From Gemmatimonadaceae bacterium (GTDB taxonomy: Bacteria > Gemmatimonadota > Gemmatimonadetes > Gemmatimonadales > Gemmatimonadaceae): a stretch of DNA of 53,134 bases. The DNA is taken from contig JAIEMN010000017.1 of NCBI GenBank assembly GCA_019752115.1, positions 1-53,134 of the forward strand. The letters run 5' to 3'. Positions 1 through 53,134 of the stretch are shown one piece after another. Made by a program: the position numbers and the translations under genes. A model generated the notes under the pieces. That model ran no database searches, was not told the origin of the DNA, and saw only the letters and a program-made list of their open reading frames with translations. How positions within the stretch are numbered: position 1 is the first letter of the stretch; each line of letters starts with the position of its first letter.

Positions 1-57
1 GAGAAGCGCAAAGCGGGGCTGATGCGATCCACCGTCACGGCTCACGCGGAGCTGTGA
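1..57 (+). CDS. C-terminal tail of an ORF inside the insertion sequence (partial)
   Basis: The frame is open from base 1 and ends in TGA at 55-57, giving 18 residues that start EKRKAGLM. It stops 62 bases before the predicted tip of the element, where the last IS gene (istB in IS21 elements) would be expected to end. The piece is too short to identify, so the link to istB rests on position only. Confidence 0.3.
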   Translation, partial: EKRKAGLMRSTVTAHAEL

Positions 58-119
58 TCTTCACCGGGTGGGGACTTTGACACGATCACTGGGTGGGGAG
101 AATCAGGCGATCATTGACA
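1..119. mobile_element. End of an IS21-type insertion sequence (rest lies left of the window)
   Basis: The stretch contains three spaced copies of a GATC-led motif. Two of them carry GGGTGGGGA cores (about 64-74 and 91-99) and the last runs into a terminal TTGACA at 114-119. Read from the outside, the element begins TGTCAATGATCGCC. Several short terminal repeats and a TGT...ACA tip are typical of IS21-family ends. The gene to the right becomes coding straight after position 119 without its own start region, as expected if the element landed inside it. The other end and the target duplication are outside the window, so family and length are inferred. Confidence 0.5.
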
Positions 120-120
120 G

Positions 121-1569
121 GCGGTGGCGACGCGGGCGCTCGAGCGTTGTCCCGCACATGCGGCGACGCTCTGTGAGCGCCTCAAGGGGTACGTGGCGTA
201 CACGGTCGGCGACTGGAAGGGTGCCGAGCGCCTCTTTCGGGCGGTGTTTCGGCTCCTGCCCGCCGATGAGCGGTGTGCGTGGCGCTCGGTCGAGACGCTG
301 CTTCCACCACGGGAGGCTGCGACGTACGCCGCGGTGCCGTGCGCCGCGCGCGATTCGCTCGATACCGCGTTCTGGTGGCTGGCCACGCCGTTCTTCGCCG
401 AGGAAGTGAACCTGCGGTTGGTGGAGCATCTGGCCCGGCAGATCCGCAACGAACTCGTGATGGAGCTGCCGCTGGACGCGCATCACGATCTGCGCCGCGA
501 GGTGGGTGGCACCGCGATCGAAGCGATGCGCCTGCGCTACGGGTGGCCGCAGCATCTGTTCTGGGCGGGTGCCGAGCAGGACAAGACGCACACGCACTAT
601 CAGGGCGCGCACAACGCGCCCCCCTTTCCCTCGGTGGAGTACTGGCGCGCCAACTCACCCACGCTGCCCGCGTGGCGCGTGGCCTCGGCGCCACTCACGG
701 TGGCCGACAGCGACTACGCCACCGATCCGCCGATGGAGGTGACGGCGGAGACGTGGTGGCCTCGCGAGTTCTTCCTGCATCCGCGCGGGAGTGTGGGGCG
801 TCTTCCGAACACGCAGGCGGTGGTGTTGCGTCGCGATACGACGGCGCTCGTGCTGCTCGCCGCGCAGCTCACCGGCGGCCTGTTGGATGTCCTGCCCGCG
901 ATCGACGGGCAGCTCTTTCTGATGCACAGCCCGGCGCCCGGTGAGGTGCGCGAGGTGGCATCGACGCGCGGTGGCCGAGGGGATCGTGTGTTCGTCGAGG
1001 GGCGGGTGCGTGCGAGCGGTGTGCTGTCGGCGGAGCTGCTTCTTAAGGGCGGTGGGGTGGCCGGGTTGCGGAGCCGCATGGGGATCACACCGGAGATGCT
1101 GGGCCCGATGGCCGCGACACGGTGCGCGGTCTCGACCCCGATGCTACTCGACGCTGCAGCCGTGCAGCGTCGGGGGCTGATGGATGTCCGCGAGGGGTTG
1201 CTGGGCAGTCTACGGCTCACCGCACCGTCGAAGATTGGCGTGGCCTGGGAGAGTTACGGGTTTCGCGAATCGGATACCGTGTCGGTGTCGCTGCGCATCA
1301 GTGGCCTGGCGACACAGACCGCGCTGCAGCGCGCCGGGCGCTTCTTCGGTCTCGGCGATGATCCGAAGGTGGGGCTGGCGATCAGCTGGCGCGAGCCGAG
1401 CCCGGAGCATGTGGTGCTGAAGGTGGATGCCGCCACGCCGACGCTGCTGCGTGAGCTGGCGTTGGATATCAGTCAACTGCGCGCCGGTGCCTACGAGGTC
1501 GAAGTGGCGATGGAACGCCGCGGGTGCGGGGTGGTGACCGGCCGGCGAGGCTTCACCGTGTTACGATAG
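121..1569 (+). CDS. TPR-like protein of unknown function, 5' end removed by the insertion sequence
   Basis: The open frame begins right at the predicted IS edge; an in-frame TGA inside the element (115-117) closes it upstream. The first usable start is GTG at 124, giving 481 residues. The first 40 residues look like a TPR helix pair (ERLKGYVAYTVGDWKGAERL), so the protein begins mid-repeat. The middle (about 80-150) has Trp/Arg-rich stretches such as AFWWLATPF and RYGWPQ. The C-terminal third reads like beta-sandwich sequence with alternating hydrophobic residues. No catalytic motif is visible. The native N-terminus, including any signal peptide, is probably lost, so the product is likely non-functional or altered. 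I do not recognise the family with certainty. Confidence 0.7.
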   Translation, partial: AVATRALERCPAHAATLCERLKGYVAYTVGDWKGAERLFRAVFRLLPADERCAWRSVETLLPPREAATYAAVPCAARDSLDTAFWWLATPFFAEEVNLRLVEHLARQIRNELVMELPLDAHHDLRREVGGTAIEAMRLRYGWPQHLFWAGAEQDKTHTHYQGAHNAPPFPSVEYWRANSPTLPAWRVASAPLTVADSDYATDPPMEVTAETWWPREFFLHPRGSVGRLPNTQAVVLRRDTTALVLLAAQLTGGLLDVLPAIDGQLFLMHSPAPGEVREVASTRGGRGDRVFVEGRVRASGVLSAELLLKGGGVAGLRSRMGITPEMLGPMAATRCAVSTPMLLDAAAVQRRGLMDVREGLLGSLRLTAPSKIGVAWESYGFRESDTVSVSLRISGLATQTALQRAGRFFGLGDDPKVGLAISWREPSPEHVVLKVDAATPTLLRELALDISQLRAGAYEVEVAMERRGCGVVTGRRGFTVLR

Positions 1570-1610
1570 GGGCACGACGCCCCGACCTATCCGACCTTCG
1601 AGGAGTGCTC

Positions 1611-2078
1611 ATGTCCCGTCTCTCGCCGTGGTTCGCTGCTGGTGCGCTGACGTTCGTGCTCGGGACGATTGCCGGCGCGCAGCCCGCCAATCCGCGCTTC
1701 GGGCGCTGGCTCCTCAAGTCAGACGCGCCGGCGCCGGCCAGCAACATCATGACGTACGAGCCGTTCGGCGCGCAGGGCATGAAGGTCACCATTCAGGCGG
1801 TGAGTGCGCGCGGGGATACGACGCGCTGGTGGTACACCACGGACTTCGACGGCCGCGACATGCCGGTCACCGGCAATGCGGGGCAGACACACGCGGCGGT
1901 GCGAACGGTGAGCCCGTTCATCAACGAAATCGTGAACTCGAACAACGGCCGGGTGACGCAGCGGCTGACCAATGTACTGTCGCCCGATCACAACACGATT
2001 GCCGTGATCTACATGCGCGAGGATGCGACCGGGGCGACGACGGGCGTCACGTTTGCGACGTACGTGCGGATGCGGTGA
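1611..2078 (+). CDS. Small exported protein of unknown function
   Basis: 155 residues. The ATG at 1611 is chosen because AGGAG lies at 1601-1605 and the protein then opens with a clear signal peptide (MSRLSPWFAAGALTFVLGTI, cleavage near AGAQ). The mature part is a small beta-rich domain with repeated W-YTTDFDGRD and VTGNAG-type turns and no Cys or obvious active site. It sits 41 bases after the truncated TPR gene and converges on the minus-strand gene at 2047-3408, overlapping its 3' end by 32 bases. Function unknown; probably periplasmic. Confidence 0.75.
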   Translation: MSRLSPWFAAGALTFVLGTIAGAQPANPRFGRWLLKSDAPAPASNIMTYEPFGAQGMKVTIQAVSARGDTTRWWYTTDFDGRDMPVTGNAGQTHAAVRTVSPFINEIVNSNNGRVTQRLTNVLSPDHNTIAVIYMREDATGATTGVTFATYVRMR

Positions 2079-3408
2079 GCGCTGGTGGGTTGATCCACTG
2101 CTCCGCGCCGACGGCGGTGGCGCGCTGGGCCTGCCGCAGGATGGTGCGTGTCGAGTTGAACGCATGCGCCGCTTCGTACGGGTCGTACACGATGAGCGGC
2201 GCCTCGCTGGCGACCCGATTGCCGACGGCGTAGCCCATCAGCGCGCGGGCGTATCGCTCGGTCTCGGCGCTTGCCGTGTCGTCGCGCGGTCGTGCGGTGA
2301 AGAGCGCGTTGAGCGACGGCTGCGGCCCGTCGTTGGCCACTGCGGTGGCGACCATGGCGACGACGGTGTTGCAGAGAAAATTGGTATCGAAGCCCAGTGG
2401 GCTATACGATCCCGACGACGGTTGATGCGCGTCGAACGCCTCGAGGAGTGCGTCCCGGTTGTCGAGTACGCGTTCGCGCAGTTCGGCGTGATCGGCCTGA
2501 TGGGTGCGCAGCCACTGGGGCGTCTTATTCGTGGCAAACGACGGATCTGCTGAGAGGCCGTTGAGCAATGCCTCGATCGTGCGTGCGTGTTCAACGCCAT
2601 CGGCGTCGGCCGATCGCTCGACTTCAAAATCGCGCAGGCAATTCAGCACGCCGTAAATCACCAGTGGGTAGTCGACGACGTTGTCCGCGCGCATCAACGC
2701 GACGTCGCGCCGGTACATGAAGCGCATGCCCCAGCGCAGGTGCCCGCCGAGGACGGCGGCACATGCGTGCGCCATGCGGCGGCGCCGGTCGTCGGTGAGC
2801 ACGTCGAATCGCCGGGCGATGACCTCGTAGGGGTGCTCGTCGGGAGAGTACTGCGAGATAGACGACAGCAGCAGGGTTTCGACGTCATCGACCAGCGGGC
2901 AGTTGCTGCGGTCGCGACCGTGCAGGGCGCGCAGCAGTGCCGTGGCGCGGTCGATGTTCTCGTTTGGGTCGCCTTCCTCAAAGGCGCGAACCACGAGCAG
3001 CCCGAGAATGGAGAGGAAGTAGTGGTCGAGGAGCACGGCGAGGGCGGCGCGCTGGCGTCCCGCGGGGACCTGATCCAGCGCGCAGCGGTCGAGCATCAAT
3101 ACCGGCGTGATGTCGGGGGCGAAGCGGTGCGCGACGTAATCCCAGCTCTCGAGCACGTGCAGGCCGGCGCGCCGGGCGCGGGTGTCGAAGCTGTGCACGA
3201 TGCGCTGCAGGCGCAGCGGCTCGGCGTCGGTCGGAAAGAGGTGCGACCGCATCGCATTGCGCAGCGCGATGGCGCTTTGGCGCGGGTCGTCCATCTCGGT
3301 GAGCGCGTCGAGAATGCGCGGACGCAGGCCGTCGCGCAGCGCGTGTTCGAGCAGATCACAGGCACTGGCGTAGGTGATGTCACTGCGCTGGTGCTTGTGG
3401 CGTGTCAC
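2047..3408 (-). CDS. Unknown 453-residue helical protein, translationally coupled to cytochrome c
   Basis: It starts at GTG (3408-3406), which overlaps the TGA of the upstream cytochrome gene in a GTGA arrangement, so translation is probably coupled. There is no signal peptide or clear membrane segment. Charged helices dominate, with many Arg and Asp residues (for example RRRRMAHACAAV and RFMYRRDVALMRADN). No motif I know is present. The gene order sulfite dehydrogenase, cytochrome c, this protein suggests a role tied to that redox pair, perhaps in assembly or regulation, but that is inference from position only. The 3' end overlaps the plus-strand gene at 1611 by 32 bases. Confidence 0.7.
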   Translation of the reverse strand: MTRHKHQRSDITYASACDLLEHALRDGLRPRILDALTEMDDPRQSAIALRNAMRSHLFPTDAEPLRLQRIVHSFDTRARRAGLHVLESWDYVAHRFAPDITPVLMLDRCALDQVPAGRQRAALAVLLDHYFLSILGLLVVRAFEEGDPNENIDRATALLRALHGRDRSNCPLVDDVETLLLSSISQYSPDEHPYEVIARRFDVLTDDRRRRMAHACAAVLGGHLRWGMRFMYRRDVALMRADNVVDYPLVIYGVLNCLRDFEVERSADADGVEHARTIEALLNGLSADPSFATNKTPQWLRTHQADHAELRERVLDNRDALLEAFDAHQPSSGSYSPLGFDTNFLCNTVVAMVATAVANDGPQPSLNALFTARPRDDTASAETERYARALMGYAVGNRVASEAPLIVYDPYEAAHAFNSTRTILRQAQRATAVGAEQWINPPALTASARTSQT

Positions 3409-4001
3409 CGGAACCCGGGGCCTCCCTTCCGATCGTCGCGCACGAACCGATCGCGCGATGGCATGACGACCTTGGGGAGCGAGGTGGCGTCGATGACCTG
3501 GTCCTTGGGGATGACCTCGTTCTGCGCGAGGAGCCAGGCGATCACGCCGTACGTCTCATCCGCCGAGAGCGACCCGGGCGCCGACTGTGGCATCGCGCGC
3601 CGGATGTAGTCGTAGAGCGTGGTGGCGTAGGGCCAGTAGTTGCCGATCGTCTTCACGTGGCCGACGGAGTCGGCAAAAGAGAAGTTGCGCGGCTCTCGCC
3701 CCACGAGTTTGGGATTGGGCGCGATGCCCTCGCCGTTGGGTCCGTGGCAGGAAGCGCACTTGGCGGCGTAGACGATCGCGCCGGTTGTCGCGGTGCCACT
3801 GCCGGCGGGGAGCCCTTCGCCTTTGGGGTTCACATCGAGATCCCACGCCGCGATCTCCTGCGCCGAGGCCTCGCGCCCGAGGGCGAAGCGCGCGGGATAG
3901 GCGGGGGCGGGGTGCACGGTGCCGCGCGTCGTGGTGTCGCTGCCGCCACCGCAGGCGGTGAGCAGCGCGAGCGCACCGAGCATGACGAGGGCGCGCGTCA
4001 T
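3405..4001 (-). CDS. Lipoprotein monoheme cytochrome c, partner of the sulfite dehydrogenase
   Basis: 198 residues from ATG at 4001, whose ATGA overlaps the stop of the upstream molybdoenzyme. A lipobox (LLTAC, Cys17) marks a lipid-anchored exported protein. One heme-binding motif, CASCH, is at 82-86, and a likely axial Met is in RRAMPQSAP near 137. It should take electrons from the molybdenum cofactor enzyme encoded just upstream, in the way SorB or SoxD serve SorA or SoxC. It has one heme, closer to SorB than to the two-heme SoxD, and is longer than SorB. A further in-frame start 45 bases upstream is less likely because it would bury the signal sequence. Confidence 0.88.
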   Translation of the reverse strand: MTRALVMLGALALLTACGGGSDTTTRGTVHPAPAYPARFALGREASAQEIAAWDLDVNPKGEGLPAGSGTATTGAIVYAAKCASCHGPNGEGIAPNPKLVGREPRNFSFADSVGHVKTIGNYWPYATTLYDYIRRAMPQSAPGSLSADETYGVIAWLLAQNEVIPKDQVIDATSLPKVVMPSRDRFVRDDRKGGPGFR

Positions 4002-5308
4002 GCGGCACCGCCATAGGTCACGGTGCCGTCGGCGGCGACTGCCCACGCGCGAATGTGGTTGTAGTGGTAGTCGGTCCCCACACCGCGCGCGGCGCGGTAC
4101 TCGGCGAGCGTGGGCTGCACGTAGCCGGTTTCATCTACCGCGCGGCTCATGAGCGTGGCTGGCTTGCCATCCCATTGCCACAGGTGCTGAAAGCGCACGG
4201 CGGCCTTTGCGGTGGGGGTGCCCATCAGTTCTGCGGCGGTCCACGTCGCGCCGCCGTCGGTGGAGATATCCACGGCGGTGATGCGCCCGCGGCCGCTCCA
4301 CGCGAGACCGCGCACCGGCACCCAGCCCGGCTTCGCGACCTTGGCGGGATACGTGGGCGTGGTGATGATGGACTTGGCGTCGATCTCGAAGGAGAACATG
4401 CGCGCCTTGCCGCCGGGGAGCGGGTCGGTGTACTTCGACGTTTCGTCCTTCGACATGTTCGGCTCGCGAATGAGCTCGAGCCGCCGGATCCACTTGATGT
4501 TGGTGTTTCCCTCCCAGCCGGGGAGGAACAGGCGCGCGGGGAAGCCCGCGGCGGGGCGCAGCGGCTCGCCGTTCAGCGCGTACACGAGCAGCGCATCGTC
4601 GAGCAGCTTGCTCACCGGAATGCTGCGCGACAGCAGCGCGGCGTCACCGCCTTCGGCGAGTGCCCACTCGGCGCCGGCTTTCACGCCGGCCTCGGCGAGC
4701 AGCGTCTTGACCGGCACGCCGGTCCACTCGCCGTTGGCAAAGAGACCGTCGATGTTCTGGGGCGAGAGATCCGGCTTGGTGCCCTTGTAGGCGAGCCGCC
4801 CGTTGCCGGAGCACTCGAGGAAGTACACGCGGCTCACGGCCGGAAAGGTCATGAGGTCGTCGAGCGTGAACGCGAGCGGGCGATCGACGAGGCCGTGCAG
4901 CAGCAGCTTGTAGGTGGCCGGATCGATCGTGGGAACGCCGGCGTGGTGGCGCTCGAACTGCAGATCAGTGGGGGTGATCGTGCCGCTGAACTGATGCAGC
5001 GGCGTCAGCGAGCTGCCCGACACGGCCCCGATGGGATTGCGCCCCGTTGTCACGAACGGTGAGCGCTCACTGATGGCCGAGGTGGGCGCGCCGAGGACCT
5101 TGGTGGGGTCGGCCGGGGCGCTTGGCGGCGGTGCCGGCGGCGGCGGGGCCGCCGGTTGCGCGGCCGGTTGGGTCGCGGCGGCGAGCTGCTCGAAGGAGCC
5201 CACGAGTGCAAGACCGGCCGCGACGGCGGCACCGCCGATCACGGTGCGGCGGTGGACGTGCGGCGGCGGAGGCGTCTCCGGCTGTTCGGAGGAGGGGCCA
5301 GGCGTCAT
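3998..5308 (-). CDS. SoxC/SorA-type sulfite dehydrogenase, molybdopterin subunit
   Basis: 436 residues from ATG at 5308; the open frame extends to 5365 but the added residues lack signal character. A twin-arginine-like start (HRRTVIGG, Arg20-Arg21, then a hydrophobic run to about 40) fits Tat export with a folded cofactor. A Pro/Ala-rich linker (47-68) follows. The molybdopterin domain shows the family Mo ligand in FLECSGNG (Cys166), and the C-terminal part has the dimerisation-domain pattern GLAWSGRGRI...DISTDGGATW. Expected reaction: oxidation of sulfite, or a sulfur compound related to it, to sulfate in the periplasm, with electrons going to the cytochrome encoded next. No other sox genes are nearby, so stand-alone sulfite detoxification is more likely than a full Sox pathway. 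Confidence 0.9.
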   Translation of the reverse strand: MTPGPSSEQPETPPPPHVHRRTVIGGAAVAAGLALVGSFEQLAAATQPAAQPAAPPPPAPPPSAPADPTKVLGAPTSAISERSPFVTTGRNPIGAVSGSSLTPLHQFSGTITPTDLQFERHHAGVPTIDPATYKLLLHGLVDRPLAFTLDDLMTFPAVSRVYFLECSGNGRLAYKGTKPDLSPQNIDGLFANGEWTGVPVKTLLAEAGVKAGAEWALAEGGDAALLSRSIPVSKLLDDALLVYALNGEPLRPAAGFPARLFLPGWEGNTNIKWIRRLELIREPNMSKDETSKYTDPLPGGKARMFSFEIDAKSIITTPTYPAKVAKPGWVPVRGLAWSGRGRITAVDISTDGGATWTAAELMGTPTAKAAVRFQHLWQWDGKPATLMSRAVDETGYVQPTLAEYRAARGVGTDYHYNHIRAWAVAADGTVTYGGAA

Positions 5309-5380
5309 GGGCGTCGGGAGGGGGACGAACCGATGCCTATTCTCGGGCCCGGGGCCGCGGCGCACAAGGGCGCCGTCGCC

Positions 5381-6028
5381 CTACTTGCCCTTCGTGTCCT
5401 CCCAGAGCGCGCCGAACTGCTTCTTGAGCGCGTCGAGCTTGGGCAGATCGTTGTACACGATGTACGGCTGGTCGGTGTGCGTGTACAGGTAGTTCTGGTG
5501 ATACCGCTCGGCGTCGTAGAACTTGTCGAGCGGCTTGACCTCGGTCACGATGGGCTTGCGATAGACCTTGGCGGCGGTGAGCTGGGCGATGGCCGCCTTG
5601 GCCGCGGCCTGCTGCGCCGGTGAGGTGGTGAAGATCGCCGAGCGATACTGCGTGCCGATGTCGGGCCCCTGGCGATTGAGTTCGGTGGGGTCGTGCGCCA
5701 CGCGGAAGAAGACGTCGAGCAACGTGTCGTAGCCGATGACGCGTGGGTCGAAGATCACGCGCACCGATTCGGCGTGGCCGGTGCGCCCCGAGCTCACGTA
5801 CTCGTAGTCGGGGTTGACCAGCGAGCCCCCGGCGTAGCCGGAGACGACCTGCTTCACCCCCTTGAGGTGTTCGAAGACGGCTTCGACGCCCCAGAAGCAG
5901 CCGCCGGCGAAGACGGCGGTGTCGAGGGTGGCAGCTGGTGCCACCGTGGGCTTCGCGGGCTGGGCGGCGGCGATGGAGGCCGGGGCGAGGAGGAGCAGGG
6001 CGGTGAGGCGGCGCGGAAGTCGGGGCAT
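5381..6028 (-). CDS. msrA: Exported peptide methionine-S-sulfoxide reductase MsrA
   Basis: 215 residues. A signal peptide (about 1-23, MPRLPRRLTALLLLAPASIA) is followed by the MsrA domain with the catalytic GCFWGVE (Cys44), GYAGG, and RTGHAESV substrate-site segments. It repairs methionine-S-sulfoxide in proteins, here probably in the periplasm. Cys44 is the only cysteine, so the usual recycling cysteines are missing and the sulfenic acid must be reduced by an outside thiol. It lies 72 bases upstream of the sulfite dehydrogenase start on the same strand, so the two may be one redox-repair operon. Confidence 0.95.
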   Translation of the reverse strand: MPRLPRRLTALLLLAPASIAAAQPAKPTVAPAATLDTAVFAGGCFWGVEAVFEHLKGVKQVVSGYAGGSLVNPDYEYVSSGRTGHAESVRVIFDPRVIGYDTLLDVFFRVAHDPTELNRQGPDIGTQYRSAIFTTSPAQQAAAKAAIAQLTAAKVYRKPIVTEVKPLDKFYDAERYHQNYLYTHTDQPYIVYNDLPKLDALKKQFGALWEDTKGK

Positions 6029-6132
6029 GATGAGGTGTGAAGGTCTCTCTTCTTAGACACGAGCGCGCTCACAAGTTCCGGTCCGCGTTGGGCGGGGCGG
6101 CCGTTCACGCCTCCGGCGGCTCCGCCGCGTGG

Positions 6133-8385
6133 TCAGTCTTTCGCTGCCAGCATCGCCTCGGCTTGTACGCGCACCTCGTCCACATCGCTCGTCGGCGCGA
6201 ACTGCACGCGCCCACGGCCGTCCACGAGATAGAGTTGCGGCGTGCCCCAATTGTTGAACGCGGCGGAGGCCTTGCCGCCGGCGTCCAGATAGACAGGGCG
6301 CGTGAACCTGGTGCGGGCGATGGTCTCGTCGAGCGCTCGATCGCGCCGCGGCTGCTCCACGATGGTAATCATGGGCAGGCCGCGCGCGGCGAGATCCTTG
6401 CCAAGCGCCTCGATCGCCGGGAGCGCGTCCACGGCGGGGCCGCAGTTGGGCGACCAGAACACGACGAGCAGCGGTTTGCCCCCACCGAGCTGATACAGCG
6501 TGGTCGTGCGGTTCTGGAGGTCGGGAAGCGTGACATCGTCGACATGGCGCGGACGCGCTTCGGCGAGCACACGGCGCGACAACTCCGCACGCTGCGTGGC
6601 CAGCATCGTGTCCCAACCGGCGGCCCCGAGCCGGGCGCGGCCGAGAGCGTCGACGGAGCGCTTGCGTTCGGCGGCAGTCCGCGGATCGACGGCGACGCGT
6701 GCGAGATGCGGGAGGGCGAACGCGGTGTCACCGGCGGCCATGCTGGCGTTGGCGAGAGCGGTGAAGACCTCGGGATCCCACGCCGCGTCGGCGGCACGGC
6801 GCAGAATGTCAATAGCCTGCGCGCGCTCGCCGACGGTCGCGAGCGCCTGACCCAGCGCGGCATCGCTCAAGGCCCGCGACCGGAACTGTCGCCGGCCAAA
6901 GGCGTCTGCCGTTTCCGTAAGTGCCCGCGTGAACTCGGCCGGGTTCGTGCTGCGCTCGGCTGCGCGCCGGAGCTTGGCAAGCGCGACGCGTTGCAGCGAG
7001 GGAATGCGGAGGTAGACGCGCCCGGCGCTGCGATCCTGGCCGATCGTGGGCGATTCGCCCTGCGCGCGTGTCAACCAGCGTTGTACGGCGACGGCGTTCG
7101 CGTCGGTCTTGGGGATGAGGGAGAGGGCTTCCCCGGCGACCTGTCCCTGGCGACTGCGCGGTACCTCAGGCCACATCGCCTCCAGCGCGGCCAGCGCTCC
7201 GACGGAATCGCCCGTCTCCCAGGCGCGCCGCATGGCGCGCAGCATCCGCTCCTGGATGGCGAACTCGTTGGTGGGTGCGGCGCGTAGCAGTCGCGCAGCC
7301 CAGCGAGTGTTGGCCGCCGTGTCGAGTTGCCGGGTATACCAGAAGAAGCGCCCGATCTTTTCCGGATGCACCAGCCCGTGGGTGGTATAGAGCTGCTCCA
7401 ATCGCGCGGCCTGCGTGCGATGCACGGCCTTTGTGCTGTCATTGGCCAGACTCATCCAGTTCTCGAAGGACGCGAGCCACGACCACGCCTCAAGCGAATC
7501 GGGGTAGAGTGCCACCATGCGCCGCACATTGGCGAGCCCGGCTTCCCAGCCGCGTCCCATCAAGTCTTCGGCCCGCTGGTGGAGCGCGGCGAGTGACGGC
7601 TGTCCGGCGCTGGTGCTGCGCAGCACCTCCCAAGTGCGCCCGCCAAAGTCGTCCACGGCGCGCGCCGCTGTGTCCTCCACCACGAGTGCGGCGAAGACAA
7701 TGGAGTCGGGCAGTCTGAAGTGTCCCCGATACTCGTTGCCCTCCGTGCGGGTGAGTGTTCCGAGGGTGGTGACGGTGATGCCGCCGGTTTCGTCGCTGGC
7801 ACTCGCAGTGCGGACACGGGCCCGCAGGCGCAAGGTGGATGGGCGGCCAAAGAGCGCGCCCGCGGCGTAGCGTACATCCACTGCTTCGCCGGGTTTCGGC
7901 ATGGCAGGGCTCAGCGTCATGGTGCCGGCGATGATGCCGGCTTCGGCGACGGGGGTGCGGCGGAAGAGCGCCAAAGCGGCGACGGCGGCGAGACCGGCGG
8001 CGAGGAGCGTGCGCCGCGCCGCGCGGTGTGGCGCGCGCGGCGACGGCAGCGAACGCGCCACATCGCGGGGCATCGAGGCGGCGTCGAGACCATCCTCGTC
8101 GTCGATCGGCTGGCCGGGGAGCAGCACGCGGTCGCCGCTCGCCCGTGACGCGGCGATGCGAGACCAGAGCCCGGGCGGCGCGGCATCGGCGTCGCATTCG
8201 AGTGCCGCGGTGAGTGCCTCGAGGCGAGCGACCAGCTCACGACACGACGCGCAGCGCTCGAGATGGGCCGCGAGCGTCGTGGCCGGCGTGAGGAGTTCGT
8301 GCGTGTACTGCGGACCACGGCGATAGGCATCCCAGTCGGCGAGCGATGGATGCTGATCGCGTACAGCAGAAGGCGAGGTAGTCAT
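6133..8385 (-). CDS. Anti-sigma zinc-finger protein fused to TPR-like helices and a thioredoxin-like domain
   Basis: 750 residues from ATG at 8385, whose ATGA overlaps the stop of the ECF sigma gene. The N-terminal 110 residues hold a zf-HC2/ZAS anti-sigma motif H41-x3-C45-x2-C48 (HLERCASC). One membrane segment lies at about 126-141, so the rest should be outside the cytoplasm. Residues 150-250 look beta-rich, and 260-610 are helical repeats with Trp/Ala pairs (SWLASFENW). The C-terminal 130 residues are a TlpA/thioredoxin-like fold with FWSPNCGPAVD (Cys648) and the cis-Pro loop WGTPQLYLVD. The usual second cysteine (CxxC) is Ala here. It probably inhibits the sigma factor encoded upstream and senses a periplasmic cue. 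Confidence 0.85.
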   Translation of the reverse strand: MTTSPSAVRDQHPSLADWDAYRRGPQYTHELLTPATTLAAHLERCASCRELVARLEALTAALECDADAAPPGLWSRIAASRASGDRVLLPGQPIDDEDGLDAASMPRDVARSLPSPRAPHRAARRTLLAAGLAAVAALALFRRTPVAEAGIIAGTMTLSPAMPKPGEAVDVRYAAGALFGRPSTLRLRARVRTASASDETGGITVTTLGTLTRTEGNEYRGHFRLPDSIVFAALVVEDTAARAVDDFGGRTWEVLRSTSAGQPSLAALHQRAEDLMGRGWEAGLANVRRMVALYPDSLEAWSWLASFENWMSLANDSTKAVHRTQAARLEQLYTTHGLVHPEKIGRFFWYTRQLDTAANTRWAARLLRAAPTNEFAIQERMLRAMRRAWETGDSVGALAALEAMWPEVPRSRQGQVAGEALSLIPKTDANAVAVQRWLTRAQGESPTIGQDRSAGRVYLRIPSLQRVALAKLRRAAERSTNPAEFTRALTETADAFGRRQFRSRALSDAALGQALATVGERAQAIDILRRAADAAWDPEVFTALANASMAAGDTAFALPHLARVAVDPRTAAERKRSVDALGRARLGAAGWDTMLATQRAELSRRVLAEARPRHVDDVTLPDLQNRTTTLYQLGGGKPLLVVFWSPNCGPAVDALPAIEALGKDLAARGLPMITIVEQPRRDRALDETIARTRFTRPVYLDAGGKASAAFNNWGTPQLYLVDGRGRVQFAPTSDVDEVRVQAEAMLAAKD

Positions 8386-8987
8386 GAACCGGGCTCCGGC
8401 TGGGCGGTGGATGAACGCGGGGGCGCAACGTCGGCCGCGATCAGTTGTTCGAGGGCGCGCGCGAGGCGGACGCGGGAATTCCCTTCGCTGATTCCAAGGG
8501 CCTGCGCGATCTCGGCGTGCGAAAAGCCTTCGAGTCGCAAACTGATCACGGAGCGCTGCGTGGCGGGCAAGGCGATCAGGCGCGCCTCGACATCGGCGAG
8601 CTCGGCGGCGAGATCCGGGCGCGAGGCGGCCGTCGGCGCCGTGCCGGCTGGCCACGCCTGCTCGAAGGTCACCTCGCGGCGCCGGCCGGCGGCGCGTCTC
8701 CGCATGAGTGCGGTGCGCACGGTGCAGGTGACCAACCAGCTCACGAATCGGCCGCGGGGCTCGTAGTGTCGGGCGGCATCGGTGAGCCCCACAAAGACGT
8801 CGTGAACGACGTCTTCCGCATCGCCGGCGTCCTGTGTGATGCGGCGCGCCACGCGCACGAGCCGTGCGGCGTGGTGGTGATAGAGCTCGGCCAGCACCGA
8901 GGCATCCCCGGCGCGCAGCAAGCGCAGCTGCTCGGCGGTGAGGTCGGTGGGTGGCAGGGGCACGCGTTGAGGAACTGGGTGAGTCAC
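8382..8987 (-). CDS. ECF-type RNA polymerase sigma factor
   Basis: 201 residues from a GTG start. Region 2 is at about 30-100 (AEDVVHDVFVGL, then GRFVSWLVTCTVRTALMRRR) and region 4 at about 130-185 (LPATQRSVISLRLEGFSHAEIAQALGIS), both typical of ECF sigma factors. It directs RNA polymerase to a small regulon, which usually includes its own operon. The ATGA overlap with the anti-sigma fusion downstream indicates coupled synthesis of the pair. The 125 bases upstream, back to the amidohydrolase stop, should hold its promoter; I see no convincing -35/-10 pair there. Confidence 0.92.
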   Translation of the reverse strand: MTHPVPQRVPLPPTDLTAEQLRLLRAGDASVLAELYHHHAARLVRVARRITQDAGDAEDVVHDVFVGLTDAARHYEPRGRFVSWLVTCTVRTALMRRRAAGRRREVTFEQAWPAGTAPTAASRPDLAAELADVEARLIALPATQRSVISLRLEGFSHAEIAQALGISEGNSRVRLARALEQLIAADVAPPRSSTAQPEPGS

Positions 8988-9112
8988 GAGGCGATCAGCA
9001 CGGGGCGTCCAACGAAGGGTATGGAGTCAATGCCGGCCGCGTCGCGCGCGTTACACCGCAGTGATCCGGGGCCCCGTGCCCGGCGTGGTGAAAGGGGACG
9101 GGTCGCGCCTTG

Positions 9113-10525
9113 CTACGGTCGCGGTACGGGCATTCGCGCGACCCGCTCGGCGGCGTTGCGCAGCAGGTCATCGAGCGCGGCACGGTCGCGATAGCGACCG
9201 CGCATGAGCAGGCCGGCCATGGCGCGCGTGGCCCGGATATCGGCCAGTGGATTGCGGTCCAACACCAACAGGTCAGCCGCCTTGCCAACCGCCACGGTGC
9301 CGTGGCGGCTGGTCTGATTGAGAAAGATGGCGCCGTTGATCGTCGCGCCGCGGAGTGCCTGCAGTGGCGTGAGGCCGGCCTGGACCATCAGCTCCAGTTC
9401 ATCATGCAGCCCGATGCCGGGGTAGTCGAACGAATTGAGGAACCCCGCGTCGGTGCCGGCGAGAATCAGCACGCCGGCGGCCTGCAGCATGGGCAGTCGC
9501 GCCGCGGTAAAGTCATAGTTCGCATGGCGACGGGCGATGGCCTCCGGGGTGGCCTGCGCGGCTCGATCGACACGCCCCTGATAGGTCGCGCGCAGGCCGG
9601 GGCCGATGTACTGGAGGTACGCATCGTTCGCGTGCGTGTCGCGATCGAGCCAGGCCAGCGTCTTGCTGATGTTGAGGGTGGGCGTGATGGCGGTACCGCG
9701 CTGCGCCATGAGGCGATAGACGGACGCGGCGTTCACACTGTCGAATTGCGCGATCACGTCGGTCGGCGCTAGCGCCCCCGCCTTCTCGGCGCCCGCGCGG
9801 ACGGCGTACGAGAGGTGCTCGATGGAACCCAGCCCGAGTTCGACGGCCTCTCGGACGGGCACCGCGACGGGGATGTGCGCTGAGCTTTTGAGCCCCCGCT
9901 TGCGGATCTCGCCCAGCGCGTAGCGGAAGAGCTCGGGCTTGAGCGTGTTGTCGGTGAGCTTCACAAAATCGGCGTGTTGCGCTTGCAGATAATCGAGCGC
10001 ACTGTCCACGCCGGCCTTCGTGTCGACCTCCATGTCGCCCGGCCATACTGAATTGATGCCTTCGATCTTGGGTCCGGAGGTGAAGATGCGCGGGCCCTCC
10101 ATGAGCCCGCGGCTCACGGAGTCGCGCCAGGCGAACACGCTCGGGGACAGATCGCCGGCCGCGTCCCGCACGGCGACAATGCCGTGCGCGACGAACAACG
10201 GCATCAGGGCGCGGTTCTCCTCGATGAGCGCCGGGCCGCCGCCGAAGTGCATGTGCATGTCCCACAGGGCGGGGATCACATATCGGCCCGCCACATCGAT
10301 GACACGCGCGGCGCGATACTGCGCCGCCCGGGCGTCGGGCACAATGGCGATGATGGTGTCGCCGCGGGTGGCGATGGACCGCCCCGCGGTGACGCGGCCG
10401 GTCTGCACGTCGATGATGCGGGCGTGGGTGAGCAGGACGTCGACCGCGGGGCGCTGAGCGCCGACCGACGATGCCGCCGCAACGGTCGCGAGCACGGCCC
10501 TGCACGTGGCGAGAAGCATGCGCAT
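9113..10525 (-). CDS. Exported metal-dependent amidohydrolase
   Basis: 470 residues with a signal peptide (about 1-23, ending SVGAQ). The amidohydrolase superfamily ligands are all visible: DMHMHF (His91, His93), a candidate carboxylated Lys in DFVKLTD, SAHIP, IEHLS and GTDAG. N- and C-terminal beta-sandwich parts are present (VIDVAGRYVIPALWD; GKAADLLVLDRNPLADI). It resembles the imidazolonepropionase/prolidase-like exported hydrolases common in Gemmatimonadota. The substrate, probably a cyclic amide or a dipeptide, cannot be told from sequence. YceH lies 17 bases upstream on the same strand, so the two may be co-transcribed. Confidence 0.88.
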   Translation of the reverse strand: MRMLLATCRAVLATVAAASSVGAQRPAVDVLLTHARIIDVQTGRVTAGRSIATRGDTIIAIVPDARAAQYRAARVIDVAGRYVIPALWDMHMHFGGGPALIEENRALMPLFVAHGIVAVRDAAGDLSPSVFAWRDSVSRGLMEGPRIFTSGPKIEGINSVWPGDMEVDTKAGVDSALDYLQAQHADFVKLTDNTLKPELFRYALGEIRKRGLKSSAHIPVAVPVREAVELGLGSIEHLSYAVRAGAEKAGALAPTDVIAQFDSVNAASVYRLMAQRGTAITPTLNISKTLAWLDRDTHANDAYLQYIGPGLRATYQGRVDRAAQATPEAIARRHANYDFTAARLPMLQAAGVLILAGTDAGFLNSFDYPGIGLHDELELMVQAGLTPLQALRGATINGAIFLNQTSRHGTVAVGKAADLLVLDRNPLADIRATRAMAGLLMRGRYRDRAALDDLLRNAAERVARMPVPRP

Positions 10526-10542
10526 GGTGGCGCCTCCGTCGT

Positions 10543-11193
10543 TCAGCTGAACTGGGCCTTGAACGCCGCGAAGTCGGCGCGCAGCGCGGCAATCTCCTGC
10601 TCGAGGGTCTGTACCCGGGCCTCCAACGCCTGTCGTTCGGCGGTGGCGGCCGGGGCCGCGCGCTCTTGGGCGGCGGGCGCGGCGACCTCCGTCACGGGGC
10701 CACCGAGCAACTGCGCGTAGCGGACCTCCTTCTGCCCAGGCTGGCGCGCGAGGCGGACGACCAGCGAGCCTGAGTCGCGCGCGAGCAGCGCCTCGAGGAC
10801 CTGGTCGAGCGAAACGCCGGACTCAAAGTCGGCGAGTCGCGCCGTGCGGGTATGCAGTTCGGCCGAGGTCTGGGGACCGCGCAGCATGAGCACGGCCAGC
10901 AGCGCCAGCTCCCGCGCGTCGAGATCGAGCGCCTCATCGAGCAGGTGCAGATACTTCGTCACCCGCGATCCGGCCGGCTGAATGGCACGGACGAGGCTGC
11001 GACGCCGGAGGGTCACGATGGCGCTGATGACGGTGTCCTCATCGAGTTGCATGACCGGCTCGCGGTTGGTGAGCTGGTTGCAGGCGGCGACCAATCCGCT
11101 GAGCGTGAGCGGATAGCTGTCGGGCACCGTCGCGGCTTTCTCGATGAGCGAGCCGAGGACGCGAAGTTCGACGTGGGTGAGGGGTGGGTTCAT
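10543..11193 (-). CDS. yceH: YceH family protein (DUF480)
   Basis: 216 residues from ATG at 11193, matching the usual family length of about 215; the longer open frame to 11322 would add an unconserved tail. The signature opening LTHVELRVLGSLIEKAATVPDSYPLT is clear (two winged-helix modules, about 5-85 and 90-160). A coiled coil follows at 175-214 (ALEARVQTLEQEIAAL). The role of YceH is not firmly known; the double winged-helix fold suggests nucleic-acid binding. The divergent gene at 11350 leaves 156 bases for promoters in both directions. Confidence 0.9.
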   Translation of the reverse strand: MNPPLTHVELRVLGSLIEKAATVPDSYPLTLSGLVAACNQLTNREPVMQLDEDTVISAIVTLRRRSLVRAIQPAGSRVTKYLHLLDEALDLDARELALLAVLMLRGPQTSAELHTRTARLADFESGVSLDQVLEALLARDSGSLVVRLARQPGQKEVRYAQLLGGPVTEVAAPAAQERAAPAATAERQALEARVQTLEQEIAALRADFAAFKAQFS

Positions 11194-11349
11194 GGGGTGA
11201 GTATGCACTTCGAAAGGCGACTTCGTACGCGTATCGAATGCTAGTTGTCGGTGGCCCCAGATGAGGTCGGCATTTGGCATCACGTCGCCACCGACGGCGA
11301 TCGGTGCCGCGCCGCTGGTCACCCGCTCGACCAGGCCCTAGCTTCGGCC

Positions 11350-11832
11350 ATGCCTACGCGCGCTTCAATCCGCCGCCTCGCGAACGCCGCTTCCGCCATC
11401 CTGCTGCTCGTGATCGCGAGCGCCTGTCGCTACGCGAAGGTCGCCGAGCGCCCATTCGATCCGCAGGAGATCCGCGCGGCTGAAGGCGCCGTCATCAAGG
11501 CGCTTGAAGCGCCGGATCCCCTGGCCTGGGTCGATCACTACACCGACGATGCCGTGTTGCTGGAGGCTGGTTCGCCACCGGTTGCCGGACGGGACCAACT
11601 GCTGGAGATGGCGCGCGGCATGACGCCGCTGTCGCATGTCGTGATCACCGCCTCGCACACCGAAGGCCACGGCCCGCTGGCGTATGCGTACGGCACGGCC
11701 TCGTGGATAAACGGGCGACCACCGGCTGCGGGGACGTCGACGCGGGTACGCATGGTCATGGTGTGGCGCCGAGACGCGAGCGGTCGCTGGCGCATTGCGC
11801 AGGAGGTGCTCGTCCCGGAGGATGCGCGTTAG
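11350..11832 (+). CDS. SnoaL/DUF4440-like lipoprotein
   Basis: 160 residues. The ATG at 11350 is preferred because it is followed by a lipoprotein signal (LLLVIASAC, lipid Cys26). The mature part reads as a SnoaL-like alpha+beta barrel: helix IRAAEGAVIKAL, WVDHYTDDAVLLEAG, AGRDQLLEMARG, then strands ending VRMVMVWRRDASGRWRIAQE. Such proteins bind small hydrophobic ligands or act as isomerase-like domains; the exact role is unknown. It converges on the serine dehydratase gene with only 7 bases between the stops. Confidence 0.85.
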   Translation: MPTRASIRRLANAASAILLLVIASACRYAKVAERPFDPQEIRAAEGAVIKALEAPDPLAWVDHYTDDAVLLEAGSPPVAGRDQLLEMARGMTPLSHVVITASHTEGHGPLAYAYGTASWINGRPPAAGTSTRVRMVMVWRRDASGRWRIAQEVLVPEDAR

Positions 11833-11839
11833 CGGCCCT

Positions 11840-13243
11840 TCAACGCCCGCGCGACTCCGCGCGCGCACGGGCCGCCAGCTCGGCGCTCAACCGCAGCGCC
11901 GTGGGTGTCGTGGCCAGCCCCCCGAGTGCGGTACACCGATGCTCCCGCGGCATGCGTTCGGCGACGCTCGCCGCGGCGCCCACCACTTCGTCGAACGGGA
12001 TCATGGCGTTGAATCCGGCGAGCGCCATGTTGGCGCACGAGACCGCATTGCTGGCGGCGATGACGTTCTTGCCGAGGCAGGGGATCTCCACGCGCGCCGC
12101 GACGGGATCGCAGATGAGGCCGAGCATGCTCTGGAGCGCCATGCTTGCGGCCCCCGTCGCTTGCGTCAGCGTGCCGCCAGCGAGGGTGACGAGGGCGGCG
12201 GCCGCCATCGCGGCGGCGCTGCCGCCCTCGGCCTGACAGCCGCCCACTTCGGCGGCGAAGGTCCAGGGACCGGCGATGAAGACGCCAATCAACCCGGCCG
12301 CCAGCATGGCGCGCGCCATGGCGGTTTCGTCCAGTTGCATCTCCTCGGCGACGGCAATGCAACTCGCGGGGAGCGCGGCACACGCACCGGCGGTGGGCGC
12401 GGCGACGATCACGCCCATGCTGCTCTTCACCTCCATGAGCGCGGTGGTGTAGAGCACGGTGCGATTGAGCACGCCCGCGTTGAGCAGTGTGCCGCGTTGC
12501 ATGTGCTCGGCGAACATCCCGGACTGGTGCCCGAGCAGCCGATCCGTATACGACGTCCCGGCGATGCCCTCGGCGATGGAGCGCCGGAGGATGCGCACGA
12601 TATCCACCATCAGGTCGAGCACCTGCGCCTCGGTGAGGTTGCCGCGCGCCATTTCGTATTCGACGGCGTAGCGCCAGAGCGGCGCGTCGCGGCCGGCATC
12701 GTGCGCGTGCAGCTCCGCGGCGCTGCGAAACGGCAGCACCGCGCCCGGGTTCGACGGCACCGGCAACACTGGCTGGAGCACGCGCCCGTTGATCTCCACG
12801 CGGGCTCCGCCATCGAGCGACACGCGCTGGCCATCGATCTCGAGCACCTCGATCATGCCGCCGCCGGTCGAGATGGCGATCATGGTGTGTCGCTCGGTGC
12901 CGTTCGACAGCGCGAGCCGATACGTATTCGGATGCGGGTCGCCACAGTCGATGTAGCGGATCTCCGCCTGCACACCGGCCTGCGCCAGGTACGTGGGAGA
13001 CATCGGCAGGCGCGCGTCGGCGGCGTCCCAGCCGAGCAGGCCGCCGAAGAGCCCCATATCGGAGCCCTGACTGGTGTGCGTGGCCGGGAGCGAGCCGTTG
13101 GTATCGAACTCGATCAGCACGTGCGTCAGCTCACCGCCCATGAGATCCCGCGCGAGGCGTCCGATGCGGAGGGCCGCGGCGCAATGCGAGCTGGACGCCC
13201 CCCGCATGACCGGGCCGATAACGTCGTTGAAGATGCTGATCAT
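11840..13243 (-). CDS. sdaA: L-serine dehydratase, iron-sulfur type, single chain
   Basis: 467 residues from ATG at 13243 (MISIFNDVIGP). The N-terminal beta domain has the conserved GASSSHCAA and GSLPATHTSQGSDMG segments. The alpha domain has APTAGACAALPASC, AAEVGGCQAEGGS and CDPVAARVEIPC, where the cysteines include the likely 4Fe-4S ligands. It deaminates L-serine to pyruvate and ammonia in the cytoplasm. The MBL-fold hydrolase ends 29 bases upstream on the same strand, so they probably share a transcript. The frame stays open upstream to 13984, but that part is the shadow of the neighbouring gene. Confidence 0.93.
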   Translation of the reverse strand: MISIFNDVIGPVMRGASSSHCAAALRIGRLARDLMGGELTHVLIEFDTNGSLPATHTSQGSDMGLFGGLLGWDAADARLPMSPTYLAQAGVQAEIRYIDCGDPHPNTYRLALSNGTERHTMIAISTGGGMIEVLEIDGQRVSLDGGARVEINGRVLQPVLPVPSNPGAVLPFRSAAELHAHDAGRDAPLWRYAVEYEMARGNLTEAQVLDLMVDIVRILRRSIAEGIAGTSYTDRLLGHQSGMFAEHMQRGTLLNAGVLNRTVLYTTALMEVKSSMGVIVAAPTAGACAALPASCIAVAEEMQLDETAMARAMLAAGLIGVFIAGPWTFAAEVGGCQAEGGSAAAMAAAALVTLAGGTLTQATGAASMALQSMLGLICDPVAARVEIPCLGKNVIAASNAVSCANMALAGFNAMIPFDEVVGAAASVAERMPREHRCTALGGLATTPTALRLSAELAARARAESRGR

Positions 13244-13272
13244 GCGCGGCTCATGCGGGGGATGCGGTGGGC

Positions 13273-14100
13273 CTACTTCGCCATCGCCGGAAAGAGGGGC
13301 AGCTTGCTGATATCGCGCTGATCGTGCTGAATGATCACCGTGGCCTTGAGGTTCTTGGCGATCTGCTTGAAGCGATCGAGCGACGCCAGCGTCGCGGCGC
13401 GGTCGGTGTTGAAGCTCGGAACACCGTTGCTGTCGTAGTTCTCGTGGAAGTGCGCGAGATCGCCGGTGAGGAGCACGTTGCCCATCCCCTTGAGCTTCAC
13501 GAGCAGGCTCCGATGCCCCGGCGTGTGGCCCGGCATGTTGAGGATGATCACCGAGCCGTCGCCGAAGACGTCCTTGTCGGCGGTGAGCGGTTCCACCTTG
13601 CTGCCGCCGCTCAGCCAGGGGGCGATGGGCGTCTGGTTGGGCGTGACCTTGGCATCCGACAGCACCTCCCAGTCGGCTTTCCCCACGAGGAGCGTAGCCT
13701 GCGGGAAGAGACTCGCCTGCCCGATGTGATCGCCGTGCGAGTGGCTCAATCCCACGAACTTGACCTGTGCGGGCGTTACGCCCAGCTGGGGCAGCATCTC
13801 GGTGAGGCTTGCCTTGGGCGCCGTGGGAGTGTTGCCCTTGGGGAAGCCCGTGTCCCAGACGAGCACGTCGTCGCCATGCCTGATGACGTAGCAGCTGTAC
13901 ACCAGCTGGACCTTGAGCCCGTTGTAGGCGTAGGTATCGGAGAAGCGCTGGCCGACGTCCGTGGGCGGCTGATTGGTGCCGCACTCGAGGCGCGCGAGCG
14001 ACACGTCGGCGACGGGGGCCTGCGCATGGGCGCTGGCCGCGACGAGGGCGGTGAGGCCGGCGATGGGGGCGAGGCGGCGAGCGGACGGCACGAGAGACAT
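13273..14100 (-). CDS. Exported metallo-beta-lactamase-fold hydrolase, lactonase-like
   Basis: 275 residues with a signal peptide (cut near AHAQ, 26-27). The MBL motif HSHGDH is at 120-125, with the further zinc ligands MPGHTPGH and TGDLAH. The start of the domain (YSCYVIRHGDDVLVWDTGF) and the spacing resemble N-acyl homoserine lactonases and relatives. A role in opening acyl-lactones outside the cytoplasm is possible, but this branch also contains other hydrolases, so the substrate is open. It precedes serine dehydratase in a likely two-gene transcript. Confidence 0.88.
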   Translation of the reverse strand: MSLVPSARRLAPIAGLTALVAASAHAQAPVADVSLARLECGTNQPPTDVGQRFSDTYAYNGLKVQLVYSCYVIRHGDDVLVWDTGFPKGNTPTAPKASLTEMLPQLGVTPAQVKFVGLSHSHGDHIGQASLFPQATLLVGKADWEVLSDAKVTPNQTPIAPWLSGGSKVEPLTADKDVFGDGSVIILNMPGHTPGHRSLLVKLKGMGNVLLTGDLAHFHENYDSNGVPSFNTDRAATLASLDRFKQIAKNLKATVIIQHDQRDISKLPLFPAMAK

Positions 14101-14126
14101 GGCTGTTTCCGGTGGATGTAGAGAAC

Positions 14127-17100
14127 CTAGGCCGCGGACACCAAGTCGAAGATGTCGGCCGGCGTGATGGCCTTGGCTTGCTCGAGCAACGCGGAGAGGG
14201 CGTCGCGCGGCACGCTGGCCTTGAGCGCTTCGATGCGTTCGGTGAGCCCCGGGGCCATGGGATGCGAGATCACGGCGCCCATGCGCTCACTGAGCTGCTG
14301 TCCGGCGGCCGCGATGCGCAGCGCTCGGTCCTGCCGACCGGCGGCGGACTCCATCGCCGCCAACCCGAGCAGCACCTGCCCCACGCCGCGCTGACTGCCG
14401 ATCTCGTCGTTGGTGCGCAGGGCGCGCAGGAACTGCCCGCGTGCGCCATCGAGATCATTCACGGCGAGCGCGAGGTACCCCATCTCGAGCTGGACGCGGG
14501 CGAGTTCCGGCTTGTCGCCCACGATGGCGAAGTGGAGTTCGGATTCGTTGTACAGCGCCCTGGCGCGCTCGACATCTCCCTTGGCGAACCAGATCGAGGC
14601 GAGGAAGCTGAGGGCCATGCCACCGCCTTCGCAGTCATCCAGACGCACCTGGATGCGTCGAGCCTCGTCGAGCATGGCCAGCCCGCCCTCGAGGTCCCCG
14701 TCCACGAAGCGGTGCATGCCGCGGATGCTCATGAAGAGCGCGTGCAGGAACGGCTGATGGGCCTGTTGACCGAACGCGATGGCGGCGTCGAGCTGCGCGG
14801 CCGCCTCGGGCATCATGCCGAGCCCGAAGTACGCATACCCCGTTCCCCCCGCACCGAAGGCGGCCATCGTGAGGTCACCCTGTGCCTCGCCAATCGCGCG
14901 CATCTCCAGCCACGCGCGCGCGGCCCCCTCGAGATCACCCATCGAAGCCAGGTTCATGCCGTTGGTGAACTGGGCTAACCCCACCGCGTGGCGGTGGGCG
15001 GTGGATCCGGCGAGTGCCAGCAGCGGTGCCACATACTCCTGCGAGGCCACGTGCAGCCCCACGATGTGCCAGTACCAGCCGAGTCGTCCGCAGAGCGTGA
15101 GCCCCTCTGCGAGCGCCTGTGCGTCACCCATTCGGGCGCGGGCGAGCAGCCAGTGGACGGCGGCGAACCAGTTGGCGTTCTCGGCGCGCGCGCGGGGCAT
15201 CGCCTCGCGTTGTCCGCTCCCCTGAATCGCGCGATCCAGTTCGGCGGCGAGTGTGAGGAAGAACGCCACGTGCGCCTGCTTCACACGTTCGGTTTCACCA
15301 CTCGCGTGCAGCTGTTCGGAGGCAAAGGCGCGAATGGTCTCGAGGAGGCTGAACCGATCGCCGCTGCCGGTGACGCGGACGAGCCCTTTCTCCACGAGCG
15401 AGCCCAGTTCATCGAGGGCGCGCCAGCGCTCTTCGGGTGGATAACAAACGGCTTCCAGCGCATCGAGCGCCCAGCCCTCGTGAAAGACGGCGCAGGCGCG
15501 CAGCAGCCGCTGCTCGTCGGCGGTGAGGAGTGAATAGCTCCAGCTGATCGTGGCTCGCAGGGTCCGCTGGCGCAGCGGCAGGTCCCGATCGCCCGAGGTG
15601 AGCAGATCGAGCGCGTGGTCGAGTCGCTGCAGCAGCGCCGCCGGCTCGAGGATGCGCACACGGGCGGCGGCGAGTTCGAGGGCGAGTGGCAGCCCATCGA
15701 GTGAACGGCAGATGCCGGCGATGGCCGCGGCATTCGCACTGGTGAGCGCAAAGCCAGGTTTGACGCGTTCGGCGCGCTGCACGAAGAGCGCCACCGACGG
15801 GCACACCCGCAGCGCTTCGAGATCGCTGCCCGAGGGCAGGGCAAGCGGCGGGAGCGGCAGCTCCATTTCCGCCGCGATGCGTAGCGGGCGGCGACTGGTC
15901 GCGACGATCTGCAGCGCCGGGCACCGCGCGATCAGCTGCGCAATGTCTTCGGCGGCGTCGATCACCTGTTCGAGGTTGTCGAGCACCAGGAGCACGCGCC
16001 GCGCGCCGATGAGACTCACCAGCGCATCCACCGCGGTGCGCCCGTGGGCCTCGGCGAGATCAAGCGCGGTGCTGATCGCGGGCATCACGTCGGCGACGGC
16101 GGTGACGGACGCCAGCGAGACGAACGCGGTCCCATCGGGAAAGGCGGGCGCGACGGTGCGCTGCAGTGCTGCCGCGAAGCGGGTCTTGCCCGTACCGCCG
16201 TAGCCAGTGATCGAGAGAACGCGCACGCCGGCGTGCAGATGCGCCGCCGCTTCGGTGAGCGCGTCGTCGCGCCCCAGCAGGGTGGAGGAGAAGGCGGGGG
16301 GCGCCTTGTCGATGGGGGCGATGACCGGCGTCTGTCCGCTCGTGGAGAAGGCGAGTGCGGGCTTGAGCGCGGCGCGCCACTCGAGGAGTGAGGCGAAGCG
16401 GGCGGTGGGCTCCTTGGCCATGGCGCGGGCGACGGCGGCGACGACCGAGGCGCTGAGCTCCGGGCGGTGCACGGCCAGCGAGGGTACCGGCTCCACGACG
16501 TGCTTGACGAGCAGTGCCACCGGTGATGGTGCATCGAAGGGCGGCGCGCCGGTGAGCATCTCGTAGGTGACACAGGCGAGCGAGTAGAGATCACTGCGGC
16601 TGTCCACCGCATCGCCGCTTCCCTGCTCAGGGCTCATGTAGTGCGGCGTGCCAAGGGCGAGGCCGACCATGGTGAGCTTTTCGCCGCCCACTTCACTCAC
16701 CGCCTGCGCGATACCGAAGTCGGCGACAATCGCGTGCCCGTGTTCGAGCAGGATGTTCTCGGGTTTGATATCCCGGTGCACGATGCCGCGCGTGTGCGCG
16801 TAATGCAGCGCATCGGCGACTTCATCGGTGATGCGGAGCGCTTCGTCTTCGGGGAGCGCGCCGCGCCGGAGCCGGTCGCGCAGCGTTTCGCCCTCGATCA
16901 GCGGCATGACGTAGAACATCACGCCGTCCACCTCGCCCGAGTCGAACAGGGGCAGGATGTTGGGGTGGCGCAGGTTCGCGGTGGTGGTGATCTCGCGCAG
17001 GAAACGGTCGGCGCCAAGGGCGCGCGCGAGCTCCGGCTTCAGCACCTTCACCGCTACCTGCCGATGGTGCCGCGTGTCCTCCGCGCGATAGACGGTCGCC

Positions 17101-17171
17101 ATGCCCCCGGCACCCAGCGGGTGCATAAGGCGATAGCGGGGGGCGAGAGCAGCGGTGAGGGCGGCGTCCAC
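14127..17171 (-). CDS. Ser/Thr protein kinase fused to a STAND ATPase with TPR-like C-terminus
   Basis: 1014 residues. The kinase domain (about 12-270) is complete: glycine loop LGAGGMATVY (19-28), Lys42, HRDIKPEN (132-139), DFG (151-153) and SPEQ (180-183). It is joined to an NTPase with Walker A GYGGTGKT (323-330) and Walker B LLVLDNLEQ (394-402), as in LuxR-type and AfsR-like ATPases. The C-terminal 400 residues are helical repeats (TPR-like, ALYNESELHF). No DNA-binding domain or membrane segment is visible, so it is a cytoplasmic signalling protein that probably phosphorylates partners bound by its repeats. It stands alone: the downstream gene ends 26 bases after it and the upstream gap is 92 bases. 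Confidence 0.93.
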   Translation of the reverse strand: MDAALTAALAPRYRLMHPLGAGGMATVYRAEDTRHHRQVAVKVLKPELARALGADRFLREITTTANLRHPNILPLFDSGEVDGVMFYVMPLIEGETLRDRLRRGALPEDEALRITDEVADALHYAHTRGIVHRDIKPENILLEHGHAIVADFGIAQAVSEVGGEKLTMVGLALGTPHYMSPEQGSGDAVDSRSDLYSLACVTYEMLTGAPPFDAPSPVALLVKHVVEPVPSLAVHRPELSASVVAAVARAMAKEPTARFASLLEWRAALKPALAFSTSGQTPVIAPIDKAPPAFSSTLLGRDDALTEAAAHLHAGVRVLSITGYGGTGKTRFAAALQRTVAPAFPDGTAFVSLASVTAVADVMPAISTALDLAEAHGRTAVDALVSLIGARRVLLVLDNLEQVIDAAEDIAQLIARCPALQIVATSRRPLRIAAEMELPLPPLALPSGSDLEALRVCPSVALFVQRAERVKPGFALTSANAAAIAGICRSLDGLPLALELAAARVRILEPAALLQRLDHALDLLTSGDRDLPLRQRTLRATISWSYSLLTADEQRLLRACAVFHEGWALDALEAVCYPPEERWRALDELGSLVEKGLVRVTGSGDRFSLLETIRAFASEQLHASGETERVKQAHVAFFLTLAAELDRAIQGSGQREAMPRARAENANWFAAVHWLLARARMGDAQALAEGLTLCGRLGWYWHIVGLHVASQEYVAPLLALAGSTAHRHAVGLAQFTNGMNLASMGDLEGAARAWLEMRAIGEAQGDLTMAAFGAGGTGYAYFGLGMMPEAAAQLDAAIAFGQQAHQPFLHALFMSIRGMHRFVDGDLEGGLAMLDEARRIQVRLDDCEGGGMALSFLASIWFAKGDVERARALYNESELHFAIVGDKPELARVQLEMGYLALAVNDLDGARGQFLRALRTNDEIGSQRGVGQVLLGLAAMESAAGRQDRALRIAAAGQQLSERMGAVISHPMAPGLTERIEALKASVPRDALSALLEQAKAITPADIFDLVSAA

Positions 17172-17263
17172 GGGGGCGTCCTGACGAGAGAGATGGACGA
17201 ATATGGCGGCGCCGCCGCGTTTCGGCCCGCGCCGCGCCGATGAGGCCGGTCGGAGCCGCCGGG

Positions 17264-18745
17264 CTACGGGCGGCTGGGCCCGCGGGCGCCGCGCCCGGGA
17301 AAGACCCCGTCCACCACACGTCCATCAGTGATCACGGCGACGCCGTTCACGAGGACATGGCGAACACCCTCCGACGGCAGGGCGGGCTGGGCGAAGGTGG
17401 ATTTGTCCGTCACCGTGGCAGCGTCGAAGATGGTGACATCGGCATCGGCGCCAACACGCAGCCGCCCCTTCTGCGTGAAGGCCGGGGCGACGGTCTCGAG
17501 CCGCCGCGCCGGCATGAGCGTCATCTTGGTGATCGCCTGCATGAGGGTGAGCTGATGCGTCTCGCGCACGTAGTAGCCGAGGACGCGGGCGAAGGTCCCC
17601 GCGGCCCGTGGATGGCCGATGCCCTGGTTGATGCGTCCGTCGGTCGCGATGGCGGTCAGTGGGCTCGTAATGGCCATCGCCTCCATCTCCGGCGTGTTCG
17701 CGAAGAGGATCACGACTTCGCCGGGTTTGCGATTGGCGAGGAACGTGGCGCGCGTCAGCCGTTCGCCGGTGCGTGGGAGCAGGAGCGTCTTGAACAGACT
17801 GTCGGGGCCGTTGACGTAGCGATCGAGCAACGGCGACGCCATCTCGGTCATGCCGGCGATGTAGGGATACGCTTCGGCCGTGACATCGAGGCCGCGCCGT
17901 TGGGCGTCGGCCACCATGGCGAGGGTGCGCGGCGTGGCGGCAAGACTCGTGGAGTTCAAGTGCACGATGTGCAGCGGGGCGCCGGAGATGGCACTGGCGG
18001 CGATCACCTCCATGTACGACTCCACCGAGCTGCCCGGGTCGGTGTCGCCCCAGGAGCGCGTGTGCACGAACACGGGCGCGTGGCGGCGGGCGGCGCTGCG
18101 GAAGGCTTCGAGCACCTCGTACTTGGTGGCGGCGGGGGTGTACTGGAGCCCCATGCCGACGCCGAGCCCACCGGCATCGAGGCCGCGGTCGATCAGACGG
18201 CGCATCTCGGCGATCTGCGCGTCGGTGGCCACCCGATATCCCGCGGAGTCGAGGGGGAGCAGCGTGCCCTTGGCGATACCGTTGTCGCCAAGCACCACCA
18301 TGCGGCTCCGCAGATGACTGGCGGCGGCGCCAAAGTTGATGAGCGCCTTGCCCGCGCGGTCGGCGTAGAAGCGCGGCACATCCTCGGTGCCCACTTCAAG
18401 TTCGAGCGCCGTGGTGACGCCGTCCTGCGCGAAGAGGCGATAGTTCTCGTCGTCCTGTCCGTGCGCGTGCAGGTCGATGAAGCCGGGCGCAACGACGAGG
18501 CCCGTGGCATCGATGGTCTTGCGCCCGGTGAGGGGGCCGGTCGTGATCGTGGCGATCTTGCCGTTGCGGATGCCGATGGTGCGGACGGCATCGAGCTTGG
18601 ATTCGGGATCGATGACGCGGCCGTTGCGGATGACGATGTCGTAGGGCGCCGCCTGCGCGCCGGTGCGTGCCGCCGCGACGAGGAGCACACCACCGAGAAT
18701 CACGGCGCGCCGCGCGCGCGCGCGGAAGGAGATCGGGAGCGTCAT
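17264..18745 (-). CDS. Exported D-aminoacylase-like amidohydrolase
   Basis: 493 residues with an N-terminal signal segment (about 10-31). Metal ligands: FIDLHAHGQD (His93, His95), VHTRSW and IVHLNS. A glutamate (LELEVGTEDV) takes the bridging place usual in N-acyl-D-amino-acid deacylases. The C-terminal part has the typical TDGRINQGIGHPRAAGTFARVL segment and the closing beta-sandwich (GRLRVGADADVTIFDAATV). Expected activity is hydrolysis of N-acyl-D-amino acids or a dihydroorotase-like substrate in the periplasm. The ABC membrane protein gene ends 33 bases upstream on the same strand, so the two may be co-transcribed. Confidence 0.88.
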   Translation of the reverse strand: MTLPISFRARARRAVILGGVLLVAAARTGAQAAPYDIVIRNGRVIDPESKLDAVRTIGIRNGKIATITTGPLTGRKTIDATGLVVAPGFIDLHAHGQDDENYRLFAQDGVTTALELEVGTEDVPRFYADRAGKALINFGAAASHLRSRMVVLGDNGIAKGTLLPLDSAGYRVATDAQIAEMRRLIDRGLDAGGLGVGMGLQYTPAATKYEVLEAFRSAARRHAPVFVHTRSWGDTDPGSSVESYMEVIAASAISGAPLHIVHLNSTSLAATPRTLAMVADAQRRGLDVTAEAYPYIAGMTEMASPLLDRYVNGPDSLFKTLLLPRTGERLTRATFLANRKPGEVVILFANTPEMEAMAITSPLTAIATDGRINQGIGHPRAAGTFARVLGYYVRETHQLTLMQAITKMTLMPARRLETVAPAFTQKGRLRVGADADVTIFDAATVTDKSTFAQPALPSEGVRHVLVNGVAVITDGRVVDGVFPGRGARGPSRP

Positions 18746-18778
18746 GGGTGCCAGACGAGGGAGAAGGTGGCCACGAAC

Positions 18779-19651
18779 TTACTGCGCGGTCGCCAGCGCG
18801 TCATCGACGCGCCGCAGAATGTCGCGCAGCGCGCTGACCCGCTGCAGCGTGTACGGAATGGTTTCGAGCCCGCTCGCGAAGCGCTGCACGTACGAGTAGA
18901 GCGCGACGATCGCGCCGACGGGGAGCCGCAGGGCACCGGGTTCGGTGCTCAGCAGCAGCGCCGCCGAGAGGATGACGAGGACACTCAGCTCGGTGGCGCC
19001 CCAGTTGGCGGCTTCGAGGTCGGAGAGCCGCACCTGCGTGCGGCGCAGGGCGTCGTAGTGGGCGGCGATGCGCGGTGGATCGTTGGACCCCAGCACATCC
19101 ACCTGCTGCTCGAGTTCGTCGTACTGCTCCCGATTGAGGCGCGCCGCCCGCGTGCTGTACCAGCGGCCGGTGAGGGTCACCGGCACGAGGACCCCCAGGC
19201 AGATCGCCGCCACGATGCGGTCGTACAGCAGCATGACCAGCAGCGAGCCGATGATGTTGTAGAGCGCTTCGACGACATAGTTCACGTCGTACTGCAGGAA
19301 GTCGGTCATCTCCCGCGTCAGCACCGAGAGCCCCGACCGCCGCGACAGGGAGATGGCGGGATCCGGCTGCGTCACCAGCCGGGTGACAAAGCTGCGATAG
19401 ACGCCGCTGAAGGCCCGGGTGTCCACCATGTGGCGGGCCGCGCCAACCACCAGATACACGAGATGCGCGGCGACGAGGGCGGTGAACCCGCGATAGTGAC
19501 CGGCGAGCATGCCATCCACTGCGGACCCGAGCAGGTACGGGCGGGCGAGCCCGGCGATCAGCTCGATCCCATAGAGGGTCCAGGTGAGCGCGAGGACACC
19601 GCGGTGATCGCGCAGGACGGAGCGCAGGATGGTCGTGCCGGGAGACGCCAT
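18779..19651 (-). CDS. ABC exporter transmembrane domain without an ATPase domain
   Basis: 290 residues with about five to six hydrophobic segments laid out like a type-I ABC exporter membrane domain (ALTWTLYGIELIAGLARPYLLGSAVDG at the start; RLVTQPDPAISLSRRSGLSVLTREMTDFLQYDV as the coupling-helix region). The sequence ends after the sixth helix (SALRDILRRVDDALATAQ), where a nucleotide-binding domain normally follows. No Walker A or signature motif is present, and no ABC ATPase is encoded anywhere in the window. It may pair with an ATPase encoded elsewhere or be a remnant. It precedes the D-aminoacylase gene by 33 bases. Confidence 0.8.
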   Translation of the reverse strand: MASPGTTILRSVLRDHRGVLALTWTLYGIELIAGLARPYLLGSAVDGMLAGHYRGFTALVAAHLVYLVVGAARHMVDTRAFSGVYRSFVTRLVTQPDPAISLSRRSGLSVLTREMTDFLQYDVNYVVEALYNIIGSLLVMLLYDRIVAAICLGVLVPVTLTGRWYSTRAARLNREQYDELEQQVDVLGSNDPPRIAAHYDALRRTQVRLSDLEAANWGATELSVLVILSAALLLSTEPGALRLPVGAIVALYSYVQRFASGLETIPYTLQRVSALRDILRRVDDALATAQ

Positions 19652-19731
19652 GCTCGAAAGTATCCCGCGGACCGCGTAGCGGGACGTTAGACTGTACGCC
19701 GACGCGGCGCGTTCCCCTTTCGTGCATTCCG

Positions 19732-20469
19732 ATGGCCTCCCCTCGTTCCGCCTTTCTCCTCGGTGCGTCCGGCTCGGTTGGGCAGGCGCTGTTTCGTGCG
19801 CTGCTCGCGAGCGGCGCCTTCGCGCGCCTCGTGTCGCTGACGCGCCGGTCGCAGCCCGACCAGGTGGCGGCCGCCCGCGCTGCCGGCGTCGAGTTGCGGG
19901 AAGTGATGGTGCCGGTCATGGAGGCGGCCGCCCTCGAAGCCGCGACGCGCGAGACGGTTGCCGCCTGCGACGGTGAGGTCGTGGGGCTCAGCGTGCTCGG
20001 GATCGGTGCGGGCACGGCCTCGCTCACGATTGAGCAGCATCGGGCCGTGGATGTCGCGCTCAACGCCGCGTTCGCACGCGGGCTCGCCGCGAGCGGGCGG
20101 GCGGTGCACTTCGCTCTCATGAGCGCCGTCGGCGCCAACGCCAACGCGTCGGCCTCCGGCTCGGGCGCGGCCGGCGCGCCCCGCTACAACCGTGTCAAAG
20201 GCGAGTCGGAGGTGGCGGTGCAGGCCAGTGGCATTCCGGTCGTGAGTGTCTTCCGGCCGTCGATGATCATCGGCTCGCAGCATACGCCGTGGCTGCTCGA
20301 AAAGCTGCTGCCGCTCGTGTCGTTCCTGACCCCGGCACGGTACACGTCCATCACCGCGGATCAGATCGCGGCGGCGATGGTGGCCACCTCCATCACCGTG
20401 CCGACGACGTCGCGCGTGTACCACTATCCGGAGATGCGCGCGGTGGCGTCGGCCGGGCGGGCATCGTAA
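19732..20469 (+). CDS. NAD(P)-binding Rossmann protein, HTATIP2-like
   Basis: 245 residues. It opens with the dinucleotide-binding motif LLGASGSVGQALFRAL (about 9-24). An SDR-like centre follows, with MSAVGANANA and the segment PRYNRVKGESE, where a Tyr and Lys stand close to the active-site pair of atypical SDRs (YxxxK: YNRVK). SVFRPSMIIG is the usual C-terminal substrate-side strand. It is probably a soluble oxidoreductase or redox-sensing protein; the substrate is unknown. The 3' end overlaps the convergent AraC gene by 77 bases. The gap of 80 bases to the divergent ABC gene should carry both promoters. Confidence 0.87.
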   Translation: MASPRSAFLLGASGSVGQALFRALLASGAFARLVSLTRRSQPDQVAAARAAGVELREVMVPVMEAAALEAATRETVAACDGEVVGLSVLGIGAGTASLTIEQHRAVDVALNAAFARGLAASGRAVHFALMSAVGANANASASGSGAAGAPRYNRVKGESEVAVQASGIPVVSVFRPSMIIGSQHTPWLLEKLLPLVSFLTPARYTSITADQIAAAMVATSITVPTTSRVYHYPEMRAVASAGRAS

Positions 20470-21604
20470 GGCGCGTCGGATTGGGCTCGTGTTCGCGCGC
20501 GGCGCTGGGCGGCATGCCCGTCCAGCGTTTGTAGGCGCGCGAGAAGGCGCCCGGTTCGGAGAACCCGAGGCGCGCCGCGACGACGGTGACCGGCAATCCC
20601 CCCTCCACCAGCATCGCCCGCGCGAGTCGCTGCCGCGCGGCCGCCTGCACGGCGGCAAATGTGGTCCCTTCGTCGCGCAGACGGCGGTGCAACGTGTGAC
20701 GGCTCATCGCGAGCGCGCGACAGACCGTTTGGATATCCGCCCCGGGATGGGCGCGGAGCAGCACGTCGACCTGGTGCTGCCACGACCGGCGCGACGAGGC
20801 CTCGTGCACGCGCTGCAGCTGCGCGTCGGCGTGACGGGTCAGCACGGTCTGTACGGGCCGTGGCAACGGCTCGAGCGGCTGCTCGAGAAAGGCCGGATCC
20901 AGGCAGATCGCGTTGCGTGCGGCGCCAAAGGTGACCGGCGCGCGGAACACGGCGTCATACGCGGCGCGATGGGCGGCGTCCGTGGGCGGCGCATGCGAGA
21001 CGTCGAGAGCGCGCACGATCGCCTCGCCGCCACGGCGGCGGATGCCGGTGGCGAAGCGTGCGAACACCGATTCGGTGAGCGCGGGCCAGTCGTAGCCGTG
21101 CGCGTGATCGGGGCGACAATCCTCGAGCCACACGCCCGGCGCCCCCTCGACGAACCGGAACCGCTGCGCCGGCGCATGGGCGCCGAAATCGATGCCGAGC
21201 GACGCGTAGCGATTGAGCCCCTCGAGTGCGTCGCGCAGGGTACGCCCGGCACCAGGCGTCGGCGCGGTCGCCGCCTCGTCTGGCTGCGCCGCCGCGAGGG
21301 CCGCCGCGAGCGTGAGCGTGGTGCAGGGAACCCCCACGCCAAAGGTGAGCGCGAAAGCGGGCGCCTGGAGCTCGTGCGCGGCCGCCGCGAAGAGCGCGCG
21401 TGCGGCGTCGAGTGGAAGGCGACGGTCGGGGTCGGCGAGGTCGCCCTCCGACAACGCGATCGCCGACAACAGCCGCTGCGCGTCGGCGCCACAGGAGACC
21501 GCGAACTGCCAGATCCCGCTGAGATACGTCGCCGAGACGGTGCCGACGAGCGGGCGATGCGTTGGGGTGCTACCGGCGGTCAAGCGATCGCGACGAGACG
21601 TCAT
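20393..21604 (-). CDS. AraC-family transcription regulator
   Basis: 403 residues. The first 200 or so match the arabinose-binding-like N-terminal domain seen in OruR/ArgR-type regulators (SGIWQFAVSCGADAQRLLSAIALSEGDL). The C-terminal pair of helix-turn-helix motifs (about 290-375) is clear: VCRALAMSRHTLHRRLRDEG and VTVVAARLGFSEPGAFSRAY, followed by KRWTGMPPSAAR. It likely controls the divergent DUF2306 gene, 48 bases away, in response to an unknown ligand. The last 26 codons overlap the convergent oxidoreductase gene and add a Pro/Thr-rich tail. Confidence 0.93.
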   Translation of the reverse strand: MTSRRDRLTAGSTPTHRPLVGTVSATYLSGIWQFAVSCGADAQRLLSAIALSEGDLADPDRRLPLDAARALFAAAAHELQAPAFALTFGVGVPCTTLTLAAALAAAQPDEAATAPTPGAGRTLRDALEGLNRYASLGIDFGAHAPAQRFRFVEGAPGVWLEDCRPDHAHGYDWPALTESVFARFATGIRRRGGEAIVRALDVSHAPPTDAAHRAAYDAVFRAPVTFGAARNAICLDPAFLEQPLEPLPRPVQTVLTRHADAQLQRVHEASSRRSWQHQVDVLLRAHPGADIQTVCRALAMSRHTLHRRLRDEGTTFAAVQAAARQRLARAMLVEGGLPVTVVAARLGFSEPGAFSRAYKRWTGMPPSAAREHEPNPTRLTMPARPTPPRASPDSGTRATSSAR

Positions 21605-21652
21605 GGCTGGGCAGACGCGGGAGGGTCAGGATGCATCACCCTCACCGTTCGG

Positions 21653-22480
21653 ATGATGCGCATGCACGTAGTTCCAGAGGCAACACGACGGCCGACGCCG
21701 CTCCGGGGTTTCGCAGGGACGGCGCTCCTGACGACGCTGGCCGCCGGGCAGCTCCTCTTTCTGGCCTATGTGCTTGGCAGCTACGGACGGAGCGCGCTCC
21801 GTGGCGACCCGGCGGCGTGGGCGCACTTCAGTGCACGCGGCTGGGCGCCCGGCGATGTCGCGGGGAACAGCGCGATGGCGGCCCATGTGCTTCTGGCGGC
21901 CGGCGTCCTGTTGGCGGGGACGCTCCAGCTGCTGCCCGCGGTGCGACGCCATGTGCCCGCGCTGCACCGGTGGAGCGGGCGCGTCTATCTGACCGGGTGT
22001 CTCGTCGCGGCAACGAGCGGGCTCTGGCTCGTCTGGGTACGCGGCACGGTGGGGGATCGCGCGCAGCATGTGGCCATCTCCGGCAATGCGCTGCTGCTGG
22101 GCCTCTGCGCGGTGATGGCCTGGCGGACCGCACGAGCTCGGCAGTTCGCGGTGCACCGGGTGTGGGCGTTGCGCACGTACCTCGTCGCCGGCGGGGTGTT
22201 CTACTTTCGGATCGTGTTGGCGCTCTGGTTGCTCGTGTTCCGGCGCCCCGTCGGCTTTGATCCGACGACGTTCAGCGGTCCGTTTCTCACGACGCTGGCC
22301 TTTGGCGTGTACGTGGTCGGGCCGCTACTGCTCTTCGAAGGATTTCGACGGGCGGCGGCGCAGCCGGGACGCGTGGCTCGCGCGGTGATGACAGTGGTCA
22401 CCGGAGTGCTGACGCTGGTCGCCGGGCTGGGGGCGCTGGCCGCCGTGCTGGTGCTGTGGCTGCCCAAGCTCCGGGGCTAG
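21653..22480 (+). CDS. DUF2306 multi-spanning membrane protein
   Basis: 275 residues from ATG at 21653; ATGs at 21656 and 21662 are alternatives and none has a strong ribosome site. About seven hydrophobic segments are visible, beginning FAGTALLTTLAAGQLLFLAYVLGSYG. The family marks are present: a conserved HRWSGRVYLTGC segment and VHRVWALRTYLVAGGVFYFR, whose His and Arg residues resemble heme or quinone ligands in cytochrome b561-like folds. Function not established. It is transcribed away from the AraC regulator, a usual sign of regulator-target pairing. Confidence 0.85.
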   Translation: MMRMHVVPEATRRPTPLRGFAGTALLTTLAAGQLLFLAYVLGSYGRSALRGDPAAWAHFSARGWAPGDVAGNSAMAAHVLLAAGVLLAGTLQLLPAVRRHVPALHRWSGRVYLTGCLVAATSGLWLVWVRGTVGDRAQHVAISGNALLLGLCAVMAWRTARARQFAVHRVWALRTYLVAGGVFYFRIVLALWLLVFRRPVGFDPTTFSGPFLTTLAFGVYVVGPLLLFEGFRRAAAQPGRVARAVMTVVTGVLTLVAGLGALAAVLVLWLPKLRG

Positions 22481-22489
22481 CGCGTGTGT

Positions 22490-22529
22490 GGACCGCGCGC
22501 GGGGGACCGCGAGCGGGGACCGCGCCTGG
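22490..22529. repeat. Three tandem GGACCGCG-led repeats between convergent genes
   Basis: GGACCGCG starts at 22490, 22504 and 22517, a 13-14 base tandem period of G/C-rich sequence (GGACCGCG plus 5-6 G-rich bases). The repeats lie between the stop of the DUF2306 gene and the stop of the STAS gene, so they cannot be part of a promoter for either. A role in transcript ending is possible but there is no T-run. Confidence 0.5.
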
Positions 22530-22531
22530 CG

Positions 22532-22864
22532 TCAGAAGCCGTTCAGCGCGTCGGCCTCGGTGGGAAACGCCTTGAGGATGGTGGCAAAGCCGGAGATCTC
22601 GAACACTTCACGCACCGACTGATTGAGACCAAAGGTGCGGAGGGCGCCGCCCTTGGCACTCAATTGCTTGGCGAGCCCGAGCAGGATGCGGAGCCCGGCG
22701 CTGCTGACGTAGTCGAGCCCCGAGAAGTCCACGGCGACCTTCCGGGCGGGCGACGTGCCGACGGCGTCGAGCGACGGCTTGGCCTCGGGTGCCGTGTTAC
22801 TGTCGAGGCTGCCATGGATGGCGACGATGGTGACATCGCCAACGGTCCGCGTGGTGACTTCCAT
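22532..22864 (-). CDS. STAS-domain anti-sigma factor antagonist (RsbV-like)
   Basis: 110 residues, one STAS domain. ATG at 22864 is used because its A is shared with the TGA of the upstream kinase gene (TGATG) and the domain starts at once (MEVTTRTVGDVTIVAIHGSL). The phosphorylatable serine region is DYVSSAGLRILLGLA. In the partner-switch scheme the unphosphorylated protein binds the RsbW-like kinase and frees its client. Gene order kinase then STAS is reversed relative to the usual rsbV-rsbW. The PP2C phosphatase at 29388 is a candidate to remove the phosphate. Confidence 0.92.
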   Translation of the reverse strand: MEVTTRTVGDVTIVAIHGSLDSNTAPEAKPSLDAVGTSPARKVAVDFSGLDYVSSAGLRILLGLAKQLSAKGGALRTFGLNQSVREVFEISGFATILKAFPTEADALNGF

Positions 22865-23313
22865 CAGGAGGCTCCTTCCGAGTCGGGCGACCACCCGTCG
22901 GGGAGTCGCTTGGTAAGGGTCAGAACATTGTGGTGCGCGTCGCGCGCGTACTGCACGTCATCGACGAGCCGCTGCACGAGATAGATGCCGAGCCCCCCGA
23001 TGGGGCGCTCGTCGACGGAGAGCGTGGTGTCCGGCTGTGCCCGGGCGAGCGGATCGAAGGGCGGCCCGTTGTCGGCCACCGCCACCGTCACCGCGTCGGG
23101 GAGCAGCTGCACGGTCACGCTGGCCTGACCATTGGGCTGCGTACCCACCCCGTGCATCACGACGTTGGCGAGCAGTTCATCCAGCACCACGAGCAGATCC
23201 CGCCGCATCGCATCGGGCATGCGGTTGGGGGTGGCAAAGCAGGCGAACGCGTCCAGGACGGCGGCCACCTCGCCGGGGGCCGAGCCGATCATCATCTGGA
23301 ACGCTGCCGACAT
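22864..23313 (-). CDS. RsbW-like anti-sigma serine kinase
   Basis: 149 residues, a HATPase_c_2 domain: N box DELLANVVMHG, G1 box VADNGPPFDP and G2 box GGLGIYLVQ. Such kinases bind a sigma factor or another client and phosphorylate the STAS antagonist. No class-B stress sigma (SigB) gene is visible nearby; the ECF factor on the other strand at 23545 is the nearest sigma. A good ribosome site (GGGAG) precedes the ATG, and the gene is coupled to the STAS gene through TGATG. The 231 bases to the divergent sigma gene should hold promoters for both. Confidence 0.92.
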   Translation of the reverse strand: MSAAFQMMIGSAPGEVAAVLDAFACFATPNRMPDAMRRDLLVVLDELLANVVMHGVGTQPNGQASVTVQLLPDAVTVAVADNGPPFDPLARAQPDTTLSVDERPIGGLGIYLVQRLVDDVQYARDAHHNVLTLTKRLPDGWSPDSEGAS

Positions 23314-23544
23314 GCCTGCTCTCCCTGACCGAAGCGAACCGGATGCGCCGTGGACGACGGCGGTCGTCGTGTACGGCTCCTGTGAATGGCTCTAATGCAC
23401 GCCCCGCGACCCGTGCTGTCAAGCGGAACGCGCTGCGTCACGACCCGCGCCCCGTCGATTGGGAATTGCCGTACGCCCGGCGGGTCTGCACGTTACCTCG
23501 GCCATGTGCCCCGGTTCCGGGGTGGCGGGCGAGCGACCCCCAAC

Positions 23545-24129
23545 ATGGTCTCCAACCTTGGCGCGATTGGTGTGTATTTGGATCGAACGACGGTCACAAC
23601 CGACGAACTAGACCGCGCTGCGATCCGCCGCTACCTCGAGGGCGAACCGGCCGCGGCCCGGGAGTTGGTCGAGCGGTATGAGCGACCGTTGTTCACCGTA
23701 GCGCTCCGGATGCTCGGCAATGCGCAGGACGCCGAAGACGTGACGCAGGCGGTGTTCGGCCGGGTGTTTCGCGATCTGCACAGCTACGACACGACCCATC
23801 GGTTTTTCAGCTGGGTCTATCGGATGACGGTGAACGCGGCGCTCAACGCGCAGCGGGATCGCAAGGCCCTGGTTCCCCTCGAAGACGAATCGGCGCTCCC
23901 CGCGGTTGGTGGCGGCGCGGACGATGCCCTCGCGGTGGAAGAACAGGTGAGCAAAGCGTTGTCGGAACTGAAGCCGGATGATCGCACCATTGTGGTGCTG
24001 CGCTACTTCCAATCCCTGTCGTACGATGAGATCGCTGATGTCCTCGGCATTCCCGCCAAAACCGTCAAGTCGCGCCTGTTCACGGCGCGCGAGCGGTTGC
24101 GCGTGCTGCTGCTCGCGCACGAGGGGTGA
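23545..24129 (+). CDS. ECF-type RNA polymerase sigma factor
   Basis: 194 residues. The frame is open from 23386 but the upstream residues are Arg/Pro-rich and unconserved, so ATG at 23545 is chosen. Region 2 (ERYERPLFTVALRMLGNAQDAEDVTQAVFGRVF, then RFFSWVYRMTVNAALNAQR) and region 4 (LKPDDRTIVVLRYFQSLSYDEIADVLGIPAKTVKSRL) are complete. The next gene begins 3 bases after the stop and encodes a one-pass membrane protein with an anti-sigma-like N-terminus, the classic arrangement of a sigma factor and its jailer. Confidence 0.93.
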   Translation: MVSNLGAIGVYLDRTTVTTDELDRAAIRRYLEGEPAAARELVERYERPLFTVALRMLGNAQDAEDVTQAVFGRVFRDLHSYDTTHRFFSWVYRMTVNAALNAQRDRKALVPLEDESALPAVGGGADDALAVEEQVSKALSELKPDDRTIVVLRYFQSLSYDEIADVLGIPAKTVKSRLFTARERLRVLLLAHEG

Positions 24130-24132
24130 GGC

Positions 24133-25299
24133 ATGCTGAGCGATCGTGAGCTGGCCCTGATCCACGGTGACGTGGATGGCGCGCTGGATGCGGCCGAGCG
24201 CGAGGCGCTCGTGAGCCTGCTGGCGTCGAATCCGGAGGCGGCGGCCCTCTCCGCTGATCTCCACCGTTTGCACGGCCTGTTGGCCCGCGTCCCCTCGCGG
24301 GAGCCCTCGCCGGCGCTTCACGCGGCCATCCTGGCCGCGATCCCTCCCCGGCCGCGCCCCATTCCGGCGGCCGCCGTTGTTGAAACCCCGTGGTCCCCTC
24401 GCCCTCGTTCGGAATCCCTGCTCACCCTCGCCCTGCGGCGAATGGAGGAAGTGTTCATGTCCCGTAAGCTGTTCCTCATCGGTGCGACGTCGGTCGCGAT
24501 CATCGCCGTGGTGGCTGGCCGCATCTTCCCGATCCCTTCGAGCGGCAATGAAATCGGTACGATTGGCGGGACCGAGATCAGCGGGTCGGAGATCGGCGGT
24601 GTGCAGAAGGCCGATCGCTATCGCGGGCGCTCGATGTCGGACAAGGACGTCTCCGTGTCGAACCCGGAGATCGCGGTGCTCTTCCAGAATCAGGATATCC
24701 TGACGCTGGTCAAGAGCAATGCGTTCCGTGAGGCGATGAAGAGCGACGCCTTCCGCGAGCTGCAGGCGAGCGATGCGTTCCGCAAGCTGGGCAGCTCCGA
24801 GGCGTTCCACGAGCTGATGAGCTCCGAGGCCTATCGGTCGCTCGCGCAGAGCGACGCGTTCATGAAGGTGATGGCCAGCGACGCGGCCCGTGCGGAGCTG
24901 CAGCGGATGGCCGAGCGTGCGGCCCCGCGGGCGGCGGAACGCCAGGCGGATCGCCAGGCTGAGCGTGCGGCGGAGCGTGCGGCGGATCGCATTGCGAAGG
25001 CGCAGCAGCTTGAGCGCGAGGCGGGCAAGCTCGACGCGTTCCGCGAGCTTTCCAAGCAGGAGGCGTTCCGCGAAGCGGCCAAGCTGGACGCGTTCCGTGA
25101 AGTGATGGCGAACGATGCGTTCCGCGAGCTGATGGCGAAGCAGGCGTTCCGTGACGTGCTGGCGAACGACGCGTTCCGTGCGGTGATGGCGAACGATGCG
25201 TTCCGTCAGCTGCAGAACTCCGAGGCGTACCGGAACGTGGCGCGCAACGCCGGGCTGTCCGAGCTGTTCCTGAACGAGGCGGCGCGCTTCCAGCGGTAA
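24133..25299 (+). CDS. One-pass membrane anti-sigma-like protein with 9-residue AFREL repeats
   Basis: 388 residues. Residues 1-60 resemble the helical N-terminus of anti-sigma factors (ELALIHGDVDGALDAAEREA). A single membrane segment lies at about 112-132 (LFLIGATSVAIIAVVAGRIF). Beyond it are two blocks of 9-residue repeats with consensus AFRELMxxD: about six to nine copies at 179-259 and eight to nine at 302-382. An Ala/Glu/Arg coiled segment (252-301) joins them and shifts the phase. The cytoplasmic part probably holds the sigma factor, while the outer repeats may sense or bind something on the far side of the membrane. Both blocks keep strict 27-base spacing. No zinc-finger Cys/His motif is present. 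Confidence 0.85.
   Translation: MLSDRELALIHGDVDGALDAAEREALVSLLASNPEAAALSADLHRLHGLLARVPSREPSPALHAAILAAIPPRPRPIPAAAVVETPWSPRPRSESLLTLALRRMEEVFMSRKLFLIGATSVAIIAVVAGRIFPIPSSGNEIGTIGGTEISGSEIGGVQKADRYRGRSMSDKDVSVSNPEIAVLFQNQDILTLVKSNAFREAMKSDAFRELQASDAFRKLGSSEAFHELMSSEAYRSLAQSDAFMKVMASDAARAELQRMAERAAPRAAERQADRQAERAAERAADRIAKAQQLEREAGKLDAFRELSKQEAFREAAKLDAFREVMANDAFRELMAKQAFRDVLANDAFRAVMANDAFRQLQNSEAYRNVARNAGLSELFLNEAARFQR
24667..24909 (+). repeat. 27-base coding repeat, first block
   Basis: Codons for residues 179-259 show a 9-residue period: AFREAMKSD, AFRELQASD, AFRKLGSSE, AFHELMSSE, AYRSLAQSD, AFMKVMASD. Two weaker copies precede (EIAVLFQNQ, DILTLVKSN) and one degenerate copy follows. The DNA copies differ at many third positions, so the array is old or under protein-level selection. 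Confidence 0.85.
25036..25278 (+). repeat. 27-base coding repeat, second block
   Basis: Codons for residues 302-382 carry AFRELSKQE, AFREAAKLD, AFREVMAND, AFRELMAKQ, AFRDVLAND, AFRAVMAND, AFRQLQNSE, AYRNVARNA and a last weak copy. DNA cores such as GCGTTCCG recur at the start of most units, so this block is more uniform than the first and probably younger. Confidence 0.88.
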
Positions 25300-25327
25300 C
25301 GGCGGCAGCCTCGCTCGACTCTTGATC

Positions 25328-25363
25328 GCCGGCCCCGGCCCCCTCACGGGGGCCGGGGCCGGC
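25328..25363 (+). terminator. Perfect 16-bp G/C hairpin after the sigma/anti-sigma pair
   Basis: A 16-base arm (25328-25343) is followed by the loop TCAC and the exact complementary arm (25348-25363). All 16 pairs are G-C. It sits 28 bases after the stop of the repeat protein and 42 bases before the chosen start of the next gene. Only three T bases follow closely (at 25370-25372), so it is not a standard U-tract terminator. It could act as a terminator of the tract-free type, an attenuator or an mRNA stabiliser. Confidence 0.75.
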
Positions 25364-25405
25364 GTGTACTTTCGGGACATCGTGCGCCCGACTGGAGTCG
25401 TTTCC

Positions 25406-28378
25406 GTGATTGCCCGCTTGCGCCGTTCCACCGGCCGGTTGCTGCTTCTGGCAACGGCCGCCCTTGTGCTGGGGCCGCGTCCGCTCCGGGCACAGTTTCA
25501 GGGCATCGAGACCGCCACCATTCGGCTGGTCTTCACGTCGCCGCTCCAGACCTATCTGGTGCCGCAGGTGACCGGGGCCTTCGACAATGCGCTCAAGGTC
25601 CACAAGCGCCTGTTCGACTATTCGCCCGACGGGCGCATTGATGTGCTGATGCACGATCTCTGGCACTATGGCAACGCCGGCGCGCGGCCGGTGCCGGAGA
25701 ACCACGTGACGGTCGGCATTGCCCCCTACGGCCACGAGTACGAGTCGGCGCCGGCCCCGGAGCGTATGGCGAGTTCGATGAACCATGAACTCGCGCATAT
25801 CGTCACGACCGACAAGGCCACGGCCGGCGATCGCTTCTTCCGGCGCGCCTTCATGGGGAAGGTGACGCCATCGGCCGAGATGCCGGTGTCGATGCTGTAC
25901 GCCTATCTGACCACGCCGCGCTGGTACTCGCCGCGCTGGTATCTCGAGGGGATTGCGACCTATCTCGAGACGTGGATGAATGGCGGGCTCGGCCGTGCGC
26001 TAGGGCCGTACGACGAGATGGTCTTCCGGACCCTGGTGCGCGACAGCCTGCCGATCTACGACGTGGTGGGGCTCGAATCGGAAGGGACGACCGTGGACTT
26101 CCAGGTCGGCACGAACTCGTATCTGTACGGCACGCGCTTCATGAGCTACCTGGCGCTGCGCTACGGGAACGATTCGCTGTTCCAGTGGGTGAACCGCCGC
26201 GAGGGGAGCGCCGGCTACTTCTCGACGCAGTTCCAGCGCGTGTACGGCCGCTCGCTCGAGGAGGAGTGGGGACGGTGGCTGGCGTGGGAGCGCACGTGGC
26301 AGCGTGACAATCTGGCAGCGATTCGCCGCCATCCGACGACGGCTACGCGCCCGCTCACCAAGCGGGTATTGGGCGGCGTCTCGCGGGCGTTCCACGACAC
26401 GGCCACGCACAGCGTGCTGCTCGCGGTGCGGTACCCCGGGCAGGAGGCGCAGCTCGCGCGCATCGATCTCAGGACGGGGCAGTTCACCCGCGTGGCGCCA
26501 ATCGTGGCCGCCGGTGGGCTGTCGGTCACGTCGCTGGCCTTCGATGCCACGAAGCGCACGGTGTTCTACACGACCAACAACAGCGACTGGCGGCACCTCA
26601 AGGCGCTCGATCTGGCCACCGGGCAGTCGCGCATGCTCCTTCGCGACTCGCGGCTCGGGGATCTGGTGTTCAATCCCGCGGACCAGAGCCTGTGGGGCGT
26701 GCGGCATGACAACGGCCTGTCCACGCTCGTGCGCGTGCCGGCGCCGTACACGGAATGGAAGCAGGTGTGGACGCTGCCCTATGGGCGCGATCTGTTCGAC
26801 CTCGACCTGTCGCCCGACGGCCGCACGCTCATCGGCTCGATGTCCGAAGTGAGCGGCGACACGCGGCTCGTGCAGATGCAGACGGCGGATCTGCTCGCCG
26901 GCAAGACCGAGTCGCGGGTCCTCTTCGAGTTTGCGGAGTGGGCACCGTCGAACTTCGTCTTCTCGGCGGATGGGAAGTTCCTGTACGGCTCGTCGTACTA
27001 CTCCGGCGTGTCGAACATCTATCGCTATGACCTGACGCGGCGGCGCATGCAGCCGCTCAGCAATGCGGAGACCGGCTTCTTCAAGCCATTGCCGCTCACC
27101 GCTGACTCGCTGATGGTGTTCGCGTACTCGCAGACGGGCTTCGTGCCGTCGATGATCGCGAATGCGGTGCCGGACAGCATCAGCGCGATTCGCTTTCTGG
27201 GGAACGAGATTGCTGACAAGCGCCGAGAGGTGCGCGACTGGATGCCGCCGCCGGTTTCGGAGCTGGGGCCCCAGCCCACGGCCGACTCGGCGCGCCCGTA
27301 TCGCGCCCGAGAGAATTTCGGGCTGAACAATGCGTATCCGGTCGTCGAGGGGTATCAGAACGCCCAGCGCGTGCTGGCCGTGGCGCCTGGCGTGCGCTTC
27401 AACTTCGCCGATCGCGTGGGGGCGACGAACCTCGAGTTCACGAGTTCGTACTCGCCCGACGGGCGGCTCGCGGCGGATGAGCGGCTGCATCTGCGCGCGG
27501 TCTTCCGCCATTGGAACTGGAAACTGACCGGGGCGCTCAATCGCGCCGACTTCTACGATCTGCTGGGGCCAACCAAGGTCAGTCGCAAGGGGTATGCGTT
27601 CGGGGCGCAGTACGGCCGCTCGCTGCGCATCGACGGGCCCACCTCGTACGGCTACACCGTGCAGGCCGCGACGTACGGCAATCTGGCGATCCTGCCGGAA
27701 TTCCAGGGCGTGTCCACGAGCTACAAGCAGCTCTCCACGCTCGCCGGCGATTTCTCGTACAAGTCGCTGCGCAAGTCGCTCGGGGCGATCGAGGACGAAG
27801 TCGGTCTGACGTGGAGCACGGCGGTGCGTTCATCGCTGGTGAACGGTGACCTGTACCCGCGCGCGACGCTCGATATCGCGAAGGGGATGCTGCTGCCCCT
27901 GAATCACTCGTCGCTGTGGTTCCGCGGCTCGGCGGGCACGCGTCTGGCGGGTGATCGGACCCAGCCGTTCGCGCGCTTCTACTTTGGCGGCTTCGCGAAC
28001 AACTGGGTGGACTATCGCGCCATCAAGCAGTTCCGCAACGCCGAGAGCTTCCCGGGGCTCGACATCAATACGGTGAGCGGAGCGACGTATGCGAAAGCCC
28101 AGGTGGAGTGGGTCTCGCCGCCGCTCCGGTTCCGGCATGTCGGCGTGCCGAGTGCCTACCTGCGGTGGGCCAATCTTTCGCTGTTCGGGACCTCGCTCAC
28201 GACCGATTTCTCCGAGACGGCGGCACGGCGCAGCTATCGCAGTGCGGGCGCGCAGGTGGATCTGCGCGTGGTGACGTTGTCGAATCTCGATTCGACGATT
28301 TCGTTCGGGTTCGCGATGGCGGCGGGGAGTGGGATCCCGTATCGCCGTGCCACCATGATCTCCTTCAAGATCCTGTGA
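25406..28378 (+). CDS. Exported gluzincin metallopeptidase with beta-propeller and barrel-like C-terminus
   Basis: 990 residues. GTG at 25406 is chosen because it opens a clean signal peptide (RLRRSTGRLLLLATAALVLG, cut near RAQ); the longer frame begins inside the hairpin. The peptidase MA-like domain spans about 30-300 with the zinc motif HELAH and the third ligand in WYLEGIATYLE. Residues 310-600 show repeated beta-propeller strands (VFYTTNNSDWRHLKALDLATG; LDLSPDGRTLIGSM). The last 300 residues alternate hydrophobic and polar residues and end SFKIL, like an outer-membrane barrel. It is probably a surface or periplasmic protease. The PrsW gene starts on its stop codon (TGATG). Confidence 0.87.
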   Translation: MIARLRRSTGRLLLLATAALVLGPRPLRAQFQGIETATIRLVFTSPLQTYLVPQVTGAFDNALKVHKRLFDYSPDGRIDVLMHDLWHYGNAGARPVPENHVTVGIAPYGHEYESAPAPERMASSMNHELAHIVTTDKATAGDRFFRRAFMGKVTPSAEMPVSMLYAYLTTPRWYSPRWYLEGIATYLETWMNGGLGRALGPYDEMVFRTLVRDSLPIYDVVGLESEGTTVDFQVGTNSYLYGTRFMSYLALRYGNDSLFQWVNRREGSAGYFSTQFQRVYGRSLEEEWGRWLAWERTWQRDNLAAIRRHPTTATRPLTKRVLGGVSRAFHDTATHSVLLAVRYPGQEAQLARIDLRTGQFTRVAPIVAAGGLSVTSLAFDATKRTVFYTTNNSDWRHLKALDLATGQSRMLLRDSRLGDLVFNPADQSLWGVRHDNGLSTLVRVPAPYTEWKQVWTLPYGRDLFDLDLSPDGRTLIGSMSEVSGDTRLVQMQTADLLAGKTESRVLFEFAEWAPSNFVFSADGKFLYGSSYYSGVSNIYRYDLTRRRMQPLSNAETGFFKPLPLTADSLMVFAYSQTGFVPSMIANAVPDSISAIRFLGNEIADKRREVRDWMPPPVSELGPQPTADSARPYRARENFGLNNAYPVVEGYQNAQRVLAVAPGVRFNFADRVGATNLEFTSSYSPDGRLAADERLHLRAVFRHWNWKLTGALNRADFYDLLGPTKVSRKGYAFGAQYGRSLRIDGPTSYGYTVQAATYGNLAILPEFQGVSTSYKQLSTLAGDFSYKSLRKSLGAIEDEVGLTWSTAVRSSLVNGDLYPRATLDIAKGMLLPLNHSSLWFRGSAGTRLAGDRTQPFARFYFGGFANNWVDYRAIKQFRNAESFPGLDINTVSGATYAKAQVEWVSPPLRFRHVGVPSAYLRWANLSLFGTSLTTDFSETAARRSYRSAGAQVDLRVVTLSNLDSTISFGFAMAAGSGIPYRRATMISFKIL

Positions 28379-29391
28379 TGTTCGCGCTCGGTGTCGCGTT
28401 GAGTGTGCTCCCGGTGCTGGTGCTGCTGGGGGCACTGGTGGTGATCGACAGCTACAAGCTGGTCGCCCTGCGCGCGGTCCTCCTCGCCGTTGGCGTGGGG
28501 GCGGCGATGGCGGCGCTCTGCTACGTGGTGAACCTCACGCTGGCCCCCGCGCTTGGCTGGCCCCTGCTGACGTACGCCCGCTACGTCTCGCCGGTGGTGG
28601 AAGAAGTGGCCAAGGCGTCGTTCGTGGTGTGGCTGTTGTCGCGCAATCGCATTGGCTTCGTGGTGGACGCCGCGATTTTCGGTTTCGCAATCGGCACGGG
28701 CTTCGCGCTGACCGAGAACGTGTACTACGTCCTGGCGGCACCGACCGCCCCGGTCTGGACCTGGCTGGTGCGCGGGATCGGCACCGCCGTCATGCACGGC
28801 TGCGCGACCGCCGCGTTTGCGATGGCCGCGCGCGCGCTGCATGGGCAGCAGGCGCAGCTGCAGCTCACGCGTCTCCTCCCGGGGCTGTTGCTGGGAATCC
28901 TGCTGCATTCACTCTACAATCACTTCCTGCTGCAACCGCTCACTGCGGCCGGCCTCGTCCTGCTCGTGTTCCCGTGGGTGGCGGTCTGGCTCTTCGAGCG
29001 CAGCGACCGGGAGACGCGGCAGTGGCTGGGCTCCGGCTTCGATACCGACCAGGCGTTGCTGCAGGCGATGCGTGCGGGGGCCTTGTCGGGCACCCCGGTG
29101 GGGACCTATCTGACGACGGTTCGCCAGCATTTCGATCCGGAAGTCATCGTGGACATGCTCTGCCTGCTTCGGCTGCGCGCCGAGCTGGGCATTCGCGCCA
29201 AGGCCGTACTGATGGCGCGCGAGGTGGGCTTCGAGATGGAGGCCGACCCGTCACTGCCGGAAAAGTTCACGGAGCTGCGCTACCTTGAACGGAGCATCGG
29301 CACGACGGGAATGCGTGCCCTGCAGCCGTTCCTGCATACCAGCACGCAGGACCTCTGGCAGTTGAACATGCTCAATGAGGGGAACGCATGA
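28378..29391 (+). CDS. PrsW-family intramembrane metalloprotease
   Basis: 337 residues. Its ATG shares the A of the previous stop (TGATG). About seven to eight membrane segments are followed by a soluble C-terminal 110 residues (SDRETRQWLGSGF onward). The glutamyl-protease motifs of PrsW relatives are present: PVVEEVAKAS, TENVYYV, VMHGCATAAF and LLHSLYNHFLL. PrsW makes the first cut in the anti-sigma factor RsiW in Bacillus. Here the one-pass anti-sigma-like protein is encoded two genes upstream, so it is a natural candidate substrate. The downstream phosphatase gene overlaps through ATGA. Confidence 0.9.
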   Translation: MFALGVALSVLPVLVLLGALVVIDSYKLVALRAVLLAVGVGAAMAALCYVVNLTLAPALGWPLLTYARYVSPVVEEVAKASFVVWLLSRNRIGFVVDAAIFGFAIGTGFALTENVYYVLAAPTAPVWTWLVRGIGTAVMHGCATAAFAMAARALHGQQAQLQLTRLLPGLLLGILLHSLYNHFLLQPLTAAGLVLLVFPWVAVWLFERSDRETRQWLGSGFDTDQALLQAMRAGALSGTPVGTYLTTVRQHFDPEVIVDMLCLLRLRAELGIRAKAVLMAREVGFEMEADPSLPEKFTELRYLERSIGTTGMRALQPFLHTSTQDLWQLNMLNEGNA

Positions 29392-30626
29392 ACCGACCCA
29401 TGTCCGCGCCACCGGCAACGGTGACGACGCTGCGCCAGCTCAACAAGGCCATGGTGGTCGGGCGGAAAGAGGACACGTTCGCAGAGCAGACCAACCTCCT
29501 GCTCGCGCAGCACTTTCTGCCGTACCCGATCGAAGACACGCAGGCCGCGCTCGAGCGGTTGCGGAAGGAAAAGTTCGATCTGGTGATTGTGGATGCCGAG
29601 GCCCCGGGGGGCGGCGGGCCGGCGTTTCTCAAGGCACTCCGTGCCGATGCGGCGCTGCGGGATCTGCCGGTGCTGGCGCGTTCGCCGCGCGATGATGCGG
29701 CGGCGCTGGACCAGTGCCTCGCGAGCGGTGCCGACGACTATCTCCCGCGGGAGTATGGCGCCGCCGTGCTCGGGCGGCGGATGAACGCGGCCATCGATCG
29801 GCATCGCATCAAGGACAGTGCGGCGATGCGCGATGAGATGCGCGTCGCGCGCCATATCCAGCGCGACTTCCTGCCGGAAACGTTGCCGTCGATGGCGGGC
29901 CTCGAACTGCAGGCGGCGCTGCATCCGGCCAAGCAGGTCTCCGGTGACTTCTACGACGCCTTCCCCTTGGCGACGGGGCAGCTGTTTTTCGTGGTGGGTG
30001 ATGTGTGCGACAAGGGGGTCGGGGCGGCGCTGTTCATGGCGCTCTTCCGCAGCCTGATCCGTGCGAGCGCCGATCCGGAGGGCGGTGGCGCCACGCAGGT
30101 CCGCAATACGGCGACGTACGCCGTGAGCACGGCGCCCGACGCCGAGACGCCCGCCGAGCTTCTGGTGCGCGTGGCGGAGTTCACGAACAACTACATCGCG
30201 CGTCTGCACGGGCGCACGAACATGTTCGCCACGGTGTTCATGGCGATCATCGACCCGCAGTCGGGAGCGTGCACGTATCTCAACGCGGGGCACGAACCGC
30301 CGCTGGTCGTGGGCGCGCAGGGGATCGTGCAGGAGTTCCGCCCGACCGGTCCGGCGTTGGGCATGATGCCGGATGTGCCCTTCGGCGCGGTGGACAGCAC
30401 GCTCGATCACGGCCACACGCTGTTCGCGTTTACGGACGGGCTGGTGGAGGCGCGCAATCCGAGCGGTGAAGAGTTCGGCAATGCGCGGTTGCGGGCGATG
30501 CTGCAGGGGAAGCCCGGCGAATCGGCCACGGCGCTCGTCGCGCGCTTCGTGAACGCGGTGCAGCTCTTCGGGCAGCAGGGGGATCCGCACGACGATCTGA
30601 CGCTGCTGGCGGCGACGCGGTTGTAG
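29388..30626 (+). CDS. Receiver-like domain fused to a PP2C (SpoIIE/RsbU) phosphatase
   Basis: 412 residues. Residues 20-135 look like a response-regulator receiver with the phosphoacceptor position in LVIVDAEAP; the conserved Lys appears to be Arg (LARSPRDD), so phosphorylation control is uncertain. After a linker helix (MRVARHIQRDFLP), the PP2C domain shows SGDFYDAF, GDVCDKGVGAALFMAL, LNAGHEPPLV, FAFTDGLVEARN and DDLTLLAA, the metal-binding aspartates of RsbU-type phosphatases. It probably dephosphorylates a STAS protein, for which the product of 22532-22864 is the nearest candidate. Confidence 0.93.
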   Translation: MNRPMSAPPATVTTLRQLNKAMVVGRKEDTFAEQTNLLLAQHFLPYPIEDTQAALERLRKEKFDLVIVDAEAPGGGGPAFLKALRADAALRDLPVLARSPRDDAAALDQCLASGADDYLPREYGAAVLGRRMNAAIDRHRIKDSAAMRDEMRVARHIQRDFLPETLPSMAGLELQAALHPAKQVSGDFYDAFPLATGQLFFVVGDVCDKGVGAALFMALFRSLIRASADPEGGGATQVRNTATYAVSTAPDAETPAELLVRVAEFTNNYIARLHGRTNMFATVFMAIIDPQSGACTYLNAGHEPPLVVGAQGIVQEFRPTGPALGMMPDVPFGAVDSTLDHGHTLFAFTDGLVEARNPSGEEFGNARLRAMLQGKPGESATALVARFVNAVQLFGQQGDPHDDLTLLAATRL

Positions 30627-30627
30627 C

Positions 30628-31140
30628 GTGTCCGTGCGCTTCGCGCTGGTGGGTCCGGAGGGGCCTCCGGTGGTGCTCGAGGCCGCACGGTTGCTGATGA
30701 GCGAGTACGCGGCGCTGCCGCATACCGCCGGGCGCTGGACGACGATCGAGGCCGACCTCGCCGCGCTCCCGAGCCCGTTCGTCCCCCCGCACGGTGCGCT
30801 CGTCGTGGTCTTTCTGGACGAGGCCGCGATGGCGTGCGGGGCAGTTCGCCTGCTCGATGCGCACACCGCGGAAGTGAGACGCATGTACGTGCGGCCGGCG
30901 GCGCGGGGGCGCGGACTTGGTGAGGCGCTCTTGCGCACGCTGCTCGCGCAGGCGCATGCGCTGGGGGCCGAGCGGGCGCGCCTGGATACCGCGCCCGAGC
31001 TGGCGTCGGCGATTGCGCTCTATCGTAAGCTGGGCTTCAGGTCTATTCCGCGATATCTGCCGGAGCAGCTGGATGATGCGGTGTGCTTTGAACGCGCGCT
31101 GCCGATTACTGAGGCGTTCGGCTCGCGGCCGGATCGGTGA
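30628..31140 (+). CDS. GNAT-family N-acetyltransferase
   Basis: 170 residues from GTG at 30628, one base after the phosphatase stop. Acetyl-CoA binding site: VRRMYVRPAARGRGLGEALL (R-x-x-G-x-G type), then the alpha3-beta region ARLDTAPELASAIALYRKLGF. The end RYLPEQLDDAVCFERAL fits small-molecule or amino-acid acetyltransferases. The substrate is unknown. Its TGA overlaps a GTG start of the tiny ORF that follows (GTGA). Confidence 0.9.
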   Translation: MSVRFALVGPEGPPVVLEAARLLMSEYAALPHTAGRWTTIEADLAALPSPFVPPHGALVVVFLDEAAMACGAVRLLDAHTAEVRRMYVRPAARGRGLGEALLRTLLAQAHALGAERARLDTAPELASAIALYRKLGFRSIPRYLPEQLDDAVCFERALPITEAFGSRPDR

Positions 31141-31202
31141 CTTCGGGCATATGGCATTTCCGCCTGCTCGAGGCCGAATATCGGCACGAGCGCGCAGGGT
31201 GA
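31137..31202 (+). CDS. Tiny ORF of 21 residues coupled to the GNAT gene
   Basis: GTG at 31137 overlaps the GNAT stop (GTGA) and gives MTSGIWHFRLLEAEYRHERA plus Gly before TGA at 31200. It lies in the same frame as the 38-residue ORF that follows, with only the stop and two codons between. The two may be one small gene of about 60 residues broken by a TGA. No known match; the evidence is frame, overlap and protein-like composition. Confidence 0.4.
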   Translation: MTSGIWHFRLLEAEYRHERAG

Positions 31203-31208
31203 CGGCCG

Positions 31209-31325
31209 ATGTACACGGCGTCGATCGCCGAGCACCTGCAGAGACTGGGAGCGAACCCCGGGTGGACGTGGATCCTCTCGGATCTCAAGACGGCGCTGGA
31301 GAGCGGGGAGCGGATGGCGCGATGA
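31209..31325 (+). CDS. Small ORF of 38 residues coupled to the sulfatase gene
   Basis: ATG at 31209 gives a 38-residue protein (MYTASIAEHLQRLGANPGW at the start, ERMAR at the end). Its TGA overlaps the ATG of the sulfatase (ATGA at 31322-31325). The composition, with amphipathic helices IAEHLQRL and ILSDLKTALESGERM, looks like a real small protein or the C-terminal half of one. I cannot name the family. Confidence 0.45.
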   Translation: MYTASIAEHLQRLGANPGWTWILSDLKTALESGERMAR

Positions 31326-32884
31326 CTCAAACCGGAGGTGTGCCGGTGTTGCGATGGATCGGGATACTGCTGATGATGCTCATGGCGCGCACCGCGCCGG
31401 CACAGCGTGCGTCGGCAGCGCCGCCACCCAACATCATCGTGTTTCTGGTCGATGATCTTGGCTGGCAGGACACGCAGGTCCCGCTGACCGGCACGCCCAC
31501 CGCGTTCAACCAGCGCTACCGCACGCCGCATCAGCTGGCGATGGCCGCGGCGGGGATGACGTTTACCGACTTCTACGCGGCGGCACCGGTGTGTTCGCCG
31601 ACGCGCGTGACGCTCATCACCGGCCAGAGCCCGGTGCGGACCCGCGTGACGAACTGGACGCAGCATGAGAACCAGGAGACGTCGGAGCCGTATCCCCTGC
31701 TGCTCCCGCCGGAGTGGAACCGGAACGGGGTGAGTCCGGTGCCGATGGCGCATGCCTTCACGGGGCCGCTGCTGCCGCAGCTGCTGCGCCGCGCGGGCTA
31801 TCGCACCATTCACGTGGGGAAGGCGCACTGGGGCGCGGTGGGCACGCCCGGCGCCGATCCGATGCGGCTGGGCTTCGATGTGAACATCGGTGGCAGCGGG
31901 GCTGGGCAGCCGGGGTCGTATCTCGCCAGCAAGCACTTCAGCTCGGGGCCCGGCGACGGGCAGTTCCGCGACGTGCCGGGGCTCGAGAGGTATTGGGACA
32001 CCGACACGTTCCTGACCGAAGCGCTCACCCTCGAAGCCAACCGTGCCATCGATGAGGCGGTGGCGCAGCGCAAACCGTTCTTCCTGCACTTCGCGCAGTT
32101 TGCGGTGCACACGCCCATCGAGGCCGATGCGCGCTTCCTGCAGCACTATCTTGACGCGGGGCTGCCGCCTGTGGAGGCGCGCTACGCCTCGCTCATCGAG
32201 GGCGTAGACAAGAGCCTGGGCGACGTGCTGGCGAACGTGGAGCGCCACGGGCTCACGAACAACACCATCGTGCTGTTCCTGTCGGATAACGGCGGGCTGT
32301 CGGCCCACACGCGCGCACCGCCGCAGCATGTGCACAATGCGCCGCTGCGCAGCGGCAAAGGGTCGGCCTATGAGGGCGGTATTCGGGTGCCGCTCATCGT
32401 GACGTGGCCGGGGCACGTGCGCCCCGCCTCGGTGAGCCACGCGCCCACGATTACCGATGATCTCTTTCCCACGCTGTTGCGCGTCGCCGGTGTGCGCGAC
32501 GTCGCCTCGCTCACCCGCGGGATGCTGGGCCGCGACTTGCGCGGCTTGCTCACGGGCGCGGGCGACGGCCGCTCGCCGCGCACCACGGAGCGGCCGCTCC
32601 TCTGGCATTACCCGCATTTCTGGGGCGTGAACGGCCCGGGGATCCAACCGTTCAGTGCAGTGCGGGTGGGACGGTACAAGCTGATCTACTTCTACGGGTC
32701 CAAGCGGTACGAGTTGTACGACGTGCAGTCGGATCTCGGCGAGACGACCGATCTGGTGGCCACACGACGTGCGGACGCCGTGCGCCTTGCGACGCTCCTG
32801 CAGCGCTCGCTGCAGCGGGCCGGGGCGCAGCTGCCGATCGATTCAGTCACCAGGCGGCCGGTGGTGATCGCGCCGCTGCGCTAA
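31322..32884 (+). CDS. Exported sulfatase (formylglycine type)
   Basis: 520 residues from ATG at 31322 with a signal segment (LRWIGILLMMLMARTAPAQ). Sulfatase active-site marks: metal-binding VDDLGWQD (Asp44, Asp45), CSPTR at 91-95 with the Cys to be converted to formylglycine, HVGKAHWG, FAVHTPIEA and LFLSDNGG. It removes sulfate from a sulfated sugar or aryl ester outside the cytoplasm; the converting enzyme must be encoded elsewhere. GTG at 31340 would be an alternative start, but the ATGA overlap favours 31322. Confidence 0.93.
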   Translation: MTQTGGVPVLRWIGILLMMLMARTAPAQRASAAPPPNIIVFLVDDLGWQDTQVPLTGTPTAFNQRYRTPHQLAMAAAGMTFTDFYAAAPVCSPTRVTLITGQSPVRTRVTNWTQHENQETSEPYPLLLPPEWNRNGVSPVPMAHAFTGPLLPQLLRRAGYRTIHVGKAHWGAVGTPGADPMRLGFDVNIGGSGAGQPGSYLASKHFSSGPGDGQFRDVPGLERYWDTDTFLTEALTLEANRAIDEAVAQRKPFFLHFAQFAVHTPIEADARFLQHYLDAGLPPVEARYASLIEGVDKSLGDVLANVERHGLTNNTIVLFLSDNGGLSAHTRAPPQHVHNAPLRSGKGSAYEGGIRVPLIVTWPGHVRPASVSHAPTITDDLFPTLLRVAGVRDVASLTRGMLGRDLRGLLTGAGDGRSPRTTERPLLWHYPHFWGVNGPGIQPFSAVRVGRYKLIYFYGSKRYELYDVQSDLGETTDLVATRRADAVRLATLLQRSLQRAGAQLPIDSVTRRPVVIAPLR

Positions 32885-32894
32885 CGCCGGAGGC

Positions 32895-33581
32895 TCACGC
32901 CGCCGGCGCCGCGTGACGCGTGACGGTCGCGGCGCGCTTCCGATACGCCTCCTCGGGGATCTCGGCCAACCGACTCTCCACCGGCGCGCCCAGTCCGTAC
33001 AGCCGCTGAAACGACATGATCAGCGGTCGCCACGCATCGGGGTCCACCCGATGCGCGTACCCCGGCAGGCGAATCGACTCAGCCACATGGACCGCCACGA
33101 TCCGCATCTCGAGTGCGATGAGGCCGCCGCGGCGGAGTGGGTCGCGCACCGCGAGCGGATGGACGGCCTCGAGCTCGGCCTCGAGATGCACCGGGCACTC
33201 CGCGACGCGCGGGACGTCCACCGCCGTACCGGGAAGCGCCGTCGCGCCGGCCCGCCCGAACTTCTCGCCTTCGTACGCATAGCCCATGGCGATCTTGTGC
33301 GGTGGCACCGGGTCGCTGGCGGTCGTACGGACGAGTCGATTGACCAGGTCGGACTGCTGCACCGAGGGCAGGTTGAGCACGCACTGACCCGTGCGCTGGA
33401 TGTTGGCCGGCGTGGCGGATCGGGCACCAAAGCCGAGCACGCAACTGGTCCCCAGCCACCACGCCGAGGACATCGGCGCGAGGTTGGCACTGCCGTCGGG
33501 ATTGCGGCTGGAGACCAGCACCACCGGCGTCCCGAAATAGAGGATGGCCGGATCGATGGCGACGTGGGTGTGGGCGGACAT
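32895..33581 (-). CDS. Flavin-reductase-like FMN-binding split-barrel protein
   Basis: 228 residues. ATG at 33581 has a strong ribosome site (GGAGG about 8 bases upstream), which rules out the much longer open frame. The split-barrel pattern is plain: ILYFGTPVVLVSSRNPDGS, NLAPMSSAWWLG, QCVLNLPSVQQSDLVNRLV and HLEAELEAVHPL. Members bind FMN and act as flavin reductases or related oxidoreductases; cytoplasmic. It is convergent with the sulfatase gene (10 bases between stops) and divergent from the DUF885 gene. Confidence 0.87.
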   Translation of the reverse strand: MSAHTHVAIDPAILYFGTPVVLVSSRNPDGSANLAPMSSAWWLGTSCVLGFGARSATPANIQRTGQCVLNLPSVQQSDLVNRLVRTTASDPVPPHKIAMGYAYEGEKFGRAGATALPGTAVDVPRVAECPVHLEAELEAVHPLAVRDPLRRGGLIALEMRIVAVHVAESIRLPGYAHRVDPDAWRPLIMSFQRLYGLGAPVESRLAEIPEEAYRKRAATVTRHAAPAA

Positions 33582-33776
33582 GAGCAACCTCCAAAGGCCG
33601 GGGCGCGGTGTGGATCCACGGGCATGCCGTGGGGACGGGCACACGATCGCGTGAGGCGGCGGTGCCGGGCGCTCCGATTGTTGCGCAGTCCCACGGACGG
33701 CTGGGGCACCACGGCGCGGCTGAATGGGCATCGCGGCCGGTTGCCGAGCGGTCGGTTGCCCCGCAGCTTCTGCCCC

Positions 33777-35546
33777 ATGCTGCGACCTCTCTCGTTCCTG
33801 CTCGCCATCACCGTCGCCACGTCGATCGGCGCCGCGCCGCGCGATCGGTCCCGCCCCTCGCCGACGCCGAGCCAGTCGGCGGACGCCCGCTTCCAGGCCG
33901 CGGTGGACCGGTGGCTCGACGCGTTTGCACGGCGGCACCCGTCCATCGCCGCCGGGAACGGCCTCCATCAGTACGACGGAACGATGGAGGACATGTCCGC
34001 CGCCGGCATCGCGCGCGAGATCGCCGCGCTCAAACGCGAGCGCGCTGAGCTCGCGGCGATCGCCGACGGCGCCCTCAGCCCCGATGCGCGCGCCGATCGC
34101 ATGATTCTGCTCGGCGTGATCGATGGGTGGCTGCTCGAACAGGAGACGCTCGCCAACTGGCGGCGGAACCCCATGCTCTACGCCGTGCCGATCGCCGACG
34201 GCGTGCACAACCTCATGGTGCAGGCGTACGCACCGGCCGATGTGCGGATGCGGCGCATCATCTCCAAGCTCGCCGGCGTCCCCGGGCTGCTCGCGGCCGC
34301 ACGGACAAATCTGGTGAACCCGCCGCGCCTGCTGGCCGATCGCGGCGTGACAATGTTGCGCGGCGCGTCGGGACTGTTGGCTAATGACGTACTGCTCGCC
34401 TTTGCCGATCGGAAAGGCACGCCCTTGTACGACTCGCTGCGCACGGCCGCGGCCGCCGCACAGCAGCAGATCGATGGCTTTGCCGACTGGGCCACGCGGG
34501 ACCTGCTGCCGCGCGCGACCGGTGACCTGGCCATCGGCGGCGACGCGGTGGCCCGCCGGTATCGCGCCGAGGAGCTGATCGAGGTGCCGCTCGATACGCT
34601 GGTGGCGCTCGGCGAGCGGCATCTGGTGCGCTATCGGGCTCAGTTCGATTCGGCGGCCAAGCGCTTTGCTCCGACGCTGTCGAGTGAGGACGCCTGGGCG
34701 CGGGTGCGTCGCGATCATCCCAGGCAGGGCGCGGTGGTGGCCGACGCCCGCGTGATCGTGGACTCGCTCACGGCGTTCGTGCGCCGCAAGGATCTCGTCA
34801 CGGTGCCGACCAACGAAAAGGTGATCGTGGAGCCGGCGCAGCCGTTTGACCTGGGCTTTGCCAGCATGCACGCGTCGCCGCCGCTCGAGCGGACGCCGCT
34901 GGCCAGCATCTACTACATCACCGATGCCCGCGCAGATCAGCCGCTCGCCGAGCAGGATGCCTGGCTCGAGCGGTTCAATCACGCGTCGCTGACGAACACC
35001 ACGGCGCACGAGGCGATGCCGGGGCACTGGGTGCACGCCACGCAGATGCGGAAGACGCCGGGCAAGATCCGCCGGATCTGGATCGGGCTCAATCCGTTCC
35101 CGCAGCCCAGCTCAGGGCAGGATGGATGGGCGCACTACGCCGAGCAGCTGGTGGTGGAGCAAGGCTACGCAAATGGCGACCCGCGCTATGCGATGGCGCA
35201 GCTCAGCGATGCGCTGGTGCGTGTCTGCCGCCTGCTGAGCGGCATCAAGGTGCATCGCCGGGAGTGGACGCTGGAGCAGGCGCGGGCGTGCTTCGCCGAC
35301 CGCGCCTTTCTGGCGCCGCCGGCCGCGCGGCGCGAGGCCGAGCGGGCGGCGTACGATCCAACCTACGGTGGCTACTTTCTGGGGAAGCTCGGGTTGCTGA
35401 CGTTGCGTGCCGACATGCAGGCGCGCGAGGGGGCGGCGTTCTCGCTCAAGCGCTTCCACGAGCGGGTGTTGCAGAACGGCATCGCGCCGGTGGCGGTGCA
35501 TCGGCAGCTGCTGCTTCCCGGCGACACGCGCGCCACCATCCGGTGA
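33777..35546 (+). CDS. Exported DUF885 metallopeptidase-like protein
   Basis: 589 residues with a signal peptide (MLRPLSFLLAITVATSIGAA). The DUF885 hallmark HEAMPGH is at 411-417, and the second-Glu region appears as GQDGWAHYAEQL. Long helices dominate, as in the family. These proteins resemble M3/M32-type metallopeptidases, so it probably hydrolyses peptides in the periplasm. It heads a plus-strand run with the Gfo/Idh gene 40 bases downstream. Confidence 0.92.
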   Translation: MLRPLSFLLAITVATSIGAAPRDRSRPSPTPSQSADARFQAAVDRWLDAFARRHPSIAAGNGLHQYDGTMEDMSAAGIAREIAALKRERAELAAIADGALSPDARADRMILLGVIDGWLLEQETLANWRRNPMLYAVPIADGVHNLMVQAYAPADVRMRRIISKLAGVPGLLAAARTNLVNPPRLLADRGVTMLRGASGLLANDVLLAFADRKGTPLYDSLRTAAAAAQQQIDGFADWATRDLLPRATGDLAIGGDAVARRYRAEELIEVPLDTLVALGERHLVRYRAQFDSAAKRFAPTLSSEDAWARVRRDHPRQGAVVADARVIVDSLTAFVRRKDLVTVPTNEKVIVEPAQPFDLGFASMHASPPLERTPLASIYYITDARADQPLAEQDAWLERFNHASLTNTTAHEAMPGHWVHATQMRKTPGKIRRIWIGLNPFPQPSSGQDGWAHYAEQLVVEQGYANGDPRYAMAQLSDALVRVCRLLSGIKVHRREWTLEQARACFADRAFLAPPAARREAERAAYDPTYGGYFLGKLGLLTLRADMQAREGAAFSLKRFHERVLQNGIAPVAVHRQLLLPGDTRATIR

Positions 35547-35586
35547 ACGCGACCCCTTCACGCAGGCTTGAGGCAGACGAGAACCG

Positions 35587-36726
35587 ATGAGTACAGCGAA
35601 GCGGGTCCGGGTGGGGGTGCTGGGCGCCGGCGCGTGGGCCGAATTTGCCCATGTGCCCGGGTGGCAGCGTGACGCGCGCTGCGAGGTGGTGGCGATTGCC
35701 GATACCATCGGCGAGCGTGCTCAGGCGCTGGCCGCGAAGTTCGGCATCGCCGACTGGTCCAGCGACCCCGAGGCCGTGCTGTCACGCGCGGATATCGACG
35801 TGGTGGACATCTGCACGCCCAATCACACGCACTTCGATCTCACCATGCGCGCGCTGGCGGCCGGTAAGCACGTGCTGTGCGAAAAGCCGGTGGCGTACGA
35901 CTACCGCGAGACGCGCCGGGCCGCGGCGCTGGCGCGTGAGAAGGGCGTGCGCACCAAGCTCGGCTTCACCTTCCGGTATGCGCCGGCGATGCGCTACATG
36001 AAGGCGCTCATCGATCAGGGGTACGTGGGCACGCCGTTCATCTTCAACGGGTACGAGCAGAACTCGCAGTTCCTCGATCCGATGAACCCGCTGCGGCAGG
36101 TCGATCACACGGCCGATCAGTCCATCCTGCACGTGTCGAGCCTTGAAGGCTACGGCGCTCCGGTGATGGACATCGGCCACCTGATGATGGGGAGCCGATT
36201 CTCGAGTGTGGTGGGGACGATGCGCAACTTCATCCCCGAGCGGATGGTGCGCGCCACCGGCACGATGATGCGCATGAACATCGACGACGGCGATGTGTTC
36301 ATTGGCGATTTTGCGTCGGGGGCATTCGGGTCCATTCAGACCAGCTTCGTAACCGTGGGGAACTACCCGGGGATCGAAGCGCGCGTGTACGGCAGCAAGG
36401 GCGCGCTGATCTGTCGGCTGGTCGAAGAGGAAGGGATCTGTGAGGTGCTCCAGGGAGCGACCGCCGATCAGGTGGAGTTCCGTGAGCTCGAGGTGCCGGC
36501 GCACTTCTATCCGCCGGGCGGCACGCGGCGTGAGAGCTGGCGCACGCTCTTCTACGCGAATCTCATTCACTCGTTCATCAACGAGATCGTTGATCCGTCG
36601 ATGCCCGGCGAAGGTGACTTTGACGACGGCGCGCATGTGCAGGAGCTGATCAACGCGGTGACGCTCTCGGTGCGCGAGCGCCGCTGGGTGGATATTCCCC
36701 TGCCGGCGGACGCGGTCGTTCGGTGA
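35587..36726 (+). CDS. Gfo/Idh/MocA-family oxidoreductase
   Basis: 379 residues. The N-terminal Rossmann fold has GVLGAGAWAEFAHVPGW (about 9-25) and the family EKP motif in HVLCEKPVAYD. The C-terminal alpha/beta domain carries the substrate side (DIGHLMMG with Asp/His). It is an NAD(P)-dependent dehydrogenase of a sugar or inositol-like substrate, cytoplasmic. The stop overlaps the GTG of the second DUF885 gene (GTGA), tying it to that peptide-handling operon even though sugar oxidation and peptide uptake look unrelated. Confidence 0.92.
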   Translation: MSTAKRVRVGVLGAGAWAEFAHVPGWQRDARCEVVAIADTIGERAQALAAKFGIADWSSDPEAVLSRADIDVVDICTPNHTHFDLTMRALAAGKHVLCEKPVAYDYRETRRAAALAREKGVRTKLGFTFRYAPAMRYMKALIDQGYVGTPFIFNGYEQNSQFLDPMNPLRQVDHTADQSILHVSSLEGYGAPVMDIGHLMMGSRFSSVVGTMRNFIPERMVRATGTMMRMNIDDGDVFIGDFASGAFGSIQTSFVTVGNYPGIEARVYGSKGALICRLVEEEGICEVLQGATADQVEFRELEVPAHFYPPGGTRRESWRTLFYANLIHSFINEIVDPSMPGEGDFDDGAHVQELINAVTLSVRERRWVDIPLPADAVVR

Positions 36727-38414
36727 GTCGTGCCACCAGTGAGGTGATTGACGAGTTCCTCGCGGCGTTCTGGGCCCGCAACCCGGTCACGGCGACGTTC
36801 GCCGGTGTGCATGCGCACGACGCGCGCTTGCCCGACTGGTCGAGCGCGGGGCGCGCCGCGGAGGTTGCTGAGCTGCGGGCCCTCAGTGCTCGGCTGGCGG
36901 CGCACGCCGTGCCCGGCGACTGGCGGGCGCTGGCCGCCGATCCGGTGGCGCTGGACGCGTTGGTGGCGCAGGCCGTCGCCCGCGTACGCGTGGCGGAAGT
37001 GGAGAGTGGCTTCTTTACCGCGCGAAACCCGGCGCTGTGGACCGGTGAAGCGATCTTCGGGGCGGTGTCGCTGATGCTGCGCGATTTTGCGCCCGTTGCC
37101 GACCGCGTTGCGTCGCTCACGGCGCGGCTCGCCGCGGTACCAGGCTTTCTGGACACCATGCGCCGCGAGATCACGGGCGGTGTGCCGGCCGCGTGGACCG
37201 CGCGCGCGCTGCGCGAGTGCGGGGCGGCGCAGCAGCTGCTCGGCGAGGGGCTCGCGCTTTGGCTCGGCGCCCACGGTGCGGCGCCGGCGACCGATGGGCT
37301 TCGGCACGCCGCGCAGTCGGCCGCGGAGGCGTTCGCTGGCGCTGCGTCGTGGCTGCGCACGCTCCCGGTGGACGACACCGGCGCCGCCTGCGGGGAGACG
37401 CTGCTGTCGCTGCTGCTGCGCGACGGGCACCTGACCGACGAATCGCCGCGCGCGCTGCTGGCCCGCGTGGACGCCGCGCTTCCGGAGGCGCTGCGGGCGC
37501 TCGAGGACGCGCTCGCGCCGTACGGTGGGTCGCTGGCGGCGGCGCGCGAGGCGATGGCGAACGACCATGAGGCTCCGGCCGACTTCGTGGCGGCGTTCGG
37601 CGCGCGATGGGATGCCGTGCGCGACGCGGTGGTGGCGGCGGACGTCGTCCCGTGGCCCCATGATTGGCCGCTGCGCTATGTGCCGATCCCCGTGTGGGCG
37701 CGCGCGGTGCAGCCGCAGCTCTACTTCCTGTTCTATCGCTCCCCGGCGCCGTTCGACCCGTACACGGTGCACGAGTATCTCGTGGCGCCGGTGGATGCGT
37801 CCACGCCCGCCGAGCCGGCGCAGGCCACGATGCGCGCCTGGAACCGCAGTGTGATCGGCACGAATCATGTGCTGCATCACGGCGGGCTCGGGCATCATGT
37901 GCAGAACCGCATGGCGGCGCGCGGCCACTCCCGCCTGGGGATGGTGACCGCCGTCGATGCCGCGTCGCGCATTGCGATGTTCCAGGGCGGATCGATGGCC
38001 GAGGGGTGGGCCTGCTACGCCACGCAGTTGGCGGGCGAGCTCGGGCTGCTCACCCCGCTCGAGCAGATCTCGGAGGCCCACTCGGCGGTGCGCTTTCTGG
38101 GCCGCGCGATCATCGACTTGCGCCTGCACCTTGGCGACTGGACGGCCAGTGCGTGCGCGCGCTTTCTGGTGGACACCGTGCACATGGACGAGGCGCAAGC
38201 CGCGGGGGAAGTGACGAAGGCAAGTATGTTCCCGGGGACGGCGCTGATGTACTGGATGGGGACCGAGGGGATCGTGCGGACGCGCGCCGCGCTGCAGCAG
38301 GCACAGGGCCCCGCGTTCTCGCTCCGCCGGTTCCATGAGGCGCTGCTCGAGCGCGGTGCGCTACCCGTACCACTGGTGAGCCGGCTGCTGCTGGCTGCGG
38401 AGGACGTTGCATGA
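36723..38414 (+). CDS. Cytoplasmic DUF885-related protein with altered HEXXPGH motif
   Basis: 563 residues, no signal peptide. The overall layout follows DUF885 (long helices, then MAEGWACYATQL and SLRRFHEALLERGALPVPLVSRLLL). At the place of HExxPGH it reads HHGGLGH (385-391): both His are kept, but the catalytic Glu is His386 and Pro is Leu389. It is either a divergent enzyme or a non-catalytic relative. It is coupled to its neighbours by GTGA upstream and ATGA downstream (the peptide-binding lipoprotein), so a role in processing imported peptides is likely. Confidence 0.85.
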   Translation: MSRATSEVIDEFLAAFWARNPVTATFAGVHAHDARLPDWSSAGRAAEVAELRALSARLAAHAVPGDWRALAADPVALDALVAQAVARVRVAEVESGFFTARNPALWTGEAIFGAVSLMLRDFAPVADRVASLTARLAAVPGFLDTMRREITGGVPAAWTARALRECGAAQQLLGEGLALWLGAHGAAPATDGLRHAAQSAAEAFAGAASWLRTLPVDDTGAACGETLLSLLLRDGHLTDESPRALLARVDAALPEALRALEDALAPYGGSLAAAREAMANDHEAPADFVAAFGARWDAVRDAVVAADVVPWPHDWPLRYVPIPVWARAVQPQLYFLFYRSPAPFDPYTVHEYLVAPVDASTPAEPAQATMRAWNRSVIGTNHVLHHGGLGHHVQNRMAARGHSRLGMVTAVDAASRIAMFQGGSMAEGWACYATQLAGELGLLTPLEQISEAHSAVRFLGRAIIDLRLHLGDWTASACARFLVDTVHMDEAQAAGEVTKASMFPGTALMYWMGTEGIVRTRAALQQAQGPAFSLRRFHEALLERGALPVPLVSRLLLAAEDVA

Positions 38415-40057
38415 GAAGCGGGGGGATGCGGGTCCGATGGATGGCGTGCGCGCTGATCGGCGCGACCGTTGCCGCCTGCGGCGGGGGCGGTGACGCCGTT
38501 CCCGCGAGCGGCGGCGCGGCTGCGAGCCCTGGACGCGGGCCGTCGAACGAGTTGCTCGTGATCGGCTACGATCGCGAGCCCGATACGATGAATCGCTACG
38601 CCACACACATTCTCGAGGATATCGAGTCGTGTGTGGTGGAAGGGCTGGTCGTGCCCGATGAACGCATGCATGCGGTGCCGGTGCTGGCCGCCGAGATCCC
38701 CACGCTGGCCAACGGTGGCGTGGTACGCCGCAAGGATGGCGGTATGGATGTGACGTGGAAGCTGCGCCCGGGGGTGAAGTGGCACGACGGAACGCCGCAC
38801 ACGTCGGCCGATGTGCAATTCACTGTGAATGCCATCAACAAGGGCGACTGGAAGCCCGAAAGCGTGGATGGCTTCGACCGTATCGCGAGTGTGGATACGC
38901 CGGATTCGCTGACGGCGGTCGTGCACTATCGCGAGCCCTACGCGCCGTATGTGTGGCAGTTCGTGCGCGGCACGCTCCCCAAGCATGTGCTGGCGGGCAC
39001 GTCGATCGACGCCGCCACCGAGTACAACCGCGCGCCGCTGGGCACGGGCCCGTACAAGGTGGCCGAGTGGAAGACGGGTGAGTACATCGCGCTCGAGCGC
39101 GTGCCGGGCTACTGGCGTGGCGATTCGTTGCCGGCGATCAAGCGGCTGGTTTTCCGCTTCATTGCCAATACGAACACGCGGATCAATCAGCTCAAGACCG
39201 GCGAAGTGCACCTGGTGGCGCTGGTGCCGTGGGACAAGGCCCGCGAACTGAAGGACGTGGCGGGCGTTCGCCTCGCGCGCACGATCGGCAACGGCTACGA
39301 GCATGTGTCGCTCAACCAGGGGAAGGTGGCGGCGTTCAAGGATGTCCGGGTGCGGCAGGCGTTGGCGCACGCAGTGGACCGGCCGCTGATCGTGAAGTCG
39401 CTGCTGGATGGGTTGGTGACTGAGGTGAATGGGCCGGTACAGCCGCTGTCGCCCGCGTACGAGCCGAACGTGACGGCGTATGCGTACGACACGACCCGAG
39501 CGAAGGCGTTGCTGGATCAGGCCGGGTGGAAGCCCGGGGCCGACGGCATCCGGACGAATGGGTCGCAGCGGTTGGCGTTCACGCTGATTGCCCAGTCCGG
39601 CTTTGCGATTCGCGAGAACGTGGCGCAGGTGCTGCAGCAGCAGTGGAAGGCGGTCGGCGCCGATGTGCAGGTGCAGTTGGTGGATGGGACGGCGATCAGC
39701 GCGCTCTGGTTCAACGGCAAGTTTGACGCGATGCTGCACTGGTGGCAGATGGGCGCCGATCCGGAGCTGACCCTGTTCTTTGCGAGCGATCGCATTCCGC
39801 CGCGTGGGCGCAATATCAATCAGGTGGCGGATTCCGCCCTCACCGCGCTGCTCTATGCCAGCGATCGGGAGATCGACGAAGGGAAGCGTGTCGATCTCCT
39901 GAAGGCGGTACAACGGCGCGTGGCGGAGTTGGCGCCCGAGATTCCGCTGTACAACACGACGAAGCTGGATGCGGTGCCGGCGTCGCTCGAGGGGCACACG
40001 GGCAACCCGACGAACGCCGGGCCGTTCTGGAACGTGTGGGCGTGGCGCATCAAGTGA
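38411..40057 (+). CDS. Peptide-type ABC transporter solute-binding lipoprotein
   Basis: 548 residues. A lipobox (TVAAC, Cys23) is followed by a Gly/Ser linker, then the SBP_bac_5 fold: LLVIGYDREPDTMNRY, WKLRPGVKWHDGTPHTSADVQF, RAPLGTGPYKVAEWKTGEYIALER, VRQALAHAVDR and the closing PLYNTTKLDAV. It binds oligopeptides, or nickel or sugars in some relatives, outside the membrane and passes them to the two permeases that follow. Start ATG overlaps the preceding stop (ATGA). Confidence 0.93.
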   Translation: MRSGGMRVRWMACALIGATVAACGGGGDAVPASGGAAASPGRGPSNELLVIGYDREPDTMNRYATHILEDIESCVVEGLVVPDERMHAVPVLAAEIPTLANGGVVRRKDGGMDVTWKLRPGVKWHDGTPHTSADVQFTVNAINKGDWKPESVDGFDRIASVDTPDSLTAVVHYREPYAPYVWQFVRGTLPKHVLAGTSIDAATEYNRAPLGTGPYKVAEWKTGEYIALERVPGYWRGDSLPAIKRLVFRFIANTNTRINQLKTGEVHLVALVPWDKARELKDVAGVRLARTIGNGYEHVSLNQGKVAAFKDVRVRQALAHAVDRPLIVKSLLDGLVTEVNGPVQPLSPAYEPNVTAYAYDTTRAKALLDQAGWKPGADGIRTNGSQRLAFTLIAQSGFAIRENVAQVLQQQWKAVGADVQVQLVDGTAISALWFNGKFDAMLHWWQMGADPELTLFFASDRIPPRGRNINQVADSALTALLYASDREIDEGKRVDLLKAVQRRVAELAPEIPLYNTTKLDAVPASLEGHTGNPTNAGPFWNVWAWRIK

Positions 40058-40076
40058 CCGCGCGCCTGGGGCTGCC

Positions 40077-41033
40077 GTGCATCGGGTGATCGGGCGACGC
40101 CTGTTGCAGGCGGTGCCGCTGCTGCTGCTGTTGTCGGCCGTGCTCTTTGGCGTGCTGCAGTTGGCGCCGGGTGGGCCGCTCGCGACCTATCTCGAGAACC
40201 CCAACGTGCGCCCCGAAGACATTGCGCGGTTGGAGCGCGCCCTGGGGCTCGACCGACCGGCGCCGGAGCAGTATGTGCGCTGGCTCGCGGCATTCGTGCG
40301 CGGCGATTGGGGCTATTCCTACGCGGATGGCCGGCCGGTGCTCGCGCGCATTCTGGAGCGCGTCCCGGCAACGGCGGAGCTGGTGAGTGCCGCCGTGGTG
40401 CTCGCGTTGCTCGCGGCGGTACCGGCCGGGGTGTACGGCGCGGTGCGGCGTGGGGTGGACCGCGCGACGACGCTGCTCGCGGTGGCCGGTATTTCGCTGC
40501 CGGTGTTCTGGGCCGGGCTGGTGCTGCAACTCGTGTTCGCCGTCTGGCTGGGGTGGTTGCCGAGCGGCGGGCGGGTGGCGGTGAGCGGCGGTGGGCTCGC
40601 GGACCGGCTCGCGCACCTGATCCTGCCGGCGACGGTGCTGGCGGTGGCCCTGGGCGCCGCGTGGTCGCGGTATCTGCGGCGCTCGGTGCGTGAAGCAATG
40701 GCGATGCCGTTCACCACGGTGGCGCGCGCCCGTGGCGTGTCGGCCTCGCGCGTGGTGTGGCGCCACGCCGTGCCGGTCGCGCTGCCGCCCTTCGTGACGG
40801 TTGTGCTGGTGGATGTCTCGCTGCTCGTGTCGGGCGCGGTGGTCACCGAAGGGGTCTTCGCCTGGCCGGGGCTGGGGCAGCTGTTCATCGAGTCGCTCGC
40901 CAAGCGCGACTACGCGGTGCTGATGGCGGTGATGATGATGGGGTCGGTGTCGGTCGTGCTCTTCAACCTGATCGCCGACCTGATCGTACTGCGGCTCGAC
41001 CCGCGCACGCGCCACGCCGGAGACGGCGCTTGA
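40077..41033 (+). CDS. ABC transporter permease, DppB type
   Basis: 318 residues from GTG at 40077, 19 bases after the binding-protein stop; the long open frame from 39969 would start inside that gene. Six membrane segments are expected. Family marks: LLLLLSAVLFGVLQLAPGGPL at the start, PATVLAVALGAAWSRYLRRS, and the EAA-like loop ARARGVSASRVVWRHAVPVALPP that contacts the ATPase. It ends overlapping the next permease (TTGA). Confidence 0.92.
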   Translation: MHRVIGRRLLQAVPLLLLLSAVLFGVLQLAPGGPLATYLENPNVRPEDIARLERALGLDRPAPEQYVRWLAAFVRGDWGYSYADGRPVLARILERVPATAELVSAAVVLALLAAVPAGVYGAVRRGVDRATTLLAVAGISLPVFWAGLVLQLVFAVWLGWLPSGGRVAVSGGGLADRLAHLILPATVLAVALGAAWSRYLRRSVREAMAMPFTTVARARGVSASRVVWRHAVPVALPPFVTVVLVDVSLLVSGAVVTEGVFAWPGLGQLFIESLAKRDYAVLMAVMMMGSVSVVLFNLIADLIVLRLDPRTRHAGDGA

Positions 41034-41836
41034 GCGCCCGCGCGCCGCGGGCGATGGGGCGTGGCGATGCGCGGGTCGCCGCGCTCGTGCTGCTGGTCCT
41101 GCTGGGGGCGGCCGCGCTGGCGCCCGTGGTGGCGCCGTATGGCTATGACGCGCTCGATCTCGCGCATCGCCGCGCCGGGCCAACCGCCACGCATTGGTTC
41201 GGCACCGACGAGTTGGGGCGCGATCTCCTGACGCGCGTGCTGCACGGGGCACGCGTGTCGTTGGCCATTGGCGTGGGATCGGCGGCGCTGGCCGCCTGTC
41301 TGGGGACGCTGGTGGGCGCGATGGCAGGCGCCGCCTCGCGGCGCGTGGATGACCTGCTGATGCGCCTCACCGACGCGATGCTCGCGATTCCGCGGCTGCC
41401 GCTGCTCATGCTCGTGGCCGCGTTCGTCCGGCCGTCGGTGCCGCTGCTGGTCGTGTTGGTGAGCGCCGTGAGTTGGATGGAGTGCGCGCGTGCGGTGCGG
41501 CCGGTGGTGCGTGCGCTCACCGCCGAAGACTTCGTGTCAGCGGCCCGGGCGCTCGGCGCGTCGCCCCCGCGCGTGCTGGCGCGGCATGTGCTGCCCGGCG
41601 TTGTGCCGGTGGTGGCGGTGGCCACGACGCTGGCCGTGGGGCGTGGCATTCTGCTCGAGAGCGCGATCTCGTTCTTTGGCGTGGGGGTGCAGCCGCCGCT
41701 GCCAAGCTGGGGAAACATGCTCTGGCAGGCGCAGTCCACAATGACGAGCGAGCCGTGGCTTGCGGTGTTTCCGGGCGTGGCGATCTTCGTGACGGTGTTG
41801 GCGTGTAATGCGATTGGGGACGCGCTGGCGGACTGA
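41030..41836 (+). CDS. ABC transporter permease, DppC type
   Basis: 268 residues from TTG at 41030, which overlaps the DppB stop; ATG at 41054 is the alternative. Typical DppC segments: PTATHWFGTDELGRDLLTRVLHGARVSL, AIPRLPLLMLVAAF, the EAA loop ARALGASPPRVLARHVLPG, and FGVGVQPPLPSWGNML. With DppB it forms the membrane pore. The operon then ends: no ATPase gene follows, so the two ATPase subunits must be supplied from another locus. Confidence 0.92.
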   Translation: MSARAPRAMGRGDARVAALVLLVLLGAAALAPVVAPYGYDALDLAHRRAGPTATHWFGTDELGRDLLTRVLHGARVSLAIGVGSAALAACLGTLVGAMAGAASRRVDDLLMRLTDAMLAIPRLPLLMLVAAFVRPSVPLLVVLVSAVSWMECARAVRPVVRALTAEDFVSAARALGASPPRVLARHVLPGVVPVVAVATTLAVGRGILLESAISFFGVGVQPPLPSWGNMLWQAQSTMTSEPWLAVFPGVAIFVTVLACNAIGDALAD

Positions 41837-41846
41837 GCGCTGAGAG

Positions 41847-41934
41847 GCGCATACGTGGGGCGCAGTGCCCCGAGGTTCCCGCCCCTCGTATGCGCAGTAC
41901 GTATACGCAGTACGTATGCGCCCCACGTATACGC
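41847..41934. terminator. Inverted repeat with inner tandem repeat between convergent genes
   Basis: Two 18-base arms (41847-41864 and 41917-41934) are complementary at 17 of 18 positions (GCGCATACGTGGGGCGCA type). Inside lie two tandem 13-base units, GCAGTACGTATAC and GCAGTACGTATGC (41894-41919). The structure sits just after the permease stop and just before the stop of the minus-strand dehydrogenase gene, so it can serve as a two-way transcription stop. The tandem TACGTA steps are unusual for that purpose. Confidence 0.6.
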
Positions 41935-41942
41935 TACTCCCG

Positions 41943-42914
41943 TCAGTACCCTCGCACCCGATCCACCACCGTCCGCGGCACCCGCCCCCGCTCGAGCGCC
42001 TCGAGCGTCTCCACGATGCCGTCGATCGTGCCGGTGGCGGTACTCGGTCCGGAGACGTGCGGCGACACCACGACGCGCGGGTCGCTCCAGAGCGGCGACT
42101 CCGCGGGGAGCGGCTCCGTCTCGAAGACATCGAGGGCGCAGCCGGCGAGCTGGCCGGCATCGAGCGCGGGGAGGATGGCTTGCTCATCCACGAGCGCGCC
42201 GCGCCCGGCGTTGAGCAGCACGGCCCCGGTGCAGCGCGCGAGCACGTCGCGGCTCAGGAGACCGCGCGTATCGGGGGTGAGCGGCGCGGTGAGCACGATC
42301 ACCTTGGCCGACGCGACCAGCGCCGGGAGCGCGGTGAACGGGGCGAGCGCGGTGAACACACTGGGGGTGCCGTGCTCGGGGCGCGCGGCGCCCGTGCGCG
42401 AGACGCCCACCACCGGGCATCCGATCGCCGCGAACAGGCGCGCGACGTGCGTGCCGACGTCACCCGTCCCCACGACCAGCACCGGCTGGCCGGCGAGCAT
42501 ATGCGGCTCGCAGTCGCGCGCCCAGCGCTTCGTGCGCTGGGCCTCCTCGAGCTCACGCCAGCGCTGCGTGAAGCCGAGCGCCCGGGCCAGCGCCCACTCG
42601 GCGATGGGCGGCCCGAACGACTCGGTGGTGCGGGTGAGCAGGATGTCGGTCGGCAGTGCGCCCGGAGCCATCCAACCGTCCACGCCGGCGCCGGTACAGT
42701 GCACCCAGCGCACCTGGCCCATGGTCGCCACGGCCGGGCGGCGGAACCCGATGTAGGCCTCCGCCCAGTCGAGCATCTCCGGCGTGACCTCCGCCATGCG
42801 CGTGCCGCGCACGTCGAGATCGGGACGACGCTCCGTGAGGCGCGGCACCCAGTGGGCGTGCGCCTCACTGGCGAGGATGATGCGGCGGGGCGGACTCGGG
42901 AGGGGGAGCGACAT
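41943..42914 (-). CDS. D-2-hydroxyacid dehydrogenase family protein
   Basis: 323 residues from ATG at 42914. NAD-binding motif VVGTGDVGTHVARLF lies in the centre; catalytic residues appear as NAGRGALVDE (Arg), DVFETEPLP (Glu) and SPHVSG (His). It reduces a 2-keto acid or oxidises a D-2-hydroxy acid in the cytoplasm; the precise substrate (glyoxylate/hydroxypyruvate-like) is not readable. A weak promoter candidate lies 32-59 bases upstream of the start. Confidence 0.92.
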   Translation of the reverse strand: MSLPLPSPPRRIILASEAHAHWVPRLTERRPDLDVRGTRMAEVTPEMLDWAEAYIGFRRPAVATMGQVRWVHCTGAGVDGWMAPGALPTDILLTRTTESFGPPIAEWALARALGFTQRWRELEEAQRTKRWARDCEPHMLAGQPVLVVGTGDVGTHVARLFAAIGCPVVGVSRTGAARPEHGTPSVFTALAPFTALPALVASAKVIVLTAPLTPDTRGLLSRDVLARCTGAVLLNAGRGALVDEQAILPALDAGQLAGCALDVFETEPLPAESPLWSDPRVVVSPHVSGPSTATGTIDGIVETLEALERGRVPRTVVDRVRGY

Positions 42915-42945
42915 GGACGCGAGAGTGAAGGTGGGGGCTCGCTCC

Positions 42946-42973
42946 AGTATGCCACGCCTCACGCGATTTCAGA
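42946..42973 (-). promoter_or_regulatory. Candidate promoter of the D-2-hydroxyacid dehydrogenase gene
   Basis: On the minus strand TCTGAA (42973-42968) and CATACT (42951-42946) are separated by 16 bases, and the start codon lies 31 bases further on. The -10-like box fits the vegetative pattern moderately, the -35-like box poorly. Confidence 0.25.
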
Positions 42974-42988
42974 ATGTCTGCGCGCCAT

Positions 42989-45900
42989 TCAGAACATGAA
43001 CTTGAACCAGTGCGCCACCCGGGTCGGTACGGAGCCGCGGCGCGGCAGCAGGGCGTCCAGTTCCGCGGGATCGGTCAGCCAGCGGGACTGGCCGATCAGC
43101 GAGATGAGATCGATGGTGGCCGTCACCGACGGCCAGCCGGCCAGCATGACCACGGCCTCACCATCGCTGACCATGCTGCGGTCGTTCTGGTTGGCGGAGC
43201 CGAGCATTGTGTAGAAGACCACGTGCTCGCGGGTCGCAGCGGGCAGGGCATCGTACCAGGCCTGCACCACGTCGCCGCCGAGATCGATACGCGCATCGGG
43301 GACGTCCTCGAACGCGGCAACGGCCGCGCCGGGTGCCTGCAGCTGGGAGATGCGCCGCGGCACAAAGGCACGCGTCATGTCGACCCAGTCACTGCGGGCC
43401 ATGACGCTCCAGGCCTCTCGGGAGGCGATGAAGTTGGCCTTGAGGTGGAGCAGCGGATGCTGACCAGCCTCGAACTCGGAGCCACCACGCGCCGGCGTCG
43501 GCAACTGGCCGAGCGTGCGGGCAATCGAATCGAGCCCGGTGTAGACCTCGGGCGGGAAGTTGAAGAGATCGCGTAGCCATTGATAGCGGTCGAGGGTGGC
43601 GCGTACCGCGAGGATCTTGCGCGGTACATCGGAGACGGGGATCTCCGAGGCGTACAGCCCCACCTTGAGCAATCCACCGTTCGCCCGAATGACTGTGCCC
43701 AGCACGCGATCGGCCATCAGCAGGCGCCAGAGCAGTTCGCGGCTGCGGATCAGCGAGCCAAAGGCGCGCGCCGGCGCGTTCGCCAAGGTTGGTGCGATGA
43801 CCAGCACCCGAACGCCACGCATGGCGCAGCCGGTCAGCACCGATCCCCAGAAGGTGCCGTTCCACAACGAGTCGGGAATCTTGATGACGGAGCCGGGCGG
43901 CATGAGCGTGTAGAGCAGCGCCTTGGTGACGTTGATGCTCTTGTTGTCGTAGCCCGTGCGATTCTGCAGCAGCACCGCGCGCAGCGGGCGGCCGCCGACC
44001 GGTTTGGCGCGGGCGATTTGCGCGTCGTAGTCGAGCGCCCGGGGTTCCTCGCGCAGCACCGCCGGAATCTGTGCCGGCGTGAAGCCCTGCCCGAGGAACA
44101 GCTCGCGGGCGGCGGCCTTGAGCGCCAGGTTGGCGGGGCCACGGACCAGCAAGGAACGATCTTCCCACGCGAGACTGGCGTAGTGTTCGCCAATGCCAGC
44201 GCCGGTGACGATCGATTCGCCGCGATACAGATCACGCTCGGTGATGTCATAGAACACGATCTTGCGATGATCGCGCATCCACGTGTCCGGGACCGGGAAG
44301 GCCGTCGCGACGTGCCAGCTCCAGAAGGTCGGGTCGTTGGTGTTGGTAATGTTGACGTGCACCTTGATCAGGTTCTTGAGCCACGCTTCGCCATACTGCG
44401 CGCGCTGCGCCGAGAGCAGCGAGGAGTGGGCGATCGCTTCGCGGAGCGAGTCCTGCGCGGCGCGGAGGGAGTCCTCCCACGCGGCGAAGCGCTCGGGCAG
44501 GTCGACCTCATGATCGAGCGGGCGCTCGAGCAGCGACAGCCAGAGACTGCCTTTGTTGCTCCGGTAGAACCACTCATCCAGAATGATGAAGTACGACGGA
44601 AAGACCCCGGTCGCGTCGTATGCGCGCACGCGGCTGATCATCGCTGCGAGGTAGGAGCGCAGGACATGCCGGAAGCTCATCTCGTCGGGATCGCCCTTGG
44701 CGTCCACGCCGCGGAAGTCGTGGGTCCAGAGCACATGATAGAACCGCGCCGCGCGAATGGTGCGACTGAGCTGGTACTGGAACTGTTCGTTGATGACGTA
44801 GGACACGTCATTGCCTTCGGTGATCGGTTCACCGCTTGCGCGGTCTACCAGCGCATCCAGTTCCTGTTGGGTGTCGTGCTCCTCGGGCAGCAGCGCCAGC
44901 TGGAGGGGTAGCCACACGAACCGCGAGTCGTCCCAGTCGCGATGGGCAGCACCTCGCACGCCGTCGACGATGTCGAGCAGCTGGACGAACACGCCGAGGG
45001 CGTCGGTGGTCCGTTCACGCGGCAGTCCGGATTCGACGTGCAGCCAGCGCAGGAAGACGCCGCGTGCGTGCACCGCAAACTCGCGCAGGGTGTCATCGTG
45101 CTTGCCCTGGCCGAGCAACCGGTCGTACGGCAGCAGGACTTCATCCAGGAGGACGGCCCGCGCCTGTCGTGCGGCGCGCTCGCCGGCGGCGTTCGTGCCG
45201 CTGTCGTTGACCGGCCCGAGGACCTGGGAGAAGGCGCGAACCAGTGCGCGGTGCAAGCGCCGCGTCTCGAGTTCGAGCGTGGTGTTATCCGCTTCCCGGG
45301 CAATATCCTGCAAGCGCGCGAGCACGACGGCATCGCTGCGCGCGCCACCGCCGCCCTTGTGGTCCAGCCACGGTACCGTCAGCAGTTGCATGCGCATCGC
45401 CGCCTGTCGCGCGTCGGCCAGCGCCACCGGCAAGGCCGGCGGCGTGGTCGGCACCGCGGCATATGGGGCGCGCTGGTTCGACAGCCGCGCCCGGTCGTTC
45501 AGGGGGCGCGTGGTGCCCCAGGGAATGCGCCGCCGCCACGGCGACTCGATGCCGAGCGTCAGTACACGCTCCGGTCCGGGCCGCACGTCCATGCGCAGCA
45601 TGGTGCCATCGTGAAAGAGGCCGCCGCGTCGTCCGGGCCAGTTCACGGAGAGCATGGGCCGCACGTGGTGATCGGCACCGCTGAAGTCGAGCCCGATGCC
45701 CATGCGCGCGAAGGGTGAGACGAGACGCGCGCGGGCGCCGCCGTCGGCGTTGGCGTTCAAGGTGCCGCCGTACAGCTCGAACTGCACGCCGCCGAGGCCC
45801 AGTGCGCGATTGAGCAGCTCGTAGTAGACGCCCACCCGGACTTCGGCCACCCCCGAGGCGCTCCCGCTCCGGCGCCCGATGCCGGTTGCGCCACCGATCG

Positions 45901-46051
45901 TGGACAGCCATGCACCAGGCTGCCCGAGCGAGTAGATCGTGCCGCCGTCGGACGGAAGGCGCGGCTGCGCGTGTGCCAGCGCCGTTGCAATCGCCGTCGC
46001 CAACGCGAAGAGCCCACCGGTGAGCGCCAGGCGCAGGGGTCTCCCAATCAT
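42989..46051 (-). CDS. Large exported phospholipase D-like protein
   Basis: 1020 residues from ATG at 46051 (overlap ATGA with the upstream hydrolase). A signal peptide (LRLALTGGLFALATAIATAL, cut near AHAQ) is followed by about 150 beta-rich residues and a long helical middle. The PLD domain has a full first HxKx4D motif, HRKIVFYD (His595, Lys597, Asp602). The second half-site reads HLKANFIA (His869) where the Asp is missing, followed by GSANQNDRSM (951-960). It probably cleaves or transfers phosphodiester bonds, for example of membrane lipids, outside the inner membrane. Confidence 0.85.
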   Translation of the reverse strand: MIGRPLRLALTGGLFALATAIATALAHAQPRLPSDGGTIYSLGQPGAWLSTIGGATGIGRRSGSASGVAEVRVGVYYELLNRALGLGGVQFELYGGTLNANADGGARARLVSPFARMGIGLDFSGADHHVRPMLSVNWPGRRGGLFHDGTMLRMDVRPGPERVLTLGIESPWRRRIPWGTTRPLNDRARLSNQRAPYAAVPTTPPALPVALADARQAAMRMQLLTVPWLDHKGGGGARSDAVVLARLQDIAREADNTTLELETRRLHRALVRAFSQVLGPVNDSGTNAAGERAARQARAVLLDEVLLPYDRLLGQGKHDDTLREFAVHARGVFLRWLHVESGLPRERTTDALGVFVQLLDIVDGVRGAAHRDWDDSRFVWLPLQLALLPEEHDTQQELDALVDRASGEPITEGNDVSYVINEQFQYQLSRTIRAARFYHVLWTHDFRGVDAKGDPDEMSFRHVLRSYLAAMISRVRAYDATGVFPSYFIILDEWFYRSNKGSLWLSLLERPLDHEVDLPERFAAWEDSLRAAQDSLREAIAHSSLLSAQRAQYGEAWLKNLIKVHVNITNTNDPTFWSWHVATAFPVPDTWMRDHRKIVFYDITERDLYRGESIVTGAGIGEHYASLAWEDRSLLVRGPANLALKAAARELFLGQGFTPAQIPAVLREEPRALDYDAQIARAKPVGGRPLRAVLLQNRTGYDNKSINVTKALLYTLMPPGSVIKIPDSLWNGTFWGSVLTGCAMRGVRVLVIAPTLANAPARAFGSLIRSRELLWRLLMADRVLGTVIRANGGLLKVGLYASEIPVSDVPRKILAVRATLDRYQWLRDLFNFPPEVYTGLDSIARTLGQLPTPARGGSEFEAGQHPLLHLKANFIASREAWSVMARSDWVDMTRAFVPRRISQLQAPGAAVAAFEDVPDARIDLGGDVVQAWYDALPAATREHVVFYTMLGSANQNDRSMVSDGEAVVMLAGWPSVTATIDLISLIGQSRWLTDPAELDALLPRRGSVPTRVAHWFKFMF

Positions 46052-47214
46052 CGCGTAGCCTCCGTACGGAACGGCGGGCAGCCGTCGAGCTCCGCCGACC
46101 GCGGATTGGGGACCCGGCGGAGCATCCACGTGCCATCGACCTGCCGCACGCCGGTGCCCACCTGTTCGCGGCAGATGGGATCGCGCCCGCCGGCGACCAC
46201 GTTAGCGACGTCGAAGAGCACGCCGGCCAGCCGACGCACGGCGTGGTGCGTGCCCACGAGGCGCTGGAACCAGCCTTCGGTGGTCAGCGCGTCGGTGATA
46301 TCGACGGTTTCCGTCAGATCGGGCGCCAGCGGCGGGCTGACCCGCTGGCCGGCGCGCGTGCTGCCGCTCACGCGACGCGCCAGCGCGAGGGCGCGATCGC
46401 GCCCGGACACGTACAGCACACGGCGGTGGGCAATGGCGGCGAACGTCGGCAGCAGACTGTCGCGGAAGCGCTCGGCCTCGACGTCGGGGACGAGAAAGGC
46501 CAGCGCTCGCAGCGGCTGCGCCTGCAGCGCACGACGCACGGCGGTATCGCTCGCGAGCACGTTGCCGACCAGCTGACCCCCCAGCGAGTGCGCGGTGACC
46601 GTCAGGGCCTCGCCGCCGACCGCATCCACCACGTTCATGAGCGCACGCGCAAAGGCGGGCTGACTGATCACCGTCGACGCCGAATCTTCGCGATACGCCT
46701 GACTGAACCACGCGCCACGGCGCGGCCATGTGATGCCATGGCCATGGGATGGCCACGCGAAGGCAATCCACGGGTCGTGTGCGCCGCCGAATTGCTGGGC
46801 GGTCGCGGTGTACTCCCAGGCTTCGCTGATCGAGGTCGCAAAGCCATGCACGTACAGCACCGCTCCCGCGGTGGTCTCACGCGGCCGGCGCACCCGTTGC
46901 TGCAGTGCGTCGTGAAAGGCGGCCGCTGAGAGCACCTCGCGCGACTCGAAGGTCAGGTCGCCGGTGGATCCGGCGCGCTGTTCGTGCGGCGCGCGGAAGA
47001 GTGCCAGCCCGTACTCCAGCGAATCGTCGGCCCGCGGCAGGCTGCGTTGCGAGCTGCGATTACGGATGGCGACGTACCACACGGTGTCGCGGCGCGGTGC
47101 ACGATCCATCGGCATTGGCGCACGGGCCGCACACGCTGACAGGGCGAGGGTCAACAGGATCTGCCCCAGCACCGCTCCGGTGGATCGACGCACACGAGCC
47201 CTTGTCATTGCCAT
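46048..47214 (-). CDS. Lipoprotein alpha/beta hydrolase (DUF900-like)
   Basis: 388 residues. The lipobox LALSAC gives lipid Cys28. The alpha/beta-hydrolase elements are visible: oxyanion-loop VLYVHGFATS, nucleophile VTAHSLGGQL (Ser in AHSLG) and WIAFAWPSHGHG, as in the DUF900 hydrolase family. Probably an envelope-anchored esterase or lipase. It ends in an ATGA overlap with the PLD-like gene, and the small lipoprotein gene ends 23 bases upstream, so all four genes from 49402 down form one operon. Confidence 0.88.
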   Translation of the reverse strand: MAMTRARVRRSTGAVLGQILLTLALSACAARAPMPMDRAPRRDTVWYVAIRNRSSQRSLPRADDSLEYGLALFRAPHEQRAGSTGDLTFESREVLSAAAFHDALQQRVRRPRETTAGAVLYVHGFATSISEAWEYTATAQQFGGAHDPWIAFAWPSHGHGITWPRRGAWFSQAYREDSASTVISQPAFARALMNVVDAVGGEALTVTAHSLGGQLVGNVLASDTAVRRALQAQPLRALAFLVPDVEAERFRDSLLPTFAAIAHRRVLYVSGRDRALALARRVSGSTRAGQRVSPPLAPDLTETVDITDALTTEGWFQRLVGTHHAVRRLAGVLFDVANVVAGGRDPICREQVGTGVRQVDGTWMLRRVPNPRSAELDGCPPFRTEATR

Positions 47215-47237
47215 ACCCTTGCTGGTCCGACGTCCCG

Positions 47238-47807
47238 CTATCGTTTCCCCGCCGGCGGCCCGTCACGCGCGGGCGGGGCCGACGCCTCGCCGCGCCCGAC
47301 GGCGGGTGGCAACCCCTGGGGATAGCGTGCCCATGGGGCGAGTGCTGGTCGCGTGGGCGGATGCACGCGCAGGTACTCGACTTGTGCGTGCGACAGACCA
47401 CCCGCCAGCAGGCTCACCCCGGTAAACACGCCAGTCCATATGCCCATCACGGCCTCGCAGCCATCGGAGATGGTGCTGCAGGCACCGGCGAGTGCCGCGC
47501 CGGAGACCGCACCGAAGGCCACGCCGCGGAGCACCGTGCGCGCAAAGACCTGGGTCTGGCGTGAGACGCGCACGCTGGAGATGCTCGCGAGTGGCCAGAC
47601 GCGCACGGTGGCGTGCGTATCCCGCAACCAGAGGCTGTCGTTGCTCACGGCGAGCAGTTCGCCCGTGAATTTCAGGGCTGAATCCGCCACCATGGTCAGG
47701 CGGACGGGGGCGCCGCGCTCGGGGTGGCGCTGCATGGCCATCGAACACCCGAACAGGCCGAGGCTGACGACGAGCCCAAGGCTCGTGCGCATGGCGTGCG
47801 TGTTCAT
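47238..47807 (-). CDS. Small lipoprotein with Gly/Ala-rich hydrophobic segment
   Basis: 189 residues. The lipobox LGLFGC puts the lipid on Cys21. After a small beta domain (VRLTMVADSALKFTGELLAV, VRVWPLASISSVRVS), a Gly/Ala-rich hydrophobic stretch (about 90-140, AFGAVSGAALAGAC) could insert in a membrane, and the end is Pro-rich. No known family. The start codon overlaps the stop of the preceding lipoprotein gene (ATGA). Confidence 0.75.
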   Translation of the reverse strand: MNTHAMRTSLGLVVSLGLFGCSMAMQRHPERGAPVRLTMVADSALKFTGELLAVSNDSLWLRDTHATVRVWPLASISSVRVSRQTQVFARTVLRGVAFGAVSGAALAGACSTISDGCEAVMGIWTGVFTGVSLLAGGLSHAQVEYLRVHPPTRPALAPWARYPQGLPPAVGRGEASAPPARDGPPAGKR

Positions 47808-49402
47808 GGGGTCCCTCGGCCGAATCGGCTGTTCCAGAAGCGTTGCTCAAAGCCGGCCTCGCGCGCCTTGAAGGTTGGCGCGAGGAGCCGCAGGGCGGCG
47901 CGCGGATCGGTCATCACCCACGCACTCAACGCGGCATTCTCCTCGGCGAGCCACTCGCGGCGCATCCACTCACGGTACCAACCGCGTGAGTCTATGAAGA
48001 GGCGATAGGTGCTCGCGTCGGTGGGCAGGCGATAGCTGAGCTGTACCGCATCGCCCGGCTGCGTGAAGAGCACGCGCGTGGTGTCGACCAGAATGTCCCG
48101 CACATCGCTGCGCGGCGGGCGGGCGCCCCGATAGGTGGCGCCGGTCTCCAACGTGGCGGTGCGTGGATCCAGGACCACGGGGGTCAGGGTGTCACCGAGC
48201 GTGCCCAGCGCGAGATAGCCAATGCGCCAGTTGCCGCGCGCAAAGCGCAGGCGGAGCTGGAGCGCGGCACCACGGGGGCGGGCAATCGGCGGCAACGGGA
48301 TCGCCTGCACGTCGGTCGCAATGGGTCCGGCCTCCGCGTAGCGGCCCGCGGGATGCCACATGCCATCGGCATCCTGCACGTCGATGGCGATCTCGCCGAT
48401 GAGTCGATTGGTCTCGTCGAGCGGGCGCCGCGCGTCGGGATCGCCGCGCTCGAGCTTCGCGAGCCAGGATCCGGCCGTCGTGCCGAGCGTCGCCATCGTC
48501 TGATACAGCACGAACGTGGAGACGAACGCCTGGCGGGCGGCCATGAGCAGCACCGGCGTGCCGGGCGCTGCCGTGAAGGTGACGTGCACGGTGTCGGGCG
48601 CCGCGAGATCGGCGGAGTCGGTGGGCGTGTGCCATTCGCGCGCGTCGCGTGCCGCCACCTCGCGGACACAATCGACGAGGCCGTTGCGGCACCGGCTCAC
48701 GGTCTGCACCTCCTGCACGCCGATGATCGTGCCATCGGGTGTGGCGAAGACCTCGCCCTGCGGCGGCGTTGGCACGGCCAGCAGTCGCACGTACCGCACG
48801 GCATGCGATTCGAGCGCCTCATTGCGCATCAGCAGGGGCACCAGCGATCCGCCCGCGCGACTCGTCTGCAGGTCATCGACATCGTGGGCTTCCAGTCGCC
48901 GCGCGATGCTGGACGAGAAGCCTTCCGCCAACGGTCGGGCCGCCGGGTTCGCGTCGAGATAGAAGGTGGGGCACGATCCAAAGCACGACTTCGGATCGGA
49001 GACGCATCCGACCGTGGCGACGGTGCCCAGCACGAGGAAGGCATCGATCACGCCCTCGCCGAACGATCCGACGGTCAGTGGGGCATTCGTCTCGAGCAAG
49101 GCGACGGTATCGAGTCGCACGCGCACGAAGACCGACTCGAGCGGGCGTCGCTCGGCATCCCAGCGGCGCGCCAGGCCGAGGATGACGCTATCCCCCTCGC
49201 GATCCCAGGAGCGCAGCACATCGAGCGCGCCGGAGCGATAGTGAATCTTGAGTGTGGCATCGGTGCGCACCGTGTCCAGTGGTGCCGACGGACTGCGGAG
49301 CACCGGATTGCGGACGCGCACACACGATCCAACCAGTAACCAGGCGGCGCCAAGTAGCGCGAGCCGCGCACAGAGCGCGCTCGAGGGGCGGGACATCGTC
49401 AT
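47804..49402 (-). CDS. Lipoprotein of unknown function with CFGSCPTF motif
   Basis: 532 residues, ATG at 49402 with a GAGGTGA ribosome site 5 bases away. The lipobox WLLVGSC gives lipid Cys27. A cysteine cluster CVSDPKSCFGSCPTF lies near 130-145 and is the most distinctive element; similar clusters occur in uncharacterised Gemmatimonadota and Bacteroidota envelope proteins. The rest is beta-rich (VTFTAAPGTPVLLMAARQ) and ends in WYREWMRREWLAEE. It is the first gene of the four-gene operon with the hydrolase and PLD-like protein. Confidence 0.78.
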   Translation of the reverse strand: MTMSRPSSALCARLALLGAAWLLVGSCVRVRNPVLRSPSAPLDTVRTDATLKIHYRSGALDVLRSWDREGDSVILGLARRWDAERRPLESVFVRVRLDTVALLETNAPLTVGSFGEGVIDAFLVLGTVATVGCVSDPKSCFGSCPTFYLDANPAARPLAEGFSSSIARRLEAHDVDDLQTSRAGGSLVPLLMRNEALESHAVRYVRLLAVPTPPQGEVFATPDGTIIGVQEVQTVSRCRNGLVDCVREVAARDAREWHTPTDSADLAAPDTVHVTFTAAPGTPVLLMAARQAFVSTFVLYQTMATLGTTAGSWLAKLERGDPDARRPLDETNRLIGEIAIDVQDADGMWHPAGRYAEAGPIATDVQAIPLPPIARPRGAALQLRLRFARGNWRIGYLALGTLGDTLTPVVLDPRTATLETGATYRGARPPRSDVRDILVDTTRVLFTQPGDAVQLSYRLPTDASTYRLFIDSRGWYREWMRREWLAEENAALSAWVMTDPRAALRLLAPTFKAREAGFEQRFWNSRFGRGTP

Positions 49403-49626
49403 GTGCTCACCTCATGGAGGAGACCTCATGACCGGCGGAGCGCGGCAGAATGTCGTGCGCTCCCATTCAAAGCTGCGGACTCGCGCGCCAATGTGTGTGC
49501 GGCATCCGCCCAGGATGCGTCAGGCTTGCCCTTACCGCGCGACGGTGCCCGGATCGCGGTCCCGCCACCGCTTGCGCGGGTGCCCAATGTCCGTGGAAGA
49601 TTAGGCTCCTCTCACCCGCTCGCCCC

Positions 49627-50268
49627 ATGCTCAGCGCCCTGTCGTTCGTGGCTTCGCTCGTGCTCTGTCCGGTTCCGGTTTCGGCCCCGCGTGGTGAGCC
49701 GGTCGTCTCGACGCCACGGGCGGCGGCCGACTCGGCGCTTGCGTCGCTGTTCGAGCGCGGCGTCCCGTACGCCACGTTCCTGGCCAACGCGAAGGCGCGC
49801 CGGGAGCTGTGGGACCGCAACAGCACGTGGAGCACGCCGCCCGAGGCGCTGGTGCAGCGCGCGCGGGCCACGGGCGGTGGCTGGAAGCTGCTCGCGGTGG
49901 CCGTTGACGGCTGTTCCGACAGCGTGAACACCATTCCGTACATCGCTCAGCTGGTGGCGCTGCTCCCCGGGGTGGAGCTGCGGATCATCGGCAGCGATGT
50001 CGGGCGGGCGATCATGGAAGCGCACCGGACGCCGGATCAGCGGGCCGCCACGCCCACGGTGCTGCTGCTCGATGCCACCTTTGTGGAGCGCGGGGCGTTC
50101 ATCGAACGGCCGCCGGAGCTGCAGCAGTGGATGCTGGCCCAGAAAGGGGTGATGTCCGACGCCGACGCGCACACGCGCAAGATGGCGTGGTACGACGAGG
50201 ACAAAGGCGTGAAGACGCTCGCCGAGATCGTGGCGCTCATGGAGCGCGCGCACGCCGCGCGCCGCTGA
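49627..50268 (+). CDS. Exported thioredoxin-like protein (Thioredoxin_9 type)
   Basis: 213 residues with a signal peptide (MLSALSFVASLVLCPVPVSA). The thioredoxin-like fold carries KLLAVAVDGCSDSVNTIPYI in place of the WCGD-type site, then VELRIIGSDVGRAIMEAHRT and TPTVLLLDATF (cis-Pro loop). Only one Cys remains at the active-site position, so an ordinary disulfide exchange is unlikely. The C-terminal MAWYDEDKGVKTLAEIVALM is typical of this family. It is followed without gap by the esterase gene. Confidence 0.87.
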   Translation: MLSALSFVASLVLCPVPVSAPRGEPVVSTPRAAADSALASLFERGVPYATFLANAKARRELWDRNSTWSTPPEALVQRARATGGGWKLLAVAVDGCSDSVNTIPYIAQLVALLPGVELRIIGSDVGRAIMEAHRTPDQRAATPTVLLLDATFVERGAFIERPPELQQWMLAQKGVMSDADAHTRKMAWYDEDKGVKTLAEIVALMERAHAARR

Positions 50269-51432
50269 GTGATGCGGCGCGCGCGTTTATCGATCGCACT
50301 GGCCGTCGGCCTGGTGAACCGGACGGCCAGCGCGCAGGTGCGCGCGATCCGGGTGCCGTCGCAGGTGCTGGGTGAGACCAAAGTCGTACACGTGAGTCTG
50401 CCGCGCGACTATGCGATCGCCAAACAGCGCTATCCCGTAATCGTGCTCCTCGATGGGCAGGTTCGCGCGTTCTACGACCTGACGGTAGCCGCGGCGGACT
50501 ACGACCTCACTGGTGATGGCTTCGCGGTGGCGATGCCGCGCCAGATCGTGGTGGCGGTGGAGCACGGCAGCCGATCGGCGGATCTGGGAAGCAACGCCGA
50601 TGCGTTTCTCCGCTTTCTGACCACGGAGCTGCTGCCGAAAATCGACAAGGATTATCGCACGCTTCCCTATCGCACCCTGATCGGCCACTCGCGCGGCGGC
50701 TGGTTTGCCCTGCGCGCGATGTGCCGCGAGCCCACGGCGTTTCCTGCGGTGATCGCGATCAGTCCATCGATCTCCGATACGCTGGAGACCGAGGTGACGC
50801 GCTGCGTGTCGGGCGATACGGTGTCGCGCACCGCGCGCACGCTGGTGCTGTCGGCGGGTTCGCTCGAAACGCGCGCGCTGGCGAATATCGCGCGCCTGCA
50901 GGCGGCGCTGCGGCCCGCGTTACCGGTGCACTGGCGCGTGGTGCAGACCGATGCGGCGGGGCTCGAGCACACGGGCGCGCCGCTCGCCGGCATCCCGCTG
51001 GGATTGCGGGCCGTGTTCGATGCGAAGGCGTGGGACCTGCCGCAGCCGTGGCGCGACAGTCTGGCGCTCAAGCAGGGCGAGCCCGAGCGCGTGTTGGCGG
51101 CGGGGTTGGCCGAGCAGTCCAGGCGCGTGGGGTTCACGGTGCCCGCGTCGGCGCGGTTGCTGAGCACCGTCGTGCAGACGTGGCTGGCGCGCCTCAACGG
51201 CGAACGGGCGGTGGCGGCGGCCAAGGAGCTCGTCGCGCAGTACCCCGAGGAGATCCTGAGTCACACGCTGCTGGCGGATGCGTACGATCTCGCCGGCGAC
51301 ACGCTGAACGGCACCCGTGCCATTCAGGCGGCGCTCGATATGAGCAACCGCATCGTGTGGTTCGATGAAACGCAGAAGGGGCGGTTCCAGGTGGAGATGC
51401 GGCGTGTCCTCAGCACGCGCGGGCCCCTGTGA
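50269..51432 (+). CDS. Exported esterase of the IroE/Fes-like alpha/beta family
   Basis: 387 residues; GTG at 50269 directly follows the previous stop, and ATG at 50272 is equivalent. A short signal-like start (LSIALAVGLVNRTASAQ) precedes the esterase D-type domain: YPVIVLLDGQ, IVVAVEHGSR, nucleophile IGHSRGGWFAL (Ser in GHSRG) and an acid/His region near AAGLEHTG. About 100 helical residues follow (TPR-like, AAKELVAQYPEEILSHTLLADAYDLAGD). It hydrolyses an ester, perhaps of a siderophore or peptide; the substrate is unknown. Confidence 0.88.
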   Translation: MMRRARLSIALAVGLVNRTASAQVRAIRVPSQVLGETKVVHVSLPRDYAIAKQRYPVIVLLDGQVRAFYDLTVAAADYDLTGDGFAVAMPRQIVVAVEHGSRSADLGSNADAFLRFLTTELLPKIDKDYRTLPYRTLIGHSRGGWFALRAMCREPTAFPAVIAISPSISDTLETEVTRCVSGDTVSRTARTLVLSAGSLETRALANIARLQAALRPALPVHWRVVQTDAAGLEHTGAPLAGIPLGLRAVFDAKAWDLPQPWRDSLALKQGEPERVLAAGLAEQSRRVGFTVPASARLLSTVVQTWLARLNGERAVAAAKELVAQYPEEILSHTLLADAYDLAGDTLNGTRAIQAALDMSNRIVWFDETQKGRFQVEMRRVLSTRGPL

Positions 51433-51977
51433 TGGCCGGCGGTGACACGCGTTGGCGTCGGGTGCTCGACGAACAGGCCGAGGTGCTGGCGGCCTTCATC
51501 GCTGCGGTGCGCGACACGGACCGGGCGACGCTGCACGCGGTACCGGCCACCGGCGGCTGGAGCGTGGCGCAGGAGTGTGTGCACGTGGCGATGTCGTACG
51601 ACTATGGTGCCGCCGCCGTGCGCGATGGTGCGGCGATGCGGCGCCGGGCGCCACGCGTGGTGGCCTGGCTCTCTCGTATGGTGCTGCTGCCGTACTTCCT
51701 GGCCACGCGCACGTTTCCGCGCGGGGCGCCCGCGCCGGGGGAGCTGCGCCCGCCTGTTGTTGACGACACCATGACGGCCGACGCGCTCACGGCGCGCGTG
51801 CGCGAAGCGGCTGCGGAGGCGGCATCGGCACTCCGCTTCGCCGAGGAACAACGGCCCGACCGCCGCGTGATGCATGCGTACTTCGGGCCGCTACGGCCGG
51901 CGCTCGCGCTCCGGTTGCTCTCGGCGCATACGCGGCATCATGCGTGCAACCTGCAACAACGGGCCCGGCGCTCCTAG
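51432..51977 (+). CDS. DinB-like four-helix protein
   Basis: 181 residues; ATG shares the A of the preceding stop (TGATG). The DinB/YfiT pattern is visible: LDEQAEVLAAFIAAVRDTD, GGWSVAQECVHVAMSYDY (first His), and a C-terminal SAHTRHHACNL with further metal-binding His. Such proteins bind a metal in a four-helix bundle and often act as thiol-dependent transferases. Last gene of the three-gene operon; convergent with the VCBS gene (9 bases between stops). Confidence 0.87.
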   Translation: MAGGDTRWRRVLDEQAEVLAAFIAAVRDTDRATLHAVPATGGWSVAQECVHVAMSYDYGAAAVRDGAAMRRRAPRVVAWLSRMVLLPYFLATRTFPRGAPAPGELRPPVVDDTMTADALTARVREAAAEAASALRFAEEQRPDRRVMHAYFGPLRPALALRLLSAHTRHHACNLQQRARRS

Positions 51978-51986
51978 CGCGCCGGT

Positions 51987-53090
51987 TTACCGCCTCCCGA
52001 AGTACAGCATGTTCGGCGCGTCGGTCCGCGCCATCACGATATCGAGCAGCCCGTCTTCATTGAGGTCGGCCACCGCGAATCCGTAGGCCGTGCCCTGTGC
52101 GTTGCCGAAGGGCACCGGGGTGAACGGCTGGGGCCCGTCGTTGAAAAACACGATCGGGCGGGCATTGGTATAGCCCACGATGATATCGGGGCGCCCGTTG
52201 CGATCGACATCGGCCACGGTGATCGCGTAGGGATGCTGGCCGTTCGGGCCGAGCGGCTCGGCGGTGGCAAAGCCCCCGCTGCGCAGCCCGCGCACGAGCA
52301 TCGCGCTGCCGAGTTCATCGATCGCGGCGAGGTCCATCACGCCGTCGCCATCGAAATCGGCGGCGTAGGCGGCGCGCCACGTGGCCTTCTCGGGGCCGAA
52401 CGGCACGCGGGTGGGAAACGCGCCATGGCCGTCATTCAGCAGCACGTACCCCTGACCGCCGTCGCGATAGGGCACGATGAGGTCGAGTGCCTTGTCGCCG
52501 TTCACGTCGGCGAGTGTGATGGTGGTCGCGGAGCCGCGCGAGATCTCGGTGCAGGGATCGGCCAGTTTTCCGCCACCGGTGCCGCGGCAGAGATAGCTCG
52601 CGGTGGGCTGCCGGCTGTTGCGGTTCGCGAGCAGGACATCGGGAATGCCGTCGCCGGTCACATCGCCGACGGCCACATGTCGCGTACTCCACAGCGGGCT
52701 GCCAAACGTGGTCAGCAGCGTGTAGTGCCCGCGGCCATCGTTGCGATAGACCTTCTTGGCGTCGGGGTCATCGTTGCTGACCACGAGGTCGAGCGCGCTG
52801 TCGCCGTCGAGATCGACGAGAATCCCGGAGTACGAACGATCCCCCACCGGATCGACCGCATACGGGCGCTGGAAGCCGCCCTTGCCGTCACCGAGGAGCA
52901 CGAGATTCGGGAGCGGCCAGTGACGCCCCTTCACCAGCACGATGTCGAGGTGGCCGTCGCGGTTCACATCACCGACGCTCGCGCTGGCGGAGGTGTAGCC
53001 GGAGTCTTCAAGCGCGAGGGCGCGGTCGAACTGTCGCGCGCCGGTGGCCGGTCGCGCGGCCTCCGCCGGCGGGCGGCGGGGCGCCCATGA
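51987..53090 (-). CDS. FG-GAP/VCBS repeat protein, seven blades, 5' end uncertain
   Basis: The frame is open from 53090 (in-frame stop at 53091-53093) to TAA at 51987. Seven calcium-loop repeats of the type D-x-D/N-x-D-G are visible: DVNRDGHLDIV, DLDGDSALDLV, DVTGDGIPDVL, DVNGDKALDLI, DFDGDGVMDLA, DVDRNGRPDII and DLNEDGLLDIV. This is enough for one integrin-like seven-bladed propeller. Upstream of the first repeat there is protein-like sequence (RQFDRALALEDSGYTSAS) but no ATG, GTG or TTG before the stop except a GTG inside repeat 1. A frameshift near 53060-53090 would join it to the other open frame that runs off the window. Probably exported; function unknown. Confidence 0.75.
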   Translation of the reverse strand, partial: SWAPRRPPAEAARPATGARQFDRALALEDSGYTSASASVGDVNRDGHLDIVLVKGRHWPLPNLVLLGDGKGGFQRPYAVDPVGDRSYSGILVDLDGDSALDLVVSNDDPDAKKVYRNDGRGHYTLLTTFGSPLWSTRHVAVGDVTGDGIPDVLLANRNSRQPTASYLCRGTGGGKLADPCTEISRGSATTITLADVNGDKALDLIVPYRDGGQGYVLLNDGHGAFPTRVPFGPEKATWRAAYAADFDGDGVMDLAAIDELGSAMLVRGLRSGGFATAEPLGPNGQHPYAITVADVDRNGRPDIIVGYTNARPIVFFNDGPQPFTPVPFGNAQGTAYGFAVADLNEDGLLDIVMARTDAPNMLYFGRR

Positions 53091-53134
53091 TCAGCAGCTC
53101 GCCACCCTCGACCGAGGCCAGTGCGTTGCGCAGC

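Follow-up and report, generated by a model that had tools for sequence, protein, structure and literature searches.

The analysed window, a stretch of 53,134 nucleotides from a Gemmatimonadaceae draft genome of 83 contigs, carries a four-gene cassette that encodes, in this order, an ECF sigma factor, a predicted anti-sigma factor with a repetitive outer part, a peptidase/propeller protein with an HExxH..E motif (PEP) and a PrsW protease. The features of the locus are as follows:

22532 to 22894, minus strand: STAS protein of the anti-anti-sigma type (STAS, E=6e-18)
22864 to 23313, minus strand: HATPase_c_2 protein of the RsbW-like kinase type (E=7.5e-26)
23551 to 23576, plus strand: bipartite element TCCAACYTT-N13-TGTA, found once per cassette in 8/8 cassettes
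23578 to 24129, plus strand: ECF sigma factor with a TTG start beside the element, the ATG at 23545 also being in frame (Sigma70_r2, E=8e-16; Sigma70_r4_2, E=1e-17)
24133 to 25299, plus strand: anti-sigma gene, an ORF with an ATG start encoding 388 residues
24133 to 24342, plus strand, residues 1-70: N-terminal anti-sigma domain without cysteine (from pLDDT, Foldseek and a cysteine check of seven members)
24466 to 24525, plus strand, residues ~112-131: single membrane segment (from sequence and a model helix at 112-131)
24556 to 24720, plus strand, residues 142-196: conserved juxtamembrane stretch GTIGG..VQxAxRYRGRxM..DV..NPEIxxLFQN (from a seven-member alignment)
24664 to 24882, plus strand, residues 178-250: repeat block 1, eight units of nine residues (from lag-identity periodicity)
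24883 to 25020, plus strand, residues 251-296: A/E/R-rich spacer, predicted by AlphaFold as one long helix
25033 to 25248, plus strand, residues ~301-372: repeat block 2, eight units (from Tandem Repeats Finder and periodicity)
25249 to 25299, plus strand: C-terminal cap (LSxxFLxEAxR-like) and stop codon
25406 to 28378, plus strand: PEP, with a HELAH...EG zinc-peptidase-like motif, a PD40 propeller and a possible C-terminal outer-membrane barrel (from motif and profiles)
28378 to 29391, plus strand: PrsW family intramembrane protease (PF13367, E=8e-19)
29388 to 30626, plus strand: receiver with SpoIIE-type phosphatase, RsbU-like (SpoIIE, E=7e-45; Response_reg, E=5e-10)

The best NCBIfam match of the ECF protein is SigW (6e-33, under that model's cut-off). 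PEP comprises 990 residues, of which residues 31-321 match no Pfam family; its HExxH...E motif is present in 8/8 cassettes, PD40 (E=0.002) falls just under the cut-off and the Omp85_2 match is weak (E=0.08). The PrsW motifs EE, F..xEN and H(S/A)LYN are conserved across six cassettes. Parts of an RsbV/RsbW/RsbU partner switch (22532-23313 and 29388-30626) flank the ECF cassette; the STAS and HATPase genes lie beside it, on the opposite side, in 5/8 cassettes including the source, and the receiver-SpoIIE phosphatase is also found in genomes G046, G094 and G143. A 607-residue antisense ORF across the anti-sigma gene was put down to the GC richness of the sequence and discarded.

Across 288 genomes of the order, profile search revealed eight strong members including the source genome, one family member being the Gemmatimonadaceae MAG RX3_metabat.bin.33, and a search through 395 genomes drawn evenly from the phylum brought no further member. 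The relatives are mostly fragmented drafts; within the limits of its contig, each member has the same gene order, apart from G015, which has no ECF gene. Identity to the source is 56-64% for ECF, 58-61% for PrsW and 63-73% for PEP, compared to 32-47% for the N-terminal half of the anti-sigma factor. Missing from G015 are the ECF gene and the part encoding the N-terminal half of the anti-sigma factor, whereas the DNA element, the coding sequence for membrane segment and array, PEP and PrsW are kept; the gap is either a genuine deletion or an error of assembly. PEP itself occurs in 10/288 genomes of the order, namely the eight cassette genomes, G143 (whose contig begins inside PEP) and G224. A further 28 genomes of the class, in other orders, encode more distant PEP relatives (~25% identity); these relatives were excluded as parts of the same cassette, since eight stretches checked contain no recognisable ECF or PrsW neighbour.

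The bipartite element was first spotted by eye and then tested against the cassettes and the genome. It immediately precedes the ECF start in 8/8 cassettes, including those with unrelated upstream genes, and in G015 it stands before the remnant. An exact match in the 5.17 Mb genome occurs only at the cassette, and a second site with one mismatch lies at G000:C57:5957-5982. No GGAA-type promoter pattern was found upstream of the ECF gene. SigW-type promoters follow the consensus spacing TGAAAC-N16-CGTA, and the AAC and GTA of the element are likewise 17 bases apart. The element is thus a probable ECF-type promoter of the cassette, a role that is uncertain because the coding start, 1-3 bases past TGTA, is too near for a normal transcription start.

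The AlphaFold model of the anti-sigma protein has a mean pLDDT of 46 and is confident only in the N-terminal domain, with block means of 86-93 over residues 1-40 and 70 over residues 41-50. This domain consists of helices at residues 4-14, 20-32, 34-51 and 60-69, the last of low confidence, and the predicted structure has the three-helix bundle plus fourth helix of class I anti-sigma domains (ASDI). Structural similarity search using Foldseek gave RsiW, RslA or ChrR as 11/13 matches and at the top of the ranking, with a target TM of 0.64-0.72 for RsiW and RslA and E-values >1, as the rest of the model is poor. The best PDB sequence match is RskA (E=0.26), and an NCBIfam anti-sigma model matches residues 16-100 weakly (E=1.8e-5, under the model's cut-off). 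As is typical of ASDI proteins, the gene lies beside its presumed cognate ECF gene, with a 3-base gap in the source and adjacency in 7/8 cassettes, all except G015. The seven members checked have no cysteine and therefore no zinc-binding anti-sigma (ZAS) motif Hx3Cx2C; the absence is unremarkable, since the zinc-less type accounts for ~44% of class I domains (PMC7406223). Similar to RskA-type zinc-less class I anti-sigma factors, the protein joins a zinc-less domain to a PPxxLRxAIL-type linker, but its outer domain differs in being made of 9-residue repeats. The anti-sigma identity put forward in the original prediction is thus supported by the fold matches, the weak profile match and the adjoining ECF gene, and we consider the protein, zinc-less class I by fold, very likely to be an anti-sigma factor, which probably holds a bacterial stress-response switch off.

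The 9-residue periodicity of the outer part, claimed earlier from reading the letters, proved to be real. Over residues 176-388, identity between residues n and n+9 is 0.358 (0.344 at lag 18, 0.306 at lag 27 and ~0.08 at the remaining lags), compared to a mean of 0.099 and a maximum of 0.181 in 10,000 shuffles of the same residues, and Tandem Repeats Finder located 27-base arrays at 24771-24830, 25015-25102 and 25090-25206. The arrangement of two out-of-phase blocks around an A/E/R-rich spacer also stood, with the earlier boundaries good to about one unit; the phase shifts because the A-F pairs at residues 197 and 302 are 105 residues (11 x 9 + 6) apart. The repeats do follow one membrane segment, as had been described, and the juxtamembrane stretch overlaps units 1-2 of block 1. 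Consistent with the statement that no named domain has this repeat, searches of the repeats against Pfam, NCBIfam, PHROGs and PDB gave no convincing match, returning artefacts only (BACK_BPM_SPOP, Plasmodium_HRP and RGS). Of these, BACK_BPM_SPOP in G046 exceeds the cut-off for the whole protein (30.3 against 27.4 bits) by summing weak repeat matches, with no single significant stretch. Among the papers searched, none was found on an anti-sigma factor with a tandem-repeat outer domain or on nine-residue helical repeats.

Periodic arrays recur beyond the source genome, with a clear 9-residue period in five further genomes and a shorter, irregular one in two more. The unit is AFRELMAND in the source, AYQQLMASQ in G046, AYRELMASE in G253, AYRELSANP in G281, AWQALQKNA in G094 and AFAAAFKND in G015, whereas G014 and G026 have ~11 irregular units by eye, such as FFNNPEFKNFE, so the length of the putative stalk is not fixed. 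Unit identity is 0.57 within an array compared to 0.34 between arrays. Judged from these sequences, the array is rebuilt with a different unit in each lineage, the neighbouring genes being unchanged. Units of G281 differ at 0.70 of synonymous and only 0.19 of nonsynonymous sites, indicating that the amino acids matter there and that the array is kept as protein. By contrast, the source, G046 and G253 show a small difference between the two classes of sites (ratio 0.7-0.9). The repeat profile detected no array outside this anti-sigma family in 395 genomes of the phylum, and searches of plasmid, phage and viral contigs gave no match. Outside the phylum, where DNA-pattern scans that would miss diverged arrays were used, a first scan of genome contigs found nothing and a second found the G253 record only.

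A more distant ninth cassette is present in G224, with identities of 44% for ECF, 48% for PrsW and 41% for PEP. Its anti-sigma factor (L072:5732-6910, minus strand) has 393 residues, the first 173 of which score 33.5 bits, compared to a top score of 4.7 among 200 shuffles, and thus belong to the same family. In place of the 9-residue array, however, its outer part of ~190 residues is composed of ~63 Gly-Thr/Leu-Ser (Gly-X-Ser) triplets. Similar to collagen-like Gly-X-Y proteins, every third residue is glycine for ~190 residues, but the triplets contain no proline or lysine and are attached to an anti-sigma factor. By sequence comparison, an unrelated repeat of about the same size has taken the place of the outer domain in G224, an exchange known from this single genome.

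The 117 units compared, from five genera, share a pattern. S/T/N/D/G occupies position 8 in 97% of the units and D/E/Q/P/S/T/A position 0 in 98%, which together give a helix-start signature every nine residues; alanine takes position 1 in 91%, an aromatic residue position 2 in 98%, and L, V, I, M, A or F position 5 throughout. As the units were picked by fit to the alanine-aromatic register, the values at positions 1-2 are inflated, and those at positions 8, 0 and 5 are not. Proline is confined to position 0, where most G281 units carry it. Two AlphaFold runs, on the whole protein and on block 2 alone with repeat stretches as alignment rows (pLDDT 59.5), both gave helices of ~7 residues broken every nine residues at the unit boundaries, at low confidence; the alignments were thin, with the family relatives from the genome searches left out, and Foldseek matches of the block 2 model were meaningless.

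These data bear on the original prediction of a continuous two-sided helix, able to bind on either side or stack as filaments; in the rival model built on it, the signal would be that anti-sigma molecules cluster. The arithmetic is sound: nine residues equal 2.5 turns, the faces therefore alternate exactly, and the computed hydrophobic moment over 18 residues is zero. The continuous helix itself does not agree with the helix-start residues in every unit, the G281 prolines or the breaks in the structure prediction that had been proposed as a check, nor are the Gly-X-Ser triplets of the distant relative helical of that kind, and we regard it as very improbable. Given the per-unit helix starts and the low-confidence AlphaFold breaks, each 9-mer is more likely a separate capped short helix in the predicted structure than part of one long two-sided helix.

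Short helices of this kind might also serve in the periplasm as a sensor with a groove for hydrophobic segments, such as those of unfolded outer-membrane proteins, whose binding would alter the access of PrsW. This is the main rival to the stalk described below, though we think it rather unlikely. The 9-mers look like short amphipathic helices with a break, given the aromatic position 2 and a position 5 that is hydrophobic or alanine in 117/117 units, and resemble STI1 domains, in which five amphipathic helices with helix-breaking prolines form a flexible groove for hydrophobic clients (PMC8010706). STI1/HOP DP domains (PF17830; Sti1/HOP, Sgt2 and ubiquilins) share the short broken amphipathic helices and NP-E-like starts, but have five helices, whereas the clear arrays comprise 16-27 regular units of nine residues, and no significant sequence match links the two. 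The best hit, of the first units of one member to STI1-HOP_DP (E=0.14), is far under threshold and absent from the other five of the six members scanned; moreover, the Gly-X-Ser triplets of G224 should not make such a groove. Next in order, and unlikely, is a near-neutral origin, in which 27-base slippage accounts for most of the array, with units expanded and homogenised within a tolerant linker, so that function would depend on the anti-sigma domain and membrane segment alone. The fast unit turnover and variable length and phase fit this account, as do the simple repeat that replaces the array in G224 and the nonsynonymous difference between source units (0.38), nearly equal to the synonymous one (0.42). 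It does not explain why the helix-cap, alanine, aromatic and hydrophobic pattern is kept over all these units, why purifying selection between G281 units is strong, or why most members with clear arrays have the C-terminal cap in common.

We tentatively favour, as a whole, a switch of the RsiW/PrsW kind, in which an exchangeable repeat stalk forms the outer part and gates proteolysis, although this complete model falls somewhat short of even probability. In B. subtilis, PrsW makes the first cut in RsiW and RasP the second (PMC5358783), and a switch of this type is the likeliest here because the same parts sit in one cluster. Similar to the RsiW-SigW-PrsW system, the locus combines a single-pass class I anti-sigma factor with an outer domain, a SigW-like ECF sigma factor and a PrsW protease; it differs in having no zinc motif, PrsW in the same gene cluster, a long outer repeat stalk and a linked peptidase/propeller protein. 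Adjacency alone does not prove that the anti-sigma factor is a substrate of PrsW, yet by analogy its PrsW-type proteolysis is reasonably likely. A role of the array as stalk or gate, which we hold as a plausible but unsettled part of the model, is preferred over a ligand-specific fold because of the G224 exchange and the turnover of units against conserved PEP and PrsW.

In the favoured model, the cytoplasmic zinc-less class I domain would bind the neighbouring ECF sigma factor and keep it inactive. The outer part would form a long stalk of separate short helices, serving as a replaceable spacer or a gate for proteolysis; when intact, and possibly engaged with the peptidase/propeller protein, it may block PrsW from its site, which would be opened once the stalk is lost or disengaged. 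Upon envelope disturbance, the PrsW of the cassette would cut the anti-sigma factor near the membrane, and a site-2 protease would complete the cut and release the sigma factor, which might then transcribe its own cassette from TCCAACYTT-N13-TGTA. An extreme form of this model, which we consider doubtful, holds that selection acts on a repetitive rod of ~200 residues independently of its sequence, with units of either capped helices or Gly-X-Ser, and that its reach or integrity from the inner membrane to PEP gates intramembrane proteolysis. If that were true, the stalk would sense distance or tension in the envelope.

Envelope sensing by anti-sigma factors is understood in a few cases. The family described here presents an unusual pattern, in which the putative sensing part is rebuilt in each lineage beside a conserved sigma factor, protease and partner protein, and whether sensing would require a specific ligand or merely a stalk could be addressed directly by array swapping.
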